From Acidobacteriaceae bacterium (GTDB taxonomy: Bacteria > Acidobacteriota > Terriglobia > Terriglobales > Acidobacteriaceae): a DNA stretch of 64,000 nucleotides. The notes beneath the pieces were generated by a model, which worked only from the letters and a program-made list of their open reading frames with translations, searched no databases and was not told the DNA's origin. Positions 1 through 64,000 of this stretch are shown piece after piece. The position numbers and the translations under genes were made by a program. Numbering within the stretch: the first letter of the stretch is position 1; every line of letters begins with the position of its first letter. The stretch spans positions 124,001 to 188,000 of the forward strand of contig JAOAPN010000005.1 in NCBI GenBank assembly GCA_025462885.1, in the 5' to 3' direction.

Positions 1-22
1 GTTCGAGACAACAGGGCAGGAC

Positions 23-826
23 GTGGTTCAAGTACCGGAGTGGAAGCAATATGGATGGCTTCGGCATGGGTTCAGCACGCGCGCTGGGGGAGTTTCTACG
101 GTTTACTTGGTTTCCACGGGTGGGGGAGAGCTGAATCTGGGGTGGACCCGGGAGGACGATCCGGCGATGGTGGCGGAAAACCGGCGCAGGATCGTCGCGG
201 AGATGGGAGACGACCTCCGACTCGTAACGGTGCGGCAGGTGCACGGGGCGTCGGTACGCGCGGTGGGGGAGGAAGCTTTTCAGGGAGGACTGGAGACTGC
301 GGAGGGGAAGGCGGTTCTGGAGGGTGATGGTTTGATGACTCGAACCCCCGGAGTTTTGTTGGGAATCCAGACGGCGGACTGCGTCCCGGTGCTGGTGGTG
401 GACGTGCGACAGAGGGTGGTCGCGGCGCTCCATGCAGGGTGGCGAGGGACGGTCGCGCGGATTGTGGAGGAGGGTGTTGCGGTGATGTGTTCAGAGTACG
501 GGTCGCTGCCAGAGGACCTGGTGGGTGCGGTAGGTCCGAGCATCGGGGCTTGCTGTTACGGAGTGGGAGACGAGGTTCGCGGAAAGTTTGAGAGTGCCTT
601 TGGGTATGCGGATAAGTTGTTTGGAGGAGACTCGGGACTGCACCTTGATCTTTGGGAGGCGAATCGGCGGCAGTTGTTTGCTGCAGGATTATTGGAGGAG
701 AAGATCACTGTGGTGGGAGAATGTACGGCCTGCGCCCGAAACGGAGATGGAGGGCGAAGGTATTTTTCACACCGGGACGAGAAGGGGTTCGCCGGAAGAA
801 TGTTGAGCGTGGTGGGAGTGGTTTGA
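23..826 (+). CDS. pgeF: PgeF/YfiH-type peptidoglycan-editing / purine nucleoside phosphorylase (multicopper-oxidase-like fold)
   Basis: Cytoplasmic protein of the YfiH (DUF152) family; members are described as purine nucleoside phosphorylases, and E. coli PgeF edits muropeptide precursors. Visible family motifs in order are RQVHG, ADCVPVLVV, HAGWRGTV, a GPSIGACCY block and a C-terminal YFSHRDE. These carry the His/Cys metal-binding residues. The assigned GTG start is only the first start inside the window: the frame stays open to base 2, so the true start may lie left of the window and the gene may be 5'-partial. It is followed after a short gap by a convergent broken gene. Family assignment is secure; the exact biochemical role is from family knowledge. 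Confidence 0.9.
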   Translation: MVQVPEWKQYGWLRHGFSTRAGGVSTVYLVSTGGGELNLGWTREDDPAMVAENRRRIVAEMGDDLRLVTVRQVHGASVRAVGEEAFQGGLETAEGKAVLEGDGLMTRTPGVLLGIQTADCVPVLVVDVRQRVVAALHAGWRGTVARIVEEGVAVMCSEYGSLPEDLVGAVGPSIGACCYGVGDEVRGKFESAFGYADKLFGGDSGLHLDLWEANRRQLFAAGLLEEKITVVGECTACARNGDGGRRYFSHRDEKGFAGRMLSVVGVV

Positions 827-842
827 CATCTGGAAGCGCGAA

Positions 843-1794
843 CTAGCGTCGGTGGACGTGTTTGAGTGGTCCGGCGGGCAGGGCAGGCGGCGTGCGGTGG
901 GGCCACAGCCGGTGCGGGATAAGGTAGGTGAATCCTCCAAAGGTCTGCCAGGCGGTGGAGGTGGATGTCAGGCCGTGGTCGAAGCCGACGTCGAGGATCA
1001 GGTTGGGGCGGACCGCGTAGCCGAGGGTCCAGAGTGTCCCGACTGCATTGCTGCGTTGGTTGGGAGAGCCGTGGATCGTCGTTGTGACGAGGGGTTGGGT
1101 AAAGTGCCAAAGCTCTCCCGTAATCTCCAGCCTGTCGTGCAGGGCTTCGGAAAAGAGGTCGTGCGTAACGGAGAGAGTCTGGCCGTACTGCGCGCGGCGC
1201 ACAGGGTCGGCGGTCTGCTCGTTGAGGACGAAGTTGCTGTCGTAGTGAAACTCCCCCACGTCTCCGCTGATCAGAACAAGGGCTGACTGGTTGAAGCTGC
1301 CGATGTCGAGGTCGGGTGCTGTACCGGTGCGGACGCGATGAACGTACCCAACCGGGAGTGTGGGAACGAGGCCGGCTTCCTTAATAAGGAGTGCCTGAAC
1401 GCCAAGTTGGAGGTCGCCTGGGTCGCGTGTCGAATAAGCCGGGCCTGCCGTCGGGCGAGTGGTTCGCCTGCAGGAAGCCTTGTTCAAGCTGGATATAGCC
1501 GACAGGTGGGATGTGGGCCGGACTCGTAACAGTTGGGCGAGCCGGATTGGCTTCGGGGATTTGGACGGAGTCGGGTTTGGCGGTGGACTCGGCGTTGTCT
1601 GCCTCAACCGCAGTTACCCTTGCAGGATTGGGTGGAGTGCTTTTGGGGGATTGGGCGAAGCTCTGGATGGAGAGGCAAGCGAGGTACGTGATCGCAAGAA
1701 AGCTACGGCTCGCTCCACTGGGGGAGCGAACCTTGCTGAAATTTGACTGGGAGGGAGGGACGCGAGTTCGGGTAGTGCTCTTCAGGGAGGACAT
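843..1794 (-). pseudogene. Broken outer-membrane MetA-pathway-of-phenol-degradation-like protein
   Basis: Two minus-strand frames together make one secreted protein. The frame from 1794 carries a signal peptide ending at SFAQ and continues to IPPVGYIQLEQGFLQANHSP, then stops at 1381. The second frame, readable to 843, resumes with GDLQLGVQALLIKE and runs through GSFNQSALVLISGD, RRAQYGQTLSV and a C-terminal YLIPHRLW. Members I recall have several tens of residues between these two blocks, so the switch near 1425-1450 looks like a deletion that also shifted frame. It starts 3 bases after the HU gene stop and was probably co-transcribed with it. The family name is from recollection of beta-barrel proteins annotated as phenol-degradation MetA-like; function unproven. 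Confidence 0.65.
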
Positions 1795-1797
1795 CGA

Positions 1798-2136
1798 CTA
1801 CATAGCTGGGGGGTGATGGGGATCCACTTCAGCAGCAGCCTTCGGGGTAGCTTTGATTCCGGAGGGGTTAACAGAGTCACGCAACTCTTTGCTGGGTTTG
1901 AAGAAGGGAACGCGTTTGGCCGGTACATCCACCTTCTCGCCGGTCTTCGGGTTGCGGCCGATGCGGGCGTTGCGCTGCCGGGTACGGAAGCTGCCAAAGC
2001 CGCGAATTTCGATCTTATCTCCTGATTGGAGTGCACCGATGACGGACTCGAAGAGAGTGTCGACGATGATCTCTCCATCCCGGCGGGTGAGATCGCCCAG
2101 GCCGGTTACTTTGTCGACAAGGTCAGCTTTAGTCAT
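1798..2136 (-). CDS. HU/IHF family nucleoid DNA-binding protein
   Basis: A 112-residue histone-like protein. The N-terminal helices begin MTKADLVDKV, followed by the dimer core, the GFGSF signature at about residues 46-50, and the DNA-binding beta arm with GRNPKTGEKVDVPAK. It bends and compacts DNA as a dimer. About 20 residues at the C-terminus (Ala/Lys/Pro/His rich) exceed the usual ~90-residue length and are not part of the fold. The GDKIEIRGFG wording is closer to IHF-like members than to classical HU, but I cannot decide between them. The gene leads a likely two-gene unit with the broken barrel-protein gene immediately behind it. Confidence 0.93.
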   Translation of the reverse strand: MTKADLVDKVTGLGDLTRRDGEIIVDTLFESVIGALQSGDKIEIRGFGSFRTRQRNARIGRNPKTGEKVDVPAKRVPFFKPSKELRDSVNPSGIKATPKAAAEVDPHHPPAM

Positions 2137-2464
2137 AAGAAAAAGATCCTTTCGTGCGGGAACGTTGCACTTTCGGGATCGGAGAAACGGTTAAGGCAAC
2201 TCTGTGGTTCGTATGAACCGTTTCTCTCGTATCGCTCGGTGTTCTGTGGGTCCGCTATCCTACTGATTTTAGATGAGATCAAAGAGAGGAAGAACCACGG
2301 TGTTTTTCCCCAAGCTTCAAACCGCACTGATTCAGTAGGATGCAGAGGTCTGAGCAAAAGGATGTGACGCAGAACGAAAAAAAATAGCCGCGGGGGCGGC
2401 TATGTCCTTTTGCATCAAAGCGAAACTCTTCCCTGAGCGGCTGTAAACGGAGCTGGATGAGGAG
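2137..2464. other. Intergenic region between HU and sppA
   Basis: Both flanking genes lie on the minus strand. This 328-base stretch must hold the HU promoter and the sppA terminator (given separately). No further gene is supported; the frames on both strands lack family features. Confidence 0.6.
2377..2403 (-). terminator. Rho-independent terminator behind sppA
   Basis: The perfect 8-bp inverted repeat ATAGCCGC / GCGGCTAT (2384-2391 and 2396-2403) encloses GGGG. On the minus strand it is followed by a run of eight T. It sits about 60 bases after the sppA stop, in the right direction for that gene. Confidence 0.8.
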
Positions 2465-3520
2465 TTACTTCCACATGAAATAGAAGCCCGGCGCATGATT
2501 CAGGAACTGGCTCGGGTTCGGGAAAAGATCTTCCGAATCGGAAAGCGCGGCGATAAGTCCCCGTTTGTCTTTGTTGGGGCGAACGATCGAGGGTTCGCCG
2601 GAGATGCCGACGTCCTTCGCAGTGTCCATCAGCGCAATGCGAAAGCCGCCGACCTTGTCGATCAGACCCAGTGAGAGGGACTGTTGGCCGGTCCAGACCT
2701 GTCCGGTGGCGAGCGGTTTGATCTTTTCGTCGGTGGTATGGCGACCGGACGCGACGTCATGGATGAACTGGGTGTACATGTTATCGACCAGACCCTGAAA
2801 GTACGCCTGCTCCTGTGGGGTGACGTCGTGGGTCGGGTCGCCGGCGTCTTTCAGCTCTCCGGCGTGGATAACGATGGCTTTGAGCTTGGCCCAGCGATAG
2901 AGTTCGCCGTAGTTGGTCCATTCCATGATAACGCCGATGGAGCCAACGACGGACGCGTCGTTGGCATAGATCCTGTCGCAGGCACTGGCAATGTAATACG
3001 CTCCGGAGGCTCCGACCGACTCGACGGACGCGATGATCTTTTTGTGCTTCTCCTGGCGGATGCGGAGCACCTCGTGGTAGACCTCTTGCGAGGCCGCCGC
3101 GCCGCCGCCCGGCGAGTTGATGTGCAGGATGATGGCTTTGACGGAGGAGTCGTCCCCGAACTTGCGGAGTTGGGTGTCGATCTTATCGGCGTCCATAATC
3201 ACGCCGTCGATGTCGAGCACGGCAATCTGGCTGGAGCCGAGTTTGAGGCCGGAAGAAGAGCCTCCGTTCAAGGAACGCATGGTGGCCCAGACCATCAGGG
3301 TCATAACGATGAAGATCGCAGCGACGGAACCGCCGATGACGGAGATATAAAACCATGCGGAGCGGTGAGGACGCGGCGGCATGCCATACGGATTCGCTTG
3401 AGCGTATTGGTTTGTCGCATAAGGGTACGGAGGATAGGGTGACGGCTGGGCGGCGTAGGGTCCGGGATACGGTTGGCCGTAAGGCGGCGGGGTAGGCTGG
3501 GGCTTAAAATCTTCCGTCAT
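2465..3520 (-). CDS. sppA: Signal peptide peptidase SppA (single-domain, S49 family)
   Basis: Membrane serine protease that degrades remnant signal peptides after secretion. The first ~50 residues are an unusual cytoplasmic Pro/Tyr/Gln-rich tail. One membrane segment follows at about 55-80, then the S49 protease domain. The Ser/Lys dyad is visible as GASGAYY (Ser172) and GELKDAG (Lys224); the 52-residue spacing matches the Bacillus-type short SppA. The 351-residue length is the single-domain form, not the ~620-residue E. coli double form. It is transcribed alone between the HU unit and a divergent glycosyltransferase gene. Confidence 0.93.
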   Translation of the reverse strand: MTEDFKPQPTPPPYGQPYPGPYAAQPSPYPPYPYATNQYAQANPYGMPPRPHRSAWFYISVIGGSVAAIFIVMTLMVWATMRSLNGGSSSGLKLGSSQIAVLDIDGVIMDADKIDTQLRKFGDDSSVKAIILHINSPGGGAAASQEVYHEVLRIRQEKHKKIIASVESVGASGAYYIASACDRIYANDASVVGSIGVIMEWTNYGELYRWAKLKAIVIHAGELKDAGDPTHDVTPQEQAYFQGLVDNMYTQFIHDVASGRHTTDEKIKPLATGQVWTGQQSLSLGLIDKVGGFRIALMDTAKDVGISGEPSIVRPNKDKRGLIAALSDSEDLFPNPSQFLNHAPGFYFMWK

Positions 3521-3723
3521 GCAAAGGAGTGTAGCAAAGGCGCGGGATGGGGATATGGGAGCGGTATGCTGAGAGGGCGGGGAGAGGGCGGCAGGTGTCC
3601 CGCGCTAAAAAGAATTGCCACGAAATCGATGGTGAGGCGTCCAATAGTTACAGTATGATGAAGCGCGGGAAGTACCGCTGACACGCATTTTCCCTCGGCT
3701 TCCAGAAAGATTCGGCGAAATAC

Positions 3724-4539
3724 ATGGCGCACCCGCAATTGAGTATCGTAATTCCCGCTTACAACGAAAGTGCACGCATTGAGGCGACCCTGGAACGGGT
3801 GATGAGTTGCGTGGCCGAGCAGGAGTGGGACGCCGAAGTTCTGGTGGTGGACGACGGCTCCAAGGACGACACGGCGGCCATTGTAGAGCGTTGGATGAGC
3901 GTTCATCCGCGGCTTCACCTGGTGAAGAACCCCGGGAACCGTGGCAAAGGATATTCCGTCCGGAACGGCCTGCTGCAGGCCGCGGGCGAGGTAGTGATGT
4001 TTACGGACGCCGACCTCTCCGCTCCGATGGAAGAGGCAGAACGGCTGATGGCGGCGATCGCCGACGGAGCCGATGTGGCAATCGGATCGCGCTGGATGGA
4101 TCGCACCCGGCAGACGATTCATCAGCCTCTGTACCGGCAGTTCTTCGGGCGATGTTTCAACTGGTTTACGCGGACGGTGATGGGCCTACCGTTCAAGGAT
4201 ACCCAGTGCGGCTTCAAGGCGTTCAAGCGCGAGGCGGCCCAGATCATATTTCGGCTACAGACGATCGAGCGTTGGGGATTTGATCCTGAAATTCTATTTA
4301 TCGCGCGCAAGTTGAAGTACACAGTGCGCGAGGTTCCTGTGACCTGGGGCCACGACGAACGCAGCCGGATGAGTTACCTGAAGGACGGCATGAAGATGCT
4401 GGAAGAGATGGCTGTGATTCGAGCCAACTCGGTGCGCGGGCGGTATGACGAGGCGATCGCCGCGATGAAAGACACGAGCACGATGGTGACTCCCCAGGTC
4501 GAGCATGTCGTGAAGGTAAGCGCCGAGGTCGGGCGTTAG
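3724..4539 (+). CDS. Family 2 glycosyltransferase, dolichyl-phosphate beta-glucosyltransferase-like
   Basis: A 271-residue GT-A glycosyltransferase. It opens with LSIVIPAYNE, then VVDDGS (43-46), NRGKGYSVRNG and the metal-binding FTDADLSAP (DAD at 95-97). The acceptor-side block DTQCGFKAFKR and the RWGFDPE motif are typical of the polyprenyl/dolichyl-phosphate glucosyltransferase subgroup. It probably moves a sugar from a nucleotide donor to a lipid phosphate at the inner membrane face. No C-terminal membrane segments are present. The ATG start gives the full N-terminal strand. It may be expressed with the downstream proline dehydrogenase gene, about 105 bases later. Donor and acceptor cannot be told from sequence. 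Confidence 0.9.
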   Translation: MAHPQLSIVIPAYNESARIEATLERVMSCVAEQEWDAEVLVVDDGSKDDTAAIVERWMSVHPRLHLVKNPGNRGKGYSVRNGLLQAAGEVVMFTDADLSAPMEEAERLMAAIADGADVAIGSRWMDRTRQTIHQPLYRQFFGRCFNWFTRTVMGLPFKDTQCGFKAFKREAAQIIFRLQTIERWGFDPEILFIARKLKYTVREVPVTWGHDERSRMSYLKDGMKMLEEMAVIRANSVRGRYDEAIAAMKDTSTMVTPQVEHVVKVSAEVGR

Positions 4540-4644
4540 GCTTCGTTCATCAATCTGACTTGAGTGACCCCGACTTGAGGGAATAGACGTGGGAGAATAC
4601 TTGCTGGAGCTCTCGCTGGAGAGCCGGATCAGGGGTATTGTCTT

Positions 4645-5559
4645 TTGTTGCGATCGTTGTTCATAGCACTCTCTCAAAATAAGAAGTTACGTGCGTTTTC
4701 TGAACGTTCCACCATGGGACGCAAGTTGTCTGGCCGATTCGTCGCCGGAATGACGGTGGATGAGGCGCTGGCTGCCTGTGAAGCGGTGAACCGCGAAGGG
4801 ATTGCGGTGAGCCTGGACTCGCTGGGCGAGAGCGTGACGACTGAAGCCGAGGCACGGGCCAGCGCGGCGATCTATCACCGGTTGCTGGATGCGATTGCCG
4901 ACAGGAAACTGAACGCCAACGTAAGCGTAAAGCTGTCGCAGATGGGAATGGACTTCGACCAGCAGCTTGCGGAGCGGATCGTGGGTGAGATGGTGGAGCA
5001 CGCCGCAGCCGCGGACTCTTTCGTACGGATCGATATGGAAGGCACGCCTTATACCGAAGTTACGATTGCGATGACGGAGCGGCTGTTTGAGCGCTATCCG
5101 ACCCGTGTCGGGACGGTGCTGCAGGCTTATCTTTACCGGACGGCGGCGGACGTGGAGCGGCTGTTGGGGCAGGGAATCCGGATACGCCTTTGCAAGGGTG
5201 CTTACAAAGAAGGGCCGGAGCATGCCTATCCCTCCAAGGAAGATGTCGATGCGAACTATGTAAAGCTGATGAAGCGGATGGTTCGGTCGGGGGTATTCTG
5301 CGGGATCGCCACGCATGATGAGACCATCGTCGATGCTCTCCGTAAGTTTGTAGGGGAGCAGGGCATGGACAAGAGCGCCTTTGAATTTCAGATGCTCTAC
5401 GGAGTGAGGCGGGATTTGCAGCGCAAACTGGCGAAGGAAGGGTTTGGAGTGCGGGTCTACATTCCGTTTGGAACGGAATGGTATCCCTACTTCATGCGGC
5501 GTTTGGCAGAGCGGCCTGCGAATGTCTTATTCCTGGCGAAGAACTTCTTCAAGAATTAG
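4645..5559 (+). CDS. Monofunctional proline dehydrogenase (PutA/PRODH type)
   Basis: FAD enzyme oxidising L-proline to pyrroline-5-carboxylate and passing electrons to the quinone pool. The 304-residue TIM-barrel shows VSVKLSQMG, the RIDMEG strand, VLQAYLYRT, the RLCKGAYKE motif, IATHD, FEFQMLYG and the substrate-binding PYFMRRLAERPAN near the C-terminus. It lacks the aldehyde dehydrogenase half of long PutA proteins, so a separate P5C dehydrogenase is needed elsewhere. The chosen start is TTG; an internal Met at residue 24 (MGRKLSG) is an alternative. A strong terminator lies right behind the stop. Confidence 0.93.
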   Translation: MLRSLFIALSQNKKLRAFSERSTMGRKLSGRFVAGMTVDEALAACEAVNREGIAVSLDSLGESVTTEAEARASAAIYHRLLDAIADRKLNANVSVKLSQMGMDFDQQLAERIVGEMVEHAAAADSFVRIDMEGTPYTEVTIAMTERLFERYPTRVGTVLQAYLYRTAADVERLLGQGIRIRLCKGAYKEGPEHAYPSKEDVDANYVKLMKRMVRSGVFCGIATHDETIVDALRKFVGEQGMDKSAFEFQMLYGVRRDLQRKLAKEGFGVRVYIPFGTEWYPYFMRRLAERPANVLFLAKNFFKN

Positions 5560-5581
5560 CCGATACAACTAAAGCAGAAGA

Positions 5582-5617
5582 AAAAGAACGCCCAGTCCTT
5601 GGACTGGGCGTTCTTTT
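5582..5617. terminator. Bidirectional rho-independent terminator
   Basis: A perfect 17-bp inverted repeat (5582-5598 and 5601-5617, arm AAAAGAACGCCCAGTCC) with a two-base TT centre, flanked by A and T runs. It lies between the convergent proline dehydrogenase and thioredoxin-like genes and can end transcripts from both sides. Confidence 0.93.
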
Positions 5618-5645
5618 GTTATCTGTTATCGCGCAGGAAATCGAC

Positions 5646-6896
5646 TTATCGAGCGAGGGTAGCGCTCTGAACCGGGGCGGGTTCGCTGAGCAGATGTTCG
5701 ATCAGTTCCGTGACCTCATGCTTCAGCGCCTGATTCGCGGCTGGGTTGCCGGGTCCGGCGAAGCCTGCGTGGATCTCCTTCACCTTACCGTCGCGGCCAA
5801 GGAAGAGGGAGGTCGGCCAGCAGTTGAGATTATTGGCCTGGGTGATCTTCTCTTCGAGTTGATCGGTCGTGCCGCCGAGCAGCACGGTGTAAGGAATATG
5901 GTAGCGGGCGATAAAGGCGCGGAGGCGGTTCGGATCCTTGAGCTGATCTTCTTCTTCGAACGAGAGGTTCACGACCTCCAGGCCCTTGGAGTGGAACTTG
6001 TTATACAGCTCGACGAGGAACGGAGCTTCGTCGTGGCAGTTCGGGCACCAGGATCCACCGATAGCGACGATGACAACCTTGCCGTCGAACTTGGGGTCCG
6101 TATTGGAGACGGTCTTTCCTGCGAGGTCCGGGAAGCTGAAGGTGAAGCGGGCGTTCGGATCTTTGATGGTCGTCTGCTGAGCCGTGTCGGTGGGGGGAGC
6201 GAGGTTTTCTTTACGGGCGACGGCCGGGCGGCGAGCGACGAGAGGTTCGGCGGTGGCGGCCAGCAAGTTGGTGACGACGAGGGTACCGTCAGTCTGCGGG
6301 GCAATGCCGTAAAGAGCCGGGCCGGCCGCGGTGAAGTGACTTACCTGGAACGCTTCGCCAGGTTGAGCGACGACTCCGTAGAGCGCGCCGGTGTCTCCAT
6401 CGATGCGCTGGATCACGGCGCGGACGGAGGCTGAAGGCGCATCGGATTTTGCGAGGCCAAGCTGCCAGGCGGATTCACCCTTGGAGCTCTTGACTGCGAT
6501 CTCCCAATCGCCGAGGACCTTCGGGTCGTCGAGCTTCGCGGCCGGAGTGAGTTCGGCGTGGTGCAGCGAGATGGGGAAAAAGCCGCCGCGCTTCCCGCCG
6601 AAATTGCCCGTCAGCGTATCGTCCTGCAGGGTCGCGTCGAGCGTGCGGGCGTAGTAGTTGAAGGTGAGGAGAAGATGCCCGTCGGTGAAGGTGGCGGAGG
6701 TGGCAGGCGTACTGTCTGTTCCGTTCAGTAGCGCGGCCTCAAGATGGCTGGAAGTCCCGGTGATCTTCAGCGAGACGGGAACCGACTGGCCCTTGGCGGT
6801 CGCGGTGCCCTGCCACGTACCGATAATGGTAGGCTTCGGCGCGGAGTAGGCGAGGGTAGAGACGGACAGCAGGAAAAAGCCGGCAAGGAGCTTCAT
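5646..6896 (-). CDS. Secreted TlpA-like thiol-disulfide oxidoreductase with long N-terminal domain
   Basis: A 416-residue exported redoxin. A signal peptide covers about residues 1-19 (cleavage after AYSA). Residues 20-230 form a beta-rich region beginning IIGTWQG, and the thioredoxin/AhpC-TSA domain occupies about 245-405. The redox pair is in GSWCPNC (Cys284, Cys287), preceded by GKVVIVAIGG. The cis-proline region appears as NCWPTSLF. The long N-terminal half is common in acidobacterial and Bacteroidetes TlpA-like proteins and may bind substrate (inference). The role is probably disulfide reduction in the periplasm. It is transcribed alone, convergent with the proline dehydrogenase gene. 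Confidence 0.88.
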   Translation of the reverse strand: MKLLAGFFLLSVSTLAYSAPKPTIIGTWQGTATAKGQSVPVSLKITGTSSHLEAALLNGTDSTPATSATFTDGHLLLTFNYYARTLDATLQDDTLTGNFGGKRGGFFPISLHHAELTPAAKLDDPKVLGDWEIAVKSSKGESAWQLGLAKSDAPSASVRAVIQRIDGDTGALYGVVAQPGEAFQVSHFTAAGPALYGIAPQTDGTLVVTNLLAATAEPLVARRPAVARKENLAPPTDTAQQTTIKDPNARFTFSFPDLAGKTVSNTDPKFDGKVVIVAIGGSWCPNCHDEAPFLVELYNKFHSKGLEVVNLSFEEEDQLKDPNRLRAFIARYHIPYTVLLGGTTDQLEEKITQANNLNCWPTSLFLGRDGKVKEIHAGFAGPGNPAANQALKHEVTELIEHLLSEPAPVQSATLAR

Positions 6897-7094
6897 GCAA
6901 GGACTCGATTCTATTGTTGGGAGAAGTTTTGAAACGATGCGCGCGTGGTTAGCGGGTGTGACACACGTCTGCGCAGGCCGGCGTTAGGCAGCGGCAACAA
7001 CAGAAGTGGAGACGGGTCATCACAAATATCAGTCTAGGTCGATTGAAAGCGAAGGTCAAGGGGAGACACGGTAGGACACGATTGCATAAAAACG

Positions 7095-7715
7095 CTACTT
7101 GCCGGCGTTGACAGAGTCGGCGTTGCGCTGGACGGGAAGGTAAGGCTCGACAGCCAGGAGGCTGGAGAGGGTGGAACGCTCCTGGTCGGAAAACTGGCCG
7201 CGAATGCGGTCGGAGCCGAGAATCGTCTGGCGCTGCTGGTCGGGCATCTCGCGCAGGTCGCGGAAGGCACGGGCGACGAGTCGGCGACGATCCACCGGGA
7301 GGTCGCGGAGTTGCCGCATGGCGGCACCAACCTGCTGCCGCTGGGGCTGGGTCAGATGCTCCATCGCTTCATTGCGCTCGAGGATGCGGCGACGCTGCTC
7401 ATCAGGCATGCTGTTGAGCTGGGTCAGACGGTCCAGCATGCGTTGCTGGGTCTGCTGGGGAAGCTGCCGGAAGCCGGGCTCACTCTGAAGCGCAGAGTGC
7501 TGTTGCGACAAAGGCAGGCTGCGATGACGGTCCATCCACTGCGCAAGATGTTCCTGATTTTGGCGTGGCCCTACAGTGGAGCGGGGCGCACCATTATTTC
7601 TTGGAGGGCCGACAGATTTCATCTGCGCGCTGTAGGCAAAACTGGCGCACATCAAGGTAAGCGCAGCAAAGCACTCTGGGAAGCGGTGGCGTCGGGATTG
7701 GACGTGAAGCTTCAT
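7095..7715 (-). CDS. DUF3106 exported protein
   Basis: A 206-residue protein with an N-terminal signal/anchor (cleavage after SFAYSA) and a helical body of Leu/Gln/Arg-rich repeats such as RMLDRLTQLNSMPDEQRRRIL and related heptad-like units (MPDQQRQTIL, LPVDRRRLV). This repeated Gln-Arg helical pattern is typical of DUF3106. The general shape recalls CpxP/Spy-type periplasmic sensors, but homology is not shown. It is the third gene behind an ECF sigma factor and its zinc anti-sigma factor, so it may be a periplasmic part of that stress circuit (inference). Confidence 0.82.
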   Translation of the reverse strand: MKLHVQSRRHRFPECFAALTLMCASFAYSAQMKSVGPPRNNGAPRSTVGPRQNQEHLAQWMDRHRSLPLSQQHSALQSEPGFRQLPQQTQQRMLDRLTQLNSMPDEQRRRILERNEAMEHLTQPQRQQVGAAMRQLRDLPVDRRRLVARAFRDLREMPDQQRQTILGSDRIRGQFSDQERSTLSSLLAVEPYLPVQRNADSVNAGK

Positions 7716-7809
7716 GGAATTTGGGTCATGCCGAGCCTGAAGCCCGGAAATGACAGGATACTGCGTGCGGGACCTATCTTAGGATAATTTTGCGATGGCG
7801 CCTCTCTAA

Positions 7810-8310
7810 CTAAGTGACTGGAGTGGCACCGTCATCTTCGCCAGAGCTGTCATCGAGAAGTTGGTCCATCGTCTGAAGCACCAGATCTTCCTTATCCAGG
7901 GTCTGAAGATCCTTCACTGTGGCAGAGGTCTGTACCGGCGCGTGCGTACGTCCGACGTTGATCGCTGTTGTTCCGCCACCGACGATCAGAGCCAGGGCCA
8001 TCGCTCCGGCGAAGGCAGGGCGGAACTGGCGGCTTGTATTGAAGAGCAGGCGCGAGCGAAGACGTTCAAACCAACCGGCCGGCGGGGCAGCCTGCTCCTC
8101 CCGGATGCGAACCGCGAGCTTCTGATCGAAGTAAGCAGAAGGCTCGGGGGCGTTCCAGGTATCGAGCAGGTCGAAGGTCGACTGCAGGGCGGTGAACTCC
8201 ACGTTGCAGGCAGCGCAGCCTTTCAGATGTGCGCGTGCCGCAGAGTTCCCGGGCGCAGTGGGGTCGAGCAGGAGATCCGGCAAAGCAGCTTGGCAGGTTT
8301 TGCAGTTCAT
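7810..8310 (-). CDS. Membrane-anchored zinc-type anti-sigma factor
   Basis: A 166-residue protein. The N-terminal ZAS zinc motif is visible as Cys3/Cys6 with His28, Cys32 and Cys35 (HLKGCAAC, the H-x3-C-x2-C signature). One membrane segment follows at about residues 97-119 (AFAGAMALALIVGGG), then a short extracytoplasmic tail rich in Asp/Leu. It should hold the upstream-encoded ECF sigma factor at the membrane and release it on an envelope signal. The gap to the sigma gene is about 100 bases, same strand. Confidence 0.88.
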   Translation of the reverse strand: MNCKTCQAALPDLLLDPTAPGNSAARAHLKGCAACNVEFTALQSTFDLLDTWNAPEPSAYFDQKLAVRIREEQAAPPAGWFERLRSRLLFNTSRQFRPAFAGAMALALIVGGGTTAINVGRTHAPVQTSATVKDLQTLDKEDLVLQTMDQLLDDSSGEDDGATPVT

Positions 8311-8413
8311 AATGTCCCTTTCCTGATTCTTTGGCTGAGGTGCGACTGCTTTGATTCGGGGGCGATGCCATCGCCTCTTGTATCGCCCAGCAGCTTTGCT
8401 GGGACGTGCGGTG

Positions 8414-9256
8414 CTAAATAAATGGCTTCAACTTTTCGCGCAAGGTCTGGTAGGCGCGAAACAACAAAGATTTGGTGGCAGACTCGCTGAGCTTGAGGAC
8501 GTCCCCGATCTGGCGGTAGTCCATCCCCTCGTACTTGTGCATGAGAACCGCCATGCGCTGTCGCTCGGGTAGAGCCAACACATGCTGGCGGATCGCGTTC
8601 AAACGTTCGCGCCGGAGAAGATTGGCTTCGGCACCGGGAGTGGTATCGGCAACGTCGGCGGTCGTTCCGGTCTCGGGGTCGGTTTCGTCGAGATACACGG
8701 TGGAGGCGGTGCGCTCGTGGCGATTATCGCGGGCATAATTGACGCCCAGATTCGTGGCGATGCGATACAGCCAAGTGCTGAAACGGGCTTCGGCGCGGTA
8801 GGTTTCGCGGGAACGGTAGATGCGGAGGAAGACCTCTTGTGCCAGTTCCTCGGCGATCGCCTGGTTGCGGACCATTCTGTACATGAAATGAATGATCGGC
8901 TTACGGTACTTCTGGATCAGAAAATCGAAGCCGGCCATGTTTCCTGCACTGAGTTGGAGCATGATCGCCGCGTCGTCCATATCGGCAAATTCGCCGTGGG
9001 GAGCGGCTTTTTCGACGGCCTCGAGATTCTGGAGGAGGGAAGCGTCATCCGACCGGGCTGGATGAACCGACGAAATCGGATTGAATGCCAGCGAAGCCAT
9101 ATCATCTACAACCCCGGTTTCATCCTCAGGTTGCGGATGCGGATCAAATTCCGCAGATTCGTCCTGGGAATTTGATTCTTCAGATACTTCCGGTTCGCTC
9201 TGCTGGCGTGGCTCAGGTACACCAGGGCGGCGGGGGCTGGAGTGAGGGAAGGGCAT
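8414..9256 (-). CDS. ECF-type RNA polymerase sigma factor
   Basis: Sigma-70 family protein of 280 residues. Region 2 spans about residues 95-185 (FDFLIQKYRKPIIHFMYRMV, AEELAQEVFLRIYR, ARFSTWLYRIATN). Region 4 spans about 220-275 (LPERQRMAVLMHKYEGMDYRQI with a helix-turn-helix and LLFRAYQTLREKL). About 90 acidic, low-complexity residues precede region 2; this is long for an ECF factor. The assigned ATG lacks a strong ribosome site, so Met53 or Met93 are alternative starts. It forms an operon with the anti-sigma and DUF3106 genes behind it and probably drives its own promoter (inference). Confidence 0.92.
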   Translation of the reverse strand: MPFPHSSPRRPGVPEPRQQSEPEVSEESNSQDESAEFDPHPQPEDETGVVDDMASLAFNPISSVHPARSDDASLLQNLEAVEKAAPHGEFADMDDAAIMLQLSAGNMAGFDFLIQKYRKPIIHFMYRMVRNQAIAEELAQEVFLRIYRSRETYRAEARFSTWLYRIATNLGVNYARDNRHERTASTVYLDETDPETGTTADVADTTPGAEANLLRRERLNAIRQHVLALPERQRMAVLMHKYEGMDYRQIGDVLKLSESATKSLLFRAYQTLREKLKPFI

Positions 9257-9309
9257 TCGTCTTGTTTATTGTAGTCGGTCGCCGAACGCGAAGACACAAC
9301 CGCATTTGT

Positions 9310-9351
9310 GGCCATGACGTCTGGCTCACTCGTGCGCCAGACGTCATGGCC
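9310..9351. repeat. 16-bp perfect inverted repeat upstream of sigma gene and tRNA
   Basis: Arms GGCCATGACGTCTGGC (9310-9325) and its exact complement (9336-9351) enclose a 10-base loop. No T run follows on either side, so a classical terminator is unlikely. It lies between the divergent sigma operon and the tRNA-Val gene and could be an operator or an RNA hairpin. Confidence 0.6.
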
Positions 9352-9448
9352 GCTGATACGGGGCGGTCGTCATACTGGTTGAAGTGAGAATCAGGTGCTA
9401 TTCTTTGGAGGTCAGGTTTGCCGGACGGCGTGGGATCGTGGCAGATGC

Positions 9449-9523
9449 GGGCGCATAACTCAGCGGTAGAGTGCCACCTTCACACGGTGGAAGTCGTAGG
9501 TTCGAATCCTGCTGTGCCCACCA
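9449..9523 (+). tRNA. tRNA-Val (anticodon CAC)
   Basis: The acceptor arm GGGCGCA pairs with TGTGCCC (one G-U). The D loop has CAGCGGTAG, the anticodon arm is CCACC-TTCACAC-GGTGG with anticodon CAC, and the T arm is GTAGG-TTCGAAT-CCTGC. The discriminator A is followed by encoded CCA. The integrase gene on the opposite strand ends inside the anticodon loop, marking the tRNA 3' half as the element's attachment site. Confidence 0.95.
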
Positions 9524-10778
9524 ATCCTTTCAATAACTTAGGCGGTATGACGGTCGAAGCATTTGCGGCTTTTTGTGGCATTTCGCCAGAAGACTGATTC
9601 TCTCCTCCCTTCATTAGCATTGCGTACACCGATCCGACCATCGCCTGGACGCTTTCCGGCAACTCCTGCATGTACTCGTGAGCCGTCGTGTCCGGCCTAG
9701 AATGCCGCAGGTGAGCCTGGATGTCCTTCACCGATCCCATCTTCTGGGCCTGCGTCGCCATCGTCCGGCGCATCACTTGGAAGTTGAGCTTCGGAATGCC
9801 TAACGACTCGGCCAACGGCTTCAGTACCCGGAAGCGGTAGTTGTCCGCATCCATGAATCCACCGTCTGCATTCTGGAAGATGAATTCGTCGGGCGACGCC
9901 CTGCGATGTTCCGGCTTCGTGCAGAAACTGGTCTTGCAGGAAGCCTTCTTGCATTCCATCTTCCAGAGCAGCAGCTCATCCGCCAGACCATCCGGCAGGT
10001 GAACTTTGGTGAGGCTGCCTGGTGTCTTGCCGAACGGTCGGAGCGTTCTGGGATAGACGGTCTCGGTCAGGGTTAGCGTGTTCTGGTCATCGAAGGATCG
10101 CCACCTGAGCGCAAACAACTCACTCGGGCGAAGGGCCTCCGTCATATCGAGCATGAGGAGCAGACGATCTCGCCTGCCCGCATTGGCCAGGATCAGCCAA
10201 AGCTGTTCCCAGTTCAGCACCTGCTTGTCCTTGGGCCGGAGGTTCTTCGGAATCCGAAGCTTCCGGCTTGGATCTTTTGTCAGGTACTCCTGCTCGATGG
10301 CTTCATCGAAGATCGACTTCAGATACGACCTTGCTTGCTTCACACGATCCTGCGAGTACCGCTCCGCAAGACTGTTCAGGTGCGTCTGCAACATGAACTT
10401 GTCGAACGAATCGAGCGGATACGCTCCGAATCGATTTACGAGGTCGAGCTGAATCTGCGACATCTTCTCTTTCGCCGTTTCAGGTCGCCAATCTCCCTTG
10501 CGAAGCGGAAAGTAGCGATTGAGCACAAACCATGCGAAGGTGACGGAGCTGTCCTTGAGGACCCGGCCTCCGAGGTTCTGACCAGTACGTTTGGTGACTT
10601 CGGCTCGTAGTGCTTCTCGCGCCTGGAGCTTGGTCATTGTCGTTTTGAGAGCGAGCTTGACGCAAACTTTCTTGACTCGCTCCTCGCCTGTATCAGGATC
10701 AAGGACCGTCTGGCGGAAGTAACCAAACCACTGCTTTCCGCGCAGCGAGACCCAGCCTGTCTGGTGCGATTTACCCAT
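9480..10778 (-). CDS. Tyrosine site-specific integrase of a tRNA-Val island
   Basis: A 432-residue tyrosine recombinase. An N-terminal SAM-like/arm-binding part (to ~180) is followed by the catalytic domain. Catalytic residues read as Arg217 (ALRPSE), Arg337 (QVMRRTMAT), His359 (HLRHS) and Tyr369 (HEYMQ). The usual His of the HxxR box is Gln334, a tolerated but notable change. A small Cys cluster (Cys276, 281, 286 with His291) interrupts the catalytic domain. The last ~13 residues (GTAGFEPTTSTV) are encoded by the antisense strand of the tRNA-Val 3' half. It should cut and join at that tRNA site, helped by the upstream excisionase-like protein. Confidence 0.92.
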   Translation of the reverse strand: MGKSHQTGWVSLRGKQWFGYFRQTVLDPDTGEERVKKVCVKLALKTTMTKLQAREALRAEVTKRTGQNLGGRVLKDSSVTFAWFVLNRYFPLRKGDWRPETAKEKMSQIQLDLVNRFGAYPLDSFDKFMLQTHLNSLAERYSQDRVKQARSYLKSIFDEAIEQEYLTKDPSRKLRIPKNLRPKDKQVLNWEQLWLILANAGRRDRLLLMLDMTEALRPSELFALRWRSFDDQNTLTLTETVYPRTLRPFGKTPGSLTKVHLPDGLADELLLWKMECKKASCKTSFCTKPEHRRASPDEFIFQNADGGFMDADNYRFRVLKPLAESLGIPKLNFQVMRRTMATQAQKMGSVKDIQAHLRHSRPDTTAHEYMQELPESVQAMVGSVYAMLMKGGENQSSGEMPQKAANASTVIPPKLLKGLVGTAGFEPTTSTV

Positions 10779-10832
10779 GATTCCTCTGTTTCCGCGGGGA
10801 GACAGTGGGCACTCTCATTGTATCGAGCGTGC

Positions 10833-11123
10833 TCAGCCCGTGCGCCTGTGCAGTTTGCTGATTTGCTCGTGTTCGGTGATGAAAAGCTCGATACCACTTG
10901 CGCGGTATCGTAGCGTTCCGTCGCCCATGCGAATGACTGGAAGAAGAGGCTTTTTGCGGGAGGAATGATCCCAGACCCAATCAGTGCTGACGTTTAAGCG
11001 ACGCGCCACGTCTTCTGCTGTGAGGAGTGGCTCGACCAAGGCTGATCGGGCTGGTGGCTTTCGCGGTATCTGTGAGTCTGAGGCAGAGTTAGCCAAATGA
11101 AGATCGCGGTTTTCCATGGACAC
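10833..11123 (-). CDS. Excisionase / AlpA-like helix-turn-helix protein
   Basis: A 96-residue protein with a winged HTH_17-type domain at about residues 33-90: LLTAEDVARRLNVSTDWVWDH, then RMGDGTLRYRASGIELFI. Such small proteins direct excision by, or regulate, a neighbouring integrase. The first ~30 residues are disordered-looking. It lies 55 bases upstream of the integrase gene on the same strand, a typical xis-int order. The role as excisionase is inferred from position. Confidence 0.82.
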   Translation of the reverse strand: MSMENRDLHLANSASDSQIPRKPPARSALVEPLLTAEDVARRLNVSTDWVWDHSSRKKPLLPVIRMGDGTLRYRASGIELFITEHEQISKLHRRTG

Positions 11124-11224
11124 CTCGCATGTTCGTCACGTCGAGATTGCGGCGAGGCCAAACCAGAGTCCAATACTTCTCATCAATATCACCCAAAATT
11201 ACATGCATACATGGCGAGAGAGGT

Positions 11225-11306
11225 AGGAACTTTATAGTTCCTAGTTACCCGCATGAGTTGCTAGTAACCAGAAGGAAACTAATTGACGTATGCGGTTCCT
11301 AGTTGA
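11225..11306. repeat. Repeat-bearing control/arm region between xis-like gene and lysR
   Basis: Three copies of a 12-base motif occur: GTTCCTAGTTAC (11237), GTTGCTAGTAAC (11257) and GTTCCTAGTTGA (11295). The first overlaps a palindrome AGGAAC-TTTATA-GTTCCT (11225-11242). Spacing of the first two is 20 bases, about two helical turns. These may be operator or integrase/excisionase arm sites. Confidence 0.55.
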
Positions 11307-11388
11307 ACCATTGAAGGTGCAGCATCGACTCTCGTCCCCCGAGGGAGATCTGGAGTCTTGACGTCACTGCCAGCGGAGTACCAGGGCC

Positions 11389-12348
11389 ATGTCAGACATC
11401 GTTGAGTTTCGCCATCTGGAATATCTGGTTGCGATTGCCGAGCGCAAGAACTTCAGCAAAGCAGCCGAGCATGTACTGCGGTCACAACCTGCCGTCAGCC
11501 ACCAAATCAAAGCTCTTGAGGATGACATTGGATATCCGCTTCTCGTTCGTAAAGGACGCGATGGAGTCTATCCCACGCCTGCGGGAGAGTTCATACTTGT
11601 GTGGGCCAGAATCGTCCTTGCCGGAAAGAAAGAAACATTCCGCATGGCCAGGGCCATCCATGACGGAACGGTTCCACCGCTTCATCTGGGCTTCTCATCT
11701 TTTGTGAATGGATTCCTTCTCGACAACTTTCGTATCGCGTATCAGGGGATGTTCCCAGAGTGTGAGATCCATTTATTTAGCGGGGATACAAAGCATATTC
11801 TGGAGCGTCTTGAGAGAGGCGCGCTCGATTGTGCGCTCCTCCCAATGCCTATCGACAAAGATGTCTGGAGTGCTCGTCAAGTCGCACGCTCACCACTCGT
11901 CATCTGCATGCGCCCAGACGATCCCCTCAGCAATCAAGCCCTAGTAGATATTCGCGAAGCTGCGCCACGCCTCAAAGTGTTCCGTGATCCAGAATTGCAT
12001 CCCGCAGCGCATGCACGCCTTTCGGAGATGTTTTCTGAAGTGGGCGTGCCTCTCCATCTTGCCAGCTTTGCGGCGACACCGGCAGACATCCAACTGATGG
12101 TGAAGCAGGGATACGGACTCGCATTGATCGACCAGCTCTGGCTTCTCGATGCAGGTCTGATTACAAGGCCCTTATCGGGCTTGAACTGGACGGCTGACAC
12201 CGCGTTCGTTACGACGAAGAACCCGAGCCACATGGCCCTGATGTTCATCGAGAAATACCTAGATGAACACGATCTCGGGAGCACGCGTAAACAGCCGCAA
12301 CCGGCGGCGCTCCGCCAGCCTCATCAGCTGGAACTCATCAGTCGATGA
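11389..12348 (+). CDS. LysR family transcriptional regulator
   Basis: A 319-residue regulator. The N-terminal winged HTH occupies about residues 1-65 (FRHLEYLVAIAERKNFSKAAEHV, SQPAVSHQIKALEDDIGYPLLVR). The LysR substrate-binding domain follows at about 95-300, with PLHLGFSSFV, ERGALDCALLPMP and VKQGYGLALIDQ. The ATG start gives a complete HTH. It stands between the excisionase-like gene and a conjugative-pilin remnant; the effector and target are unknown. The 264-base upstream region contains the repeat set listed separately, which could include its operator. Confidence 0.92.
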   Translation: MSDIVEFRHLEYLVAIAERKNFSKAAEHVLRSQPAVSHQIKALEDDIGYPLLVRKGRDGVYPTPAGEFILVWARIVLAGKKETFRMARAIHDGTVPPLHLGFSSFVNGFLLDNFRIAYQGMFPECEIHLFSGDTKHILERLERGALDCALLPMPIDKDVWSARQVARSPLVICMRPDDPLSNQALVDIREAAPRLKVFRDPELHPAAHARLSEMFSEVGVPLHLASFAATPADIQLMVKQGYGLALIDQLWLLDAGLITRPLSGLNWTADTAFVTTKNPSHMALMFIEKYLDEHDLGSTRKQPQPAALRQPHQLELISR

Positions 12349-12463
12349 GCGATCTATAAATAGAACTTTGAGCACTATAGAAATTACGTCTTGGACTTCG
12401 CGAATCTCCTGACCTTACCTTTCGTGACATGGCGAAGCAGAACCCGCCATCAGGAGATTGCCT

Positions 12464-12931
12464 ATGTCACTGAACTCGTATCGTCGTAACCGGCTCACGC
12501 GGGGTTTCCTCCAAGTTGGGCGCACGCTTCTGCCTGCGCTCTTCACCCTCGCTTGTGCCGGAGTTGCCCATGCCCAGGGAACGATGGACTTCTCCGGCGC
12601 ACAAACGTTGATGTCAACTTTCAAAACTTTCGCCATGTACGCTGGGGCCGTTATCTGTCTCGGCGGGCTCATTTTTGCGGGCATCCGCATGATGAGTGGG
12701 CGATTTCAAGACGCCATACCAGGGCTCTTCGGTGCGCTGTTTGGCGCTGGAGTTCTCGGCTGGGGAGCCGGATGGATCGGACCTGCAACGCAAGGATGTT
12801 CACCCGCTGGAGGAGGCGCAGGGCTTCCGCGCCTTGCTGGACTTGGAAGAACCCAAGTACAGCATCGAGCAAATTGGAGCGCGTGTCGGGAAATCGCCCG
12901 TCTTCGTCACTTCGAGGTTGAAATTGACTGA
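12464..12931 (+). CDS. TrbC/VirB2-like conjugative pilin, 3' end replaced by foreign frame
   Basis: The first ~106 residues are a VirB2/TrbC-type pilin subunit: a long signal peptide ending at AHAQG, then two membrane segments (FAMYAGAVICLGGLIFAGIR and PGLFGALFGAGVLGWGAG). After IGPATQ, at about base 12782, the homology stops. The remaining ~50 residues are the wrong frame of a parB-like gene, without pilin features. The ATG at 12464 has the ribosome site CAGGAGA. The product is probably non-functional; it marks loss of a conjugation module by deletion. Confidence 0.75.
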   Translation: MSLNSYRRNRLTRGFLQVGRTLLPALFTLACAGVAHAQGTMDFSGAQTLMSTFKTFAMYAGAVICLGGLIFAGIRMMSGRFQDAIPGLFGALFGAGVLGWGAGWIGPATQGCSPAGGGAGLPRLAGLGRTQVQHRANWSACREIARLRHFEVEID

Positions 12932-14069
12932 CCTTGTGCCGTCAGCGGTCGATGCCTTCTATGCCGATGAAATAGGCGTCGGACACGCGCTACTGCTGGC
13001 GAAGTTGCCCGCAGACCAGCAGATAACCGCACTAACAGCGTGCTTCAAAGAGGTATACAGCAGCGGAGCATCGAAGCCAGCGCGTATTCTGCTGCCGGTT
13101 CGCAATCTGCAATTCTGGATCGACAGCAACATCCTGTTGGTTCTGAAAGATGCTCCGTTCAACAAGCGGGACGCACAGCTTGTTCCCGTTGCTGGCAGTT
13201 GCGCCGACTGCGCGAAGCGGACAGGCCATAACAAACTGCTGTTCGGCGATGACCTCGGAAAGCAGGGTGACCGCTGCACCGACCCCGGCTGCTACGCTGC
13301 CAAAGTATCGGCACACGTCGCCAAGTCCATCGCTGCGAAACCCGAGCTGGTGCAGATCAGCACGGCCTATGGCGCCCAGAAAGAAGGTAGCCCGGTATTG
13401 CCACGCAACAAGTACACTGCGATCCGGGATGATAAGCCGAAGTCCACGGACGAAGCGAAGCGTCCCGAGTTCAAAGTGTGCAAGTTCACCACGGAAGCCA
13501 TCATCTCTGAGGGCAGCGATATTGGCACAATCCACAAGGTGTGTGCCAATCCAGCTTGCCCGGTGCATCACCCGAAGAAGCAAACCAGCACGGACGATGC
13601 GACATGGAAAGCCGATCAGGAGAAGCAGCGTCGGGAACAGGCCATCGCCAACGCAACCGGCCTCCGCGTTCTCGCCGCAGTGGGTGCTGCCGTTCCAGTT
13701 CGCCTGCTCAAGCGTGACTTACTCTTCGTGATTGAGAAGCTGGTAAGCGTCATGGATGAGAACCGCGTCGAGACGTTGGCACGGCAGCATGGTATCCGGC
13801 AGAAGCGCGACGATGGAGGTATCAGCAAAACTCTGACAGTCTTCGTTCGTCGTGCGGATGAGGGTACACTCTCCCGGCTGTTGGTGGAGGCAAGCATTCT
13901 GCTTGCTGCCTCGCGTGGTAACCCGGCAACAGCCCTCAAGGATGCAGCTAGCGCCTACAAAGTGGACACCGATGCCATCGCTGCGAAGGTGAAGCAGGAG
14001 TTCGCCGCCAAGGAGAAGGCGAAGAAGACGGCACAACCCGCAGTCAAGGCAGCAAAGAAAGTAGCCTAA
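12696..14069 (+). CDS. ParB/Spo0J-like partition protein, N-terminally truncated
   Basis: Recognisable ParB homology begins at about base 12783 (QRKDVHPLEEAQGF), in the middle of the family's N-terminal nuclease-like region, and continues into the HTH (YSIEQIGARVGKSPVFVTSRL). The earlier codons from the nominal GTG lie over the pilin gene in another frame and have no homology. A Cys-rich block follows (GSCADCAKR and GDRCTDPGCY), probably zinc-binding and unlike chromosomal ParB. The Ala/Lys-rich C-terminus ends AKKVA. The missing start contains the CTPase core, so partition or priming functions are doubtful. Proteins of this type occur on plasmids and integrative elements. Confidence 0.8.
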   Translation: MGDFKTPYQGSSVRCLALEFSAGEPDGSDLQRKDVHPLEEAQGFRALLDLEEPKYSIEQIGARVGKSPVFVTSRLKLTDLVPSAVDAFYADEIGVGHALLLAKLPADQQITALTACFKEVYSSGASKPARILLPVRNLQFWIDSNILLVLKDAPFNKRDAQLVPVAGSCADCAKRTGHNKLLFGDDLGKQGDRCTDPGCYAAKVSAHVAKSIAAKPELVQISTAYGAQKEGSPVLPRNKYTAIRDDKPKSTDEAKRPEFKVCKFTTEAIISEGSDIGTIHKVCANPACPVHHPKKQTSTDDATWKADQEKQRREQAIANATGLRVLAAVGAAVPVRLLKRDLLFVIEKLVSVMDENRVETLARQHGIRQKRDDGGISKTLTVFVRRADEGTLSRLLVEASILLAASRGNPATALKDAASAYKVDTDAIAAKVKQEFAAKEKAKKTAQPAVKAAKKVA

Positions 14070-14131
14070 CCATCCATCCACCGAGGGGCGGCAGTCCGCC
14101 GTCCCTCATGCTTCGCTCGCGAAAAATCGCG

Positions 14132-14160
14132 CGGGGAGAAACCGTGCTGGTTTCTCCCCG
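14132..14160. terminator. Hairpin terminator-like element behind parB-like gene
   Basis: A perfect 12-bp stem (CGGGGAGAAACC and complement) with loop GTGCT lies 62 bases after the parB-like stop. No clear T run follows, so it could be factor-assisted or a processing hairpin. Confidence 0.55.
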
Positions 14161-14291
14161 CCCCCTTATCCCGCCTAACTCCGGCCCCCACTCGCCGGCT
14201 GCGCGCCAGGAGTCAAGTTCCTCCTCCTGGACCTTCCCCTGTATTTCCTTGAAGTAGGCATGATGCTGCCAATTATTGGCCGCTACTGCGC

Positions 14292-14795
14292 CTACTCTTC
14301 GTCATTTCCCGATTTTCCAAATTGAAGGCCGGTGCCGACGACAATATCGAACCGGTCAGATTCGCCGCTCTTGAAGCGAACATCGACTCCGCCATCGCGT
14401 TCCGCCAAAGCCGCGATTGAGTCGGAGAAGCGGTACCGAATATGCTCGCGTTGTGTGAGATCTAAGAGCAACGATGTCAGCGTGCCCCGAGGCAGTTCAA
14501 TGTCGCGTTCTAACTCGCCGCCGGTCGGCGCCTCGGAAGGGATGCTTGCGATCGGAAGCCCGTCCGCCCCCACGAACGTGATCTTTTGAGCGTCGATGTG
14601 CGCTGCATGTAGTTTGGGAAGCAAGCCCACGCGGTCCATGGCCTCAACCGCAGTCCCATCGGATAGCCGCCGCCTCGAACCGACGCAGCACGCTCCACAA
14701 CGGTTACATCGAAACCGTATCGATTAGAGCCAGTAGGCAAGCATCGGGCCGGCGATACTAGCCCCTGAGATAAGGGCCTTCTTGTTGGTTTGCAT
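14292..14795 (-). pseudogene. FAD-dependent monooxygenase remnant (PHBH/UbiH fold)
   Basis: Pieces in three frames assemble into one flavoprotein N-terminal half. From the ATG at 14795 it opens with the nucleotide-binding GASIAGPMLAYWL, then hits a stop. The next frame carries YGFDVTVVERAASVRGGGYP and a third carries AMDRVGLLPKLHAAHID through ELPRGTLTSLLLD to the FDIVVG motif. After that the sequence is unrelated, so the second half (GD motif and substrate region) is gone. At least two frameshifts plus a 3' truncation make it dead. The intact enzyme would have hydroxylated an aromatic or similar substrate using NAD(P)H. Confidence 0.75.
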
Positions 14796-14824
14796 AGGTG
14801 AAAGCGGCTCGGCGGGATAGTGCA

Positions 14825-14863
14825 TGTGAAAGGAATAGGCAGCCATTTGAAAGCTTTCGGCAT
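14825..14863 (-). repeat. Leader repeat copy A (Met-Pro-Lys-Ala type)
   Basis: A 39-base segment encoding MPKAFKWLPIPFT, lying 66 bases before the ATG of the monooxygenase remnant but out of frame with it. It is related to copies B (16761-16799) and C (22780-22818), all on the minus strand. Confidence 0.6.
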
Positions 14864-15107
14864 TCACATCACCGGATAGGGCGAGATACTCTTGGGCAGC
14901 GCGAGGCCTTTGACAAGCTCTCCATCTGAGATGGCATGGCAGTTCTGACGAGGTAAAGCGCAGCAAGCCGAGCGAGTGTCGAAATGTTCGCACGAATGCT
15001 CTTCGTGGAGTTCATTTCTCTGTATCAACTCCACATTCAAGGTAAACAAGGTGAACGAAATTGGACTGCGCCCTTTCATCCATCGATCGGCGTCAGGAGA
15101 AAACACA

Positions 15108-15878
15108 ATGGGCAGGCTTTTGGGAAAGGTGCTTCTTTCAATTCTTTCGGCTACATTTTGGGGAGGTTTTGCCGTGGCACAAAAGCAGGCTCCTCACCCT
15201 GTAACCAATGTTCTACTTGTCCACGGTGCCTTTGCCGATTCCAGCAGTTGGAAGAAAGTGATCCCGCTCCTCAAGGCAAAGGGCTTGCATGTCGTCACCG
15301 TAGACATACCGCTTACCTCGTTGGCCGAAGACGTGGCCGCTACGAAGAAAGCGATCTCACTGGAAACCGGGCCTGTGCTTCTGGTTGGTCACTCCTATGG
15401 TGGAACCGTTATCACCGAGGCCGGGGATGACCCAAAGGTTGCGGGCTTGGTCTACGTCGCTGCATACGCTCCGGGGGAGGGACAGACCACCGGCGAGTTG
15501 GGAAGTGCGTTCCCGATAACGCCGGGCAGGGCGGAGATTCAGCCGCAATCCGGGGGGCTCTTGCGTCTTTCCGAAAAAGGCGTTTCGGAAGATTTTGCCC
15601 CGGATCTGCCAGCAGGTGAACAGAGCTCAGTTTTTGCGAGCCAGATTCCTTTGGCCGCAGCAAGCTTTCAGGTGAAGTTGTCTATTGCAGCCTGGAACAC
15701 CAAACCTAGCTGGTACATCGTTGCTACTAACGACCGCATCATCAACCCCGATCTCGAGAGGAGTCTGGCAAGGCGGATGGATGCCAAAACGACTGAAATA
15801 CCGTCAAGCCACGTCGTAATGCTCTCTCATCCAAAGGAGACAGCTGCCGTCATCATTCAAGCAGCGGCCGGAAAGTGA
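15108..15878 (+). CDS. Secreted alpha/beta hydrolase
   Basis: A 256-residue hydrolase from the ATG at 15108, which has the ribosome site CAGGAGA; longer upstream starts add no plausible sequence. An N-terminal signal peptide (cleavage near AVAQ) precedes the fold. LLVHGAFADSSSW holds the oxyanion loop, VGHSYGGT the nucleophile (Ser96), and SSHVVMLSHP the catalytic His near the C-terminus. It belongs to the small alpha/beta hydrolase group close to salicylate-esterase/HNL-like proteins that often act on esters or lactones. Substrate unknown. It is divergent from the monooxygenase remnant and may once have served the same pathway. Confidence 0.87.
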   Translation: MGRLLGKVLLSILSATFWGGFAVAQKQAPHPVTNVLLVHGAFADSSSWKKVIPLLKAKGLHVVTVDIPLTSLAEDVAATKKAISLETGPVLLVGHSYGGTVITEAGDDPKVAGLVYVAAYAPGEGQTTGELGSAFPITPGRAEIQPQSGGLLRLSEKGVSEDFAPDLPAGEQSSVFASQIPLAAASFQVKLSIAAWNTKPSWYIVATNDRIINPDLERSLARRMDAKTTEIPSSHVVMLSHPKETAAVIIQAAAGK

Positions 15879-16051
15879 AGCATCTGATGACGAAGCAGTC
15901 AGTTAGGTGCCAAGACAGCCTTCTATAGGGCGCCTTCCGGCCGAGGACATCTCATGGGAGGCACGAATGCCGACCGGTAATCGCTGCAACACTCAAATTG
16001 ACTCCTTCTCTGAACCACCAATCGTCAAACGCAACAAGAAAGGACATTCAT

Positions 16052-16564
16052 ATGACTTCCACCTCGGAGCTAAAGACACGTCGCATGGCTCCGTTACGAG
16101 TACCGTCCGATATCCCCCATGAGCGAGTTGAAGAAATTTCTGGAGCGTTGAACGCACTTCTCGCAGACGTATTTGCGCTTTATTTGAAAACAAAGAATTT
16201 TCATTGGCATATGAGCGGTCCACATTTTCGCGATTATCATCTGCTCCTCGACGAACAGGGGGGACAGATCTTTGCGATGACAGATGATATCGCCGAACGG
16301 ATCCGGAAAATTGGAGGCACGACCCTTCGGCCCGTCGGACAGATCAGCCGATTGCAGCGTCTCAAAGATAACGACGCGGATTTCGTGTCTCCGCAAGACA
16401 TGCTGAGTGAATTGTTTGAAGATAATAGATCTCTCGTGCGAAGCATGAAAGCGACACACGATTTGACTGATGACGCCGGAGACGTAGCGACGACAAGTGT
16501 TCTTGAAAACTGGATCGACGAGACAGAGCGCCGGTCGTGGTTTCTCCGAGAAGCCTCTCGTTAA
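16052..16564 (+). CDS. dps: Dps family DNA-protection / iron-storage protein
   Basis: A 170-residue four-helix-bundle protein of the ferritin superfamily that forms dodecamers, oxidises Fe(II) with peroxide and shields DNA. The ferroxidase ligands are visible: His51 in NFHWHM, His63 and Asp67 in DYHLLLDEQ, and Asp78 and Glu82 in TDDIAERI. The start at 16052 has the ribosome site AAGAAAGGA; the frame extends upstream without support. The Lys/Arg-bearing N-terminal tail may bind DNA. Placed in an oxidative-stress-like gene group; no obvious operator was seen upstream. Confidence 0.93.
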   Translation: MTSTSELKTRRMAPLRVPSDIPHERVEEISGALNALLADVFALYLKTKNFHWHMSGPHFRDYHLLLDEQGGQIFAMTDDIAERIRKIGGTTLRPVGQISRLQRLKDNDADFVSPQDMLSELFEDNRSLVRSMKATHDLTDDAGDVATTSVLENWIDETERRSWFLREASR

Positions 16565-17104
16565 TAGCAATCGGGAACTTGCTCACGCGGTTCGGAGCTG
16601 ATCAATTGATGTATCAAATCAGCTACTAGCTACTCATCGTCCGCTCCGCAGTCGGTCTCGATGTGGCGCCTGTCTTCGGAACCACATAAATGAACTGCTC
16701 ATCGATACTGTGGCTGTGCTCTTCGCCAATACCCATCATCCTGCGGGTTAGAGCGCCAGGCATGAAAGGATCAGGCACATACTTGATAGCTTTCGGCATT
16801 CTCCCCTACCTCTTTAGTGCGTCACACTGAAAGCGTCACCCGACAGTAGGGTGGCCGAGACCTAAAGACAGTGGGGGCCATCCTTCGCGAGCGGGCAACA
16901 TGCATCTGAGTGTCGACCTTTCACACTCATCAGATCTATTCAATTCAGTATCCAGCGTTGACGTTGAAGACATCCGGGCGCCTAGCGAATGAGGTTCATT
17001 ATCTTTGCAGCAATGGTTTCAGCACCGGCATTACTCAACGCGACAGCGAAGCAGCAACCTCAATTGACCAGTCCGTTCGTAATTGACGATAAGGGGTGAT
17101 ACCA
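16565..17104. other. Long intergenic region with one small ORF
   Basis: About 540 bases between Dps and the NAD(P)-binding protein gene. It holds the small minus-strand ORF at 16626-16799. From 16800 to 17090 I see no family-like coding frame; the promoter for the following operon should lie here. Confidence 0.5.
16626..16799 (-). CDS. Small ORF (57 residues) starting with leader repeat copy B
   Basis: The frame starts MPKAIKYVPDPFMPGALTR and ends TAERTMSS; a ribosome-site-like GAGGTAGGGGAG directly precedes the ATG. The first 13 codons (16761-16799) match the leader copies A and C, with several differences at silent third positions, which suggests protein-level constraint. No family recognised. 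It is antisense to nothing and fills part of a long intergenic region. Confidence 0.4.
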   Translation of the reverse strand: MPKAIKYVPDPFMPGALTRRMMGIGEEHSHSIDEQFIYVVPKTGATSRPTAERTMSS

Positions 17105-17755
17105 ATGAATGTCTTCATAGTAGGGATCGCTGGGGCGACCGGATCCCGTGTTGCCAAACTACTCGGAGAGCACGGGGACTACGTGTCTGGTCTGTACCGT
17201 AGACCTGAACAGATAAGCGCTTTAGATGCAGTCGGGGCCATTGGAATTCTCGGTGATCTTACAACGATCTCCGAGCAGGAACTAGCGTCTGCCGCTAACG
17301 GAGCCGACGTCATAGTCTTTACCGCAGGGGCCGGAGAGCAGGACAACGACTCGATGACCGACTGCGTCGACGGCGATGGAGTTCGTAAAGCGATCGCAGC
17401 TGCTCGCCTGGCAAGCATATCCAAGCTGCTGCTTGTTTCAGTGTTCCCAGAAGCATGGCGAGAGAGAAATATGCCAAAAAGCTTTGAACACTACATGGCC
17501 GTGAAGAAGAGAGCAGATGTAGAGCTCGTTCATAGCAAACTTGCGTGGATCATTCTGAGGCCCTCTGCACTTACAAATGAGCCCGGGACGGGAAGCGTCA
17601 GTTTGAGTCCTGCCGAGATTCATACGGCGATTTCCCGCGATGACGTGGCAACAACGATTGCAACTCTGCTCCACAGTCCGAGGGTGCAAAACACGATTCT
17701 CGAAGTGACCGCAGGCGACACTACGATCGCAAGCGCTGTCGCGGCTCTGAACTAG
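17105..17755 (+). CDS. Atypical SDR, NAD(P)-binding protein
   Basis: A 216-residue Rossmann protein of the NmrA/atypical short-chain-dehydrogenase type. The nucleotide loop is VGIAGATGSRVAKLL; the next strands give GDLTT and VIVFTAGAG, and there is no classical YxxxK centre apart from HYMAVKKRAD. Such proteins reduce or isomerise small substrates or serve as redox-sensing NAD(P) binders. The start is the ATG at 17105 because AAGGGG lies eight bases ahead; an upstream in-frame GTG overlaps that site. It heads a run of same-strand genes up to 21697. Confidence 0.87.
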   Translation: MNVFIVGIAGATGSRVAKLLGEHGDYVSGLYRRPEQISALDAVGAIGILGDLTTISEQELASAANGADVIVFTAGAGEQDNDSMTDCVDGDGVRKAIAAARLASISKLLLVSVFPEAWRERNMPKSFEHYMAVKKRADVELVHSKLAWIILRPSALTNEPGTGSVSLSPAEIHTAISRDDVATTIATLLHSPRVQNTILEVTAGDTTIASAVAALN

Positions 17756-17866
17756 GACGGTCGTGTGCCGCCTAAAGGCGGATCGCGCGCGGTGATCACG
17801 CTTGATGGAAAGTAGGCGCCCACGAAGCCGTCCAGATTCTCTGAAGTGGCGAACAAGGAGAAACAA

Positions 17867-18340
17867 TTGAGCACATCGACACTGAAACTCGTTCCACCTT
17901 TTACACGGGAGATCGCCGCTCTGAAGGTCCGCAAGGCGGAAGATCTGTGGAACTCTCGTAGCCCGCAGCAGGTTGCGCTCGCATATACACCAGACAGTAT
18001 TTGGCGAAATCGCTCAGAGTTCGCCAATGGGCGCGAAGAGATTGTGGATTTGCTAACGCGCAAATGGCAACGCGAACTGGAGTACCGGCTTATCAAGGAA
18101 ATCTGGGCTTTCGACTATGACCGGATCGCGGTGAGGTTTGCCTACGAATGTCATGACGATTCGGGCCAGTGGTATCGCTCATACGGGAATGAAAACTGGG
18201 AGTTCAATGCCGAAGGGATCATGCATCATCGCTATGCGTCCATCAACGATTTGCGAATCAACGAGTCGGAACGCCTGTATCACTGGCCTTTGGGGCGACG
18301 CCCCGATGACCATCCTGGACTGAGTGATCTCGGGCTGTAG
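17867..18340 (+). CDS. DUF1348 / NTF2-like protein
   Basis: A 157-residue protein from the TTG at 17867, chosen because AAGGAG lies six bases upstream; an in-frame GTG at 17846 is possible. The fold is a SnoaL/NTF2-like cone: [37 protein letters not shown], a [18 protein letters not shown] helix and the strongly conserved [18 protein letters not shown]. This matches DUF1348. Function of the family is unknown; NTF2-like cones often bind or isomerise small hydrophobic compounds. It sits between two oxidoreductases. Confidence 0.87.
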
Positions 18341-18409
18341 GCCTTGTGCGAGCCAAATCACATGACTAAGTTAGTAGCCCAACAAGGACAAAAGTAAAAG
18401 GAGAATCAC

Positions 18410-19792
18410 ATGGCTTTAGTATCCACGTTTTCCACGATAAACCCCGCTACAGAGGAGTCGATCGAGACCTTCTCGTACTTCACACCAACGGAAACAGAAT
18501 CCGTGGTCGCGCGCGCCGAGAAAACTTACCAGTCCTTCAGAAAGGGATCCGCGTATCAACGCGCGCAGCTCTTCTCAAACCTGGCAGTTTCATTGCGGAA
18601 GAATAAAGATCGAATCGCAAAAGTGATCACAACCGAGATGGGGAAAATTCCCTTTGACGCCAAAGCAGAGATTGAGAAGTGCGCCGCAGAGTCGGATTGG
18701 TACGCCGAGCATGGACCACAAATGTTTGCGGATGCCCCTGCTGCGACGGGCCACGCTGAAGCATACGTGTCGTATCTACCGCTCGGGCCGATCCTTGCGA
18801 TCATGCCTTGGAATCTTCCGATATGGCAATTGACGCGCATGGCGATTCCCACGATCCTGGCGGGTAACGTTGTCCTGGTGAAGCACTCACCCAACACGCA
18901 GAGGAGTTCGCTCGAGTTCGAACGTGCGATGCTTGAAGCCGGCTTTCCGGAAGGGGTGTTTCAGAATCTGATTCTGAAGACTGAAGATATCGTCAACGTC
19001 ATCAATGACTCGCGTGTCCGGGGAGCTTCCGTCACGGGGAGCGTGCGAGCCGGTTCTGCAGTCGCCTCCGAAGCCGGAAAGGTGATCAAGTCAACCATCA
19101 TGGAGTTAGGTGGCTCTGACGCTTTTATCGTCTGTAAAGATGCCGATATTCCGAAGGCCGTCGCGGCAGGCATCACGAGCCGGTTCAGTAACGCAGGTCA
19201 GGTCTGCCTCGCTGCGAAACGCTTCATCCTGGTAGAAGAGATCGCCGACGAGTTTGAGAAGTTGTTTGTAGAGGCGGCGAAGGCGATCCGAGTTGGCGAC
19301 CCAACAGATCCAGCAACTCAGATGGGCCCCATGGCGCGTGTCGATCTCCGGGACGGTCTGCATAAACAGGTGGAAGGCAGCATTGCAAAGGGCGCGCGAG
19401 TGCTGTGCGGGGGTAACCTTCCGGAAGGCAAAGGGGCTTTTTACACGCCTACAGTACTCAGCGGAGTGACTCCCGGAATGCCGGCCTTCGACGAAGAGAC
19501 ATTCGGTCCCGTTGCCGCGATCATCCGCGTCCCCAATATCGAGGCGGCTGTTGACGCGGCGAATGCAAGCGAATTCGGTCTGAGCGGAAATATATGGACC
19601 AGTGACATCGCTGCGGCCCGGAAGATCGCTCGTGATCTTGATACCGGTGGAGTGTTCATCAATGGCTTCACAGCGACCAATCCTCGGGTCCCCGTCGGCG
19701 GCGTCAAGAACAGCGGGTATGGCCGGGAGCTTTCTCATTTTGGAGCCCATGCCTTTGTCAACCCGCAAACTGTCTGGATCGAGAGTTTGTAA
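18410..19792 (+). CDS. NAD(P)-dependent succinate-semialdehyde-type aldehyde dehydrogenase
   Basis: A 460-residue aldehyde dehydrogenase. It shows the cofactor segment MPWNLPIWQ, VTGSVRAGSAVAS, the general base in MELGGSDAF (Glu232) and the catalytic NAGQVCLAAKR (Cys266). A late ETFGPVAAI block and a C-terminal NPRVPVGGVKNSGYGRE complete it. The length and wording (NPATEE at the N-terminus, MPWNLPIWQ) match the short succinate-semialdehyde dehydrogenase (Sad/GabD-like) branch. The ribosome site AAAAGGAG precedes the ATG. It oxidises an aldehyde to the acid; the real substrate is open. The following reductase gene fits an aldehyde/semialdehyde pathway. Confidence 0.93.
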   Translation: MALVSTFSTINPATEESIETFSYFTPTETESVVARAEKTYQSFRKGSAYQRAQLFSNLAVSLRKNKDRIAKVITTEMGKIPFDAKAEIEKCAAESDWYAEHGPQMFADAPAATGHAEAYVSYLPLGPILAIMPWNLPIWQLTRMAIPTILAGNVVLVKHSPNTQRSSLEFERAMLEAGFPEGVFQNLILKTEDIVNVINDSRVRGASVTGSVRAGSAVASEAGKVIKSTIMELGGSDAFIVCKDADIPKAVAAGITSRFSNAGQVCLAAKRFILVEEIADEFEKLFVEAAKAIRVGDPTDPATQMGPMARVDLRDGLHKQVEGSIAKGARVLCGGNLPEGKGAFYTPTVLSGVTPGMPAFDEETFGPVAAIIRVPNIEAAVDAANASEFGLSGNIWTSDIAAARKIARDLDTGGVFINGFTATNPRVPVGGVKNSGYGRELSHFGAHAFVNPQTVWIESL

Positions 19793-19874
19793 GGAACGTT
19801 CGCAGCTCAGATCACGAAAACGCTACGAAGCTACAAGCGGCGCTCGCTGAGCGGGCGCCGAGAGGAGTGAAAAC

Positions 19875-20756
19875 ATGAGCAAGGCAGCATTCATTGGACT
19901 CGGCGCGATGGGTTCGCGCATGGCGGCTAACCTGCTCAAGGCCGGTCACGAGGTCACAGTTTGCGACCTGGCTCCGGACGCGGTCAAGCGGCTGGCTGAT
20001 TCTGGCGCGAAGACAGCGGCTTCCGCGCGAGAAGCGGCGGAAGGTAAAGACTTCGTCTTCACGATGGTTCGTGATGATGAGATTTCGCGCAAGGTGTGGC
20101 TGGATGCAACAACCGGCGCATTGGCAGGTATGAAGCCGGGAGCTATCGCCATTGAGTGCTCGACAATAACTCCTGCGTGGGCTCGTGAACTCGGGAATGC
20201 GATAAGCAAGACCGGCATCGCAATGCTGGAAGCCCCGGTATCTGGCAGTACTCCGCAGGCGCAGAATGCCCAATTAGTATTCCTGGTCGGGGGTAATGCG
20301 GACGCGCTGACGCAGGCGGAGCCCCTTCTTAAGAGCATGGGCTCTGGCGTTCAACATGCGGGACCAGTAGGCGCCGGAGCCCTGGCAAAGTTGGTCACAA
20401 ACACTCTGATGGGCAGCCAATTAGCCACACTCGCGGAGATGATCGGGATGCTAAAGAGGCAAGGCGTCGAGCCAAAAGAGGTTTTAAATGCGGTGGCAGC
20501 AACGCCCATGTGGAATCCCCACCTCACCAGTGATTCGGAATCCATGCTGAGTGGCAATTTCGAATCACGTTTTCCAATCAAGCTTCTCTTGAAAGACCTC
20601 AACTACACGGTGAAGACGGCCGGCGGAGATGCGTCGGTGCCGACCGTGAGCGCGGTTCGGGATCTGTTCCAAAAGGCCATGGACGAACAGCTTGGAGACC
20701 TCAACATGACAGCAGTCGTCAAGCTCTTCGAAGGGAACAAGGTAGTGAGCCAATGA
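19875..20756 (+). CDS. 3-Hydroxyisobutyrate dehydrogenase-like NAD(P) oxidoreductase
   Basis: A 293-residue beta-hydroxyacid dehydrogenase. The N-terminal Rossmann motif is FIGLGAMGSRMAANLL; the substrate loop EAPVSGSTPQA and the catalytic-Lys helix region GAGALAKLVTNTLM follow, and the all-helical C-terminal domain starts around residue 165. Members interconvert 3-hydroxyacids and semialdehydes, or act as glyoxylate/succinate-semialdehyde reductases. Its stop overlaps the start of the next gene (ATGA), so the two are translationally coupled. Together with the upstream aldehyde dehydrogenase it could process both redox states of one aldehyde. Confidence 0.92.
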   Translation: MSKAAFIGLGAMGSRMAANLLKAGHEVTVCDLAPDAVKRLADSGAKTAASAREAAEGKDFVFTMVRDDEISRKVWLDATTGALAGMKPGAIAIECSTITPAWARELGNAISKTGIAMLEAPVSGSTPQAQNAQLVFLVGGNADALTQAEPLLKSMGSGVQHAGPVGAGALAKLVTNTLMGSQLATLAEMIGMLKRQGVEPKEVLNAVAATPMWNPHLTSDSESMLSGNFESRFPIKLLLKDLNYTVKTAGGDASVPTVSAVRDLFQKAMDEQLGDLNMTAVVKLFEGNKVVSQ

Positions 20757-21697
20757 GGCGCTCGTTTCTCATCGCTTATCAGTTCTTCATCGGCCTATTG
20801 GACACATCAACGGGGCTTCTGCTCATCGCAACGCCGGCACTCGCCCTGCGGTTGATGAAGCTCCATGCGGCGGAGGACACGTTAGTTTACATCTCCTACC
20901 TCGGCGTCTTTGTCCTATCCGTGGGATTAGCTTGCCTCTACGGAGGGTTGCTGGCGGTAAAGGGTGCTCCTGCGGACAAGCTTGAAGTTGTTTGGCTGTT
21001 GACGGCGATCACGCGCGGCCTAGTCGCTGTCTTCGTCGTGGTCAAGGTGGCGTCTGGAGCCGTTGAGCCCGGATGGTCCACCGTCGCATTCACCGATGGC
21101 ACCTTTACCCTCATTCAATCCGTTGGTCTGGCAAGAGGATGGCTGCGACATGCCCGCGTCGGAACTGCGGGGCGTCAGCCTCGTCGCAATCACCTATCCG
21201 CCATCGTCAGTCGAGCGGAGAACCTAGGCGAGGCAGCTATTACTTCTTGGGGTGAACGGGCCTCCATCCGGGTGCTCCGTGTTACCAACGACAACAACTT
21301 TTGCATTCTCGATTATCGTGCGCCGACCGGCTTCGGACCGCCTCGTCACCTTCACTATCTCCAGCACGAAGTTCTGGAGATCCTTGAGGGCTCAATCGCG
21401 GTGTGGACTCCTGACTGGTGTGGCGTACTGCATGCAGGAGATATCGTCTCGCTTCCCGCTGGCGTACCCCACACATGGCGATCCATTGGTGATCAGGCCC
21501 TTCATTTCACCGTGATCGTTACGCCTGGCGGTCCCGGCGGATTTAAAGAGTTCTTCACGACTATTCAGCAACGGAACCTCACCATCGCGGATATCTCTGA
21601 GCTTGTAGTGGCGGCCGAAATCGGTGGTATGCAGATCATTGGCCCTCCCCTCAGCGAGGAAGAGGTTGAGAGGCTGAAGCTCGGCGAACAGTTGTAG
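20753..21697 (+). CDS. Membrane (DoxX-like) - cupin fusion protein
   Basis: A 314-residue protein with two parts. Residues 1-130 form about four membrane helices (LLDTSTGLLLIATPALALRL, LGVFVLSVGLACLYGGLL, LTAITRGLVAVFVVVKVASG), resembling small DoxX-like membrane proteins. Residues 160-314 are a cupin domain: GFGPPRHLHYLQHE fits cupin motif 1 (HxHx4E, then six residues to Gly) and GDIVSLPAGVPHTW fits motif 2 with the final Asn replaced. The metal site therefore looks intact. Coupled by ATGA to the reductase gene. I do not know a characterised protein of this architecture; a misassembled pair of genes is unlikely because the linker is continuous in frame. Confidence 0.8.
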   Translation: MRRSFLIAYQFFIGLLDTSTGLLLIATPALALRLMKLHAAEDTLVYISYLGVFVLSVGLACLYGGLLAVKGAPADKLEVVWLLTAITRGLVAVFVVVKVASGAVEPGWSTVAFTDGTFTLIQSVGLARGWLRHARVGTAGRQPRRNHLSAIVSRAENLGEAAITSWGERASIRVLRVTNDNNFCILDYRAPTGFGPPRHLHYLQHEVLEILEGSIAVWTPDWCGVLHAGDIVSLPAGVPHTWRSIGDQALHFTVIVTPGGPGGFKEFFTTIQQRNLTIADISELVVAAEIGGMQIIGPPLSEEEVERLKLGEQL

Positions 21698-21739
21698 GTG
21701 AAGACTTCTATCAGTTTTGCGGGCTTTCGGTGAGCGACG

Positions 21740-21765
21740 ATCTGGCAACTATATTGTTGCCAGAT
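21740..21765. terminator. Hairpin between convergent genes
   Basis: The inverted repeat ATCTGGCAAC / GTTGCCAGAT with loop TATATT lies between the membrane-cupin gene and the convergent AraC gene. No T run, but position and symmetry suit a transcript end for either side. Confidence 0.55.
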
Positions 21766-21834
21766 AATCTCCTGTGAGCGGAAGGGCCTGCCGCTGTCTG
21801 TAATCAGAGTGGTGTGACATCTAGCCAGTGAACT

Positions 21835-22818
21835 TCACGCCGTGGGTCGAGAACGCCTCCAATTAGAGACATCACGGCGGGGCGAGGTTCCAAACAGGCG
21901 GGTATATTCACGACTAAACTGGGAGACGCTTGCATACCCCACGTCGAGCGCGGCAGACTCTACCATGGCATTGCTGAAGATCAGCAGACGGCGGGCTTCA
22001 TGGAGGCGAAGCTGCTTTTGATACTGAAGCGGCGTCATGCCCGTGACCGACTTGAATTGACGATGGAATGTCGCCTGACTCATATTTGCGGTAAGGGCGA
22101 GATCTGTCACGTGAGTGGTCTCACTCAGCTTGTCTCGAAGAGTGTGAATGGCCTGGATGATCCTTTGATCGTGACCGTTTGCCATGATCATAATTTGGCT
22201 GACTTGATGACCTAAAGGCCCCGTAAGAAGCCAGTAACACAACTCACGCATGATCCCTGGATAGAGCGTCGGGATCGCCTCGGGAGTTTCGAGAAGACGA
22301 ATTGCGTGCTGAGCACAATCCACGAGTTGACGGCTTAGCTCCAGAACGAATGCGCCGCGGGCTTTTGGTTTGCCGACTGCGATCAAAACCATCTCGATCT
22401 CTTCAGCCACCTGTTGCATGATGGAGAAATCCAGTTCGATCGCAATTCCGAGATATGGCGTTTTTGAACTTGCGACAGTCACCGTACCGCGCGAAGGTAT
22501 ATCGACGGCGACCATAAGTGCTTGCCCTGCTGCAAATCTGTAACGCTTCTCACCGAAGGTCGCCCATTTGGCTCCTTGCAGGGTCATGTAGAGCGCAGGT
22601 TTGAACAGGCAGTGTGCTGGCCGATTCGCCTGATCTGAGCGAAGAATCGACAGTCCGTCAATCGCAGTCGAGAACGTGTCGCTCCCATCTGCAGCCTCTG
22701 TGTACTGACGGAGGCTCTGAACCAACTCTCGGAGAGTTCTCGATTCGTGTGGTTCGAGACGGCTCATAGGGCTAGTGTACGTGACAGGATTAGGCATGTA
22801 TTTGAAAGCCTTCGGCAT
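21835..22818 (-). CDS. AraC family regulator with AraC_N domain (YqhC-like), first paralog
   Basis: A 327-residue regulator. The N-terminal AraC_N ligand domain lies at about residues 50-200 (ALYMTLQGAKWATFGEKRYRF, TPYLGIAIELD) and the C-terminal double HTH at about 225-320 (MSQATFHRQFKSVTGMTPLQYQ, DVGYASVSQFSREYTRLFG). In E. coli the AraC_N member YqhC controls aldehyde-reductase genes, so aldehyde sensing is a fair guess. The nominal first 17 residues are leader-repeat copy C; by comparison with the paralog at 29576-30523 the protein proper may begin at Met18 (base 22767). Divergent from a tautomerase gene that it may control. Confidence 0.91.
   Translation of the reverse strand: MPKAFKYMPNPVTYTSPMSRLEPHESRTLRELVQSLRQYTEAADGSDTFSTAIDGLSILRSDQANRPAHCLFKPALYMTLQGAKWATFGEKRYRFAAGQALMVAVDIPSRGTVTVASSKTPYLGIAIELDFSIMQQVAEEIEMVLIAVGKPKARGAFVLELSRQLVDCAQHAIRLLETPEAIPTLYPGIMRELCYWLLTGPLGHQVSQIMIMANGHDQRIIQAIHTLRDKLSETTHVTDLALTANMSQATFHRQFKSVTGMTPLQYQKQLRLHEARRLLIFSNAMVESAALDVGYASVSQFSREYTRLFGTSPRRDVSNWRRSRPTA
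22780..22818 (-). repeat. Leader repeat copy C (Met-Pro-Lys-Ala type)
   Basis: Encodes MPKAFKYMPNPVT at the extreme 5' end of the AraC gene, in frame with it. Copies A and B match in most residues, with several differences at silent positions. Confidence 0.6.
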
Positions 22819-22950
22819 TCACGGATGGCAGCAGGACGGCCTATGCTGAGGGTGGAACTACCGGTCGGGCATGAAGTCTTATCGTCTGCTCCGACTTTGA
22901 AGAGCAATCTGAACGTTTTTCAACCAACTCTGCACCCAGAGGAGACTATT

Positions 22951-23328
22951 ATGCCGTTTGCACGTATCGATCTACTTAAGGGAAAAACCGCCGAGTATCG
23001 CGCCGCCGTCGCGGACATCGTGTACCGGGGAATTATTGATGTCCTGAAGGCGCCGGATGGCGACCGCTTCATCGTCATCAGCGAGAAGTCACCCGATAAC
23101 TTGATTTACGACCCCAAGTTCCTCGGCTTTGATCGATCGGCTGACTTCCTCTTGATCCAAGTGACCAGCACTGTCGGAAATAATAAAGAGTCGAAGCTTG
23201 CCTTCTTCCGATATATCGCCGACGAACTAAAGAGCAAGCTATCCATCCGCCCTGATGACATTATGATCAACTTGGTCTTCGTTGACCGCTCGGATTGGTC
23301 ATTCGGCAATGGCGACCCATGGGTTTAG
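22951..23328 (+). CDS. Tautomerase superfamily protein
   Basis: A 125-residue protein from the ATG at 22951 with ribosome site AGAGGAG. After Met removal the N-terminus would be Pro, the catalytic base of 4-oxalocrotonate-tautomerase/MIF-type enzymes (MPFARIDLLKGKTAEYR). Two beta-alpha-beta units are seen, with DGDRFIVISEK and SKLAFFRYIADEL, and a C-terminal FVDRSDWSFGNG. Members tautomerise or hydrate unsaturated keto acids. It is divergent from the first AraC regulator, a usual arrangement for a regulated gene. Confidence 0.87.
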   Translation: MPFARIDLLKGKTAEYRAAVADIVYRGIIDVLKAPDGDRFIVISEKSPDNLIYDPKFLGFDRSADFLLIQVTSTVGNNKESKLAFFRYIADELKSKLSIRPDDIMINLVFVDRSDWSFGNGDPWV

Positions 23329-23709
23329 CGGTTCTTAGCCCGTCGGGCGTGCGCCACCCCTGGGCATGGATTGGAGTCTGAAATTCTTCCAAGCCCTTCG
23401 AGTTGGAGAGGGCTCACTTCGTTGCGCGAGCTTCAGCATGAAGGTGTTCGGCTCCAATATTTGGCAAAGGAGGTCGGTCGTCTCTTCAATTCGAGGCGAC
23501 CGACTCAACGTTTAGAGATGAGTAGTGCTTGATGTTGTACCGACTCACCATCAGTGTTACGTATGGACTAATGAGCGCTTTCCCCTCTGCTCTGCCATCG
23601 ACCCCAGGCTGGTACTAAGAATTCACAACGATGCCGAATTTATCTCGACCCTCGGGGATAAGAAAAGAAAGTCCATCCAAGATCGCTGTGACACGACAAG
23701 GAGAAACGG
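23329..23709. other. Intergenic region, no gene supported
   Basis: A 381-base stretch between the tautomerase and DJ-1-like genes. Frames in it show no recognisable domain; an AAGGAGAAACGG ribosome site belongs to the gene starting at 23710. Confidence 0.5.
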
Positions 23710-24444
23710 ATGACTCGAAATATCTCGCTACTGAAGGCGCTTCTCAACGGCGAGGCATCCCCCTCGGTACCTAAGCTCTCCAGTGCGCAGCTGCTTGACG
23801 CACCGGAAAACAAGGCGATTCTAGACATCTGGGTGCTTCCGCCCGATAATCCCCGACTCCACGTAGGCCGGAAGATCGCGGTACTCGCAACGGACGGTGT
23901 TGAGGAGATTGAGATCACTACCCTTCTCCACTATTTCCGCTCACGTGGAGCACAGGTGGATTTGATCGCGCCCAAGTTGCCAGGTTATCCAGCTTACCTC
24001 GGCATCCAATTTCCAGCTATCCGTGAAACGCACATCATGACCATTACCTACATCGCTGAAGGCGGCTGGATCAAGTTCGATCGGCTTCTTGATGACGCGA
24101 CCAGCGGTGAGTACGACGTAGTGATCGTTCCGGGTGGAACCTGGAATCCTGACACGCTGCGAGCCGATGCGAAGGCAATCAGCTTCGTTCAAAAAGCCGC
24201 AGCCGCGGACAAGATTGTCGCCGCGATCTGCCATGGCCCATGGGTTATTTCCGACGCCGGATTGACTCGTGGGAAGCGTGTCACTGGCTGGTGGACAATG
24301 CGTCCGGATCTAGAAAATGCTGGCGCAATCTTTATCGATGAACCGGCGGTCACAGACGGGAAGATTGTTACGTCGCGAGCTCCAATTGATCTCGCGGCCT
24401 TCGTCCATGCAATTGATAACCTCCTCGTGAAGACGGTCTCCTAA
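23710..24444 (+). CDS. DJ-1/PfpI family protein
   Basis: A 244-residue protein with ~50 N-terminal residues that are not part of the fold, then the class-I-glutamine-amidotransferase-like domain: RKIAVLATDGVEEIEITTLL (the acidic residue near 66-68), YDVVIVPGGTW, and the nucleophile elbow AAICHGPW (Cys174-His175). The AICHGPW and TSRAPID wording matches PfpI/YhbO-type members, reported as protease-, chaperone- or glyoxalase/deglycase-like enzymes. Detoxification of reactive carbonyls would fit the neighbouring genes (inference). Confidence 0.9.
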   Translation: MTRNISLLKALLNGEASPSVPKLSSAQLLDAPENKAILDIWVLPPDNPRLHVGRKIAVLATDGVEEIEITTLLHYFRSRGAQVDLIAPKLPGYPAYLGIQFPAIRETHIMTITYIAEGGWIKFDRLLDDATSGEYDVVIVPGGTWNPDTLRADAKAISFVQKAAAADKIVAAICHGPWVISDAGLTRGKRVTGWWTMRPDLENAGAIFIDEPAVTDGKIVTSRAPIDLAAFVHAIDNLLVKTVS

Positions 24445-24543
24445 TCAGCTTGCGGGACCGCTTTGGCTCAGTTTTTTGAGCACACGTCCTCTGCCATGAC
24501 CAAAGAATCTAGAGCGCCATTACCGATAGGGAGGCAATCCCAC

Positions 24544-25230
24544 ATGCTTTCTTTCCATTTACTCTTCACTACCGGTGTCGCTGCTCTGCTCGTCACCGCA
24601 CCAGCCTTCGGTCAAGTTCCGGCGCGGGTCCGCGGCACCATCACTGCGATCGATGACGGCAGCGTCACGGTCAAGGAGCGGGACGGCCGCACCTTCGTGC
24701 TAAAGACCGGACCCTACACGGCGTATGCCTACGTCGTCCCCTTCAGCCTTGACGCGATCAAAGTCAACGACTTCGTCGGCAGCGCCGTCAAAGGGCCGCT
24801 GAGCTCCTTTGTAGCCGTCGAGCTCGCGATAATCCCCGAAAATATGCGCGCCGGGCGCATTAGTCTTTATGATTGGGATCCGCTGCCCGATCCCACCGCG
24901 AGTCACACTTCCGACACGACCGCGACCAGCATGACCAACGGCCTGGTGTCGAAGGTCTCGCCGGGCGCGTCAGGGTTCTCCAACACCAACATGACCAACG
25001 GCATCGTCTCCGCCGAGACGGCTGGAGCAGGTGGTCTCACGCTTACGGTCACCTATGACGGCGGCAGCAAGAGCTTTCGGATCGCCGTGCCGCCTAATGC
25101 GCCGATCGTGCGCTACGTGCTCTCCGACCGGTCGGCAGTCGCCGTAGGTTCTTCAGTCATGATCAAAACCAACCCGGGCGACCAGGCCAGTCTTGTCACC
25201 ATAGGCAAGGGCGTTTCGCCGCCGATGTAA
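24544..25230 (+). CDS. Secreted hypothetical protein with beta-rich repeats
   Basis: A 228-residue protein from the ATG at 24544, selected for the signal peptide (HLLFTTGVAALLVTAPAFGQ) and the upstream GGAGG; a longer nominal frame begins at 24463. The N-terminal part reads VRGTITAIDDGSVTVKERDGRTFVL, an OB/DUF5666-like strand pattern. The middle holds a doubled MTNGLVS / MTNGIVS unit. The C-terminal half again has strand patterns (LTVTYDGGSKSFRIAVP). No enzyme motif. Probably periplasmic; function unknown. Confidence 0.7.
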   Translation: MLSFHLLFTTGVAALLVTAPAFGQVPARVRGTITAIDDGSVTVKERDGRTFVLKTGPYTAYAYVVPFSLDAIKVNDFVGSAVKGPLSSFVAVELAIIPENMRAGRISLYDWDPLPDPTASHTSDTTATSMTNGLVSKVSPGASGFSNTNMTNGIVSAETAGAGGLTLTVTYDGGSKSFRIAVPPNAPIVRYVLSDRSAVAVGSSVMIKTNPGDQASLVTIGKGVSPPM

Positions 25231-25376
25231 GGCCACGACCAATCGGGATCGGACCAGCGTCGCAAGCCGCGAGACCAGGCAAACTGGATCTCGCGCCGGG
25301 ACTTACTCCAGAGAACCGCGGAGCGTGGCTCGGTCCGTTGCTTACATCTAGATGAACTAAAGGAGGAGTAGGAACC

Positions 25377-25793
25377 ATGCCAAAACTGTTTGTTAATTCG
25401 CGCCAAGGTACCTTTACAGCCGAAGCCCGTGTTCGGGTCGCAGCCGCACTCACCAATTTGGGCATCGCTTGCGAGCGCCTCGCCGATACGGCAAAGGTCC
25501 GGGCTGGGGTCTGGGTGTTCTTTACCGAGCACGCGTCAGACTCTATATTCAGCGGCGGTCAGGTCGCGCCGAGCTCGCTGATCCGCTTGGTCGTCTACGC
25601 GCTCGAGGGCGGCCTCGACGCCGGGTCCAAGCAGAGACTGATCGCGGATGCGACCGCCATTCTCGGCCAGCATGCCGGGTCAAATGACGATCAGGTGACG
25701 GTCTACGTGGTCATCCGAGAAGTCCCCGAAGTCAACTGGGGCATGTATGGCAAACAGGTCTCGCTCGCGGCGCTGCGCGCTGACGGCTCATGA
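25377..25793 (+). CDS. Tautomerase-like small protein
   Basis: A 138-residue protein with a Met-Pro start (MPKLFVNSRQGTF), two helix-strand units (ARVRVAAALTNLGIACERL and LDAGSKQRLIADATAIL) and QVTVYVVIREVPEVNWG late in the sequence, the W-G ending seen in 4-oxalocrotonate-tautomerase-like proteins. Pro1 would be the catalytic base. The ribosome site AAGGAGGAG precedes the ATG. It is the second tautomerase-like gene in this region. The family call rests on the start and the C-terminal strand. Confidence 0.7.
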   Translation: MPKLFVNSRQGTFTAEARVRVAAALTNLGIACERLADTAKVRAGVWVFFTEHASDSIFSGGQVAPSSLIRLVVYALEGGLDAGSKQRLIADATAILGQHAGSNDDQVTVYVVIREVPEVNWGMYGKQVSLAALRADGS

Positions 25794-26116
25794 GAGTGCA
25801 CATGGCAAATACAGAGTTTCCGCACTAAACTGTAAATGTCAGGTAGACGACATGTTCTTTCACTCTCTTTTGGGTACACGGCAGTCCCCCTTGAAAGGGC
25901 TTCTGCGACGACAGTTCTGCATCCTCCATCCAACTCTGTTGGCGGAAAGTCAAATAGATCTTCTTGACGTCTACGATGTCCCTCGGTTTGCGATGAGGGA
26001 AAACCTAGGTGACAAGAAAAAAGCCACTGAGGCGAATGGGTTTCCTAACTTCAAGCGGAATAATGCCGCATGGTCGGGAGGGTTGTTCAATCGGAGCTCA
26101 GTAGGAAATTAAGTCC
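25794..26116. other. Intergenic region, no gene supported
   Basis: A 323-base stretch before the large regulator gene. No family-like frame; probably its promoter region. Confidence 0.5.
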
Positions 26117-28984
26117 ATGGGAGTTAGCCCGGTTCTCAATCTCGCTTTTGCGTTCGGGCCGTTCAGGCTGATTCCGAGCCAGAAGATCCTCGTCCGGGAG
26201 GACCGACCCGTGAAGCTGGGTGGTAGGGCTCTGGACATCTTGCACCTGCTGGTCATGCGAGCTGGTCAGGAGATCAGTAAGAACGACCTGATCGAGTTCG
26301 CATGGCCCAATGTATTCGTCGACGAATCCAATCTGAAGGTCCACATCAGCAGCCTGCGCCGGGCACTGAATGATACTTTTCCTCAAGCAACCTACATTGC
26401 GACGATTGCGGGGCGCGGATACCAATTCGTGGGACAGGTTCAGGCGGAGCACGTCGAAACTACTGGCTTCACGGGCGATGAACAGCTGGTTGTTTCCAGC
26501 CTTCCAGCGCTCTCTACTCTCATTGGCCGTCAGCGCGATGTCGAAGGCGTGGCCCGAGCACTCGACTTCACAAGACTTGTGACTCTGGTCGGTCCTGGCG
26601 GCGTGGGGAAGACCAGCCTCGCGATTGCGGTCGCACACGCGAGACGTGGCGAGTTTCCTGACGGCGTTCGTTTCGTGGATTTGTCCGCGACCGACGACCC
26701 AGCGCTCGTTCCACACCTAGTGGCCACGGCCCTAGGCGTTCGCGGCGATCCTGCAGACTTGATCTCGGCCGTGGTCGAACACCTGCGAAACCGGCGCATC
26801 TTGGTCGTCCTGGACAGTTGCGAGCATTTACTCCACGCGGCCGCGGCGGTTGCGGCACGATTCGTCGAGGCGAAGATCAGCAGTTGTTTGCTGGCGACCA
26901 GCCGAGAGCCACTTGGAGTCTCTAGCGAGAACGTGCAACGCGTCGAGCCTCTCGCGTTTCCGCCCCGGGCGGAAGTGCGAAGCGTAAACGAAGCACTAGC
27001 CTATCCCTCGGTTGCGCTTTTCGCGTTGCGTGCACTCGAAACGGCCGACTACCGGCTGGCCGACGAAGACACCTGCGCCGTTGCAAGCCTCTGCGAAGCG
27101 CTGGATGGTCTTCCGCTCGCGATCGAGATCGTAGCTGCGAAACTCGATCACTTCTCTCCCACGGAACTCCTCAATTCCGTCGGCGCGCGCCTCAGCGAAC
27201 TCCGGAACGAATTAGAGGGCGCGCATTCGCGGCATCGGACAATCTGGGCGACGTTGGACTGGAGCTACCAGCTACTTTCCACGCAGGAGTCGACCATATT
27301 TCGGCTCCTATCCGTCTTCACGGGTTCCTTCGAGTGGACCGATGTCACCGGCATGGCTCGACTGGTACAGTACGACCCGTACCAGACCACCGTGGCGCTC
27401 GGCGGCCTTGTCTCCAAGTCGCTGCTGTCCGTGGAGATCGACGGGGAACAGCTTCGCTACCGGCTTTTGGAAAGCTCCAGAAGCTACGCGGCGGAGAGAT
27501 TGCTGCAGGATTCCCAGGCTCAAGCAGCACAACGTCACCATGCGCAGATTGTGCTATCGATGTTCGAAAGATCCGAGGCGGAATGGGCTTGGGCCGACAA
27601 TCGCGTCTGGCGCGCGCGCTACGAGGCGCGGATCGGAGACTTACGCAAAGCGCTGGACTGGTGCTTCGGCGACGCTGGGGACGCATCCCTCGGCGTCGCC
27701 CTTGCCGCCTCTGCGGTCTTAGTTTGGAACGAGCAATCGTCAATTTTCGAGCAGCTCTTTCAGGTGGAACGAGCTTTGAACTATTGCGCTTCGCTCACGG
27801 ATGCGCCGCGGCGAACGGCGGCGCTCGCATCATCTCGGGCTTGGTGCATGTCCCTCATCGGACAGCTCCATAGCGGAACAGATGACGCCTGGGAAATTGC
27901 GCTCAACTATGCCCAACGCAGCGGCGATGTTGGTCAACATCTGTCCGTCATTTGCGGCCATGCGCATTTCCTCATCTGGACGGGCCGCCTGGAACAGTCC
28001 GTCGATGTTTTGGATAGTGCCATCCGGGTTGCCGTCCAGTACGGTGACCGGGGGTTGCTCTTCGACGCGGAGTGGCTGCATGCCTTGGCAGAGATGCATC
28101 TCGGCAAGTTGCTAGAGGTGCGGCCTAAGCTCGAACGGCTCGCCGAAGATCTAACCCATCAGTCTCCATCGACGATCGCGCGCTATCAGTTGGAGCCCTA
28201 CCTCGGCATCAACATTACACTCGCTTTCACAACTTGGCTGACCGGTCAACCCGCACGCTCCCTCTCGATAACCGAGGAGATGCTGCTGAAGACCGGACAG
28301 AGCGATCAACTGATGGCTCAATCAACCATTCTCGCGATTGTCGCCATGCCGCTCGCATTGTGGAGTGGCCAGATCGACGCCTTGGGCCAGTATTCGGCCA
28401 CGCTTGGTAGGAATCTCGACCGCGAGAACCTCGCAGTCTGGGAGCCGGTACATCGGTTCTACGCTTCGGTCATCCGAAACGCGCGGGGCGACCTCAACGC
28501 CCTCGACGAAATGCGGTCTTCTATCGATGTGATTGTTCGCGCCCGAAGTCTGTTGCGAACTCCGATGCATCTCGGCGTGTTGGCCGAAGCGCTGCTCGCA
28601 AGAGGCAAACTCGTAGACGCCGATGATGCAGTCGAATGGGGGTTGAAGCTGCAACGCCAGTCGAAGGAGAACTGGTGCCTGCCCGAACTGCTTCGAGTGA
28701 AGGCCGGGATAATGGCGGCGCTCGGAGAACGAGTCCAAGCCCGCAAAATGCTTGCTAGCGCACTCCGAAAAGCCGTCGCAATTGGCGCACGGTCTCTCCA
28801 GTTGCGGATAGTGAATGACATAGCGCAGATGGCGATCGCAGCAGGAAACAAAAAGGAGGCCGTCGACCTCCTCTTGCCCGTGTATGAGAGCTACGCAGAA
28901 AGAGCTTCGACTGAGGACCTGAAGAGGTGCGCTCGCCTGCTCGCCGCGAGCACGAGTCGGGTTCCGATACCGCTGCAAGGTTAG
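26117..28984 (+). CDS. Large winged-helix / NB-ARC-type ATPase / TPR regulator
   Basis: A 955-residue protein. Residues 12-106 are an OmpR/PhoB-type winged HTH (FGPFRLIPSQKILVRE, the LDILHLLVMRAGQEISK helix, FVDESNLKVHISSLRRAL, RGYQFVGQV). A STAND-type ATPase follows with Walker A GPGGVGKTS (159-167) and Walker B ILVVLDSCEHLL. From about 430 on the chain is helical, TPR-like (QLLSTQESTIF through the C-terminus), with no LuxR domain. The architecture is that of AfsR/SARP-like regulators in which ATP and a signal switch DNA binding. It has no partner gene in the same strand cluster; target unknown. Confidence 0.88.
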   Translation: MGVSPVLNLAFAFGPFRLIPSQKILVREDRPVKLGGRALDILHLLVMRAGQEISKNDLIEFAWPNVFVDESNLKVHISSLRRALNDTFPQATYIATIAGRGYQFVGQVQAEHVETTGFTGDEQLVVSSLPALSTLIGRQRDVEGVARALDFTRLVTLVGPGGVGKTSLAIAVAHARRGEFPDGVRFVDLSATDDPALVPHLVATALGVRGDPADLISAVVEHLRNRRILVVLDSCEHLLHAAAAVAARFVEAKISSCLLATSREPLGVSSENVQRVEPLAFPPRAEVRSVNEALAYPSVALFALRALETADYRLADEDTCAVASLCEALDGLPLAIEIVAAKLDHFSPTELLNSVGARLSELRNELEGAHSRHRTIWATLDWSYQLLSTQESTIFRLLSVFTGSFEWTDVTGMARLVQYDPYQTTVALGGLVSKSLLSVEIDGEQLRYRLLESSRSYAAERLLQDSQAQAAQRHHAQIVLSMFERSEAEWAWADNRVWRARYEARIGDLRKALDWCFGDAGDASLGVALAASAVLVWNEQSSIFEQLFQVERALNYCASLTDAPRRTAALASSRAWCMSLIGQLHSGTDDAWEIALNYAQRSGDVGQHLSVICGHAHFLIWTGRLEQSVDVLDSAIRVAVQYGDRGLLFDAEWLHALAEMHLGKLLEVRPKLERLAEDLTHQSPSTIARYQLEPYLGINITLAFTTWLTGQPARSLSITEEMLLKTGQSDQLMAQSTILAIVAMPLALWSGQIDALGQYSATLGRNLDRENLAVWEPVHRFYASVIRNARGDLNALDEMRSSIDVIVRARSLLRTPMHLGVLAEALLARGKLVDADDAVEWGLKLQRQSKENWCLPELLRVKAGIMAALGERVQARKMLASALRKAVAIGARSLQLRIVNDIAQMAIAAGNKKEAVDLLLPVYESYAERASTEDLKRCARLLAASTSRVPIPLQG

Positions 28985-29575
28985 TACTCTCATTGCAGCT
29001 TACCCTCCGAAGACTACTGGCAAGAATCCACAAAGGCTGACGTGCTGCTCGCCGTCACGGGAATCCTAATTGTCTTTCATACAGCCAACGGAAGAACGGC
29101 GCGATCGCGGTCGTCAGACCGGTGCATCCGTGTGCGCTCAACTTACACCCTTACATCTCTTTATATACAACTGAGCAGAACCGATGATGCTTTTCCGCGG
29201 AGCATGTGAATGACCAAGCTGGCAATGGTGATGCTAGAGGTTGCGGGTGAAAAGCTGAACTGGTTCGAGCAGTCTAAAGGACTTCCGGTCGTTCCGGACA
29301 CGTCGTGGGCCCGATTCCCGACCTTGAATAAATGTCTCCCCTTGGCCTCAAATTATCCGCTGGCGTCGTTTTACCTCAATTTACCAAGGCCACCTCTGGT
29401 TCGGCGTTAGTGTGACTACATGAGCATGAGCGGAAAGACTCGTAATGCATCAAACGGGCTTGAAAATGGTGGCGCTCGCCACGTCAACTCTTATGGCAAT
29501 CGCACTTCTGAAAAGAGCGGATGTCCGCAGGCGTTACAACAATCATCAAGCTCGCGAACCGAACGAACGAGAATC
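28985..29575. other. Intergenic region, no gene supported
   Basis: About 590 bases before the second AraC gene. Upstream in-frame extensions of that gene (from 29420) show low-complexity Ser/Arg text without homology to the paralog, so they are left out. Confidence 0.5.
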
Positions 29576-30523
29576 ATGGATAGCACCGCAACAATGATGT
29601 CCAGAAGCGCATATCTCGAGGAATTAGCGGTAGCATTGGAACGACATACCAATGGCATAAGAGGGAGCAACCAACTCGAAACCGCGGTCGAAGGATTTTC
29701 GATAGTTCTCTCAGAGCACTCAGTGCAACCGGTCCGCCGCGCGTCGGAACCAGCAATATGTATGACGGTTCAAGGCGCGGAGTGGGCGATGGTAGGCGAG
29801 AAACGTTACGACTACCGGGCCGGCCAGGCATTCATCCTCTCCGTTGAGGAACCTTGCCGCTGTACCGTTCCCGTTGCCAGCCCAATACATCCTTACCTGG
29901 GACTGGTGGTTGAGCTCGATCGCGGCTATACGCAGCAGGTGATAGAAGAGCTTGGTATTCGTCTGAAACCCGCCCGCAAAGACAGGGCGTGTGATGCATT
30001 CGTGCTTGATTTAACCCCCCAGCTTTTGGATTGTGCTTTGCGAGCTGTTCGCCTTCTGGACACTCCAGAAGCGATCCCGATGCTGTACCCGGGGATCATG
30101 CGCGAGATCTGCTACTGGCTTCTGACCGGTCCCGCCTGTGATCAGATCGTTGACATAACAATGGCGAACGTTCACGACAGACGAGTGCTTCAGGCAATAC
30201 AACATCTTCGAGGCAAGTTCAGTGACCCGATCAGAGTAGAACAGCTTGCAACCGCCGCTGGCATGAGTCCGGCGACGTTTCACAGACAGTTCAAGTCGGC
30301 GACATCAATGTCGCCACTGCAATACCAGAAACAACTTCGCCTGCTCGAGGCTCGCCGTCTTATGATCACGAGCAACTTCAACGTGGAAAACATTGCATTT
30401 GAGGTTGGATATGTGAGTGCGTCGCAGTTCAGCCGCGAATATACGCGCATGTTCGGCAAGCCTCCTCGTCGCGACATGTCAACGTGCAAGTCATCCCAAT
30501 CTACTGCGCCGCATGTCGCTTAG
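29576..30523 (+). CDS. AraC family regulator with AraC_N domain, second paralog
   Basis: A 315-residue regulator from Met at 29576. It aligns along its length with the one at 21835-22818: YLEELAVALERHTNG, AEWAMVGEKRYDYRAGQAF, DTPEAIPMLYPGIMRE and the HTH region MSPATFHRQFKSATSMSPLQY, QFSREYTRMFGKPPRRDM. The ligand-binding cores (about residues 60-180) differ enough to suggest different effectors. The start is weakly supported; a longer frame begins at 29420. It lies upstream of a same-strand cupin gene, a possible target. Confidence 0.9.
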   Translation: MDSTATMMSRSAYLEELAVALERHTNGIRGSNQLETAVEGFSIVLSEHSVQPVRRASEPAICMTVQGAEWAMVGEKRYDYRAGQAFILSVEEPCRCTVPVASPIHPYLGLVVELDRGYTQQVIEELGIRLKPARKDRACDAFVLDLTPQLLDCALRAVRLLDTPEAIPMLYPGIMREICYWLLTGPACDQIVDITMANVHDRRVLQAIQHLRGKFSDPIRVEQLATAAGMSPATFHRQFKSATSMSPLQYQKQLRLLEARRLMITSNFNVENIAFEVGYVSASQFSREYTRMFGKPPRRDMSTCKSSQSTAPHVA

Positions 30524-30759
30524 GACGAGCAGTTCGTCGTCTTCCATCCCTCAGTGTAGGCGGACTTCTCGCTGTGAGTGCCATCATGCACTACTCACGA
30601 TCAAGCGAATATTTCATTCTCACGGACGCATGTAAATGCGAACGGACTGGAGTTGCGCGTGGCATCACAGAAAGACACATTCGCTTATGGCTTTGACCGA
30701 GGTCAAAGCCGACGGCTGAAGAGGTCACCATAGTGATGGGGTAAGCCCAAGGAGCAACA

Positions 30760-31182
30760 ATGCAAACTAATACTGTCCTGTCGATATTTGGCGAGCAGGT
30801 TGAAATTCTCGTCTCCAGCAAATCTACAAATTATTCCTTTTGTGTCGGGAGGCAAACATCGCCGCCCGGCGGTGGTCCGCCTCCACATCTGCATGAACGG
30901 GAAGAAGAGATTTTTATCGTGATTGAAGGTCAGTATGAGTTCTTCGATCGAGATAAGTGGGTTCCTTTCGCGAAAGGTGAAGTCAAAACTTCTCTTCGCG
31001 GCAATTACCATGCCTTTCGCAACTCCGGAACGACCACCGGAAAGGTACTCTTCATGACGAATTCAGGCGGCCTGGACGAATATTTCGCGGAAATCTCATC
31101 CCTCGTCATGCCACGTGATTTGGATCGCCTCGTGGAGATCAGTAAACACTACGGTTATGTCTTTCTCCCCCAGGCGCCGTAG
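30760..31182 (+). CDS. Single-domain cupin
   Basis: A 140-residue cupin. Motif 1 is visible as GGGPPPHLHEREEE (HxHx4E pattern, metal ligands) with IFIVIEGQYEFF, and motif 2 as LRGNYHAFRNSG. It is related in type to quercetin-dioxygenase-like small cupins, which often bind Fe, Mn or Ni. The ATG has the weak site AAGGAG near position -10. Its role cannot be told; it may isomerise or oxidise a small molecule of the same pathway as the neighbouring SDR and tautomerase genes. Confidence 0.86.
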   Translation: MQTNTVLSIFGEQVEILVSSKSTNYSFCVGRQTSPPGGGPPPHLHEREEEIFIVIEGQYEFFDRDKWVPFAKGEVKTSLRGNYHAFRNSGTTTGKVLFMTNSGGLDEYFAEISSLVMPRDLDRLVEISKHYGYVFLPQAP

Positions 31183-31354
31183 GCAATCTTGGCAAGCAAA
31201 CGCTGGTTCATATTCAAGGTGGTTCCAGGAAACTCCTGACCGCATCCACGGAGGGAAAAGTGATGTTTGGCAATCACATCTGGGGGCATGCGCGGTGCCT
31301 TCAACCCATATTGATGTGGAGGATGTGTCACAAAGGTTGTTGCGAGTGTTCCAA

Positions 31355-32224
31355 CTAAGAGCGAGTTCTAGTTTTGGTGGCGAAGTGCCAGGTGAGCGCA
31401 CTCATTAGAGACAGAGCGATCGTTTCCAGAGTGAACTGACCCATGCTCGCAAGAGCCGTGATCACGGGAACCTTTGCGTAGAAAGGGTAGATGGCTGGCG
31501 CGAAGAGAACGTGACGGACGAGAAGGACGGTTACGGTGAATTGCAGAAATCGCACGGGGATTCGTGGAGACAGGCTGTCCCAGATGAGGGCGGCGACTAA
31601 GAGGGCGGCGAGGACGGGCTCAGCATACGTGAGGTAGGCGGGGACAAGAACATGCATGCCGTAAGGAAGGCCGTAGACTTCGTCATGGGCGAGAAAGGAG
31701 AAGTGGGTAAGAACGGGTGCGTAGGCCCGCGCAATGAGAGGCTTGCATTCGATAAAGACCAGCAGGTACAGAGCGGTTGCCCCGAGGACTTGCAGCCAGA
31801 TGTTTTTGAGCAGCGGTGCGATGGCGACAATGAGGAATGAGAGGAGGAGCCAGTTGAGAAGGCTAGGTACGTTCGAAAGAAAAGAGAAGGTCCAGGCGGT
31901 GGTGACGACGCCGTTCATAATGGGCGCCCGAAAGAATAGTTCCTGCAGCATGGTGATCACGAGGAAGAGCACCAGGCTGCGGGCGACAAGGGAGCGACGC
32001 TTGAGGGCGTTGGACGCGAGGGTATAGATGAAGATAACGCCGAGAACGGATGGGGCAGCATTGAGCCAAGCGCCGATGCCTGTGTGGGGAAAGCCTGACG
32101 GATAAGGAACGTGCAGACCCTGCAGCATAACAACGTGAACACTGAGAGCGAGGATCGCAGTAAGAAGTGCGCCGAGCAGGAATTTTGGCCAGCGGATTGA
32201 GCGGGTGCCAGATAAGGGAGACAA
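31355..32224 (-). CDS. Polytopic membrane protein of unknown function
   Basis: A 289-residue protein with about eight hydrophobic segments: FLLGALLTAILALSVHVVML, PSVLGVIFIYTLASNAL, LVLFLVITMLQELFF, LLNWLLLSFLIVAIAPLL, VLGATALYLLVFIE, AEPVLAALLVAALIWDSL, TVTVLLVRHVLF and LETIALSLMSAL. The EL-FF context (LQELFFRAPI) faintly resembles CPBP-type membrane proteases, but the other CPBP motifs are not seen. No partner genes are on its strand. I do not recognise the family. Confidence 0.7.
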   Translation of the reverse strand: MSPLSGTRSIRWPKFLLGALLTAILALSVHVVMLQGLHVPYPSGFPHTGIGAWLNAAPSVLGVIFIYTLASNALKRRSLVARSLVLFLVITMLQELFFRAPIMNGVVTTAWTFSFLSNVPSLLNWLLLSFLIVAIAPLLKNIWLQVLGATALYLLVFIECKPLIARAYAPVLTHFSFLAHDEVYGLPYGMHVLVPAYLTYAEPVLAALLVAALIWDSLSPRIPVRFLQFTVTVLLVRHVLFAPAIYPFYAKVPVITALASMGQFTLETIALSLMSALTWHFATKTRTRS

Positions 32225-32404
32225 AATAACCCTCTTTTCTTGAGTGTTGCAAGAGATGCGCTTTTTGCGAGCGCATTGTTTACTCGGAAGGTTTTATTTT
32301 GATGGATTGCGAATGCCGACAAGCGCGCTTCCGGTGACTGACGAAGAGCTCCCAATGTCGGTTCAATATTGAGCGTGTTTGGCCGAAATCATCTGACGCA
32401 CCAA

Positions 32405-32965
32405 TCAAATGGCACGTCGCGAGTTCGCGGTGAGCGCAGTGGCGGCGGATCCTGCGATGCTGGGACGACCGATGGCGTCGAGGAGATGCATCCCTTCGAG
32501 AAAAGTCAGGAACAGCGCGGCCGATGCAGCGAGATTCTCGTGTGCTTTGACCTTTAAGCGACTCGTCACCCAGGCAAGAAATTTATCTGCTATCTGTCCA
32601 GCAATATCGAGGTGTGGTTGAAGACCGCGCGACGCGCCCGACGCGAGATCGAGCCAAAGATGCATGAATGGCTTGATGCTGTCCGAAGCTACGACTACCC
32701 CTACCTCTTCCAGCAAGATGCGAAATGGGCGAGGCTTTCCGACTGGAACAGCTTCATCAAGCTGTGCGAGCATCCGCTCCGCAAGCCGGTGCAGCGTAAC
32801 GGATAGAATCTCGTCCTTATCAGCGAAGTAGTAGAGCAACATGCGGTCACTCGTCCCGGCGGCAGCTGCTAGCGGCCGTAGGGTGGCCGCACTAAGGCCT
32901 TCCGACAAGAGATGATCTGCCATGAGTTCGACGGCGGCATCTCGACGCTCCTCGCGGGTTTTCAT
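32405..32965 (-). CDS. TetR family transcriptional regulator
   Basis: A 186-residue repressor. The N-terminal HTH covers about residues 10-55 (RRDAAVELMADHLLSEGLSAATLRPLAAAAGTSDRMLLYYFADKDEIL). The ligand domain is helical. Two strong palindromes lie between its start and the divergent SDR gene; they share a core and are the likely operators, so it probably represses itself and the SDR gene. Inducer unknown. Confidence 0.92.
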   Translation of the reverse strand: MKTREERRDAAVELMADHLLSEGLSAATLRPLAAAAGTSDRMLLYYFADKDEILSVTLHRLAERMLAQLDEAVPVGKPRPFRILLEEVGVVVASDSIKPFMHLWLDLASGASRGLQPHLDIAGQIADKFLAWVTSRLKVKAHENLAASAALFLTFLEGMHLLDAIGRPSIAGSAATALTANSRRAI

Positions 32966-32973
32966 ACTCCTGA

Positions 32974-33029
32974 ATGTAGCAGACGCTACATCGTTGTGCT
33001 AGGATGTAGCGGTCGCTACATCCTAGCAC
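32974..33029. promoter_or_regulatory. Paired TetR-type operators
   Basis: Site 1 is ATGTAGC-AGAC-GCTACAT (32974-32991). Site 2 has 15-base arms GTGCTAGGATGTAGC-GGTC-GCTACATCCTAGCAC (32996-33029). Both share the core ATGTAGC-N4-GCTACAT; their centres are 30 bases apart, close to three helical turns. They lie between a TetR gene and a divergent SDR gene. Confidence 0.82.
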
Positions 33030-33198
33030 TTAACGTTCTTTCGCGAGCCATGATGTCCTTGCAAGGCACAAAGCAATGCTTCCAAAATTCGCCGGGCGTT
33101 GAGTTGAGCTGCCAGCCTTGTTGCTTACATTGCTACCTACATCTCGGCTATTACTTCAACCCCAACCTTAGACGCAGCATTGCTCATGGAGAGGAACG

Positions 33199-33963
33199 AT
33201 GAAACTCAACGGCAAGACGATCTTGATTACGGGTGGCACAAGCGGCATTGGAATGGAGTTCGCAAATCAACTCTCCGCAGCCGGCAACACTGTCCTGGTC
33301 ACGGGGCGCGGCGCCGAACGCATTCGTAAGGTTCGGCAAACGCTCCAGAACGTTCATGTGTTTCAGAGCGATGCGAGTGAACCTTCGGAGATCGCATCGC
33401 TGCAACGTGAAGTGCTCTCGAAGTTTCCAGCCCTGAGTGTGATTATCAACAACGCCGGCATTATGCGGAATTTAGATCTGAACAAGATTGAAGGGGGAGC
33501 GGATGTAGCACGGGAGATCGCGATCGATCTCAGTGGCCCTATCCTGATGACCCAACAATTCCTGGATCATCTGCTGCAGCAGAACGAATCACTCATTGTC
33601 AACGTCTCCTCGGGATTTGCTCTGGTTCCGTTTTCGATGTCGCCGATATACAGCGCAGCAAAAGCCGGACTGCACGCTTACACCAGATGTCTGCGAATGC
33701 AGATGAAGGGCACCTCGGTGAAGGTGATCGAACTTATACCGCCGGGGACCGAGACTCCAATGTTCCGGGGAGAATTCGCGAAAGAGTTCAAGGGCCAGAA
33801 GGCGATGGACGCTAAGGTCCTCGTCAAGAAGGCCATCGCCGGAATAGAGGCGAATCAGGACGAGATTCGACCGGGGCTAGCCAGAGTGCTGGGTGTAATG
33901 AGCCGACTCGCTCCGGACTTCATGATGGCGCAGATCACTAAGATGTCAACTCCAAAACCGTAG
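33199..33963 (+). CDS. Short-chain dehydrogenase/reductase (DltE-like)
   Basis: A 254-residue SDR. Nucleotide motif TGGTSGIGMEFANQL, NNAGIM in the core, catalytic Ser in NVSSGF and the YSAAKAG Tyr-Lys pair are all present. The C-terminal RPGLARVLGVMSRLAPDFMM is characteristic of a subgroup often named DltE-like or SDR oxidoreductase. The ribosome site GAGGAACG precedes the ATG. It is divergent from the TetR gene and probably de-repressed by that regulator's ligand. A similar SDR gene follows at 34174. Confidence 0.92.
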   Translation: MKLNGKTILITGGTSGIGMEFANQLSAAGNTVLVTGRGAERIRKVRQTLQNVHVFQSDASEPSEIASLQREVLSKFPALSVIINNAGIMRNLDLNKIEGGADVAREIAIDLSGPILMTQQFLDHLLQQNESLIVNVSSGFALVPFSMSPIYSAAKAGLHAYTRCLRMQMKGTSVKVIELIPPGTETPMFRGEFAKEFKGQKAMDAKVLVKKAIAGIEANQDEIRPGLARVLGVMSRLAPDFMMAQITKMSTPKP

Positions 33964-34173
33964 GAGGAGAGCGAGTTGAGCATCCTCAAGTGTGTGCGCC
34001 GCATGTTCGTTGAAACGAGTTCGCCGAGGTTCGTCCTGCGGTAACGGTAGACGCTCTATCGGAGGGATTGGGCGGCTTCCGAGTTGATAGATCATCACCA
34101 AGCGGCAGAAATCTCGACAGCGACCCATCGAGGCAGGTTCGTCTTCCGCGCAACCATCGCTAAGGAGCATTAC

Positions 34174-34983
34174 ATGAGCAAAGTAAGCACCAGCAAACTC
34201 GGTACCGCGGTCATTACCGGAGCATCCTCTGGCATTGGCAAGGTCTATGCTGATCGCCTAGCTACCCGGGGGTACGATCTTCTTCTAGTTGCGCGCCGGG
34301 CCGACCGCCTGCAGGCCATCGCTCACGACCTTCAGTCTCTCCATTCGGTACACGTCGAATATCTGGTCGCCGATCTTGCTTCGCCCACTGGCCTTTCCGA
34401 GACCATTCGGAAGATCACTGCCGAGCCCTCGATCACCCTCCTGGTGAATAACGCCGGCACAGTGTTTTTCGGTCCGCTCGAGACTACCTCTCAAACGACG
34501 CTCACCACCATGGTCGCGCTGAATGTCACCGCGCTCACTGCTCTCACCATGGCAGTCCTTACGACATTCCAGAAGCGCAACTCCGGGATGATCATCAACA
34601 TTGGTTCGGTCGGCGGCTTTAACGGTCTATCTATCTTGGCTGTTTACGGCGGAACCAAAGCCTATGTTCTCAATTTCACTCAGGCACTTCAAAAACAACT
34701 CTCTGGAACAGGGATTCGGGTGCAGTTGGTAACCCCGGCCGCTACCGCCACAGAGATTTGGGACACCTCGGGCTTTCCTATCTCTAACGTCGATCCAGCC
34801 ACCGTGATGAGCACTGAAGACTGTGTCGACGCCTCCCTCCAAGGCCTCGACGCCGGCGAACTCATCACCGCACCGGCTTTAGAAGATGAAGGCGTGCTGC
34901 GGAGCTTTGAGGCCGCCTCGGAGGCCCTCTTCAACGCCACTCAGACTGGACAGGCTGCATCACGTTATGGGCTCACACGTTGA
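34174..34983 (+). CDS. Short-chain dehydrogenase/reductase
   Basis: A 269-residue SDR from the ATG at 34174 with AAGGAG ahead; the longer frame from 34084 adds unlikely sequence. Visible motifs: TGASSGIGKVYADRL, NNAGTVFFG, NIGSVGG for the catalytic Ser, and YGGTKAYV for the Tyr-Lys pair. It reduces or oxidises a carbonyl/alcohol with NAD(P). Sequence is clearly different from the SDR upstream, so the two are not a recent duplication. Short remnants of a third SDR lie right behind it. Confidence 0.92.
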   Translation: MSKVSTSKLGTAVITGASSGIGKVYADRLATRGYDLLLVARRADRLQAIAHDLQSLHSVHVEYLVADLASPTGLSETIRKITAEPSITLLVNNAGTVFFGPLETTSQTTLTTMVALNVTALTALTMAVLTTFQKRNSGMIINIGSVGGFNGLSILAVYGGTKAYVLNFTQALQKQLSGTGIRVQLVTPAATATEIWDTSGFPISNVDPATVMSTEDCVDASLQGLDAGELITAPALEDEGVLRSFEAASEALFNATQTGQAASRYGLTR

Positions 34984-35000
34984 GCTCTTGGGAAGCGGCA

Positions 35001-35071
35001 CGGCCTGGTCTGGCCGAAGTCTTAGGTGTCATGAGCCGGCTTGCTCCGGACTTTATGATGACGCAGATCAC
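35001..35071 (+). pseudogene. C-terminal scrap of an SDR gene
   Basis: The 24 codons RPGLAEVLGVMSRLAPDFMM-TQIT in this stretch match the C-terminus of the SDR at 33199-33963 (RPGLARVLGVMSRLAPDFMM), with many silent changes (about three quarters identical by eye). Nothing of the SDR body is present next to it, so a whole paralogous SDR gene was lost. Confidence 0.7.
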
Positions 35072-35200
35072 TCGCACGCGCCTACGTGTTCTCAAGAAAA
35101 TACGTGAACACATGAAGTTTAGCTGAGAGTTCACTATCCACACGCTCAGTTCCGTGCAGTTTTCAATCCCAGCCCCCTTACGAACGTTCAGAGGTAGGCG

Positions 35201-35587
35201 ATGCAGAAACGTAAGGATCAACGGACCGGAACGCAGACTACCGACTTGGGATACTCGCGGCGTGTGAGTCTTACGCTTGAAGTCTTATTCAGAGGTAAGT
35301 GGCGGGTGCATATCCTTTGCGCCTTGCGCGTGGGGCCGGTTCGTCTTGGTCAACTTGCAAGGTTTATTCCCGGGGCCTCAAAGAAAATGCTGACGCACAA
35401 CTTGCGAAGATTGGAAGCGGATGGGATTGTCGTTCGCAGAGACCTCAGCGAGACCGTCCTACATGTCGAGTATGATCTGGACGACCAGATAAGGGAGAGC
35501 CTGTTCACTCTTTTGGAGAATCTGGCAAATTGGGGCGATTCCTATCTGGCAAGATCGATACAAGCTGAAAGTGAAGAAGGACCGTAG
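35201..35587 (+). CDS. HxlR family transcriptional regulator
   Basis: A 128-residue winged-HTH protein: LTLEVLFRGKWRVHILCALRVGPVRLGQLARFIPGASKKMLTHNLRRLEADGIVVR is the HxlR-type recognition region. HxlR proteins commonly respond to carbonyl electrophiles or redox signals through a Cys; the visible Cys here lies in HILCAL. The ATG at 35201 is well supported by the domain start. It follows the SDR genes on the same strand and could regulate them. Confidence 0.9.
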   Translation: MQKRKDQRTGTQTTDLGYSRRVSLTLEVLFRGKWRVHILCALRVGPVRLGQLARFIPGASKKMLTHNLRRLEADGIVVRRDLSETVLHVEYDLDDQIRESLFTLLENLANWGDSYLARSIQAESEEGP

Positions 35588-35809
35588 TTGCGTTCCAACC
35601 GCGAGCAACTGTCACATGGTCTCAGCCGACGATAGTGCTGCTTGGCGGTCACATTGCGACGCGAGTTCAGGAACCATTACCCACCTCTGAGGTGACCAAG
35701 CGGCACGTAGTTCTGAGGAGCGAGAACCGCGCTATACAAACTGCCTGGTGCAGCTCAACATAAGCCGACTTCGCCGTAACAATCCACAGAGTAGGCAATG
35801 CAACTACGC

Positions 35810-36595
35810 CTACAGCCTTTGCCCAAATCGCTTCTCCATTGAGGGGCGATAGGTTCTACTGACACGAGGACGGGAACCGTCTTTTAGAAGAAGCTCAAAC
35901 TCCCCATGGGAGAGGGGCTCCAACTGCACAACACTATCGATATTGACGATGACAGAGCGGTGTATACGAAGAAAGCGGCTTGGGTCGAGACCCCGCTCCA
36001 GATCAGTTAGCGAGGCCCGGCAGAGAGATACTTTCCCGGAGGTGTGGAGGGTTACATAGACCCCGGCAGCCTCGATCCAATCAATGTCTTTCACACGCAC
36101 AAACCTGGTGATTTCGCTCGTCTTGACCGCCAGTCGATCCAGATAAGGCTTTTCCGTTGCTTGCGCCGCGATCACCCGGGCGAGGCTTTTGCCAAACTCA
36201 CGTAGGTGGAGGTCGTCCCTACGACCTTTCACCCGGGTCATCATCGCCTCGAACCGCTCATCGCTGAAAGGCTTGAGGAGATAGTCCAGAGCATTTGCCT
36301 CGAAGGCGCGGATGGCGTGCTGGTCGTAGGCGGTAACAAAGACAGTGAGGGGCATATTTTCCGGCCCAACCGCTTCCATAACCTCCAGGCCGCTCAACTC
36401 AGGCATCTGCACATCCAGAAGCACCAGGTCTGGCCTTTCGCTGAGGATCATCTGCACCGCGGTTTCTCCGTCCCCTGCTTCATGCAGCGAACGCACTTCC
36501 GCATCCTGCTTCAACAAGTCGGCGATGCGCTGTCGCGCTGGGGCTTCATCATCCACGATGAGTGCCCGAATACCATCAGGTCGTAAGACAGTCAT
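35810..36595 (-). CDS. LytTR response regulator (pair 1)
   Basis: A 261-residue regulator taken from Met at 36595 (a longer frame adds 19 unlikely residues). The receiver domain spans 10-130 with phosphoacceptor Asp61 in LVLLDVQMPELSG. The C-terminal LytTR DNA-binding domain shows KDIDWIEAAGVYVTLH and FLRIHRSVIVNI. It overlaps the kinase gene stop by about 20 bases, so the pair is translationally coupled. The gene it controls is unknown; no target with LytTR-type sites was identified here. Confidence 0.91.
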   Translation of the reverse strand: MTVLRPDGIRALIVDDEAPARQRIADLLKQDAEVRSLHEAGDGETAVQMILSERPDLVLLDVQMPELSGLEVMEAVGPENMPLTVFVTAYDQHAIRAFEANALDYLLKPFSDERFEAMMTRVKGRRDDLHLREFGKSLARVIAAQATEKPYLDRLAVKTSEITRFVRVKDIDWIEAAGVYVTLHTSGKVSLCRASLTDLERGLDPSRFLRIHRSVIVNIDSVVQLEPLSHGEFELLLKDGSRPRVSRTYRPSMEKRFGQRL

Positions 36596-37667
36596 CTGTC
36601 TCCTTTCGCTTGTGCATGGGAAGGGAAATTGACACCTCTGTTCCGCCCTCACTTCTGCGTCGGACGTCGAAGTGACTCGTATTGCCGGGATACATTCCGG
36701 CGAATCGCTCTCTTGTCACTGAGAGTCCAACTCCCTTATGCGTATCGAACGACCAGCCAGGCGCCAACCCGACGCCGTCGTCCAGCACCTGGATGAGCAG
36801 CTTTTCCTCAGCACACTGAGCAATCAGGACGATTGACCCACCCCGAGCCCTTCTGGAGATGCCATGCCGGATGGCATTTTCCACCAGCGGCTGAATGAAG
36901 AGACTGGGAACCAGAGCATCTCTTACGTCCGGGGCGATCCTCATTTCGATCTTCAAGGCATCGCCAAAGCGAATCCTTTGTATGGCGAGGTAGTGATCAA
37001 GGAAAGCCAACTCCTCGGTAAGGGATATCTCTTGAGCCCCTTGTGAGTTCAGGGAAAGGCGTAGCAAGTCGCCCAGGTGTTCGATCATTCTCCTCGCAAG
37101 TTTGGGCTCACGCTCGACCTGTGAGGAAACGGTATTGAGCGCATTGAAGAGGAAGTGTGGGTCTAACTGCATCCGCAATGCATTGAGCCGAGCCTCTGAG
37201 AAGTTCTTTTGCAGACGCTCCGTTTGCAATTCTGCGGAGACGAAGCGCTGGTGGTAGAGGTAGGTCTCCCACACGCCGACGATGAGGCAGTACACAAGCA
37301 TGCTCCAGAACATTTCCCTGAGAGCTTCGGAGATGACTCTCGTCCCGGACAGCCTTGACCAGGTACCCACACCGAGCAATGCTTTTAAAGCGGCCTCGAC
37401 GTAGCCATACACGATTGTCACGAGCGGGCCCAGAGCCAGGAGAGTGAGGGAGCGAGGCAGGATTCGTTGCACGGGGAAAGGGAGCGCATAATCGACGGCC
37501 AGGATGCCCGGAACGAGGATTCCCCAGGACCACCATTGCGCCAACGCGGACATCAGCACCTTGTGCAGGTTGCTGTTCTGCCCCAGTTGAGGCAAAGCAA
37601 AGATCACAGCAATCGCCGTCCAGAAAACGACTGAAAAGATCGACCATCTGAGAGTAGTTTTCATCAT
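36576..37667 (-). CDS. LytS-type sensor histidine kinase (pair 1)
   Basis: A 363-residue membrane kinase. About four hydrophobic segments cover residues 10-135 (ALAQWWSWGILVPGILAVDY, LTLLALGPLVTIVYGYVEAAL, WSMLVYCLIVGVWETYLY). The kinase region shows LDPHFLFNALNTV (phosphoacceptor His171), VENAIRHGISRRARGG for the N box and VLDDGVGLAPGWSF for the G box. It phosphorylates the LytTR regulator encoded behind it. The input is probably membrane-bound or a small extracellular signal. Confidence 0.92.
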   Translation of the reverse strand: MMKTTLRWSIFSVVFWTAIAVIFALPQLGQNSNLHKVLMSALAQWWSWGILVPGILAVDYALPFPVQRILPRSLTLLALGPLVTIVYGYVEAALKALLGVGTWSRLSGTRVISEALREMFWSMLVYCLIVGVWETYLYHQRFVSAELQTERLQKNFSEARLNALRMQLDPHFLFNALNTVSSQVEREPKLARRMIEHLGDLLRLSLNSQGAQEISLTEELAFLDHYLAIQRIRFGDALKIEMRIAPDVRDALVPSLFIQPLVENAIRHGISRRARGGSIVLIAQCAEEKLLIQVLDDGVGLAPGWSFDTHKGVGLSVTRERFAGMYPGNTSHFDVRRRSEGGTEVSISLPMHKRKETDDCLTT

Positions 37668-37928
37668 TGCTTGTCAAGCCATTTTGACAGATCACATTTG
37701 TCAGAGTGACGCTCCTCGGCGGAGGAAGGGCCGTTGAGAGATTTCAGAGGCTCCATTGTGTTCTTTTAGCATCCGGCTCATTCGCTCTCTAGGCCGATCT
37801 GCACCCGTCAGAACCGCTTCGAAACATATCCTCCGGGTGCGTGGTGAGTGTGCGTAGAGTCACGTTAGACATTCTTGCTCTCACATCCAGATGTGACCTC
37901 TGCAACCTTCGTCTTTCAGGAGAAACAT

Positions 37929-38462
37929 ATGAAGCGTTTCATCAGCAGCATCCTCTTTGCACTCACGATTCTGACTGGCACCGCAAGCTTGGCTCAAAGC
38001 CCATCAACTGCTGAGAGCAGCAAGACCATCCCTACCAGCATCGCGTCAGATACCGTCGACGTTCAGCATGTGATCGACGCCTACCACGAAGCCGTTCTCA
38101 ACCACGACGGATCTCGACTGGCGGGTCTATTTCTTCCTCAAGGCGGTATGTGGCTCAACGTGCTCTCCGATGAGGCTTACGCCCGCGCAAAAGCGAAAAA
38201 GCCGGATGCGTTAAAGATTCGCGTCGGAAGCTACTCAGATTTCGCAAAGCTCGTTTCGACTTCAAAGGTCAGCTTCAATCCGACGCACACACATCTGCAG
38301 CAGAATAGCGATGGAACAATTGCTTCGGTGTACTTCGACTTCGTATTCCTGGCCGACGGAGAAGAAACCAATCGCGGGAGCGAGACTTGGGTTTTGGTTA
38401 AGGGAGCGGATGGCTGGAGAATAGCCGGGATGACCTTTTCATCAAATCCACCCACGCCATAA
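37929..38462 (+). CDS. Secreted NTF2-like (SnoaL/DUF4440) protein
   Basis: A 177-residue exported protein from the Met at 37929, taken because MKRFISSILFALTILTGTASLAQ is a clean signal peptide. The NTF2-like body begins VQHVIDAYHEAVLNHDGSRLAGLFLPQGG and ends with WVLVKGADGWRIAGMTFSSN, a typical DUF4440/SnoaL ending. Such proteins may bind or turn over small ligands. It is divergent from the LytS/LytTR pair 1, whose output it could be. Confidence 0.82.
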   Translation: MKRFISSILFALTILTGTASLAQSPSTAESSKTIPTSIASDTVDVQHVIDAYHEAVLNHDGSRLAGLFLPQGGMWLNVLSDEAYARAKAKKPDALKIRVGSYSDFAKLVSTSKVSFNPTHTHLQQNSDGTIASVYFDFVFLADGEETNRGSETWVLVKGADGWRIAGMTFSSNPPTP

Positions 38463-38844
38463 CCGTTTGCATCGATGGAACGAACCCAGCGCAGCTCCGC
38501 TTCTCGCAAAGCCGGCTGATGAACAGGGAGCGAATTAAACCTTCGATACTGAAAGAGGGTTGTGCCAGTAAATCGAACAGAGTACGGACCTTTTCTAACG
38601 CCCCGTTCGGAAGAAGTGGACCGCCTTGTTGCAGTTATTCGATGCAACTCATTGAGGGCTAACAGCCAACGGAACTGCAGAGTTCCAGCGGCCTCGGCAG
38701 ATAAACATGTCTGCGCGAGTTCGCCCCCACTCTGGAGAAAGCGCCGCGTGCGGTTAGTCCGTAAGACACCTTCTCGTGAGTGGTTGCGGCGAAGAGAAGT
38801 GCGTTCCTGGGATTGATCCAATTAAAGCTGTTGCGCAGCAGCGA
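38463..38844. other. Intergenic region, no gene supported
   Basis: A 382-base stretch between the NTF2-like gene and a LysR fragment. No family-like frame seen. Confidence 0.5.
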
Positions 38845-39399
38845 TCACGGGACAAACCTGTTCCCGGATTCACTCAAAGGCGGGTTCTTGTCTGCGTGAG
38901 CGGCCCAAACCATCGCGATTAGAGCCACTTCTAAATTGAAGGGCACGTCGCAGACTGTCAGACCAAACATGCTTGCGTAACGTTTTGCAATCCACGTCGG
39001 GAGAGTTGCTATAAACGGCGACTCAGTCGCGGCGGTGAGAACAGTCAGAAATTCCGGAGCCGCCATAGCAACGTCGAGTCGAAGATTGAGCCTCTTCAAG
39101 GCGTCGTCGAGACAGCCCTCGATTTCCTGCTTCTGCGACACGAGTGCATGTCTCGCCGCACGGTATTCTCCCCGCGTGAGACCATGAGAAAATTTCAGTA
39201 GCTTCGGGTTATAGCAGTACGAAAGCGACTGCTGAAAGAGTTCCTTGCGCCGGTAGCGTCTTGCGCCTTCAAAGTGGCCATCGATCACTTGTTCACCTCC
39301 TTGTGGCTTGCGGACGGCCATGGAAGCCGACGATCTACCAGCCCAACCACGACAACGAAATGCTATTGTCTGCATGGAATGTTCCCTTGCAGGGAACAA
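38845..39399 (-). pseudogene. LysR regulator, C-terminal effector-domain fragment
   Basis: The frame carries LysR-effector homology from about residue 43 (EGARRYRRKELFQQSLSY) through LRLDVAMAAPEFLTVLTA, SPFIATLPTWIAKRYA and EVALIAMVWAAHADKNPPL, a normal LysR C-terminus. The first ~40 residues of the frame and the whole DNA-binding half are absent, so it cannot regulate. It is the second of two LysR fragments in the window. Confidence 0.78.
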
Positions 39400-39697
39400 T
39401 TTGTGATTCGGGTATCATTTGGATCCGCGACCTCTGCCCAAAAGCAAAGGTCTGAGCACAGCATAGGCAAAGGTTTAGAGGGCAAAGGTCACGGGTCCGA
39501 TAAGGGGCCCATAACCGCTCCTTTGGGTGTCTCAGGGCACTCAGGTAGCCATTCGCTACGCCTAGTGTCAACAAGTTACAATTTACCGGTTAGCTGTCAC
39601 GGAAGAGGTTGTGTGAATTATCACAAAAATCCTTGCAAATGACGATGAGCCACTTTCACTACTGACATTTAGCCAGATCCTTGCCTGCACGCAACCC

Positions 39698-40471
39698 TTA
39701 TGCTTGGCCCGCAGATGCCAAAACCGCCTTCCATCCTGAATCGCTCATGCGGAGTCGCCTGCCATTGGAAAGAATTGCGGTGCCCTCACCTCGTCCTTCG
39801 CGGATGACCTCACGAATGCAGCTAAGGTTCACGATGACAGAGCGGTGAATCCTCACAAATTTCTTTGGGTCGAGAGTGGACGCGAGTTCCTTCATGCTTT
39901 CTCGCAGAAGATAATCCTTGTGGCCGGTGTGGATGGACACGCAGTAATCGGCCGCTTCAATGCACACAATCTGATCGACATCGAGGAGTAGCGTCTTGAC
40001 GCCGTCCGGCAGCAGGAGCCGATTGCGATACGCGGCAGGCGCAGCTTGTGGCCCCATATTTGTCAGGAGCGAACGTAGAGTCTCCTCAGACAAGCCACCG
40101 GACTTAAATGCGAGTTGCTCTTTCACACGCTGGAGGCAGTCCCTCAGCCGATCTTCTTCGACAGGCTTGGTCAGATAATCAAGAGCATGCACCTCAAAAG
40201 CTTTCAGTGCGTAGCTGTCATGCGCTGTCACGAAGATTGTGATGGGCATTTCTCGCACGCCAACCTTATCGATTAGATCCAGGCCGCTCTCACCTGGCAT
40301 CTGGATATCGAGGAAGACCACATCGACGTCGTTGGTCTTAAGGAAGTTCGCGGCTTCTCTGCCGTTTCTACACTCTCCGCTCACCGTAAACTCTGGATCC
40401 ACGGAGAGCAGCCTTGCCATACGTGTTCGCGCAAGTACTTCGTCATCGACGATCAGTGATCGGATCTTCAC
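39698..40471 (-). CDS. LytTR response regulator (pair 2)
   Basis: A 257-residue regulator. The receiver has phosphoacceptor Asp55 (VVFLDIQMPGESG) and a KAFEVHALDYLTKP ending. The LytTR domain follows with DQIVCIEAADYCVSIHTG and KFVRIHRSVIVNLSC. Its start overlaps the kinase stop by four bases (ATGA). It forms an operon with its kinase and the TonB receptor upstream, which makes the receptor a likely regulated partner. Confidence 0.92.
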   Translation of the reverse strand: MKIRSLIVDDEVLARTRMARLLSVDPEFTVSGECRNGREAANFLKTNDVDVVFLDIQMPGESGLDLIDKVGVREMPITIFVTAHDSYALKAFEVHALDYLTKPVEEDRLRDCLQRVKEQLAFKSGGLSEETLRSLLTNMGPQAAPAAYRNRLLLPDGVKTLLLDVDQIVCIEAADYCVSIHTGHKDYLLRESMKELASTLDPKKFVRIHRSVIVNLSCIREVIREGRGEGTAILSNGRRLRMSDSGWKAVLASAGQA

Positions 40472-41628
40472 GCCGTTACCGTCTCGTAGGGGATTGCGAT
40501 ACGAACCTGAAAGCCTCCGTGCTCCTCGGGTTTGGCGTGGAAGGAATGCCGATCGGGGTAGAAATGCGCGAGCCGCGTCGCAGTATTGCTCAAGCCAATC
40601 CCGTGTCCTTCTGGTTTCTCGACTGTCGGGCCTGAACCGTCATCCAGGATACGCAGATAGAGCATGTCATCTTTGCGTTCGACAAATGTCTGGATCATTC
40701 CGCCTTTTTCCGACTGACCGATACCATGACGAATGGCGTTTTCCATCAGGGGTTGCAGCAGGAAGCTGGGTATCAGGGCGTTGAGAGCAGACGGATCGAT
40801 CCGGAATTCGATGCGTAGGCGGTCGGCGAAGCGAACCTGCTCGATGGCGAGATAGTTCTCGACCACATCCAACTCCTGTGCCAGAGAAATCTTCTGCGGC
40901 GCAGGTCGTCTGAGCGTCATCTTCAAGATCGTATTCAGATGCTTCAGCATATCGGTGGCCTGCTGCTTGTGTCCGCTTTCAACCAGTTCCGTGATGGAGT
41001 TCAGTGTATTGAAGAGGAAGTGTGGTTCCACCTGCGCCTGTAGCGCATGGAGTTGCGCTGCTGTGAGCGCCCGCTGTAGTTCAAGCGACTGGAAGGCATT
41101 CCGCTGTGCCTGCAACTGAAGACGGGTTACAGCTGCAACGCCGAAGATGAAGCCGTAAACCAGCATCTCAAGGCCCCAACGATTTAGGTCCAGATAGTGA
41201 TGCCAGGTAAGTTCCTTCCTGAGCCATGCGACATGACTGAAAAGATCGTCCGCCGCAGCCATCCATAGAAGGTGTCCCACGCCGAGAATCGCTGCCGCAA
41301 CGGTGTGTAGCAGCAAAGGAACAGTGGCCATCCGAAGCGATGCGGGCCAGCGCTTTCCAATGTGCCAAATCGCGAGTGCCGTTAGGCCCCACCAGCCGGA
41401 CAAAGTGAATCCATAACGCACCGAATCAAGGTCGGTGATGGAGTGACACTCTGCCGCCGTTGCCAATGCAATCGCAATGGTCGCAGGAAGAATGATATGC
41501 CAGGCATTGACGGAAATGGGCTCGCGAACCATCGCAACACTCCCCGGGGCATGTGCCTCAGCCGCCTTTACATCTTCACGAATAACGCTGAAATGACCCA
41601 TGGATGAGCCTCCCGGAAGCATGTGCAT
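40468..41628 (-). CDS. LytS-type sensor histidine kinase (pair 2)
   Basis: A 386-residue kinase with several membrane segments (HIILPATIAIALATAAE, LTALAIWHIGKRW, TVPLLLHTVAAAILGVGHLL, MLVYGFIFGVAAVTRL), phosphoacceptor His203 in VEPHFLFNTLNSI, the N box MENAIRHGIGQSEKGG and the G box ILDDGSGP. A long cytoplasmic N-terminus of ~40 residues precedes the first membrane helix; Met10 (MGHFSV) may be the true start. It lies 17 bases behind the TonB-receptor gene, so receptor and sensor are in one operon. Confidence 0.92.
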   Translation of the reverse strand: MHMLPGGSSMGHFSVIREDVKAAEAHAPGSVAMVREPISVNAWHIILPATIAIALATAAECHSITDLDSVRYGFTLSGWWGLTALAIWHIGKRWPASLRMATVPLLLHTVAAAILGVGHLLWMAAADDLFSHVAWLRKELTWHHYLDLNRWGLEMLVYGFIFGVAAVTRLQLQAQRNAFQSLELQRALTAAQLHALQAQVEPHFLFNTLNSITELVESGHKQQATDMLKHLNTILKMTLRRPAPQKISLAQELDVVENYLAIEQVRFADRLRIEFRIDPSALNALIPSFLLQPLMENAIRHGIGQSEKGGMIQTFVERKDDMLYLRILDDGSGPTVEKPEGHGIGLSNTATRLAHFYPDRHSFHAKPEEHGGFQVRIAIPYETVTA

Positions 41629-41645
41629 TCATTGTACGAATTTCT

Positions 41646-44405
41646 TCAAAATGAGAAGCGAGCGCCCAGCTCTATGCGCCGCGCGGCCTCCGCCTGATAC
41701 GGCTTGTCCACGCTGGGAGATGAGATAACAGTTCCTACGCCGTTTACATTCGTGTGGTTCAGGATGTTCGCGCTGCGCACGTTGAACGTGAACGTCCGTA
41801 AATGATCTGTGTTCTTCGGATTCAGTACAAATGCTCGGCTAAGATTCATATCCAGATGCACAGTCGGTGGCATCGTACCTACATTTCTTGGCACGGTACC
41901 ATTTACCGTGTTCGCCGTCATCAGCCCGTAGCGAGTGCTGTATACGCCCGGCCCGGCGGCCGATGCATAGGATGGCCGGTCGTTGAGGATGCCATCTCCA
42001 TTGCCATCCGTTCCGGTAGTGATGGTGTAGGAGCTTCCCGAGTACGCGCTGAACTGGCCTGACAGCTCCAGCTTCCTTGGAAGAACGGCATTTGCAAAGA
42101 GAGTAGCTCCATTGATATTTAACCAGTCAACGCGAGCCGATTCACCCTGCTCATCGTATGCCGACTGAGGGCTCACAATACCATCGCCGCCGTTTGCTTT
42201 GAAGATCATGTGCCGATAGCGTGCCTGTATTTGAAACCGCTTATAGCTGTTCTGTTCAAGCGCGATCGCGACCACGTGCCCTGCAAGGTGGCCGGAGTTT
42301 TCAAAGCGCAGGATGTTTTCGTTTCCGCCATAGGGCCTTGGTGCGTGCAGGGCTGTAGTGGGCTCCGCTGGCGTGCCGATGCTTGCGGTCACCATGGGCG
42401 CGTTAATGTTGCGCATGCGAATAGTGTTCCAATCCTCACCCCAGTAGAAACTGGCGCGAGCGAGCCACTGGTGGCCAAAGCTGTATTCGACGTTGCTGTC
42501 AGAGGAAACCGTCGCTTTCTGTGAGAGCCCCGGAGCAAATGCGTAAATGCTGGAAACAGCGACCGAGCCTGAGGTGGGCAACAAGGGCGTGGCATAGCTT
42601 GGCGAATACACAGTTGTCTGCTGCTGGCGAACTCCATTCAAGCGAAAGGCATTGGCAAAAGCTCTTGCATCGTTGACATCTTGAAAGATGCCCGCGCGTG
42701 TGTGAAAGACCCACTTCGATCGCTTGTCCGCAGACCAGGCCAGGCTGATTCGTGGCTCGAAGTTTGCAAAGCTGTTCGGGGCAGTTTGCATCTGATAACG
42801 CAGACCTCCGGCTATCGTGAGCCGAGGCGAAGCCTGCAGCGTCTCCTCCACATAAAGCGCTGCGTTCCACCTCGTAAATGGAACCACCGGGTTGCCTGTG
42901 CTGATTTGATACCGTGTGGGCACACCGCCTGCCAAAGCAAGCAACGTGCGACGATACTGCTCCATGCCGTCAATCGTGGTGGCCGGGCCTGTAGGCAAAT
43001 TGTTGCCATCAAGAACTGGTGCACCACCTCCACCAAAGAGCCATGCTCCATTGAAAGTGTCAGGAGTGTAGTTTCGTGTGAAGGTCGCCTGCGCCTGGGA
43101 ACCCATCTTGAGACTGCTTTTGCCCTTCGTCAGCAGTAGATCGTGATCCATTTCAAGGTTGAAACCATGGTTGTTCAGGTTTTGGCTTGTCGCGCCGCCG
43201 CCGGTGAAGTAACCCGACACCTGCAGTGAAGGCGCTGTGGAGTTGGGAGCGTTCTGCAGTCTCCACCAAGTTAGCCCCACCCTCGTCTGGTGCAATTGAT
43301 TGGTGCCGACCGTCAATGCGTTGGCAAAGCGAAGATCATACTGACTCGTAAAGTTGGAGTAGCCTGCTTCAGGCAGCACAAGTGCACTGACTCCCTGATT
43401 GCCAAGGCTATTCACATTCGCCGCAAAGGTCGCGGTCAGTGTATCGGATTTGCCGAGCTGCCACCCGCTGCGAAGAGATCCCATCCATAGCCGCTGGGGT
43501 GTCGGAACTGTCTGTCGGAAAGGTGCAATGGTAAAGTCCGGCTGCAATATCTGTGCATTTACCACTTTGAATTCGTCAATGTTACGCTTCTCCAGCGCCA
43601 TGGAAAAATCTCCCTTGTTTGGCACAAGGGTTCCGCTCAACTCAAATCCATAACGACGCTTACTTGCTGGCGTCGATGTGGGAGCGAATGCCGTCGTTGC
43701 GTTCCAACTGCCCGAGCTTCCAGTGAAAAAGGCCGCTCCGTGCAACGAAGGAGCCCCTGGTTTTGTAACGATCTCGATCAAGCCAGCGCCATATGGCGGC
43801 CACCGGTACTCCGTGGAGAAGAGATCCGGATTCACGCGGATCGAAGCGATCGATCCTTTCGGCGGCAACACTGTCGCACTCTGAAATCCGTCAACCGTGA
43901 TCACAGCCGAAGTCGGATCGCCGCCTGACTCGGAGGCCAAGGCTTGAAGCTGCCGCAGGAAATCATCAGGATCATCCGCTAGCTGTTTGATCATCTGCGA
44001 GTCGAGCACGACCGTGCCTGAGCCGCGGTCTGGATCGAGTGCCACTGGATTATCGGCAGTCACCTGCACATCCGCCGATACCGAGGCTATAGAAAGCTTC
44101 ACATCCAATCGGAGTGGGTCTACCTGCGAGAGATTGCGTTGAAGCGTCGCTTCTGCGAAACCATCCGCCTGGACGTGCAGCGTAAGTGCACGCGGCTGGC
44201 AGAGAAGTACATAGTGCCCTGAGGCATCCGTGACCGATCTGCTATCACCGATTCCTGTAACGGCAGCGCCGCGGATGCTCGCTCCTGAGGGATCGCTGAC
44301 GGTGCCCTCCACCCGCACACCATCCGTGCAGGCGCTTTGTGCCGAAGCCGCAACACGAAACAGAACCGGAATTGTTGCAACTACAAGTCTCCAGGAAACC
44401 TTCAT
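41646..44405 (-). CDS. TonB-dependent receptor-like outer-membrane protein with carboxypeptidase-regulatory domain
   Basis: A 919-residue exported protein. The signal peptide is residues 1-22 (VAASAQ). A carboxypeptidase-regulatory-like beta-sandwich follows (DGVRVEGTVSDPSGASIRGAAV), then a plug-like region (SADVQVTADNPVALD, DDFLRQLQALASESGG) and a long beta-barrel ending in LGARFSF, the typical aromatic C-terminus. It is shorter than the Oar-like protein at 46999-50376. No classic TonB box is obvious. It is the first gene of an operon with a LytS/LytTR pair directly behind it; substrate unknown, perhaps a glycan or peptide. Confidence 0.88.
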   Translation of the reverse strand: MKVSWRLVVATIPVLFRVAASAQSACTDGVRVEGTVSDPSGASIRGAAVTGIGDSRSVTDASGHYVLLCQPRALTLHVQADGFAEATLQRNLSQVDPLRLDVKLSIASVSADVQVTADNPVALDPDRGSGTVVLDSQMIKQLADDPDDFLRQLQALASESGGDPTSAVITVDGFQSATVLPPKGSIASIRVNPDLFSTEYRWPPYGAGLIEIVTKPGAPSLHGAAFFTGSSGSWNATTAFAPTSTPASKRRYGFELSGTLVPNKGDFSMALEKRNIDEFKVVNAQILQPDFTIAPFRQTVPTPQRLWMGSLRSGWQLGKSDTLTATFAANVNSLGNQGVSALVLPEAGYSNFTSQYDLRFANALTVGTNQLHQTRVGLTWWRLQNAPNSTAPSLQVSGYFTGGGATSQNLNNHGFNLEMDHDLLLTKGKSSLKMGSQAQATFTRNYTPDTFNGAWLFGGGGAPVLDGNNLPTGPATTIDGMEQYRRTLLALAGGVPTRYQISTGNPVVPFTRWNAALYVEETLQASPRLTIAGGLRYQMQTAPNSFANFEPRISLAWSADKRSKWVFHTRAGIFQDVNDARAFANAFRLNGVRQQQTTVYSPSYATPLLPTSGSVAVSSIYAFAPGLSQKATVSSDSNVEYSFGHQWLARASFYWGEDWNTIRMRNINAPMVTASIGTPAEPTTALHAPRPYGGNENILRFENSGHLAGHVVAIALEQNSYKRFQIQARYRHMIFKANGGDGIVSPQSAYDEQGESARVDWLNINGATLFANAVLPRKLELSGQFSAYSGSSYTITTGTDGNGDGILNDRPSYASAAGPGVYSTRYGLMTANTVNGTVPRNVGTMPPTVHLDMNLSRAFVLNPKNTDHLRTFTFNVRSANILNHTNVNGVGTVISSPSVDKPYQAEAARRIELGARFSF

Positions 44406-44699
44406 GGGAACCTTGCCTCCACTGAGGCAAGATTCTTCGATGATCTACTCAGTCGCCAGCAGCTTGCAGGGAACACGACGGAAGATGCAGGCAACGCAAC
44501 ACATCGCCCGCCGGGCTTTCCCCCCTTCTATCGTTAACCTAATGTCTCCCGTGCAGATCTCACAATTTTCGGCATGGCGATAGTCTCTTGCGAGACCGTG
44601 GCCCCGCCTCCAAATAGGGTTCCTCTGGATGAATCCCGAGAAGCCGATTCCCGCGGCCAGTGTCCGAAGGTACCCCTCTCGTTATTGTGTCCGTCACGT
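44406..44699. other. Upstream region of the TonB-receptor operon
   Basis: About 290 bases between the receptor start and an RND fragment. No gene is supported; the receptor promoter should lie here. Confidence 0.45.
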
Positions 44700-45345
44700 T
44701 GAGCGATCTCGGTCCTCTTCTCCGCCTTCAATGCGCTCACACTGAGCCCCGCGCTCTGTGCCCTACTACTTAAGCCCAAGGATCATGATGCAAAGCCGGG
44801 GCTGCTGGGACGCTTCTTCGATGGTTTCAACCGAGTCTTCAGCAAGGCCACCAATGGCTACGTCAGCCTCTCTGGCTGGTTGGTGCGCAAGTCGATCGTC
44901 GGTGTCGTCATCATTCTCGGACTGAGTGCCGTGATCCTGCTACTTGGCCGCGGTCTACCCGGCGGCTTCCTCCCGACCGAGGACCAGGGCTATGCCTTCG
45001 TCAACCTGCAGCTACCCCAGGGTGCAAGCCTGGAACGCACGCCCAGGCGTCGAAGTCCATCGAGGACGCGCTACATCGGGTACCGGGCATCGAATCCGTC
45101 GTCTCCGTCGTCGGTTTCAGCCTCCTGTCGCAAACCCAGAGCACGTACAACGCCTTCTACTTCGTCACGCTCAAGAACTGGGATCAGCGCAAGAGTAAAG
45201 ACGAGCAGTTCGCGGCCATCCAGACCAATCTCTCACGGGCTCTCGGCAGCGTGAAGCAAGGGACCGCCTTCTCATTCGCCCCACCTGCGATTCCCGGCCT
45301 GGGAACCTCCGGCGGCGTAGCGGCCGTCCTGTCTCTGCAAGTGCC
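44700..45345 (+). pseudogene. RND efflux permease remnant (AcrB/MexB type)
   Basis: An internal piece of an AcrB-type protein. From about 44705 it reads AISVLFSAFNALTLSPALCALLLKPKD, an RND membrane helix plus loop, then SIVGVVIILGLSAVILLLGR and LPGGFLPTEDQGYAFVNLQL. After GASLERT a frame change leads to KSIEDALHRVPGIESVVSVV, FYFVTLKNWDQRKSKDEQF and SFAPPAIPGLGTSGGV. Both ends are missing, and no membrane-fusion partner remains. It points to a lost efflux operon. Confidence 0.82.
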
Positions 45346-45526
45346 GCAGCTTCGAGTCAGCTCTTGTGGGCGCTTGAGCAGTTGCAGTCTTACTGATGAG
45401 AAGCGCCGCAAGTACCGCACAACTGACTGACACAATTCATGTATCCACTCCTGAAACTTCGGGCACTATTGTCTTGTCAAGGCGCGGGTGCACTTGCTCC
45501 CACATCTAGCGGATGGCGCTGCTGCG

Positions 45527-46921
45527 TCACTCCTTCTTGGCCACCGGAGCTACAGCGGAAGCTTCATCTTTCGTCCGGATTGGCCTAATTGAGGATGCGG
45601 GCTCTGATATAGAGATAGCAACGATTGTATCGACCGCGCTTGGATTGTCCGTCAGAGAAACATCAACGCCAGCCACCGTTTGAGCACAGTTCACCTTCCC
45701 GCCTGTAAGCACCGAGCAGCCTGTAATCTGAGCAGAAAGAGCAGGCAACTTCAGTATTTTGTTCGGAGCATTCAAGATGTGAAGATAGATTGTCCGGTCA
45801 TGATATGTAGAAACACCGAAATCGCCGGGCATATATGGTCCTCCTCGAGTTGCATAGATACTCTGCCCGTAGATCTTCAGCCAGTCGCCGACCTCCTTTA
45901 GTCGTTGGGCTTGCGCAGGTTCGATCTGCCCATCCGGACGTGGGCCAACATTCAATAGTAGATTCCCGTCGTGTCCGACCGCACCAACCAGCAGCTTTAT
46001 AATTTGATCGAACGATTTTACCTCAGCGTTGGGTTGATAGCCCCAAGCACCTTCGGTGATAGTCGTACAAAGCTCCCAAGGATGACGGTTATCAAAGTCG
46101 CCCATCGCCCCATCCCCCTCGCGTGACCGAAAGTCTGCTGGAGCATCCGTGCGGTCGTTCACGAGGATCGCTGGTTGTGACTGCCTGAGGTCTGCAACTG
46201 CCTCTTCATCCTTCCATGAGAACAATCCGGTATAGTCCTGCCCCTTTGGACGCGCATGCCAACCACCTTTGAACTCAACTCCTCCAAATCCGAGCCAGTC
46301 CGCTCCCCCACCGTCAAACCACACGATGTCGAGCTTGCCGTAATGAGATGCGAGTTCATGCAGTTGCCGGTGATACTGCTCACGCAACTCGTCAGCACTT
46401 GCCTTATAGAGATCGGGAAAGAAGAAACCAGGATAGCGCCAGTCAAGCGGTGAATAGTAAAGACCGACATGCAATCCCGCTTTCCGGACAGCCGCGACAT
46501 AGTCAGCAACGAAGTCTCGGTGTGCCGCCGCCTTCATTGCTGTGAAGCTGCTCCCTGGATCATCAAACAAGGCAAAGCCATCGTGATGACGAGCCGTCAG
46601 AACGGTGTACTTCATGCCCGCATCCTTAGCCACCGCGGCCCAAGCCTCTGGATCGAAGCTTGTCGGCTTGAACTGCTGGGCCAGCTTCGCATACTCATCC
46701 ACAGGGATCTGCTCATTCCACTGAACCCACTCCCCACGTCCGGGAATCGAATAAACACCCCAGTGGAGAAAGAGTCCGAACTTCGCGTCTCGCCACCAGG
46801 CGATGCGCGAAGCGGCATCGGAATCTGAAACCATTGGGGCCCACTGCGCCCCCGCAGGGGGAACTGATAGGGGTAACAGCAACAACGAAGCGAGAAGCGT
46901 GGCACATACGGAACGTCTCAA
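45527..46921 (-). CDS. Secreted alpha-L-fucosidase (GH29)
   Basis: A 464-residue exported GH29 enzyme. Signal peptide of about 25 residues ending AGAQ. The catalytic barrel begins WWRDAKFGLFLHWGVYSIPGRG and continues through TARHHDGFALFDD and LHVGLYYSPLDW; the nucleophile is Asp203 in LDIVWFDGGG. The acid/base is not assigned. A short beta-sandwich C-terminus follows. It releases terminal fucose from glycans. It sits 77 bases behind the Oar-like TonB receptor gene on the same strand, so it may feed that uptake system. Confidence 0.93.
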   Translation of the reverse strand: MRRSVCATLLASLLLLPLSVPPAGAQWAPMVSDSDAASRIAWWRDAKFGLFLHWGVYSIPGRGEWVQWNEQIPVDEYAKLAQQFKPTSFDPEAWAAVAKDAGMKYTVLTARHHDGFALFDDPGSSFTAMKAAAHRDFVADYVAAVRKAGLHVGLYYSPLDWRYPGFFFPDLYKASADELREQYHRQLHELASHYGKLDIVWFDGGGADWLGFGGVEFKGGWHARPKGQDYTGLFSWKDEEAVADLRQSQPAILVNDRTDAPADFRSREGDGAMGDFDNRHPWELCTTITEGAWGYQPNAEVKSFDQIIKLLVGAVGHDGNLLLNVGPRPDGQIEPAQAQRLKEVGDWLKIYGQSIYATRGGPYMPGDFGVSTYHDRTIYLHILNAPNKILKLPALSAQITGCSVLTGGKVNCAQTVAGVDVSLTDNPSAVDTIVAISISEPASSIRPIRTKDEASAVAPVAKKE

Positions 46922-46998
46922 TGATCCTCCCTAAGATCGAATGAAGAAAGCAGGCCTGGGCATATTTCGCGTGATCTGTGAAACGCTTTGGATTGGTT

Positions 46999-49900
46999 TC
47001 AGAATGTAACCTTCAATGCGGCCTGAATCTGCCGCTGGTTTCCGAAGATCGAGGTAATCGTCCCAAAATTTGAGTTGCCCAGAGTTGAATTGGGATTAGA
47101 CAGATTCGGATGGTTCAACACATTGAACGCCTCTGCACGGAACTGCAGGTTCGTCCCCTCCTTGAACAGCTTAAAGTCCCGGAACAAGGAAAAATCAACG
47201 TTCTTGTACCCAGGTCCCCGCAGCGAGTTCCGGCTCACATTCCCATAATTGTAAGGTGCCGCTACCGCATACGCGGCAGTATTGAAATACTGCTGGATAG
47301 TATGCGGAGCATTCTCTGGATCCCCGACGAGGTTAGGCCGTTGTATCCCCCCATTCGCATTTGCGTTATCGAAGTTGATTGTGGGAGTAAACGGAGTTCC
47401 GCCTCTTGCAGCGACCAGCCCATTCACATGCCATCCACCTGCTAGAATCGACGCCATTCGGCCGGTCGCAAACGATTTTCCTTGCCCAAATGGTAACTCG
47501 TACACCGCAGATAAGGTGAATACAAGCGGAACATCCAACGAAGATACCGCCCGCTCGGCTCTTAGGTTGTTGCCATTTTGTATATTGCATCCCTCCCAAT
47601 AATCAACACACCCCACATCCATCGTCTTGGACCAAGTGAGGGCCCCGGTCAGAGCAAGCCCCTTGCTATACCTCCATTCATATTTGGATTGGAGTCCGTT
47701 GTAGGTTCGCCGACCGTGGCTTTCTACCGTGGAGAACTGTTGCATATTCGGATATGGAAGAACCTGGGTAGGTCCAAGCACTAGCGATTGATTACCTGGA
47801 ACGAGAAGAGGGGAACGATCGGTTACAGAGCCAACGTAGGCTATAGAAAAGACCTGATTGCTTGCGAGTTCATGCTGTAGTTCGAGATTCCATTGCATAG
47901 AGTACGCATTTTTGAGTTGTCGGTCTGGAAACAATCCGGAGCTCGGGTACGGACTCGCCGGAATAGTCGGTTGCGTGTTTCCAAAAGGATTTTGAACCGT
48001 GGCGCCGGGTGTGATGCCTGCCACGTTTGTATTTGCAGTGGTCTGACTAGAACCAGAGGGCCATGCGCCGCGTGCATTTTGAGCCGCCTGCATGGATCCA
48101 GACCAATTGTCGAAGATGATTCCGAAACCCGAGCGGATTGTGGTCTTAGGATCTGCGAGGAATGCCAGGCCGAACCGTGGAGAAACATTCTTGTAGTCGG
48201 GAGATGTTATAGAGTTAGACGGAAGGACGAAGACGCCAGCGGGGAGAACGGGTGGCGCATCGACATCGCCCTTGGGAATGTAGAACTCACCGGTGCGGTA
48301 ATCAAATCCGGAGAGGCGGTTATGCGTATCCGTCGTTGGTGAGGTGTAATCCCATCGAATTCCATAGCTCGTCGTCAAACGCTTCGTCAGCTTCCACGTA
48401 TCTTCGGCGTACACTCCTACAATTGCGGAGCGAAGATGCACTCCGGAGTTACCCAATTGACGGGAGGCCGTGACCGGCAGACCAAGCAACAGACTCGCGA
48501 AACTGTCGCCCCCAGCCCCCACGCACGCGGGTGTCACCGTCGCACAAGGATTCCACGTCGCCTGCTGGTTGAAGTTCTCGCTATTCGAGGCGTAGTAGTT
48601 ACCGACCAACAACTTGTAGTACGAGGCTCCCACTCTCAATGTATGGGCTCCTCGCTCCTTGCTGATGGAGCCTGAGACCTGGGGTACGGCCTGAGCTCCG
48701 CCACCGACGCCACTTGCGATCCCGAAGTAGCCCGAAGGCGAAATAGCAGGAACCGTGACCGCTGGAATCGCGCCAGGGTTTGGCGTAAAGCCTGCTCCAA
48801 AGCCTGCAGTGTCGAACAAACTCGCAGCATTCGGCTGAACCGCGCCGCCCGGATTGTTGGTCCAGTTCAACCCGACTGTGATCTGACTTGTCAGGGTCGG
48901 CGAGAACGTGTGGATCCAGTTCACCCCCATATTCTTGTTGTCCGACTGCCCAGGATAGGGATTGCTGGGCAACGAATCCGGGCTGTTCTGCGTCAGGTTC
49001 GATTGAAAATAATGTGCGTACAGAAGATCATTTTGTGCGATCGTGTGGTCCACCCGAATACCCCACGAGTTCTGATTGATTGTCGAGCTCTGGGTGTTCA
49101 CATAGTTGTTCTGGGTTGCCGCCGTCGGGAGTGACGATGGGAGAAAATTATTTAGTACAGCAAGCACGCCCTCATTCAGTCTGGGCTTGGGAATCACATT
49201 TCCACCGAACGCACTAATCGCATGAGTTGTCGGATTATAGGTTGCTGGATCGTAGATGACGGTTGTAGGGAGCAACGCACTGAAGTCACCACCCAACTCA
49301 GCCTGCGTGGGCAACGTCGAGATGATGCTCGCTGCTTGGATTTGGCGATACCCCTCGTAGTACCCAAAGGCAAAGAGCTTGTTCCGGACGATAGGTGCGC
49401 CCAATGTGCCGCCAAACTGATTCTGCTTATATGCTCCCTTACGAATGCCATGGAGATCATTGAACAAGTTGTTGGCGTCCAGAGCATCGTTCCTGAGGAA
49501 CTCAAATGCTGTACCGTGAAAGCTGTTCGTCCCGGCCCGTGTAGCAATATTCACCGTACCGCCAATAGCCTGTCCGACCTCAGCCTGCCCCGCATGCGTC
49601 TGTTCCTGAAACTCCTGAATGGCGTCGACTGATGGGCTTAGCGTGTAGCCATTTTCAAAAGGCGCGGAATCCACAATGCCGTTCACAAAGAACAGATTGC
49701 TCCGATTGCTTCCACCATTGATCGAGGGTAAAACTCCCCCCTGCCCAATCCGCGTATCAGCCCCGGAGTTCTGAGAGACATCAATCGGCACCGTCCCAGG
49801 AGCAAGCTGTAACAGCTGCGTAAATTGCCTGCCATTCAAGGGAAGATCCACAATCTGCTTCGCACCAACCACTGTCCCCAGTTGCACCGTCTGCGTCTCG

Positions 49901-50376
49901 AGCAGGGGAGCTCCACCCGTCACCTCGACCGTTTCAGCCACCGACCCCACTGAAAGCGAGATGGCGACGTTCGCTGCCTGGCTAATCTGCAGCTCAATGC
50001 CAGAGCGCTCAGCAACAGAAAAACCAGACTTCGAAATCTTCAAGGTGTACGTGCCAGGCTGCAGCAGGGGAATCGTAAACAGACCACTCGCGTTCGTCTG
50101 CGTCGTCCGCGTAGACCCAGTAGAAACCTGTTTCACTTCGACCGAAGCATCCGGGACAATTGCGCCCGCGGAGTCCGTGACCGCTCCCGACAACGACGCC
50201 GTATTCGCCTGTCCTATCGCAGGAATGGTAGCAACGAACAACACGATCACGGCAAGAGTGGTAAAGATGCACGCTGATGCGGCATGTACAGAGCTGCACA
50301 AAGCAGCGGCGATGTACTTCGTGTTCTGTCTAGCAATGCTGCGCATGTGAGACCTCAAAGTGTGTAGAAATGGCAA
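46999..50376 (-). CDS. Oar-like TonB-dependent receptor with carboxypeptidase-regulatory domain
   Basis: A 1125-residue outer-membrane protein. The exported N-terminus (around residues 28-54) is followed by the carboxypeptidase-regulatory sandwich (SLSGAVTDSAGAIVPDASVEV), a plug region (SVAETVEVTGGAPLLETQ, IVDLPLNGRQFTQLLQLAPG) and a barrel with very many Asn/Gly/Gln-rich strands, ending QIQAALKVTF. Acidobacterial genomes carry many of these; they take up large or complex carbohydrates and peptides. The following GH29 gene indicates a fucosylated glycan as a candidate substrate (inference). Confidence 0.9.
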   Translation of the reverse strand: MPFLHTLRSHMRSIARQNTKYIAAALCSSVHAASACIFTTLAVIVLFVATIPAIGQANTASLSGAVTDSAGAIVPDASVEVKQVSTGSTRTTQTNASGLFTIPLLQPGTYTLKISKSGFSVAERSGIELQISQAANVAISLSVGSVAETVEVTGGAPLLETQTVQLGTVVGAKQIVDLPLNGRQFTQLLQLAPGTVPIDVSQNSGADTRIGQGGVLPSINGGSNRSNLFFVNGIVDSAPFENGYTLSPSVDAIQEFQEQTHAGQAEVGQAIGGTVNIATRAGTNSFHGTAFEFLRNDALDANNLFNDLHGIRKGAYKQNQFGGTLGAPIVRNKLFAFGYYEGYRQIQAASIISTLPTQAELGGDFSALLPTTVIYDPATYNPTTHAISAFGGNVIPKPRLNEGVLAVLNNFLPSSLPTAATQNNYVNTQSSTINQNSWGIRVDHTIAQNDLLYAHYFQSNLTQNSPDSLPSNPYPGQSDNKNMGVNWIHTFSPTLTSQITVGLNWTNNPGGAVQPNAASLFDTAGFGAGFTPNPGAIPAVTVPAISPSGYFGIASGVGGGAQAVPQVSGSISKERGAHTLRVGASYYKLLVGNYYASNSENFNQQATWNPCATVTPACVGAGGDSFASLLLGLPVTASRQLGNSGVHLRSAIVGVYAEDTWKLTKRLTTSYGIRWDYTSPTTDTHNRLSGFDYRTGEFYIPKGDVDAPPVLPAGVFVLPSNSITSPDYKNVSPRFGLAFLADPKTTIRSGFGIIFDNWSGSMQAAQNARGAWPSGSSQTTANTNVAGITPGATVQNPFGNTQPTIPASPYPSSGLFPDRQLKNAYSMQWNLELQHELASNQVFSIAYVGSVTDRSPLLVPGNQSLVLGPTQVLPYPNMQQFSTVESHGRRTYNGLQSKYEWRYSKGLALTGALTWSKTMDVGCVDYWEGCNIQNGNNLRAERAVSSLDVPLVFTLSAVYELPFGQGKSFATGRMASILAGGWHVNGLVAARGGTPFTPTINFDNANANGGIQRPNLVGDPENAPHTIQQYFNTAAYAVAAPYNYGNVSRNSLRGPGYKNVDFSLFRDFKLFKEGTNLQFRAEAFNVLNHPNLSNPNSTLGNSNFGTITSIFGNQRQIQAALKVTF

Positions 50377-51014
50377 GTGACCTCAGTAAGGCCCTTCGTC
50401 CGTTTGAAGCATAGGCTTGATCTAATCCGCTGCAAGCAACGGTGAAATAGGCGTTTAAAAAGCTCAATAGCCTTACGCTCTCACCGCGACGATGGCACCG
50501 TTCATTCTTGTCATAATGCATAGGCTGAATGCGTAGGTTTTACCCACAATGTGGAACGAAAAGTTCCTTGCTCATGGCTTCTGAGCGTCCTGCTACATAT
50601 TGAAACGGCAGGATAGGAAGTGTTTTGGGGATATGAGCCGCGCAGTCCTGCGTAGGAGTACATAACGTTCCCTTTCTTGCCTTCAACCTGCGTTGCATTG
50701 CTCTCAGGGGTGTTTTATGACATCTGAGGTGTCGAGACAGATTTCCGCCAACAATTTTCAGATTTCACCAGCGACAATGCCATGATTTCTTGAGCCAGCA
50801 AAATCTACTCTTCCGGTGAAAAATCTGCATCGGATGATCAGCGTTGAAATGCTGGTCCGAAAGGGTCAGCGTAAAACTGTCAAATGGGTAGGTCTATTGC
50901 AGGCGAATGGCGTATCTCCATGCGCCACTCGTCGTGTCCGGTGCTCCCCATGTACAACGCTCCTCAACCGGCGTTAGGATCACGACTGGAGAGCCTGGGC
51001 TCCGACACGATTGA
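50377..51014. other. Long intergenic region, no gene supported
   Basis: About 640 bases between the divergent receptor and the NarL-type kinase genes. I see no credible frame or RNA-like hairpin cluster; it should hold both promoters. Confidence 0.5.
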
Positions 51015-53237
51015 TTGAGGGCGATGACAATACAGGGACGGCCTGAACAACTCGCGCCGAAGATGCCCCCGCGAAGTCGATACCTTCTTTCGGATCGACG
51101 TCATTTCTTTAAAGCAACGCCGATCTGTGTCCTTCTATGGAGTTTTTTGACCTTTTCTGCCTCTCAGGCGCAGTTTGACGAGGCGAAGACTGGGAAGCTG
51201 TATGACACAGCCTCCTCAGTGTTAGCCCTCTCTCCGCAAGATGCTAATAAAAGCCGCCCAGCCCACATACAGGGAGTCATCACCGGCTCAACCGATCTTG
51301 GTTTCACGGTGCAGGACTCCACAGCCGGAATCTGGGTTTACTGGGATCATTCCGCCGAGTTCTCTGCGGGCGACAGAGTTGAGGTACAAGGGTTCACCTC
51401 CCCGGGTCTCTTCACGCCGGCCATTAGCGCAAATTCGGTGCGTAAGCTGGGGACTGCCACGATGCCCAAACCTGAACAGGTCTCCTTTAGAGAGCTGAGT
51501 TCCGGAGACAAAGATTGCCAATACGTTTCTGTGACCGGAACGGTACGTTCGGCTGGAGTTCGGGAGTCGAGACCCCATACCTTCCGGCTCTGGCTTAAGA
51601 TCGCTATGACCGATGGTATGGTCGATGCCACTCTTCCAATGGGAAACCTCGTAGAGGGAACCAAGCTTGTTGATTCCGTTGTTCGCATCGACTCACCGGC
51701 AATGTGCCAGAAGAATCAAACTCGGCAGATTACTGCGGTCACTCTGCCCGTACAGAACATCCACCGAGTGGTCGTTCTTCGTCCGCCACCCCAGGACCTA
51801 TTCGGCCAACCGCTTACCCCCATCGCCATCTTGATGCAGTACCGCTCAGGGACCGATTACTTCCATCGCGTTCGAGTGGGCGGGACTGTGACGTACTACA
51901 AGCCTGGGGAGAGTCTTGTCATGGAGGACGGCGGGAGAGCACTGCTCGTCACAACCGCGCAGACGGATGAATTGCGAATCGGCGATCACATCGAAGTGGC
52001 CGGATTCCCTGCCCCGGAAAGGGGGGGGCCGATTCTCCAGGACGCAGTCTTTCGACGCCTATCCCATGGAGATCCTCCTCGTCCGATGTCGTTGAGCCTT
52101 TCCCAAATCGCAGCACAAGTTCCCAATCACAACATCGTCACGACGCAGGGCCATCTTGTCCGCTTTCTACAGGAGCCATCTCGTGAGGTACTGCTTCTCC
52201 AGGATGGATCGAGATTGCTGATGGCTGAGTTGGCAAGACCAATCCGGGCCTCCTTCCCCGACGCTCTCCGGGAAGGAAGTATCGTACGCGTGACAGGAAT
52301 AAGTATGCTGGAGGTCAAGGGAGCCTGGCACTTCGGCAATCCGGCCGACTTTACGGTGACTCCAAAATTGGTCATCCGTTCCTACAGAGACATTGAGATA
52401 TTGGAACCGCCGTCTTGGTGGGACACTCGGCATGTGCTCTACATCGCTGGTGTCTTTGGAGCGTTGATGTTGGCCTTTCTCGTTCTGGTCTTCTACAACT
52501 GGATGGAACGATGGAGACTTCACGCGGTTTTAGATGAACGGGAGAGGCTAGCGCACGAACTTCACGACACGCTTGCTCAGAGCTTTGCAGGCATTGGATT
52601 TCAGTTGCAGGCAATGCGTAAGGCTATTCCGGCTGACAACGGTCGTCTTCAGCAACAGCTCGAGTTGGCTGGAGCATTGGTACGCCATAGCCATAAAGAG
52701 GCTCGCCGAAGTATGGAGCCTTTGCACCTCGACGTGCATGAGGAGGTCGTTGATCTACTCGCCACGCTAGAGCAGTCTGCGTACAAGATGTTTGAAGGCG
52801 GTTCGGTGACCATCACGGGGGAAAAGAGTGGCGATGCGCGTCAACTGCCGCCCGCCATTGGCATGACACTGCTAAGAATTGGTCAAGAGGCAATCGCAAA
52901 CTCGGCACGTCACGCCGATCCGACCCATCTCCAGATCCATGTCGGATATACCAAGGGCACAGTCCGGCTGGCGGTTAAAGATGACGGAGCAGGGTTCGTA
53001 AAGAGTGGAGATTTATTGGGATTTGGTTTGCGCGGTATGCGCAGTCGAGCAGCATCCATCTCGGCGAAGTTAAAAATAGTGAGTGAAATTGGAGTCGGCA
53101 CTCGAGTCGAAGTTGAGGCCCCTACACCGCCGAACGCCATGCTGATCGATCTCTTTCAAAGACTAAGAATTTATCTCTTGGAGATTATCCCGTATGCCAA
53201 AACAAAGCAGCAACCGAGTAAAGATTCTGATCGTTGA
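51015..53237 (+). CDS. NarL-type sensor histidine kinase with OB-fold-like extracytoplasmic repeats
   Basis: A 740-residue kinase. After a signal/anchor (~33-52) the exported region (83-465) contains four related OB-like units: AHIQGVITGSTD, VSVTGTVRSAG, VRVGGTVTYYK and VTTQGHLVR, each followed by a short ligand-like loop and a GD-[RH]-[IV]-EV-G or similar strand. A membrane helix lies at 474-496. The HisKA_3 dimerisation region has His517 in AHELHDTLAQ, and the ATPase shows IGQEAIANSARHA and VKDDGAGFV. The stop overlaps the regulator gene by 44 bases. The repeated unit resembles bacterial OB/DUF5689-like domains; its ligand is unknown. Confidence 0.85.
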   Translation: MRAMTIQGRPEQLAPKMPPRSRYLLSDRRHFFKATPICVLLWSFLTFSASQAQFDEAKTGKLYDTASSVLALSPQDANKSRPAHIQGVITGSTDLGFTVQDSTAGIWVYWDHSAEFSAGDRVEVQGFTSPGLFTPAISANSVRKLGTATMPKPEQVSFRELSSGDKDCQYVSVTGTVRSAGVRESRPHTFRLWLKIAMTDGMVDATLPMGNLVEGTKLVDSVVRIDSPAMCQKNQTRQITAVTLPVQNIHRVVVLRPPPQDLFGQPLTPIAILMQYRSGTDYFHRVRVGGTVTYYKPGESLVMEDGGRALLVTTAQTDELRIGDHIEVAGFPAPERGGPILQDAVFRRLSHGDPPRPMSLSLSQIAAQVPNHNIVTTQGHLVRFLQEPSREVLLLQDGSRLLMAELARPIRASFPDALREGSIVRVTGISMLEVKGAWHFGNPADFTVTPKLVIRSYRDIEILEPPSWWDTRHVLYIAGVFGALMLAFLVLVFYNWMERWRLHAVLDERERLAHELHDTLAQSFAGIGFQLQAMRKAIPADNGRLQQQLELAGALVRHSHKEARRSMEPLHLDVHEEVVDLLATLEQSAYKMFEGGSVTITGEKSGDARQLPPAIGMTLLRIGQEAIANSARHADPTHLQIHVGYTKGTVRLAVKDDGAGFVKSGDLLGFGLRGMRSRAASISAKLKIVSEIGVGTRVEVEAPTPPNAMLIDLFQRLRIYLLEIIPYAKTKQQPSKDSDR

Positions 53238-53835
53238 TGACCATCCGGTCGTCTGTTCCGGCCTAACCAGCATGTTGAGTGCACAACAAGCTATTGAGGT
53301 GATCGGTTCAGCAGCCAGTGGAGAAGAGGCCCTTGTAATCATCGAGCGTGAGTGCCCGGATTTGATCCTGCTCGACCTTAGAATGCCTGGCATGGATGGT
53401 ATTGCTGTTCTGAATTCCCTGAAGCTGATGGAAAAGGCCCCGCGAGTTGTTGTCCTCACCAGCTTCGAGAAGGAGGAGGATATCTATCGCGCAATCCGAG
53501 CCGGCGCCCGAGGTTATCTCATGAAGGATACGACTGAATCGGAGATGGTTGCAGCCATCTCCATAGTGTTCGGGGGGAAGCGATACATTCCACGCCATAT
53601 CGCCGCTCGGCTGGCGGATCGTATGATGCGGTCGGATCTCACGGCCCGTGAGCTTCAAATATTGGAGCAGCTGGCACAAGGTTCGACCAACAAGCAGATT
53701 GCAAGCACGCTCGAGATCAGCGACAACACCGTGCGTCATCACGTCAACAGCATCATGGAAAAACTACAAGTATCAGACAGAACCGAAGCTGTCGCGACGG
53801 CTATGCGGAGCGGAGTGTTGCCGGGAACGGACTGA
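53194..53835 (+). CDS. NarL/LuxR-type response regulator
   Basis: A 213-residue regulator partnered with the kinase ahead. The receiver shows LIVDDHPVVCSGL and the phosphoacceptor Asp in LILLDLRMPGMDG. The C-terminal LuxR HTH is LTARELQILEQLAQGSTNKQ with DNTVRHHVNSIMEKLQV. It overlaps the kinase gene, so expression is coupled. Target promoters are unknown; nearby glycosidase genes are candidates. Confidence 0.93.
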   Translation: MPKQSSNRVKILIVDDHPVVCSGLTSMLSAQQAIEVIGSAASGEEALVIIERECPDLILLDLRMPGMDGIAVLNSLKLMEKAPRVVVLTSFEKEEDIYRAIRAGARGYLMKDTTESEMVAAISIVFGGKRYIPRHIAARLADRMMRSDLTARELQILEQLAQGSTNKQIASTLEISDNTVRHHVNSIMEKLQVSDRTEAVATAMRSGVLPGTD

Positions 53836-53863
53836 TCCAGGATGCTGCTCCATGCCCATATCG

Positions 53864-54940
53864 TTACTTCGCTGAAAGTATGGAAGACTTTCCACTCCTC
53901 ACATCCAGCGACCACGGTTTGGGCTCTGGAAGGATAGTGGCCCCTCCGCCGATTTCAAGTGGCATCCAAATGTATCGGCTATCCCAAAGAGCTTTCGGTT
54001 TCCATCGATCGCCGACGTAGATGACCGTGGTCGCTTTCTCTCCAATAACCTTGATGAGCATGCTTGATTGCGAGGAATAGGTCTTCGTCTCCGGTGGAGC
54101 AATGTCTTTGAATTCAGTCCAAGGTCCTTCAAGGCTTTTCGCAGTGGCGTAGACATTCGGGTTGGGAGCCCAACCCGTCAAATGAGAACCGATGAGATAG
54201 TAGAGTCCCTGGTAGTGGACAAGTGCCCCGCCTTCAAGCGGTGCGTGTACGAAGCTGGCCTCCCTCTCAACACTCATGTAGTCGTCGGACAGCTTCCCAA
54301 TGAAGAATCCCCCCGTGGGTCGGGATTTAAAAATAAGATAGGCCGCTCCGTCGTCATCAATGAATTGACCAATGTCACGACTTTCGTGATCGAGGGGTCG
54401 AAAACTCCGGACGTACGTGTAGTCACCATCCACCTGATCACTCACCGCAATCGCGACGCGTGCGAGCTTGTAACCGGGCCCATCCAGATGCATGTACATC
54501 ACGAACTTGTGACTCACCTTACTCACCTTGTTGTAAAAGACCTTTGGACGCTCAAGAATCCAATTACCCAGATGATCTGGATCACTCTGCTTGAGCACCT
54601 GATTGCGGAACTTCCAGTGAACCAAATCCTGTGAGGAATAACAGGCCACGTAGCGCTTCTTGGGATCGTTTGAAGGCGTTCGATCTTCGCCAAACCAGTA
54701 ATATGTGTCCTTCAACCTGATAATTCCACCGCCATGAGCTTCGATCGTTTGCCCTCGATCATCCACCCAAGTTTCGCCTGGGCGAATCACGTTGTTCTGT
54801 GCAGCGCATGTGTACGGAAGACAGGCGCCGCCAAGGAAGGTGAGCAGACAGAGGACAAGACTGCTCTGGCCAAGCAACCAGTCATTCGTGCCAAAGATCT
54901 GGACGGCGAAATGATGTTCTTCATACCACGTTCCTCCCAC
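53864..54940 (-). CDS. Secreted GH43-type glycosidase (exo-galactanase-like), start disturbed
   Basis: A 358-residue secreted enzyme. Motifs are AHGGGIIRLKDTYYWFGED, ILERPKVFYNK, and SRDIGQFIDDDGAAYLIF, the pattern of GH43 proteins related to galactan 1,3-beta-galactosidase. A C-terminal strand has WMPLEIGGGATILPEPKPW. The signal peptide (LVLCLLTFLGGACLPYTCAAQ) is intact, but the 25 residues before it, including the present start Met, are the antisense of a LysR fragment. The ancestral start was likely lost; TTG or other starts nearer the signal peptide may be used. Substrate: probably a galactan or similar plant/microbial glycan. Confidence 0.82.
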   Translation of the reverse strand: MGGTWYEEHHFAVQIFGTNDWLLGQSSLVLCLLTFLGGACLPYTCAAQNNVIRPGETWVDDRGQTIEAHGGGIIRLKDTYYWFGEDRTPSNDPKKRYVACYSSQDLVHWKFRNQVLKQSDPDHLGNWILERPKVFYNKVSKVSHKFVMYMHLDGPGYKLARVAIAVSDQVDGDYTYVRSFRPLDHESRDIGQFIDDDGAAYLIFKSRPTGGFFIGKLSDDYMSVEREASFVHAPLEGGALVHYQGLYYLIGSHLTGWAPNPNVYATAKSLEGPWTEFKDIAPPETKTYSSQSSMLIKVIGEKATTVIYVGDRWKPKALWDSRYIWMPLEIGGGATILPEPKPWSLDVRSGKSSILSAK

Positions 54941-55246
54941 CCTGCGTTCTACGACAGCACCATCGAGTACATCGAAAGCACAGGAGCAACACCTGTCTCT
55001 TTAAAGGAGGCCATCTCTTTCGCGCATATGATGGAAGTCGTTTCGCACAATTTCGGCATGGCACTGCTGCCGAAATCGATGTCCCGCTCCTCGCACCTAG
55101 GCGTCGTCTTTCGCCCCGTAGCAGACAAACTCCTGCAGCTAGAAACGGTGCTGTTTGCCAGAAAAGATCAGATGCATCGTGGCGTCCATGACCTCATTCA
55201 AACGGTGTTGTCTCGGATTGATCCAACGAAACTCAACTATCGGTGA
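54862..55246 (+). pseudogene. LysR regulator, C-terminal effector-domain fragment
   Basis: The frame shows LysR effector-domain text from ALAKQPVIRAKDLDG through FYDSTIEYIESTGATPVSL, HMMEVVSHNFGMALLPKS and a final LSRIDPTKLNYR. The N-terminal DNA-binding half is missing; the fragment begins exactly where the antisense GH43 signal peptide begins. A deletion or insertion joined the two genes at about 54862. Confidence 0.78.
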
Positions 55247-55489
55247 TGCAAAATGCGGGATGCCGCGCCAAGCTGCATCTCGCATGTAGTTTTGTCGTTC
55301 AATGGAAATCATGCACTGGAGGAGGGACGGCAAGCCAGTTTGTCCTATCTCAACTGGCACAAGAAATGCCGAGGCCGATCACATTGATCATAGTTGCATC
55401 GTGGGCAACGCTATAGCACGTCTGCATCGCCAATCGACTATAATTAAAATTAATCGTTTGACTTCCTTTATTTCTAAGAGAATCTAGTT

Positions 55490-57190
55490 ATGAGAAGATT
55501 CCTACTCTTGTGCGTCCTCTCACTCTCAGCCCACGCTTCCCAGGTCATCGATCTCAGCGGCAGCGGCTGGAGCTTCAAGACAACGCTCGACACTGACCAT
55601 CGTCCCGTAACCGTGCCACACTCCTGGTTGCTTGAGAAGGAAACGCAACGCTACATCGGCCATGGTCTCTACGAGCGTGACTTTGACCTGCCGTCATTGC
55701 CCGCAGGTAAGATAGCCCGCCTGCACTTCGACGCCGTGTACGACGTGGCCGAGGTATGGGTAAATGGAAAGCGCCTCGGCCGCCATGAAGGTGGATACAC
55801 TCCATTTGAATTCGACATTACGAAACTGGCGCGTGTCGGACGCAATCATGTAGTCGTCGACGTTGACAATACGCCCACTCTCACGTCGATCCCTTCTCTC
55901 TCAACTGGCCACCTCACCACCGATCCATGGCCTGAGTTCGACACCGCTAAAGCAACCATCGTCGGATGGCTGCCATACGGCGGCATCGTGCGGCCAGTCC
56001 ACGTAACCATCGGTGATGCAATCTATGTGGAGAACGTGAAGATCGACGCTATCCCGAACCTGCAGACGGGAGATGCGGCGGTCACGGTCCGTGCGCGGAT
56101 CAGAAACGCCAGTGCCAATACAGCAGCGGCCCATTTGGACGGCACGGTCGCGGGACTGAAAACATCATTCCGTCCGGCGCGTATCAACAGCGGTGACAGC
56201 AAAGTGCTTACCTGGACGGCGACACTACCCAAGGCACATCTCTGGAGCGTGCGCGAACCATATCTCTATGACGCAGAACTTCATCTCGGTGAGGAAGTAT
56301 TTCGCTCACGGATTGGTGTGCGAAAGATCGAGGTGCGCGGAACGGAACTCCTGCTGAACGGCCGCGTCGTCCATCTGAATGGTGCAAATCGCATCGGCGA
56401 AGACGAGGAAGAAGGCTCGCGGGAGTCTGACGCAATCATCGAGCGTGACCTAACCGACATGCTGGCCGCTAACATGCGCATGATGCGTATCGCACACTAT
56501 CCGCAAACTGAGGCGATGCTGCGGTTTGCAGATGAACACGGGATGCTGATCATTGCGGAAGCTGGAAACTGGGGCATGAGCAGCTGGCAGATAGCTGATC
56601 CCGATATCCGTAAGCGATGGAAACTGCAGATGAACGAGATGATGGAGATGGATTGGAACCATCCTTCGGTCATTGCCTGGAGCGTCGGCAACGAATACGA
56701 GTCATACAAACAAGAGGGGAAAGACTGGACGCGGGACATGCGCTCTTATACGCTCTCGCTCGACCAGACCCGGCTCGTCACCTTCGCCGACCGCTACACT
56801 GGCGATCCCTCTGTGAAGACCGGTGCGGACGACGCCAGTCAGTTCTCGGACTTTGTATCCGTCAACGTCTATGGAAATTATGCGAAGGCTTTTGATCACG
56901 TGCACCAACTCTATCCGGATAAACCGGTCTTCATAACAGAGTTCGGCAAGATGACCGACGCAGGCCTGCACGATCCAGAACGCATCGCCAATATCAATGA
57001 AGCAATGACGGCTGTGAAAGCGCGGCCGTGGATCATCGGCGCTTCGTTGTGGACCTGGAACGACTATCGCTCGTTCATCAAAGGTACTCCTTCGAACGGA
57101 ATCCGCTCATGGGGCGTCGTCACGCTAAAGCGCGAGCGCCGTGACAGTTGGAAGGCCGTACAGGAGCTCTTCAAAGGCGACTTGCCCTAA
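55490..57190 (+). CDS. Secreted GH2 beta-glycosidase (beta-glucuronidase/galactosidase type)
   Basis: A 566-residue GH2 enzyme. The signal peptide spans ~1-17. The N-terminal jelly-roll shows VPHSWLLEK and YDVAEVWVNGKRLGRHEGGYTPFEFD; an Ig-like part spans ~175-280. The TIM barrel carries LNGANRIGEDE, MMRIAHYPQTE, the acid/base Glu402 in SVGNEYES and the nucleophile Glu484 in FITEFGK. It is shorter than E. coli LacZ/UidA because C-terminal domains are absent. It probably cleaves a terminal beta-linked sugar in the periplasm. The decayed LacI gene behind it was likely its regulator. Confidence 0.93.
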   Translation: MRRFLLLCVLSLSAHASQVIDLSGSGWSFKTTLDTDHRPVTVPHSWLLEKETQRYIGHGLYERDFDLPSLPAGKIARLHFDAVYDVAEVWVNGKRLGRHEGGYTPFEFDITKLARVGRNHVVVDVDNTPTLTSIPSLSTGHLTTDPWPEFDTAKATIVGWLPYGGIVRPVHVTIGDAIYVENVKIDAIPNLQTGDAAVTVRARIRNASANTAAAHLDGTVAGLKTSFRPARINSGDSKVLTWTATLPKAHLWSVREPYLYDAELHLGEEVFRSRIGVRKIEVRGTELLLNGRVVHLNGANRIGEDEEEGSRESDAIIERDLTDMLAANMRMMRIAHYPQTEAMLRFADEHGMLIIAEAGNWGMSSWQIADPDIRKRWKLQMNEMMEMDWNHPSVIAWSVGNEYESYKQEGKDWTRDMRSYTLSLDQTRLVTFADRYTGDPSVKTGADDASQFSDFVSVNVYGNYAKAFDHVHQLYPDKPVFITEFGKMTDAGLHDPERIANINEAMTAVKARPWIIGASLWTWNDYRSFIKGTPSNGIRSWGVVTLKRERRDSWKAVQELFKGDLP

Positions 57191-57380
57191 ACAGGTTCTT
57201 CGATCGATGCTGTCGTCTCTTCGTTGACTTGATTGTGCTGATGGCTACGAGAAGTACAGGGAGGATTCGGCGGCGTGGGATGATGTCGTTGTCTATGCTG
57301 CATACCTGTTTTAGGTAGAGCCGTGGCGGGATGACCGCGAATCCGGTAGCATGAGACGCGCGAGAAGAGGTTCGATCGAT

Positions 57381-58407
57381 ATGGCAACACCCAAGCTCTC
57401 GGATATTGCAAAGCCGCCGGCGTCTCGACGGCGGCGGTTTCGATTGCACTGAATAAAGGCGCGACGACGCGGGTTAGCGAGGAGAAGCGGAAGCTGATTC
57501 GGGGAATTGCGGAGGAGCTTGGGTACTATCCGGATGAGCTGGCGAAGGCTCTGGCGGAGCAGAAGACGAGGCTGCTGGGGCTTGTGGTTCCGCTGCGTGA
57601 TCCGATCTTCTTCAACCAGTTCATCGCGCAAGCGTTGTCGGGGATTCAAAGTACGCTGATGTGCCGGGGATACAACTTGCTGGTGTTTTCTCCTTCGGGC
57701 AACCCGGGGTGGGCAACCCGGGATCAGATCCTGGCGATCCGGTTTACGGATGGGCTGATCCTGATCAATACGCGGTCGTGCACTACGCAGGATGTGAACG
57801 ACACGATTGAAGAGCTGCAGGCGGCGCAGATCAAGTTCGCGATGATCAACTCGTACTATGGTAAGGCTCCGATCAACTATGTGGGCGTGGACGATGCGGC
57901 GATTGGGGCGGCGGCGGCGGAATACCTGGTCGAGCGCGGACATAAGCGAATTGCGTTCTTGAGAGGATCCTCGACGCTGCCGGCGCATATGTATCTGCTG
58001 AAAGGGCTTCGGAAAGGGTTGGCGAAGCATGGACTGGAGCTGCCGGACGACCGCATCGGTTGCACGCAATACGAGCGCGAGCGGGCATTTGTGATTTTGG
58101 ACGGTTGGTTCAGGACCAAGCGTGGAAGGCCTTCGGCAATCTTTACAGCGGATGACCAGTTGCTGTTGCACCTGTACGACTATATGGAGGCAAGGGGTTT
58201 GTCGATCCCGCAGGACGTGTCAGTACTGGGACGGGTGAATGCGCACTCTGGGAATCATCTGCGGCCGCGGCCAACGTCGCTGGCGATTCCTACGTTTCGG
58301 ATGGGGAGCTGGCTTCGGATCTGCTGATCGACTCGATCGAGAAGCCGGGGACGGTGCTGCAGCGGGTGCTGCTGCCTTATGAGTTGATTGCGGGGACTAC
58401 GGCTTAG
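57381..58407 (+). pseudogene. LacI family regulator with two frameshifts
   Basis: The full gene can be read with two single-base corrections. From the ATG at 57381 the HTH begins ATPKLSDIAK, then one missing A near 57411 moves the frame; the rest of the HTH (AAGVSTAAVSIALNKGATTRVSEE) and the ligand domain (TRLLGLVVPLRD, IFFNQFIAQALSG) continue to about 58300. One missing G near there ends it early (GSWLRIC); in the corrected frame the end reads DLLIDSIEKPGTVLQRVLLP. It follows the GH2 gene on the same strand and probably regulated it. Sequencing error at both places cannot be excluded. Confidence 0.82.
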
Positions 58408-58708
58408 GCTGATTGACGTTTGGGGCGCAGGTGGATTTGTGCCGCTACGGGCAAACCGTGGGGATTCTTCGCTGCGCTCAAAATGACAAGAGTTTGTTGG
58501 ACGGTTGACATTCTTGATTCAAATGAATTAAACGATTAACTCGTTTTTTGAGGTGTGCGATGCGTTCTGGTTTTGTGGCTTTGGTTCTGGGGTGGGGGAG
58601 ACCGGCGGTGCAGAGGTGAGTATAAAATTTCGACGGTTCGAGGTTAGTTAGTCCTCGGAAGTCGGCTTCTCGTCAGTTTGGCTAACAGCGAGATAGCGTT
58701 TCCGAGGA

Positions 58709-59128
58709 CTAATCCGAACTTTGCTGTTTCCTGAGATTCGCCCAATCGAGCAGTGCGCGCAAAGTTGGACGGAGTGCCTCTCCCATGCTGGTAAGTTGAT
58801 ATTCAACCTTGGGTGGAACCTGCGGGTGGATGGTGCGCCGCACGATACCATCACGTTCCAGACAGCGTAGTTGCTGAATCAGCATCTTCTGCGACACGGT
58901 CGGAATCGCCCGCTCCAACTCCGAGAAGCGCATGACGGGTGGTTTGCCTCGTTCACGGCCGAAGAGGTTGTGAATGATCACCAGCTTCCACCGCCCTTCC
59001 AAGAGCTCGAAAGCCTCTGCTGCCGCCTCAGGAGAACAGTCTCTGGATTTCATCGCCGCAGTGGGCTTACTTTTCGGTAAGTACCCAACCGATTTGTGTG
59101 TTCTTGTCATTCCAGCAGCATAACGCAT
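58709..59128 (-). CDS. HxlR family transcriptional regulator
   Basis: A winged-HTH protein of up to 139 residues; Met7 (MTRTHKSVG, base 59110) is an alternative start. Conserved text is AAAEAFELLEGRWKLVIIHNLFG, RFSELERAIPTVSQKMLIQQLRCLERDGIVRR and a final VEYQLTSMGEALRPTL. A Cys (SRDCSPE) close to the domain start could be a redox or electrophile sensor as in other HxlR proteins. It is divergent from an SDR gene that it probably controls. Confidence 0.9.
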   Translation of the reverse strand: MRYAAGMTRTHKSVGYLPKSKPTAAMKSRDCSPEAAAEAFELLEGRWKLVIIHNLFGRERGKPPVMRFSELERAIPTVSQKMLIQQLRCLERDGIVRRTIHPQVPPKVEYQLTSMGEALRPTLRALLDWANLRKQQSSD

Positions 59129-59166
59129 AGGGTTGGACTATCGGTTACACGGAGAAATGACATCCC

Positions 59167-59982
59167 ATGGATTTAGAACTGCAGGGTAAGCGCGCATTGG
59201 TCACAGGCAGCAGTAAAGGGATCGGCGAAGCTATCGCGAGGACACTGGCGCGCGAGGGAGCGATCGTGATTGTTCACGGCCGCGATCGCGAAAGCGCTGA
59301 GCGCGTTGCGTCCAGCATCATCGCGCAAGGAGGGCAGGCTCATGTTGTGATTGGAAACCTGACGCAGGACGATGCGGTCGAGCGGTTGGTGGCGGAGGCG
59401 GAAACCCTCGCTGGTACCGTCGAGATTCTGGTGAACAACGCCGGAGGCTCAGGCGGGGTGAAGGAGAGCTGGGAGAATACCCAACTATCTTCATGGTCCT
59501 CTGCCTATGATCGCAATGTGCTGGCGGCGCTCAGGGTGACGACACGCGTTCTACCGAAGATGCGGCAGACCAAGTGGGGGCGCATCATCAACATTTCAAG
59601 CCTGGCTGCAACCTTGCCGCCACCAACGGGACCGGACTATTCGGCTTGCAAGGCAGCCATGAATGCCATGACGGCTTCCTTGGCGAAGGCGGTCGCAGCC
59701 GATGGAATCACGGTCAACGCTGTCTCTCCTGGCACGATTCGTAGTGCCGCATTGGAGGATCGATTCCGTGAAGTCGCCAAAGAGCGAGGCATGGGGGATG
59801 GAGATTTGCCGTGGAAGGAGATCGAGCGCGCCGTCTTGCCTATGTTTGCGCAGGTTCCCCTGGGGCGAGTGGGAGAGCTTGACGAGATCGCCAATATGAT
59901 CGCTTTCCTCGCCAGCCCATTAGCCGCATACATAACGGGTATCAATCTGCGAATTGATGGAGGCCTGTCGCCAAGTCTCTAG
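59167..59982 (+). CDS. Short-chain dehydrogenase/reductase (3-oxoacyl-reductase-like)
   Basis: A 271-residue classical SDR. Nucleotide motif TGSSKGIGEAIARTL, NNAGGSGG, Ser in NISSLAAT and YSACKAAMN with the Tyr-Lys pair are present, and the ending AYITGINLRIDGG is the FabG-type C-terminus. It reduces or oxidises a carbonyl. It is divergent from the HxlR gene at 58709-59128, only 38 bases between their starts, which suggests direct regulation. Confidence 0.92.
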   Translation: MDLELQGKRALVTGSSKGIGEAIARTLAREGAIVIVHGRDRESAERVASSIIAQGGQAHVVIGNLTQDDAVERLVAEAETLAGTVEILVNNAGGSGGVKESWENTQLSSWSSAYDRNVLAALRVTTRVLPKMRQTKWGRIINISSLAATLPPPTGPDYSACKAAMNAMTASLAKAVAADGITVNAVSPGTIRSAALEDRFREVAKERGMGDGDLPWKEIERAVLPMFAQVPLGRVGELDEIANMIAFLASPLAAYITGINLRIDGGLSPSL

Positions 59983-60329
59983 GCCCGTCACCCGCCAACA
60001 CGGCTGATCGGGATCGGCGGTGACGCCTCCTAACAGTCGGGATTTGGCATTTACCGAATGCGGCTTCGCTCAGAGCGGGTTCCATCCCTGATTAGTCCTT
60101 ACAAGTCGGCTCGTGTTTACGAATCGTTGTCAGCGAAAGCTCACCTTGCAACATCAGACCAAAACGCTGATTGATGTCGCTTATCTGGGCCAGATCAGTA
60201 TCAGTACTCATCATCCTCCCTATTGGAGTGACCATCTGTGCTGTATGGCTCGAGTCAACTGCATAAAGGTGAGATAAAGACAAAAGGCCCCTTCCAGGGG
60301 GATACGGGCCCGTGGTCTCACTCCACCGT
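59983..60329. other. Intergenic region with a possible 40-residue ORF
   Basis: About 350 bases between convergent SDR genes. A minus-strand frame (60092-60214, starting MMSTDTDLAQISDINQRFGL with GGGAGG right before it) could be a truncated small protein, but its ribosome-site spacing is poor and it matches no family I know. No other feature seen. Confidence 0.4.
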
Positions 60330-61232
60330 TCACGCGAAGGTTTCGCCAACCAACTCTTCACTCTTCTTCCAAAGCGCCTCTGCGCTCTCCGAATCGAGAG
60401 CGTAGCCGCGCACCCCTTCGTCAAGCATGCCCAGGCTTGCGTCATCTGCGACGACCTCACTCACATGGCAATTCTTGCAATATCGTCCTGCTACCTCTGC
60501 GGCGGCCGCAACGACAGCTGCCCATACTGAGGTGGCGGCTCCCTGGGGAACTGTTTTGAACTCGAACGGTCCTTTGCCCGCTGCTGCGGCTTGTTCATTG
60601 ATCTGTTTGACCATCTGTTCCAGGCTTCCCGGATCCATGTAGCGGCCAAGCTCGGTCATGATGCCACCTGGATGCACGGCCGTAGCTCGTACGCCGCGGT
60701 CACCATGACGGCGGTCGAACTCGACTGCGAAGAGGATGTTTGCAGTCTTCGAACGCCCGTAAGCTACGAAGGGCTCGTACAGCATCGTTTCAAAGTTGGG
60801 ATCGTTGAGGTCCACATTGCTGAAGCGGTGTCCTGAAGAAGAGAGGTTGACCAGGCGTCCGCCGTCCTTGATCAACTTCGCGATGCGGTTCGCAAAGACG
60901 AAGTGGCCGAGGTGATTGGTCCCGAATTGCGTTTCGAACCCATCCTCTGTCTTCCCCAACGGAGTCGCCATGACACCGGCATTTGCAATGATCACATCGA
61001 ACAACCGGCCATCGGCAACCAATTTGTCGGCAGCGGCGCGCACGCTTTTCAGGCTGGCAAGGTCTAACTCAACCAGCTCGAAACTTGCGCCCGTCTCCGC
61101 CGCGGCCTTACTGACTTCAGATATCGGCTGGCGTGCTTTCTTCAGGTCACGCGCTGCCCCGACAACATCTGCGCCATGCGCCGCCAGCGCACGGGCGGTC
61201 TCCACACCGAGACCTGCAGATACCCCCGTCAC
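60330..61232 (-). CDS. Short-chain dehydrogenase/reductase, start region carries an in-frame TGA
   Basis: A 300-residue SDR if started at the internal GTG 61232. Motifs TGVSAGLGVETARALAAHG, ANAGVMATP, Ser in NLSSSGH and YGRSKTANILF are present. The frame extends upstream as DLKGKRVLV and, through an in-frame TGA at 61293-61295, to a proper start MAAKF (ATG at 61310). A normal SDR would include that stretch and the first strand of the fold, so the usable GTG start removes needed residues. The gene is probably inactive, by one base change, unless TGA is misread. It is divergent from a likewise decayed TetR gene. Confidence 0.72.
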   Translation of the reverse strand: MTGVSAGLGVETARALAAHGADVVGAARDLKKARQPISEVSKAAAETGASFELVELDLASLKSVRAAADKLVADGRLFDVIIANAGVMATPLGKTEDGFETQFGTNHLGHFVFANRIAKLIKDGGRLVNLSSSGHRFSNVDLNDPNFETMLYEPFVAYGRSKTANILFAVEFDRRHGDRGVRATAVHPGGIMTELGRYMDPGSLEQMVKQINEQAAAAGKGPFEFKTVPQGAATSVWAAVVAAAAEVAGRYCKNCHVSEVVADDASLGMLDEGVRGYALDSESAEALWKKSEELVGETFA

Positions 61233-61426
61233 GAGAACCCGTTTACCCTTGAGATCGACCCCTGCGAGGACCTCTTCCGTTGTTGAATTCGCTCAAAATT
61301 TCGCTGCCATGCTGCACTCTCCGATCACAAAATCTTTGACACTGGCCTTGGCCTGGAATAAAACGGAGGTATTCTCCGTTGCGGGAAGTAGATTATCGGA
61401 GAGCTCCTCCGGATTCAGAGAGTTCG

Positions 61427-62007
61427 ATGAAAACTTCAGCCTCACAAAAAAACGCTCGTAAGCCCTGAGCCGACGCGCAGCGCAACCTTGAACAGGTCCT
61501 CGAGATTGTGAAGCAGGTCTTCGCGCGCGCCGGGGTGCGGAGGCCAGGATGAACGAGATTGCCAAGTACGCCAGGATTGGCCCCGGGACGCTCTATCGCC
61601 ACTTTCCTAACCGCGATGAGTTGCTCGCAGCTGTCTATATCAGCGAAGTCGAGAAGCTGGCCGAGGCACAAAGAAAGTTCTCCGCCGCGTTACCGCCGAT
61701 CGAGGCGCTTCGGGCGTGGATGGTGGTCTTCATCGACTACATTGCTGCGGCAATAATTATTGCCCCGGCTTTGAATGCGATCGCTGGCGGTCCTTCGCGG
61801 GTATATCAACAGACCACTCGTGTCATGGAGAAAGCTGCCAATGCGCTGGCTAGCCGCGCCGTCGCCAGCGGAGATCTTCGGCCAGATGTCGATCCGATGG
61901 ACATGCTGCGTGCTATCTATGGGGTTTCCAGCGCGGGCAACACAGACGATTGGCCGGCAAAGGCGCGGCTGTTCGTGAACATTCTCATTCAGGGCTCCCG
62001 ACCTTAA
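61427..62007 (+). pseudogene. TetR regulator with premature stop and frameshift
   Basis: From ATG 61427 the frame reads MKTSASQKNARKP, then TGA (61466-61468), then ADAQRNLEQVLEIVKQVFARAG, the normal TetR start. A second lesion (one base) just before 61549 moves the frame to MNEIAKYARIGPGTLYRHFPNRDELL, the HTH recognition helix, and the ligand domain continues to 62007. The 152-residue piece from 61549 lacks the first HTH helices. It is divergent from the SDR gene at 60330-61310 and was presumably its repressor. Confidence 0.75.
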
Positions 62008-62238
62008 TGAATCGCATCTCCGAGAAGCGGTGCGATGTGGGAGGGATAACGGGCTGAGAGACATCGTGGTATACCCCCGACCAGACCGGCAGATCAATGA
62101 TCGCAAGTCGCCTTACTTTGCAGATCCGTCATCAATGAGTGCATCGGCGACGATGCACAATTCCAGATTTGCACCGGAGCCCTAGCGTTTGCTGGTCCTG
62201 AATGAAATCGTCAAGATTCGCTAGCCTTCGTTAGACAT

Positions 62239-63083
62239 CTAAGAGTCCCCTCCTTCGGGTATTACCCGACGTGTCGTCCCTTTTTCCCTCTTGAGTGCCC
62301 TGTAATCCGCGTTCATGACGTTACAGACGTGGACGGCTTCAACAGCGAGTTCGTTCAGTCGCTCAGTGTCGAAATCGAATCGCTTAGCGAGGTAACGAGC
62401 GACTATGAATTGAACATGCCCGACGCCGTGGAGCACATTGTTCGCTCCAAACATGACATGCCACGGAGATTCTTCCTCCCCGGCAATCAGGTACCGTATG
62501 TGTTTGTGAATGGTCTTGTAAGAGCCATGCACGTACCCGCTTCCCGTCACATAGACAGTTGCCAACAGACCCGCGAAATCCGTTAGACCCGTTTGCTCGT
62601 CAATGGCATCTGTTTTCTTCTTGTCCCACTGCGGCTGTCCACCTTTAGCCCGGATGCGCTACTCGCTTCGCTGGCTAGCTTAGTAACGCGGCTATGGAGG
62701 TCAGAAGGAACCAATAGGTTCTTGTGTACTTTCTTCATGTCCTGAAGTGCCACAAGGCCCGCGATGGAATCGTGGTGCATGTAGCTCATCAACTCCTCAT
62801 CAGAAGCGTGCTGCAGGTAACAGGCGTTGACCGAGAGTTCCACTTGAGTCCGCAGAAGGACGTTCAGTTCGTCTACGTACCCGTGCTGACTGAGCAGCCT
62901 GATAGCAGCTGAGCCTTCTTGCAATTTGCAGATAGCTCCGTAGAGCACCGCGGACTGCTTAGTTACCTTGGGATTACGATGTTTCAGTTCGTTGGCGAAG
63001 CCAGCCAATATGTTCGCAGTCTCCTGCTCCAGCGCCAGCAGCCGCTGCTTGCATTCCGTCTGAATCTTCAAGTCGTCCATCAC
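62239..63083 (-). pseudogene. DUF5677-like protein split by a frameshift
   Basis: Two minus frames join into one protein. The first, starting MMDDLKIQTECKQRLLALEQ, contains AICKLQEGSAAIRLLSQHG and LLRTQVELSVNACYLQ, the DUF5677 pattern. The second, in the next frame, reads GQPQWDKKKTDAIDEQTGL and then SGYVHGSYKTIHKH and later helices. They meet at about 62640, so a single base change separates them. I assign DUF5677 from memory of this pattern; function unknown. If the frameshift is an error the gene is a normal ~280-residue protein. Confidence 0.65.
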
Positions 63084-63610
63084 TGCTTAGAGCTTACAAC
63101 CCGATGCAAAGTCCAAGCGCGATGCCACCACAGGCGCTATTATCGTGGGTCTGGCCCGATTCCGAAGGATCCTTGAGTTCGCCTCGTCCGCCTTGGGCAA
63201 AGGTGCATAACACCAGACGCTAGAGTGCCTTATATTGAGGATGATTTTGAGAAATGCCCTTCCGTCGGCGGTTGGTTAACCGGCACCCAACAGCACCTTC
63301 GCGTTTTAGCTAATTGCGGCATGTCTCGAGATCTCTTGGACTTGCTGAGTTCAACAGAACAGACCTCTGCCGAAGCCCGGCAGGGCTCTGCAGATTGATC
63401 CTCTCAAGTCGGCTGGTGTCCGCCGATCTGTCTCCGCGTAGTCTTCGGTTGGGGTATCAGGCCAACGCGCGTTTCGGGCACAGATCCTGCTGGAAACGTG
63501 CGTTGGCGATTTATCGCCAACTGAGAAAAAAGAGACTGCCAACTTCTGGTTTCGTCCAAAGGCATGCTCGCGAAGGGTAAAACTATCCAAATAGCTGCGA
63601 AGCAGTTCTT
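63084..63610. other. Intergenic region, no gene supported
   Basis: About 527 bases between the DUF5677-like gene and the molybdoenzyme gene. Only a 16-base tandem duplication at its right edge (63603-63631) was noted; no credible frame. Confidence 0.5.
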
Positions 63611-64000
63611 CTAAGAGGCAGTTCTTCTAATTTGAAGCAATCGGGTGACGTAGGCGGGTGTCAGAGGGATTCGACGGGAGTGAATGCCGGTGGCGTCGTG
63701 GAAAGCGGCGGCGATCGCGGGCGGGCAGACCGCATTAGCAGCCTCGGAACCTCCGCCGTAGCCTTTGTCGTCGCGAGAGATCTGCACGGTTTTGATCTCG
63801 GGCATCTCGGCCATGGTAAGAATTTTGTAACTGGTCCAGAGGGTGCTAGTTATCTTGCCAGTGTCGAAAGTGGTCTCTTCCTTAAGTGCTTCGCTGATGC
63901 CCATGACGACGCCGCTGAGCATACAGCGCTCGAGTTGGCGCGGGTTGATGATCTTGCCGGGGTCTGCGCCTATGGTGAACCTTGTCACCTGGATAACACC
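63611..64000 (-). CDS. Xanthine-dehydrogenase-type molybdopterin subunit, C-terminal part
   Basis: The frame is open to the right edge, so the gene continues beyond the window. The visible part is the C-terminal segment of a large molybdenum-cofactor subunit: ADPGKIINPRQLERCMLSGVVMG, ALKEETTFDTGKITS, MAEMPEIKTVQIS, KGYGGGSEAANAVCPPAIAAAF and PLTPAYVTRLL. Such subunits oxidise aldehydes, purines or N-heterocycles in the periplasm or cytoplasm. The substrate cannot be named. Start lies outside the window. Confidence 0.9.
   Translation of the reverse strand, partial: GVIQVTRFTIGADPGKIINPRQLERCMLSGVVMGISEALKEETTFDTGKITSTLWTSYKILTMAEMPEIKTVQISRDDKGYGGGSEAANAVCPPAIAAAFHDATGIHSRRIPLTPAYVTRLLQIRRTAS

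Follow-up and report, generated by a model that had tools for sequence, protein, structure and literature searches.

A tyrosine integrase gene that ends antisense to the tRNA-Val at its attachment site and should encode the same protein in the inserted and excised states

In two described systems, the attachment site of a mobile element falls inside a gene. In the archaeal 'suicidal' integrases of SSV1, pTN3 and pT26-2, integration splits the integrase gene into two inactive parts (PMC8371274). In mycobacteriophages with integration-dependent immunity, integration removes a C-terminal tag of the repressor (PMC8092301). These are the nearest real couplings to the one proposed in an earlier note on the locus described here, according to which an integrase changes its end on excision. 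A search of papers available without subscription yielded no paper on a bacterial integrase with a C-terminus altered by excision and no direct bacterial precedent for an integrase gene that overlaps its own tRNA site.

The present locus shares with the archaeal integrases an attP that overlaps the integrase coding sequence within a tRNA gene. However, the overlap concerns only the tail, the stop lies inside the repeat and nothing is split or altered; in two relatives with the same overlap and two att copies (G140 and G031), the integrase coding sequence is the same in both predicted states. As in the mycobacteriophages, the attachment site falls within the 3'-terminal region of a coding sequence, but the gene is there a repressor and here an integrase for which no change is predicted. 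The locus also resembles the anticodon-loop class of tyrosine integrases with which ICEs and genomic islands target tRNA genes: a Phage_integrase domain is present, the 3' part of the tRNA gene receives the insertion and, in relatives, direct repeats cover the tRNA from its anticodon loop to its 3' end, the element's copy restoring the tRNA. Such a direct repeat is present at both ends of the G140 and G031 elements and is missing from the decayed remnant described here. The difference from this class is that the integrase gene enters the att repeat, whereas most relatives stop shortly before it.

The window, the whole stretch of 64,000 nucleotides that was analysed, corresponds to G000:C13:124001-188000 in a 5.26 Mb draft genome of 16 contigs. 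It contains a tRNA-Val (CAC) gene at positions 9449-9523 of the plus strand (ARAGORN), with a normal predicted cloverleaf (-28.6 kcal/mol). On the minus strand, an ORF of 432 aa (9480-10778) matches both Phage_integrase (PF00589) and Phage_int_M (PF22022) above the gathering scores. Residues R217, R338, H359 and Y369 are invariant in the 32 sequences of the family alignment and would be those of the R-HxxR-H/W-Y type, with Tyr369 as the putative catalytic residue. The integrase ORF and the tRNA gene overlap by 44 nt including the stop (9480-9523), that is, 41 coding nt followed on the minus strand by a TGA, which reads TCA on the plus strand (9480-9482) and is complementary to tRNA positions U33-C34-A35. 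The 41 antisense bases encode the last 13 residues plus one shared codon, and the tail VGTAGFEPTTSTV is the antisense of tRNA-Val(CAC). The earlier note was therefore correct in placing the stop codon in the tRNA anticodon loop and the last ~13 residues opposite the tRNA 3' half. Since five other genomes (loci L024, L025, L026, L110 and L127) show this overlap and an identical tail, the overlap is not due to chance. In itself, the overlap is curious but ordinary.

A family-wide search gave integrase relatives in 32 of 150 genomes, and a GTDB scan contributed 77 further loci, the named ones being nearly all from Acidobacteriota (Granulicella, Edaphobacter, Terriglobus and others). The relatives adjoin Val(CAC), Val(GAC) or Ala(GGC) tRNA genes in the same orientation. 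G140, with an integrase 95% identical to that of the window, has two exact copies of CACCTTCACACGGTGGAAGTCGTAGGTTCGAATCCTGCTGTGCCCACCA located 89.0 kb apart (C3:753484 and C3:842523), and G031, with an integrase about 71-74% identical, has two exact copies 9.75 kb apart (C1:1594076 and C1:1603829). This direct repeat comprises 49 nt, or 50 with one further A, and begins 5 nt 5' of the integrase stop, which places the stop inside it. As the genome of the window yielded no second att copy, the repeat boundary was taken from these relatives, giving an expected identity block at 9475-9524 (plus strand). Orphan att copies in G130, G070 and G039 start at or 5' of TTCACAC and all contain this heptamer; the one in G098 is degenerate (TTCGCAC). 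In G130, the att sequence occurs three times (C4:30450, C4:118818 and C8:392419; L085-L087), which suggests tandem insertions or att remnants at tRNA-Val. Two further loci carry orphan tRNA 3' halves: at L021:4640-4760, one lies beside a degraded integrase relative with a flank resembling that of the window, and at L020:4605-4640, that of an apparent tRNA-Met is adjoined by a different integrase in the same genome.

The tRNA genes themselves probably also bear a mark of the element. Among integrase-adjacent Val(CAC) genes starting with GGGCGCA, 16, including the window's, end with TGTGCCC and 2 with TGCGCCC (L125 and L130), whereas the Val(CAC) genes without an integrase end with TGCGCCC in 3/3 cases seen. 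The TGTGCCC strand creates a G.U wobble pair in the acceptor stem. Given this difference between occupied and unoccupied genes, the element probably supplies the tRNA 3' half, which is the same DNA that encodes the integrase tail, and the gene at 9449-9523 would thus combine a host-derived 5' part with an element-borne 3' part. In agreement with the earlier note, which had assigned tRNA-Val(CAC) to the element, two features support it as the site into which this integrase lineage integrates: the 3' part of the tRNA is directly repeated over 49-50 bp in relatives, and most integrase-adjacent copies have the distinctive acceptor strand.

From the tRNA call and the repeat boundaries in relatives, the anticodon loop TTCACAC (9479-9485, plus strand), which holds the integrase stop, is presumed to be the 7-bp strand-exchange region. 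attP and attB must match in the strand-exchange region, and if the loop has this role, the stop would be fixed in every att site. The anticodon loop is an established overlap region for other integrases (PMC8371274). Beside the att site, sequence comparison and codon tables revealed a tandem GCCACAAAAAGCCGCAAA-type repeat (9560-9583, minus strand), a candidate for integrase arm sites. Tandem repeats of the form GCxxxxAAA are found in the stretch that separates the tRNA from the integrase Tyr codon; relatives retain the doublet with different inner bases (CACA, TACC, CGGCC and others), and these possible arm-type sites may be co-evolving with the integrase.

The earlier note had proposed a search for another copy of the 3' half of the tRNA. 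In the window's own genome, no second att copy turned up with an 18-mer (≤2 mismatches), a 25-mer (≤3 mismatches) or a 121-base blastn query; the sole other match to the 25-mer, at C8:168488, has 3 mismatches. Contig C13 continues 25.7 kb past the window end, and over the 80 kb that separate the tRNA from the end of the contig, compared through all exact words of ≥10 nt, the longest shared word was 13 nt. An attempt to locate the far host flank through the nuo genes of G034 failed, these genes being a diverged second copy that is not conserved at the site.

The gene content next to the integrase is that of a truncated element. On the host side of the tRNA, a sigma-70 family factor gene (8414-9256, minus strand) is conserved at this place in the same genus. 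Upstream of the integrase, a small ORF (10833-11123, minus strand; no Pfam match) possibly encodes, judging by eye, an excisionase-like protein, and is followed on the plus strand by a LysR-type regulator gene (11389-12348) that belongs to the element and is 79% identical to that of the G140 element. The G140 element has the order integrase, LysR, TrbC-like pilin, transfer genes and ParB. In the window, a TrbC/VirB2 pilin gene fragment with a weak Pfam TrbC match (12458-12780, plus strand) ends where the blastn alignment to G140 stops at ~12780. The alignment resumes at ~12801 with a ParB gene (12801-14069, plus strand) that lacks its N-terminal domain (HTH_ParB only versus ParB_N and HTH_ParB in G140). 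The deletion at this junction (12781-12800) joins the pilin fragment to the ParB fragment and takes away ~37.7 kb that the G140 element has, its conjugation genes among them. Between 12780 and 12801, the window thus lacks genes for a relaxase, a coupling protein and type IV secretion, the corresponding stretch of G140 encoding a TrwC relaxase, a TrwB coupling protein, a T2SSE/VirB11-like ATPase, TrbL, TrbI and CagX. Judged by these alignments, the element is a decayed conjugative element, an ICE remnant, and this state may explain the missing far att copy. A search of solved structures gave no match. To the right of the remnant, imperfect 63-nt direct repeats (60-81% identity) are located at 14805, 16741 and 22760.

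Taken as a whole, we hold with high confidence that the window contains attL in tRNA-Val(CAC), with an overlap that arose as a by-product, a stop inside the att repeat and an integrase independent of the integration state. The site would be the integrase end of an element inserted in this tRNA gene by recombination within or next to the anticodon loop, and the tRNA 3' copy of the element, read antisense, would supply the end of the integrase gene. The stop would lie inside the att repeat, probably inside the strand-exchange region, leaving the integrase identical in both forms. The lost att copy of the window presumably resembled those of its relatives, and we infer both the exact crossover point and the expression of the integrase.

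Comparison of stop positions points to the way in which the overlap may have arisen. In 77 non-redundant loci where a tRNA or half-tRNA is present, the integrase stops 0-20 nt before it in 36 and further upstream in 33, and overlaps it in 8. For those that end near the tRNA, the usual stop is the TGA of a TAAGTNNTTGA motif. In the window, codon tables place a TAAGTTATTGA motif at 9530-9540 (minus strand), at the TGA of which the relatives stop and which the window integrase reads in another frame: the window clade has the codons CCT AAG TTA TTG AAA versus GTA AGT NNT TGA in the relatives, and the shifted frame (AAG TTA/TTG TTG AAA) is common to the window clade and L026. The ancestral gene would have ended about 8 nt before the tRNA; a frame shift in the weakly constrained linker would have bypassed this stop in the window lineage, with translation continuing to the next in-frame stop, in the anticodon loop. 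In two other relatives, the TGA was lost by substitution (TGC in L166 and TGG in L146). In a tree from a quick search, from which L166 is absent, the overlap label required 3 changes, with L026 outside the window clade; a single ancestral gain with later losses remains compatible with this tree. Some overlapping integrases appear broken, with a split match in L025 (G070) and an in-frame TGA in L173; the latter, which has a different frame over the tRNA, was left out as evidence, given this TGA and its end at a contig edge. At L166:740-850, beside a tRNA-Val(GAC), the frame extends 55 nt into the tRNA and beyond the anticodon loop, in an integrase cut by the contig edge; its stop, 5' of the anticodon loop, is probably outside the att repeat. 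That read-through into the tRNA arose repeatedly, giving at least one relative (L166), and not the window, an integrase with a state-dependent C-terminus, is an unlikely but conceivable extension of this scheme.

We considered whether the tRNA-encoded tail is under selection, for example to signal degradation or stability or to contact DNA, whatever the integration state. Some constraint is possible: the overlap persists in five integrases ~90-97% identical and recurs in L026, the frame is kept in all six genomes, the 3-nt length difference of L026 preserves it, and among the closest relatives pN is lower than pS in the linker (pN/pS <1). However, the tRNA part of the tail is fixed by the tRNA and therefore says nothing on selection, and the linker varies freely when compared with L026, with a near-neutral pN/pS of about 0.8-1.0 versus 0.23-0.27 for the constrained integrase body. 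Moreover, residues 393-432 are predicted to be disordered (pLDDT near 30) and most relatives have no such tail. A selected tail is thus improbable, and the tail is best read as a variable, disordered and lineage-specific by-product, presumably without function.

Less probable still is the proposal of the earlier note that the C-terminus differs between the integrated and excised forms, so that protein length reports the integration state. The gene does end within its own attachment site, and the sequences diverge just past the stop; a stop slightly further 5' would make this reading true. However, when, in G140 and G031, the far end was joined in silico to the end that bears the integrase, the sequence just past the stop differed between the two states and the integrase did not, the stop lying 5 nt within the exact repeat, which contradicts the proposal in both genomes. 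The other orphan att copies likewise retain TTCACAC, except the degenerate one in G098. Because its stop lies inside the attachment-site repeat, the window integrase should be identical in the inserted and excised forms. Finally, that the integrase lies beside an unused tRNA by chance or through an annotation artefact is hardly credible: antisense tRNA reading frames do give GFEPT-like spurious ORF ends and the own genome has no second att copy, but the ORF is a full integrase, its relatives keep their orientation towards the three tRNA types and show direct repeats in complete elements, and there is no in-frame stop ahead of the tRNA, so the translated gene must include the tail.

Contrary to a plausible inference, ending in an attachment site does not by itself make a protein state-dependent. 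The deciding factor is the side of the repeat boundary on which the stop falls, and this provides a rule for which genomes can be scanned, with stops either inside or outside the identity block. L166 may answer differently from the window, and if its read-through is as proposed, it would be a real state-dependent integrase.
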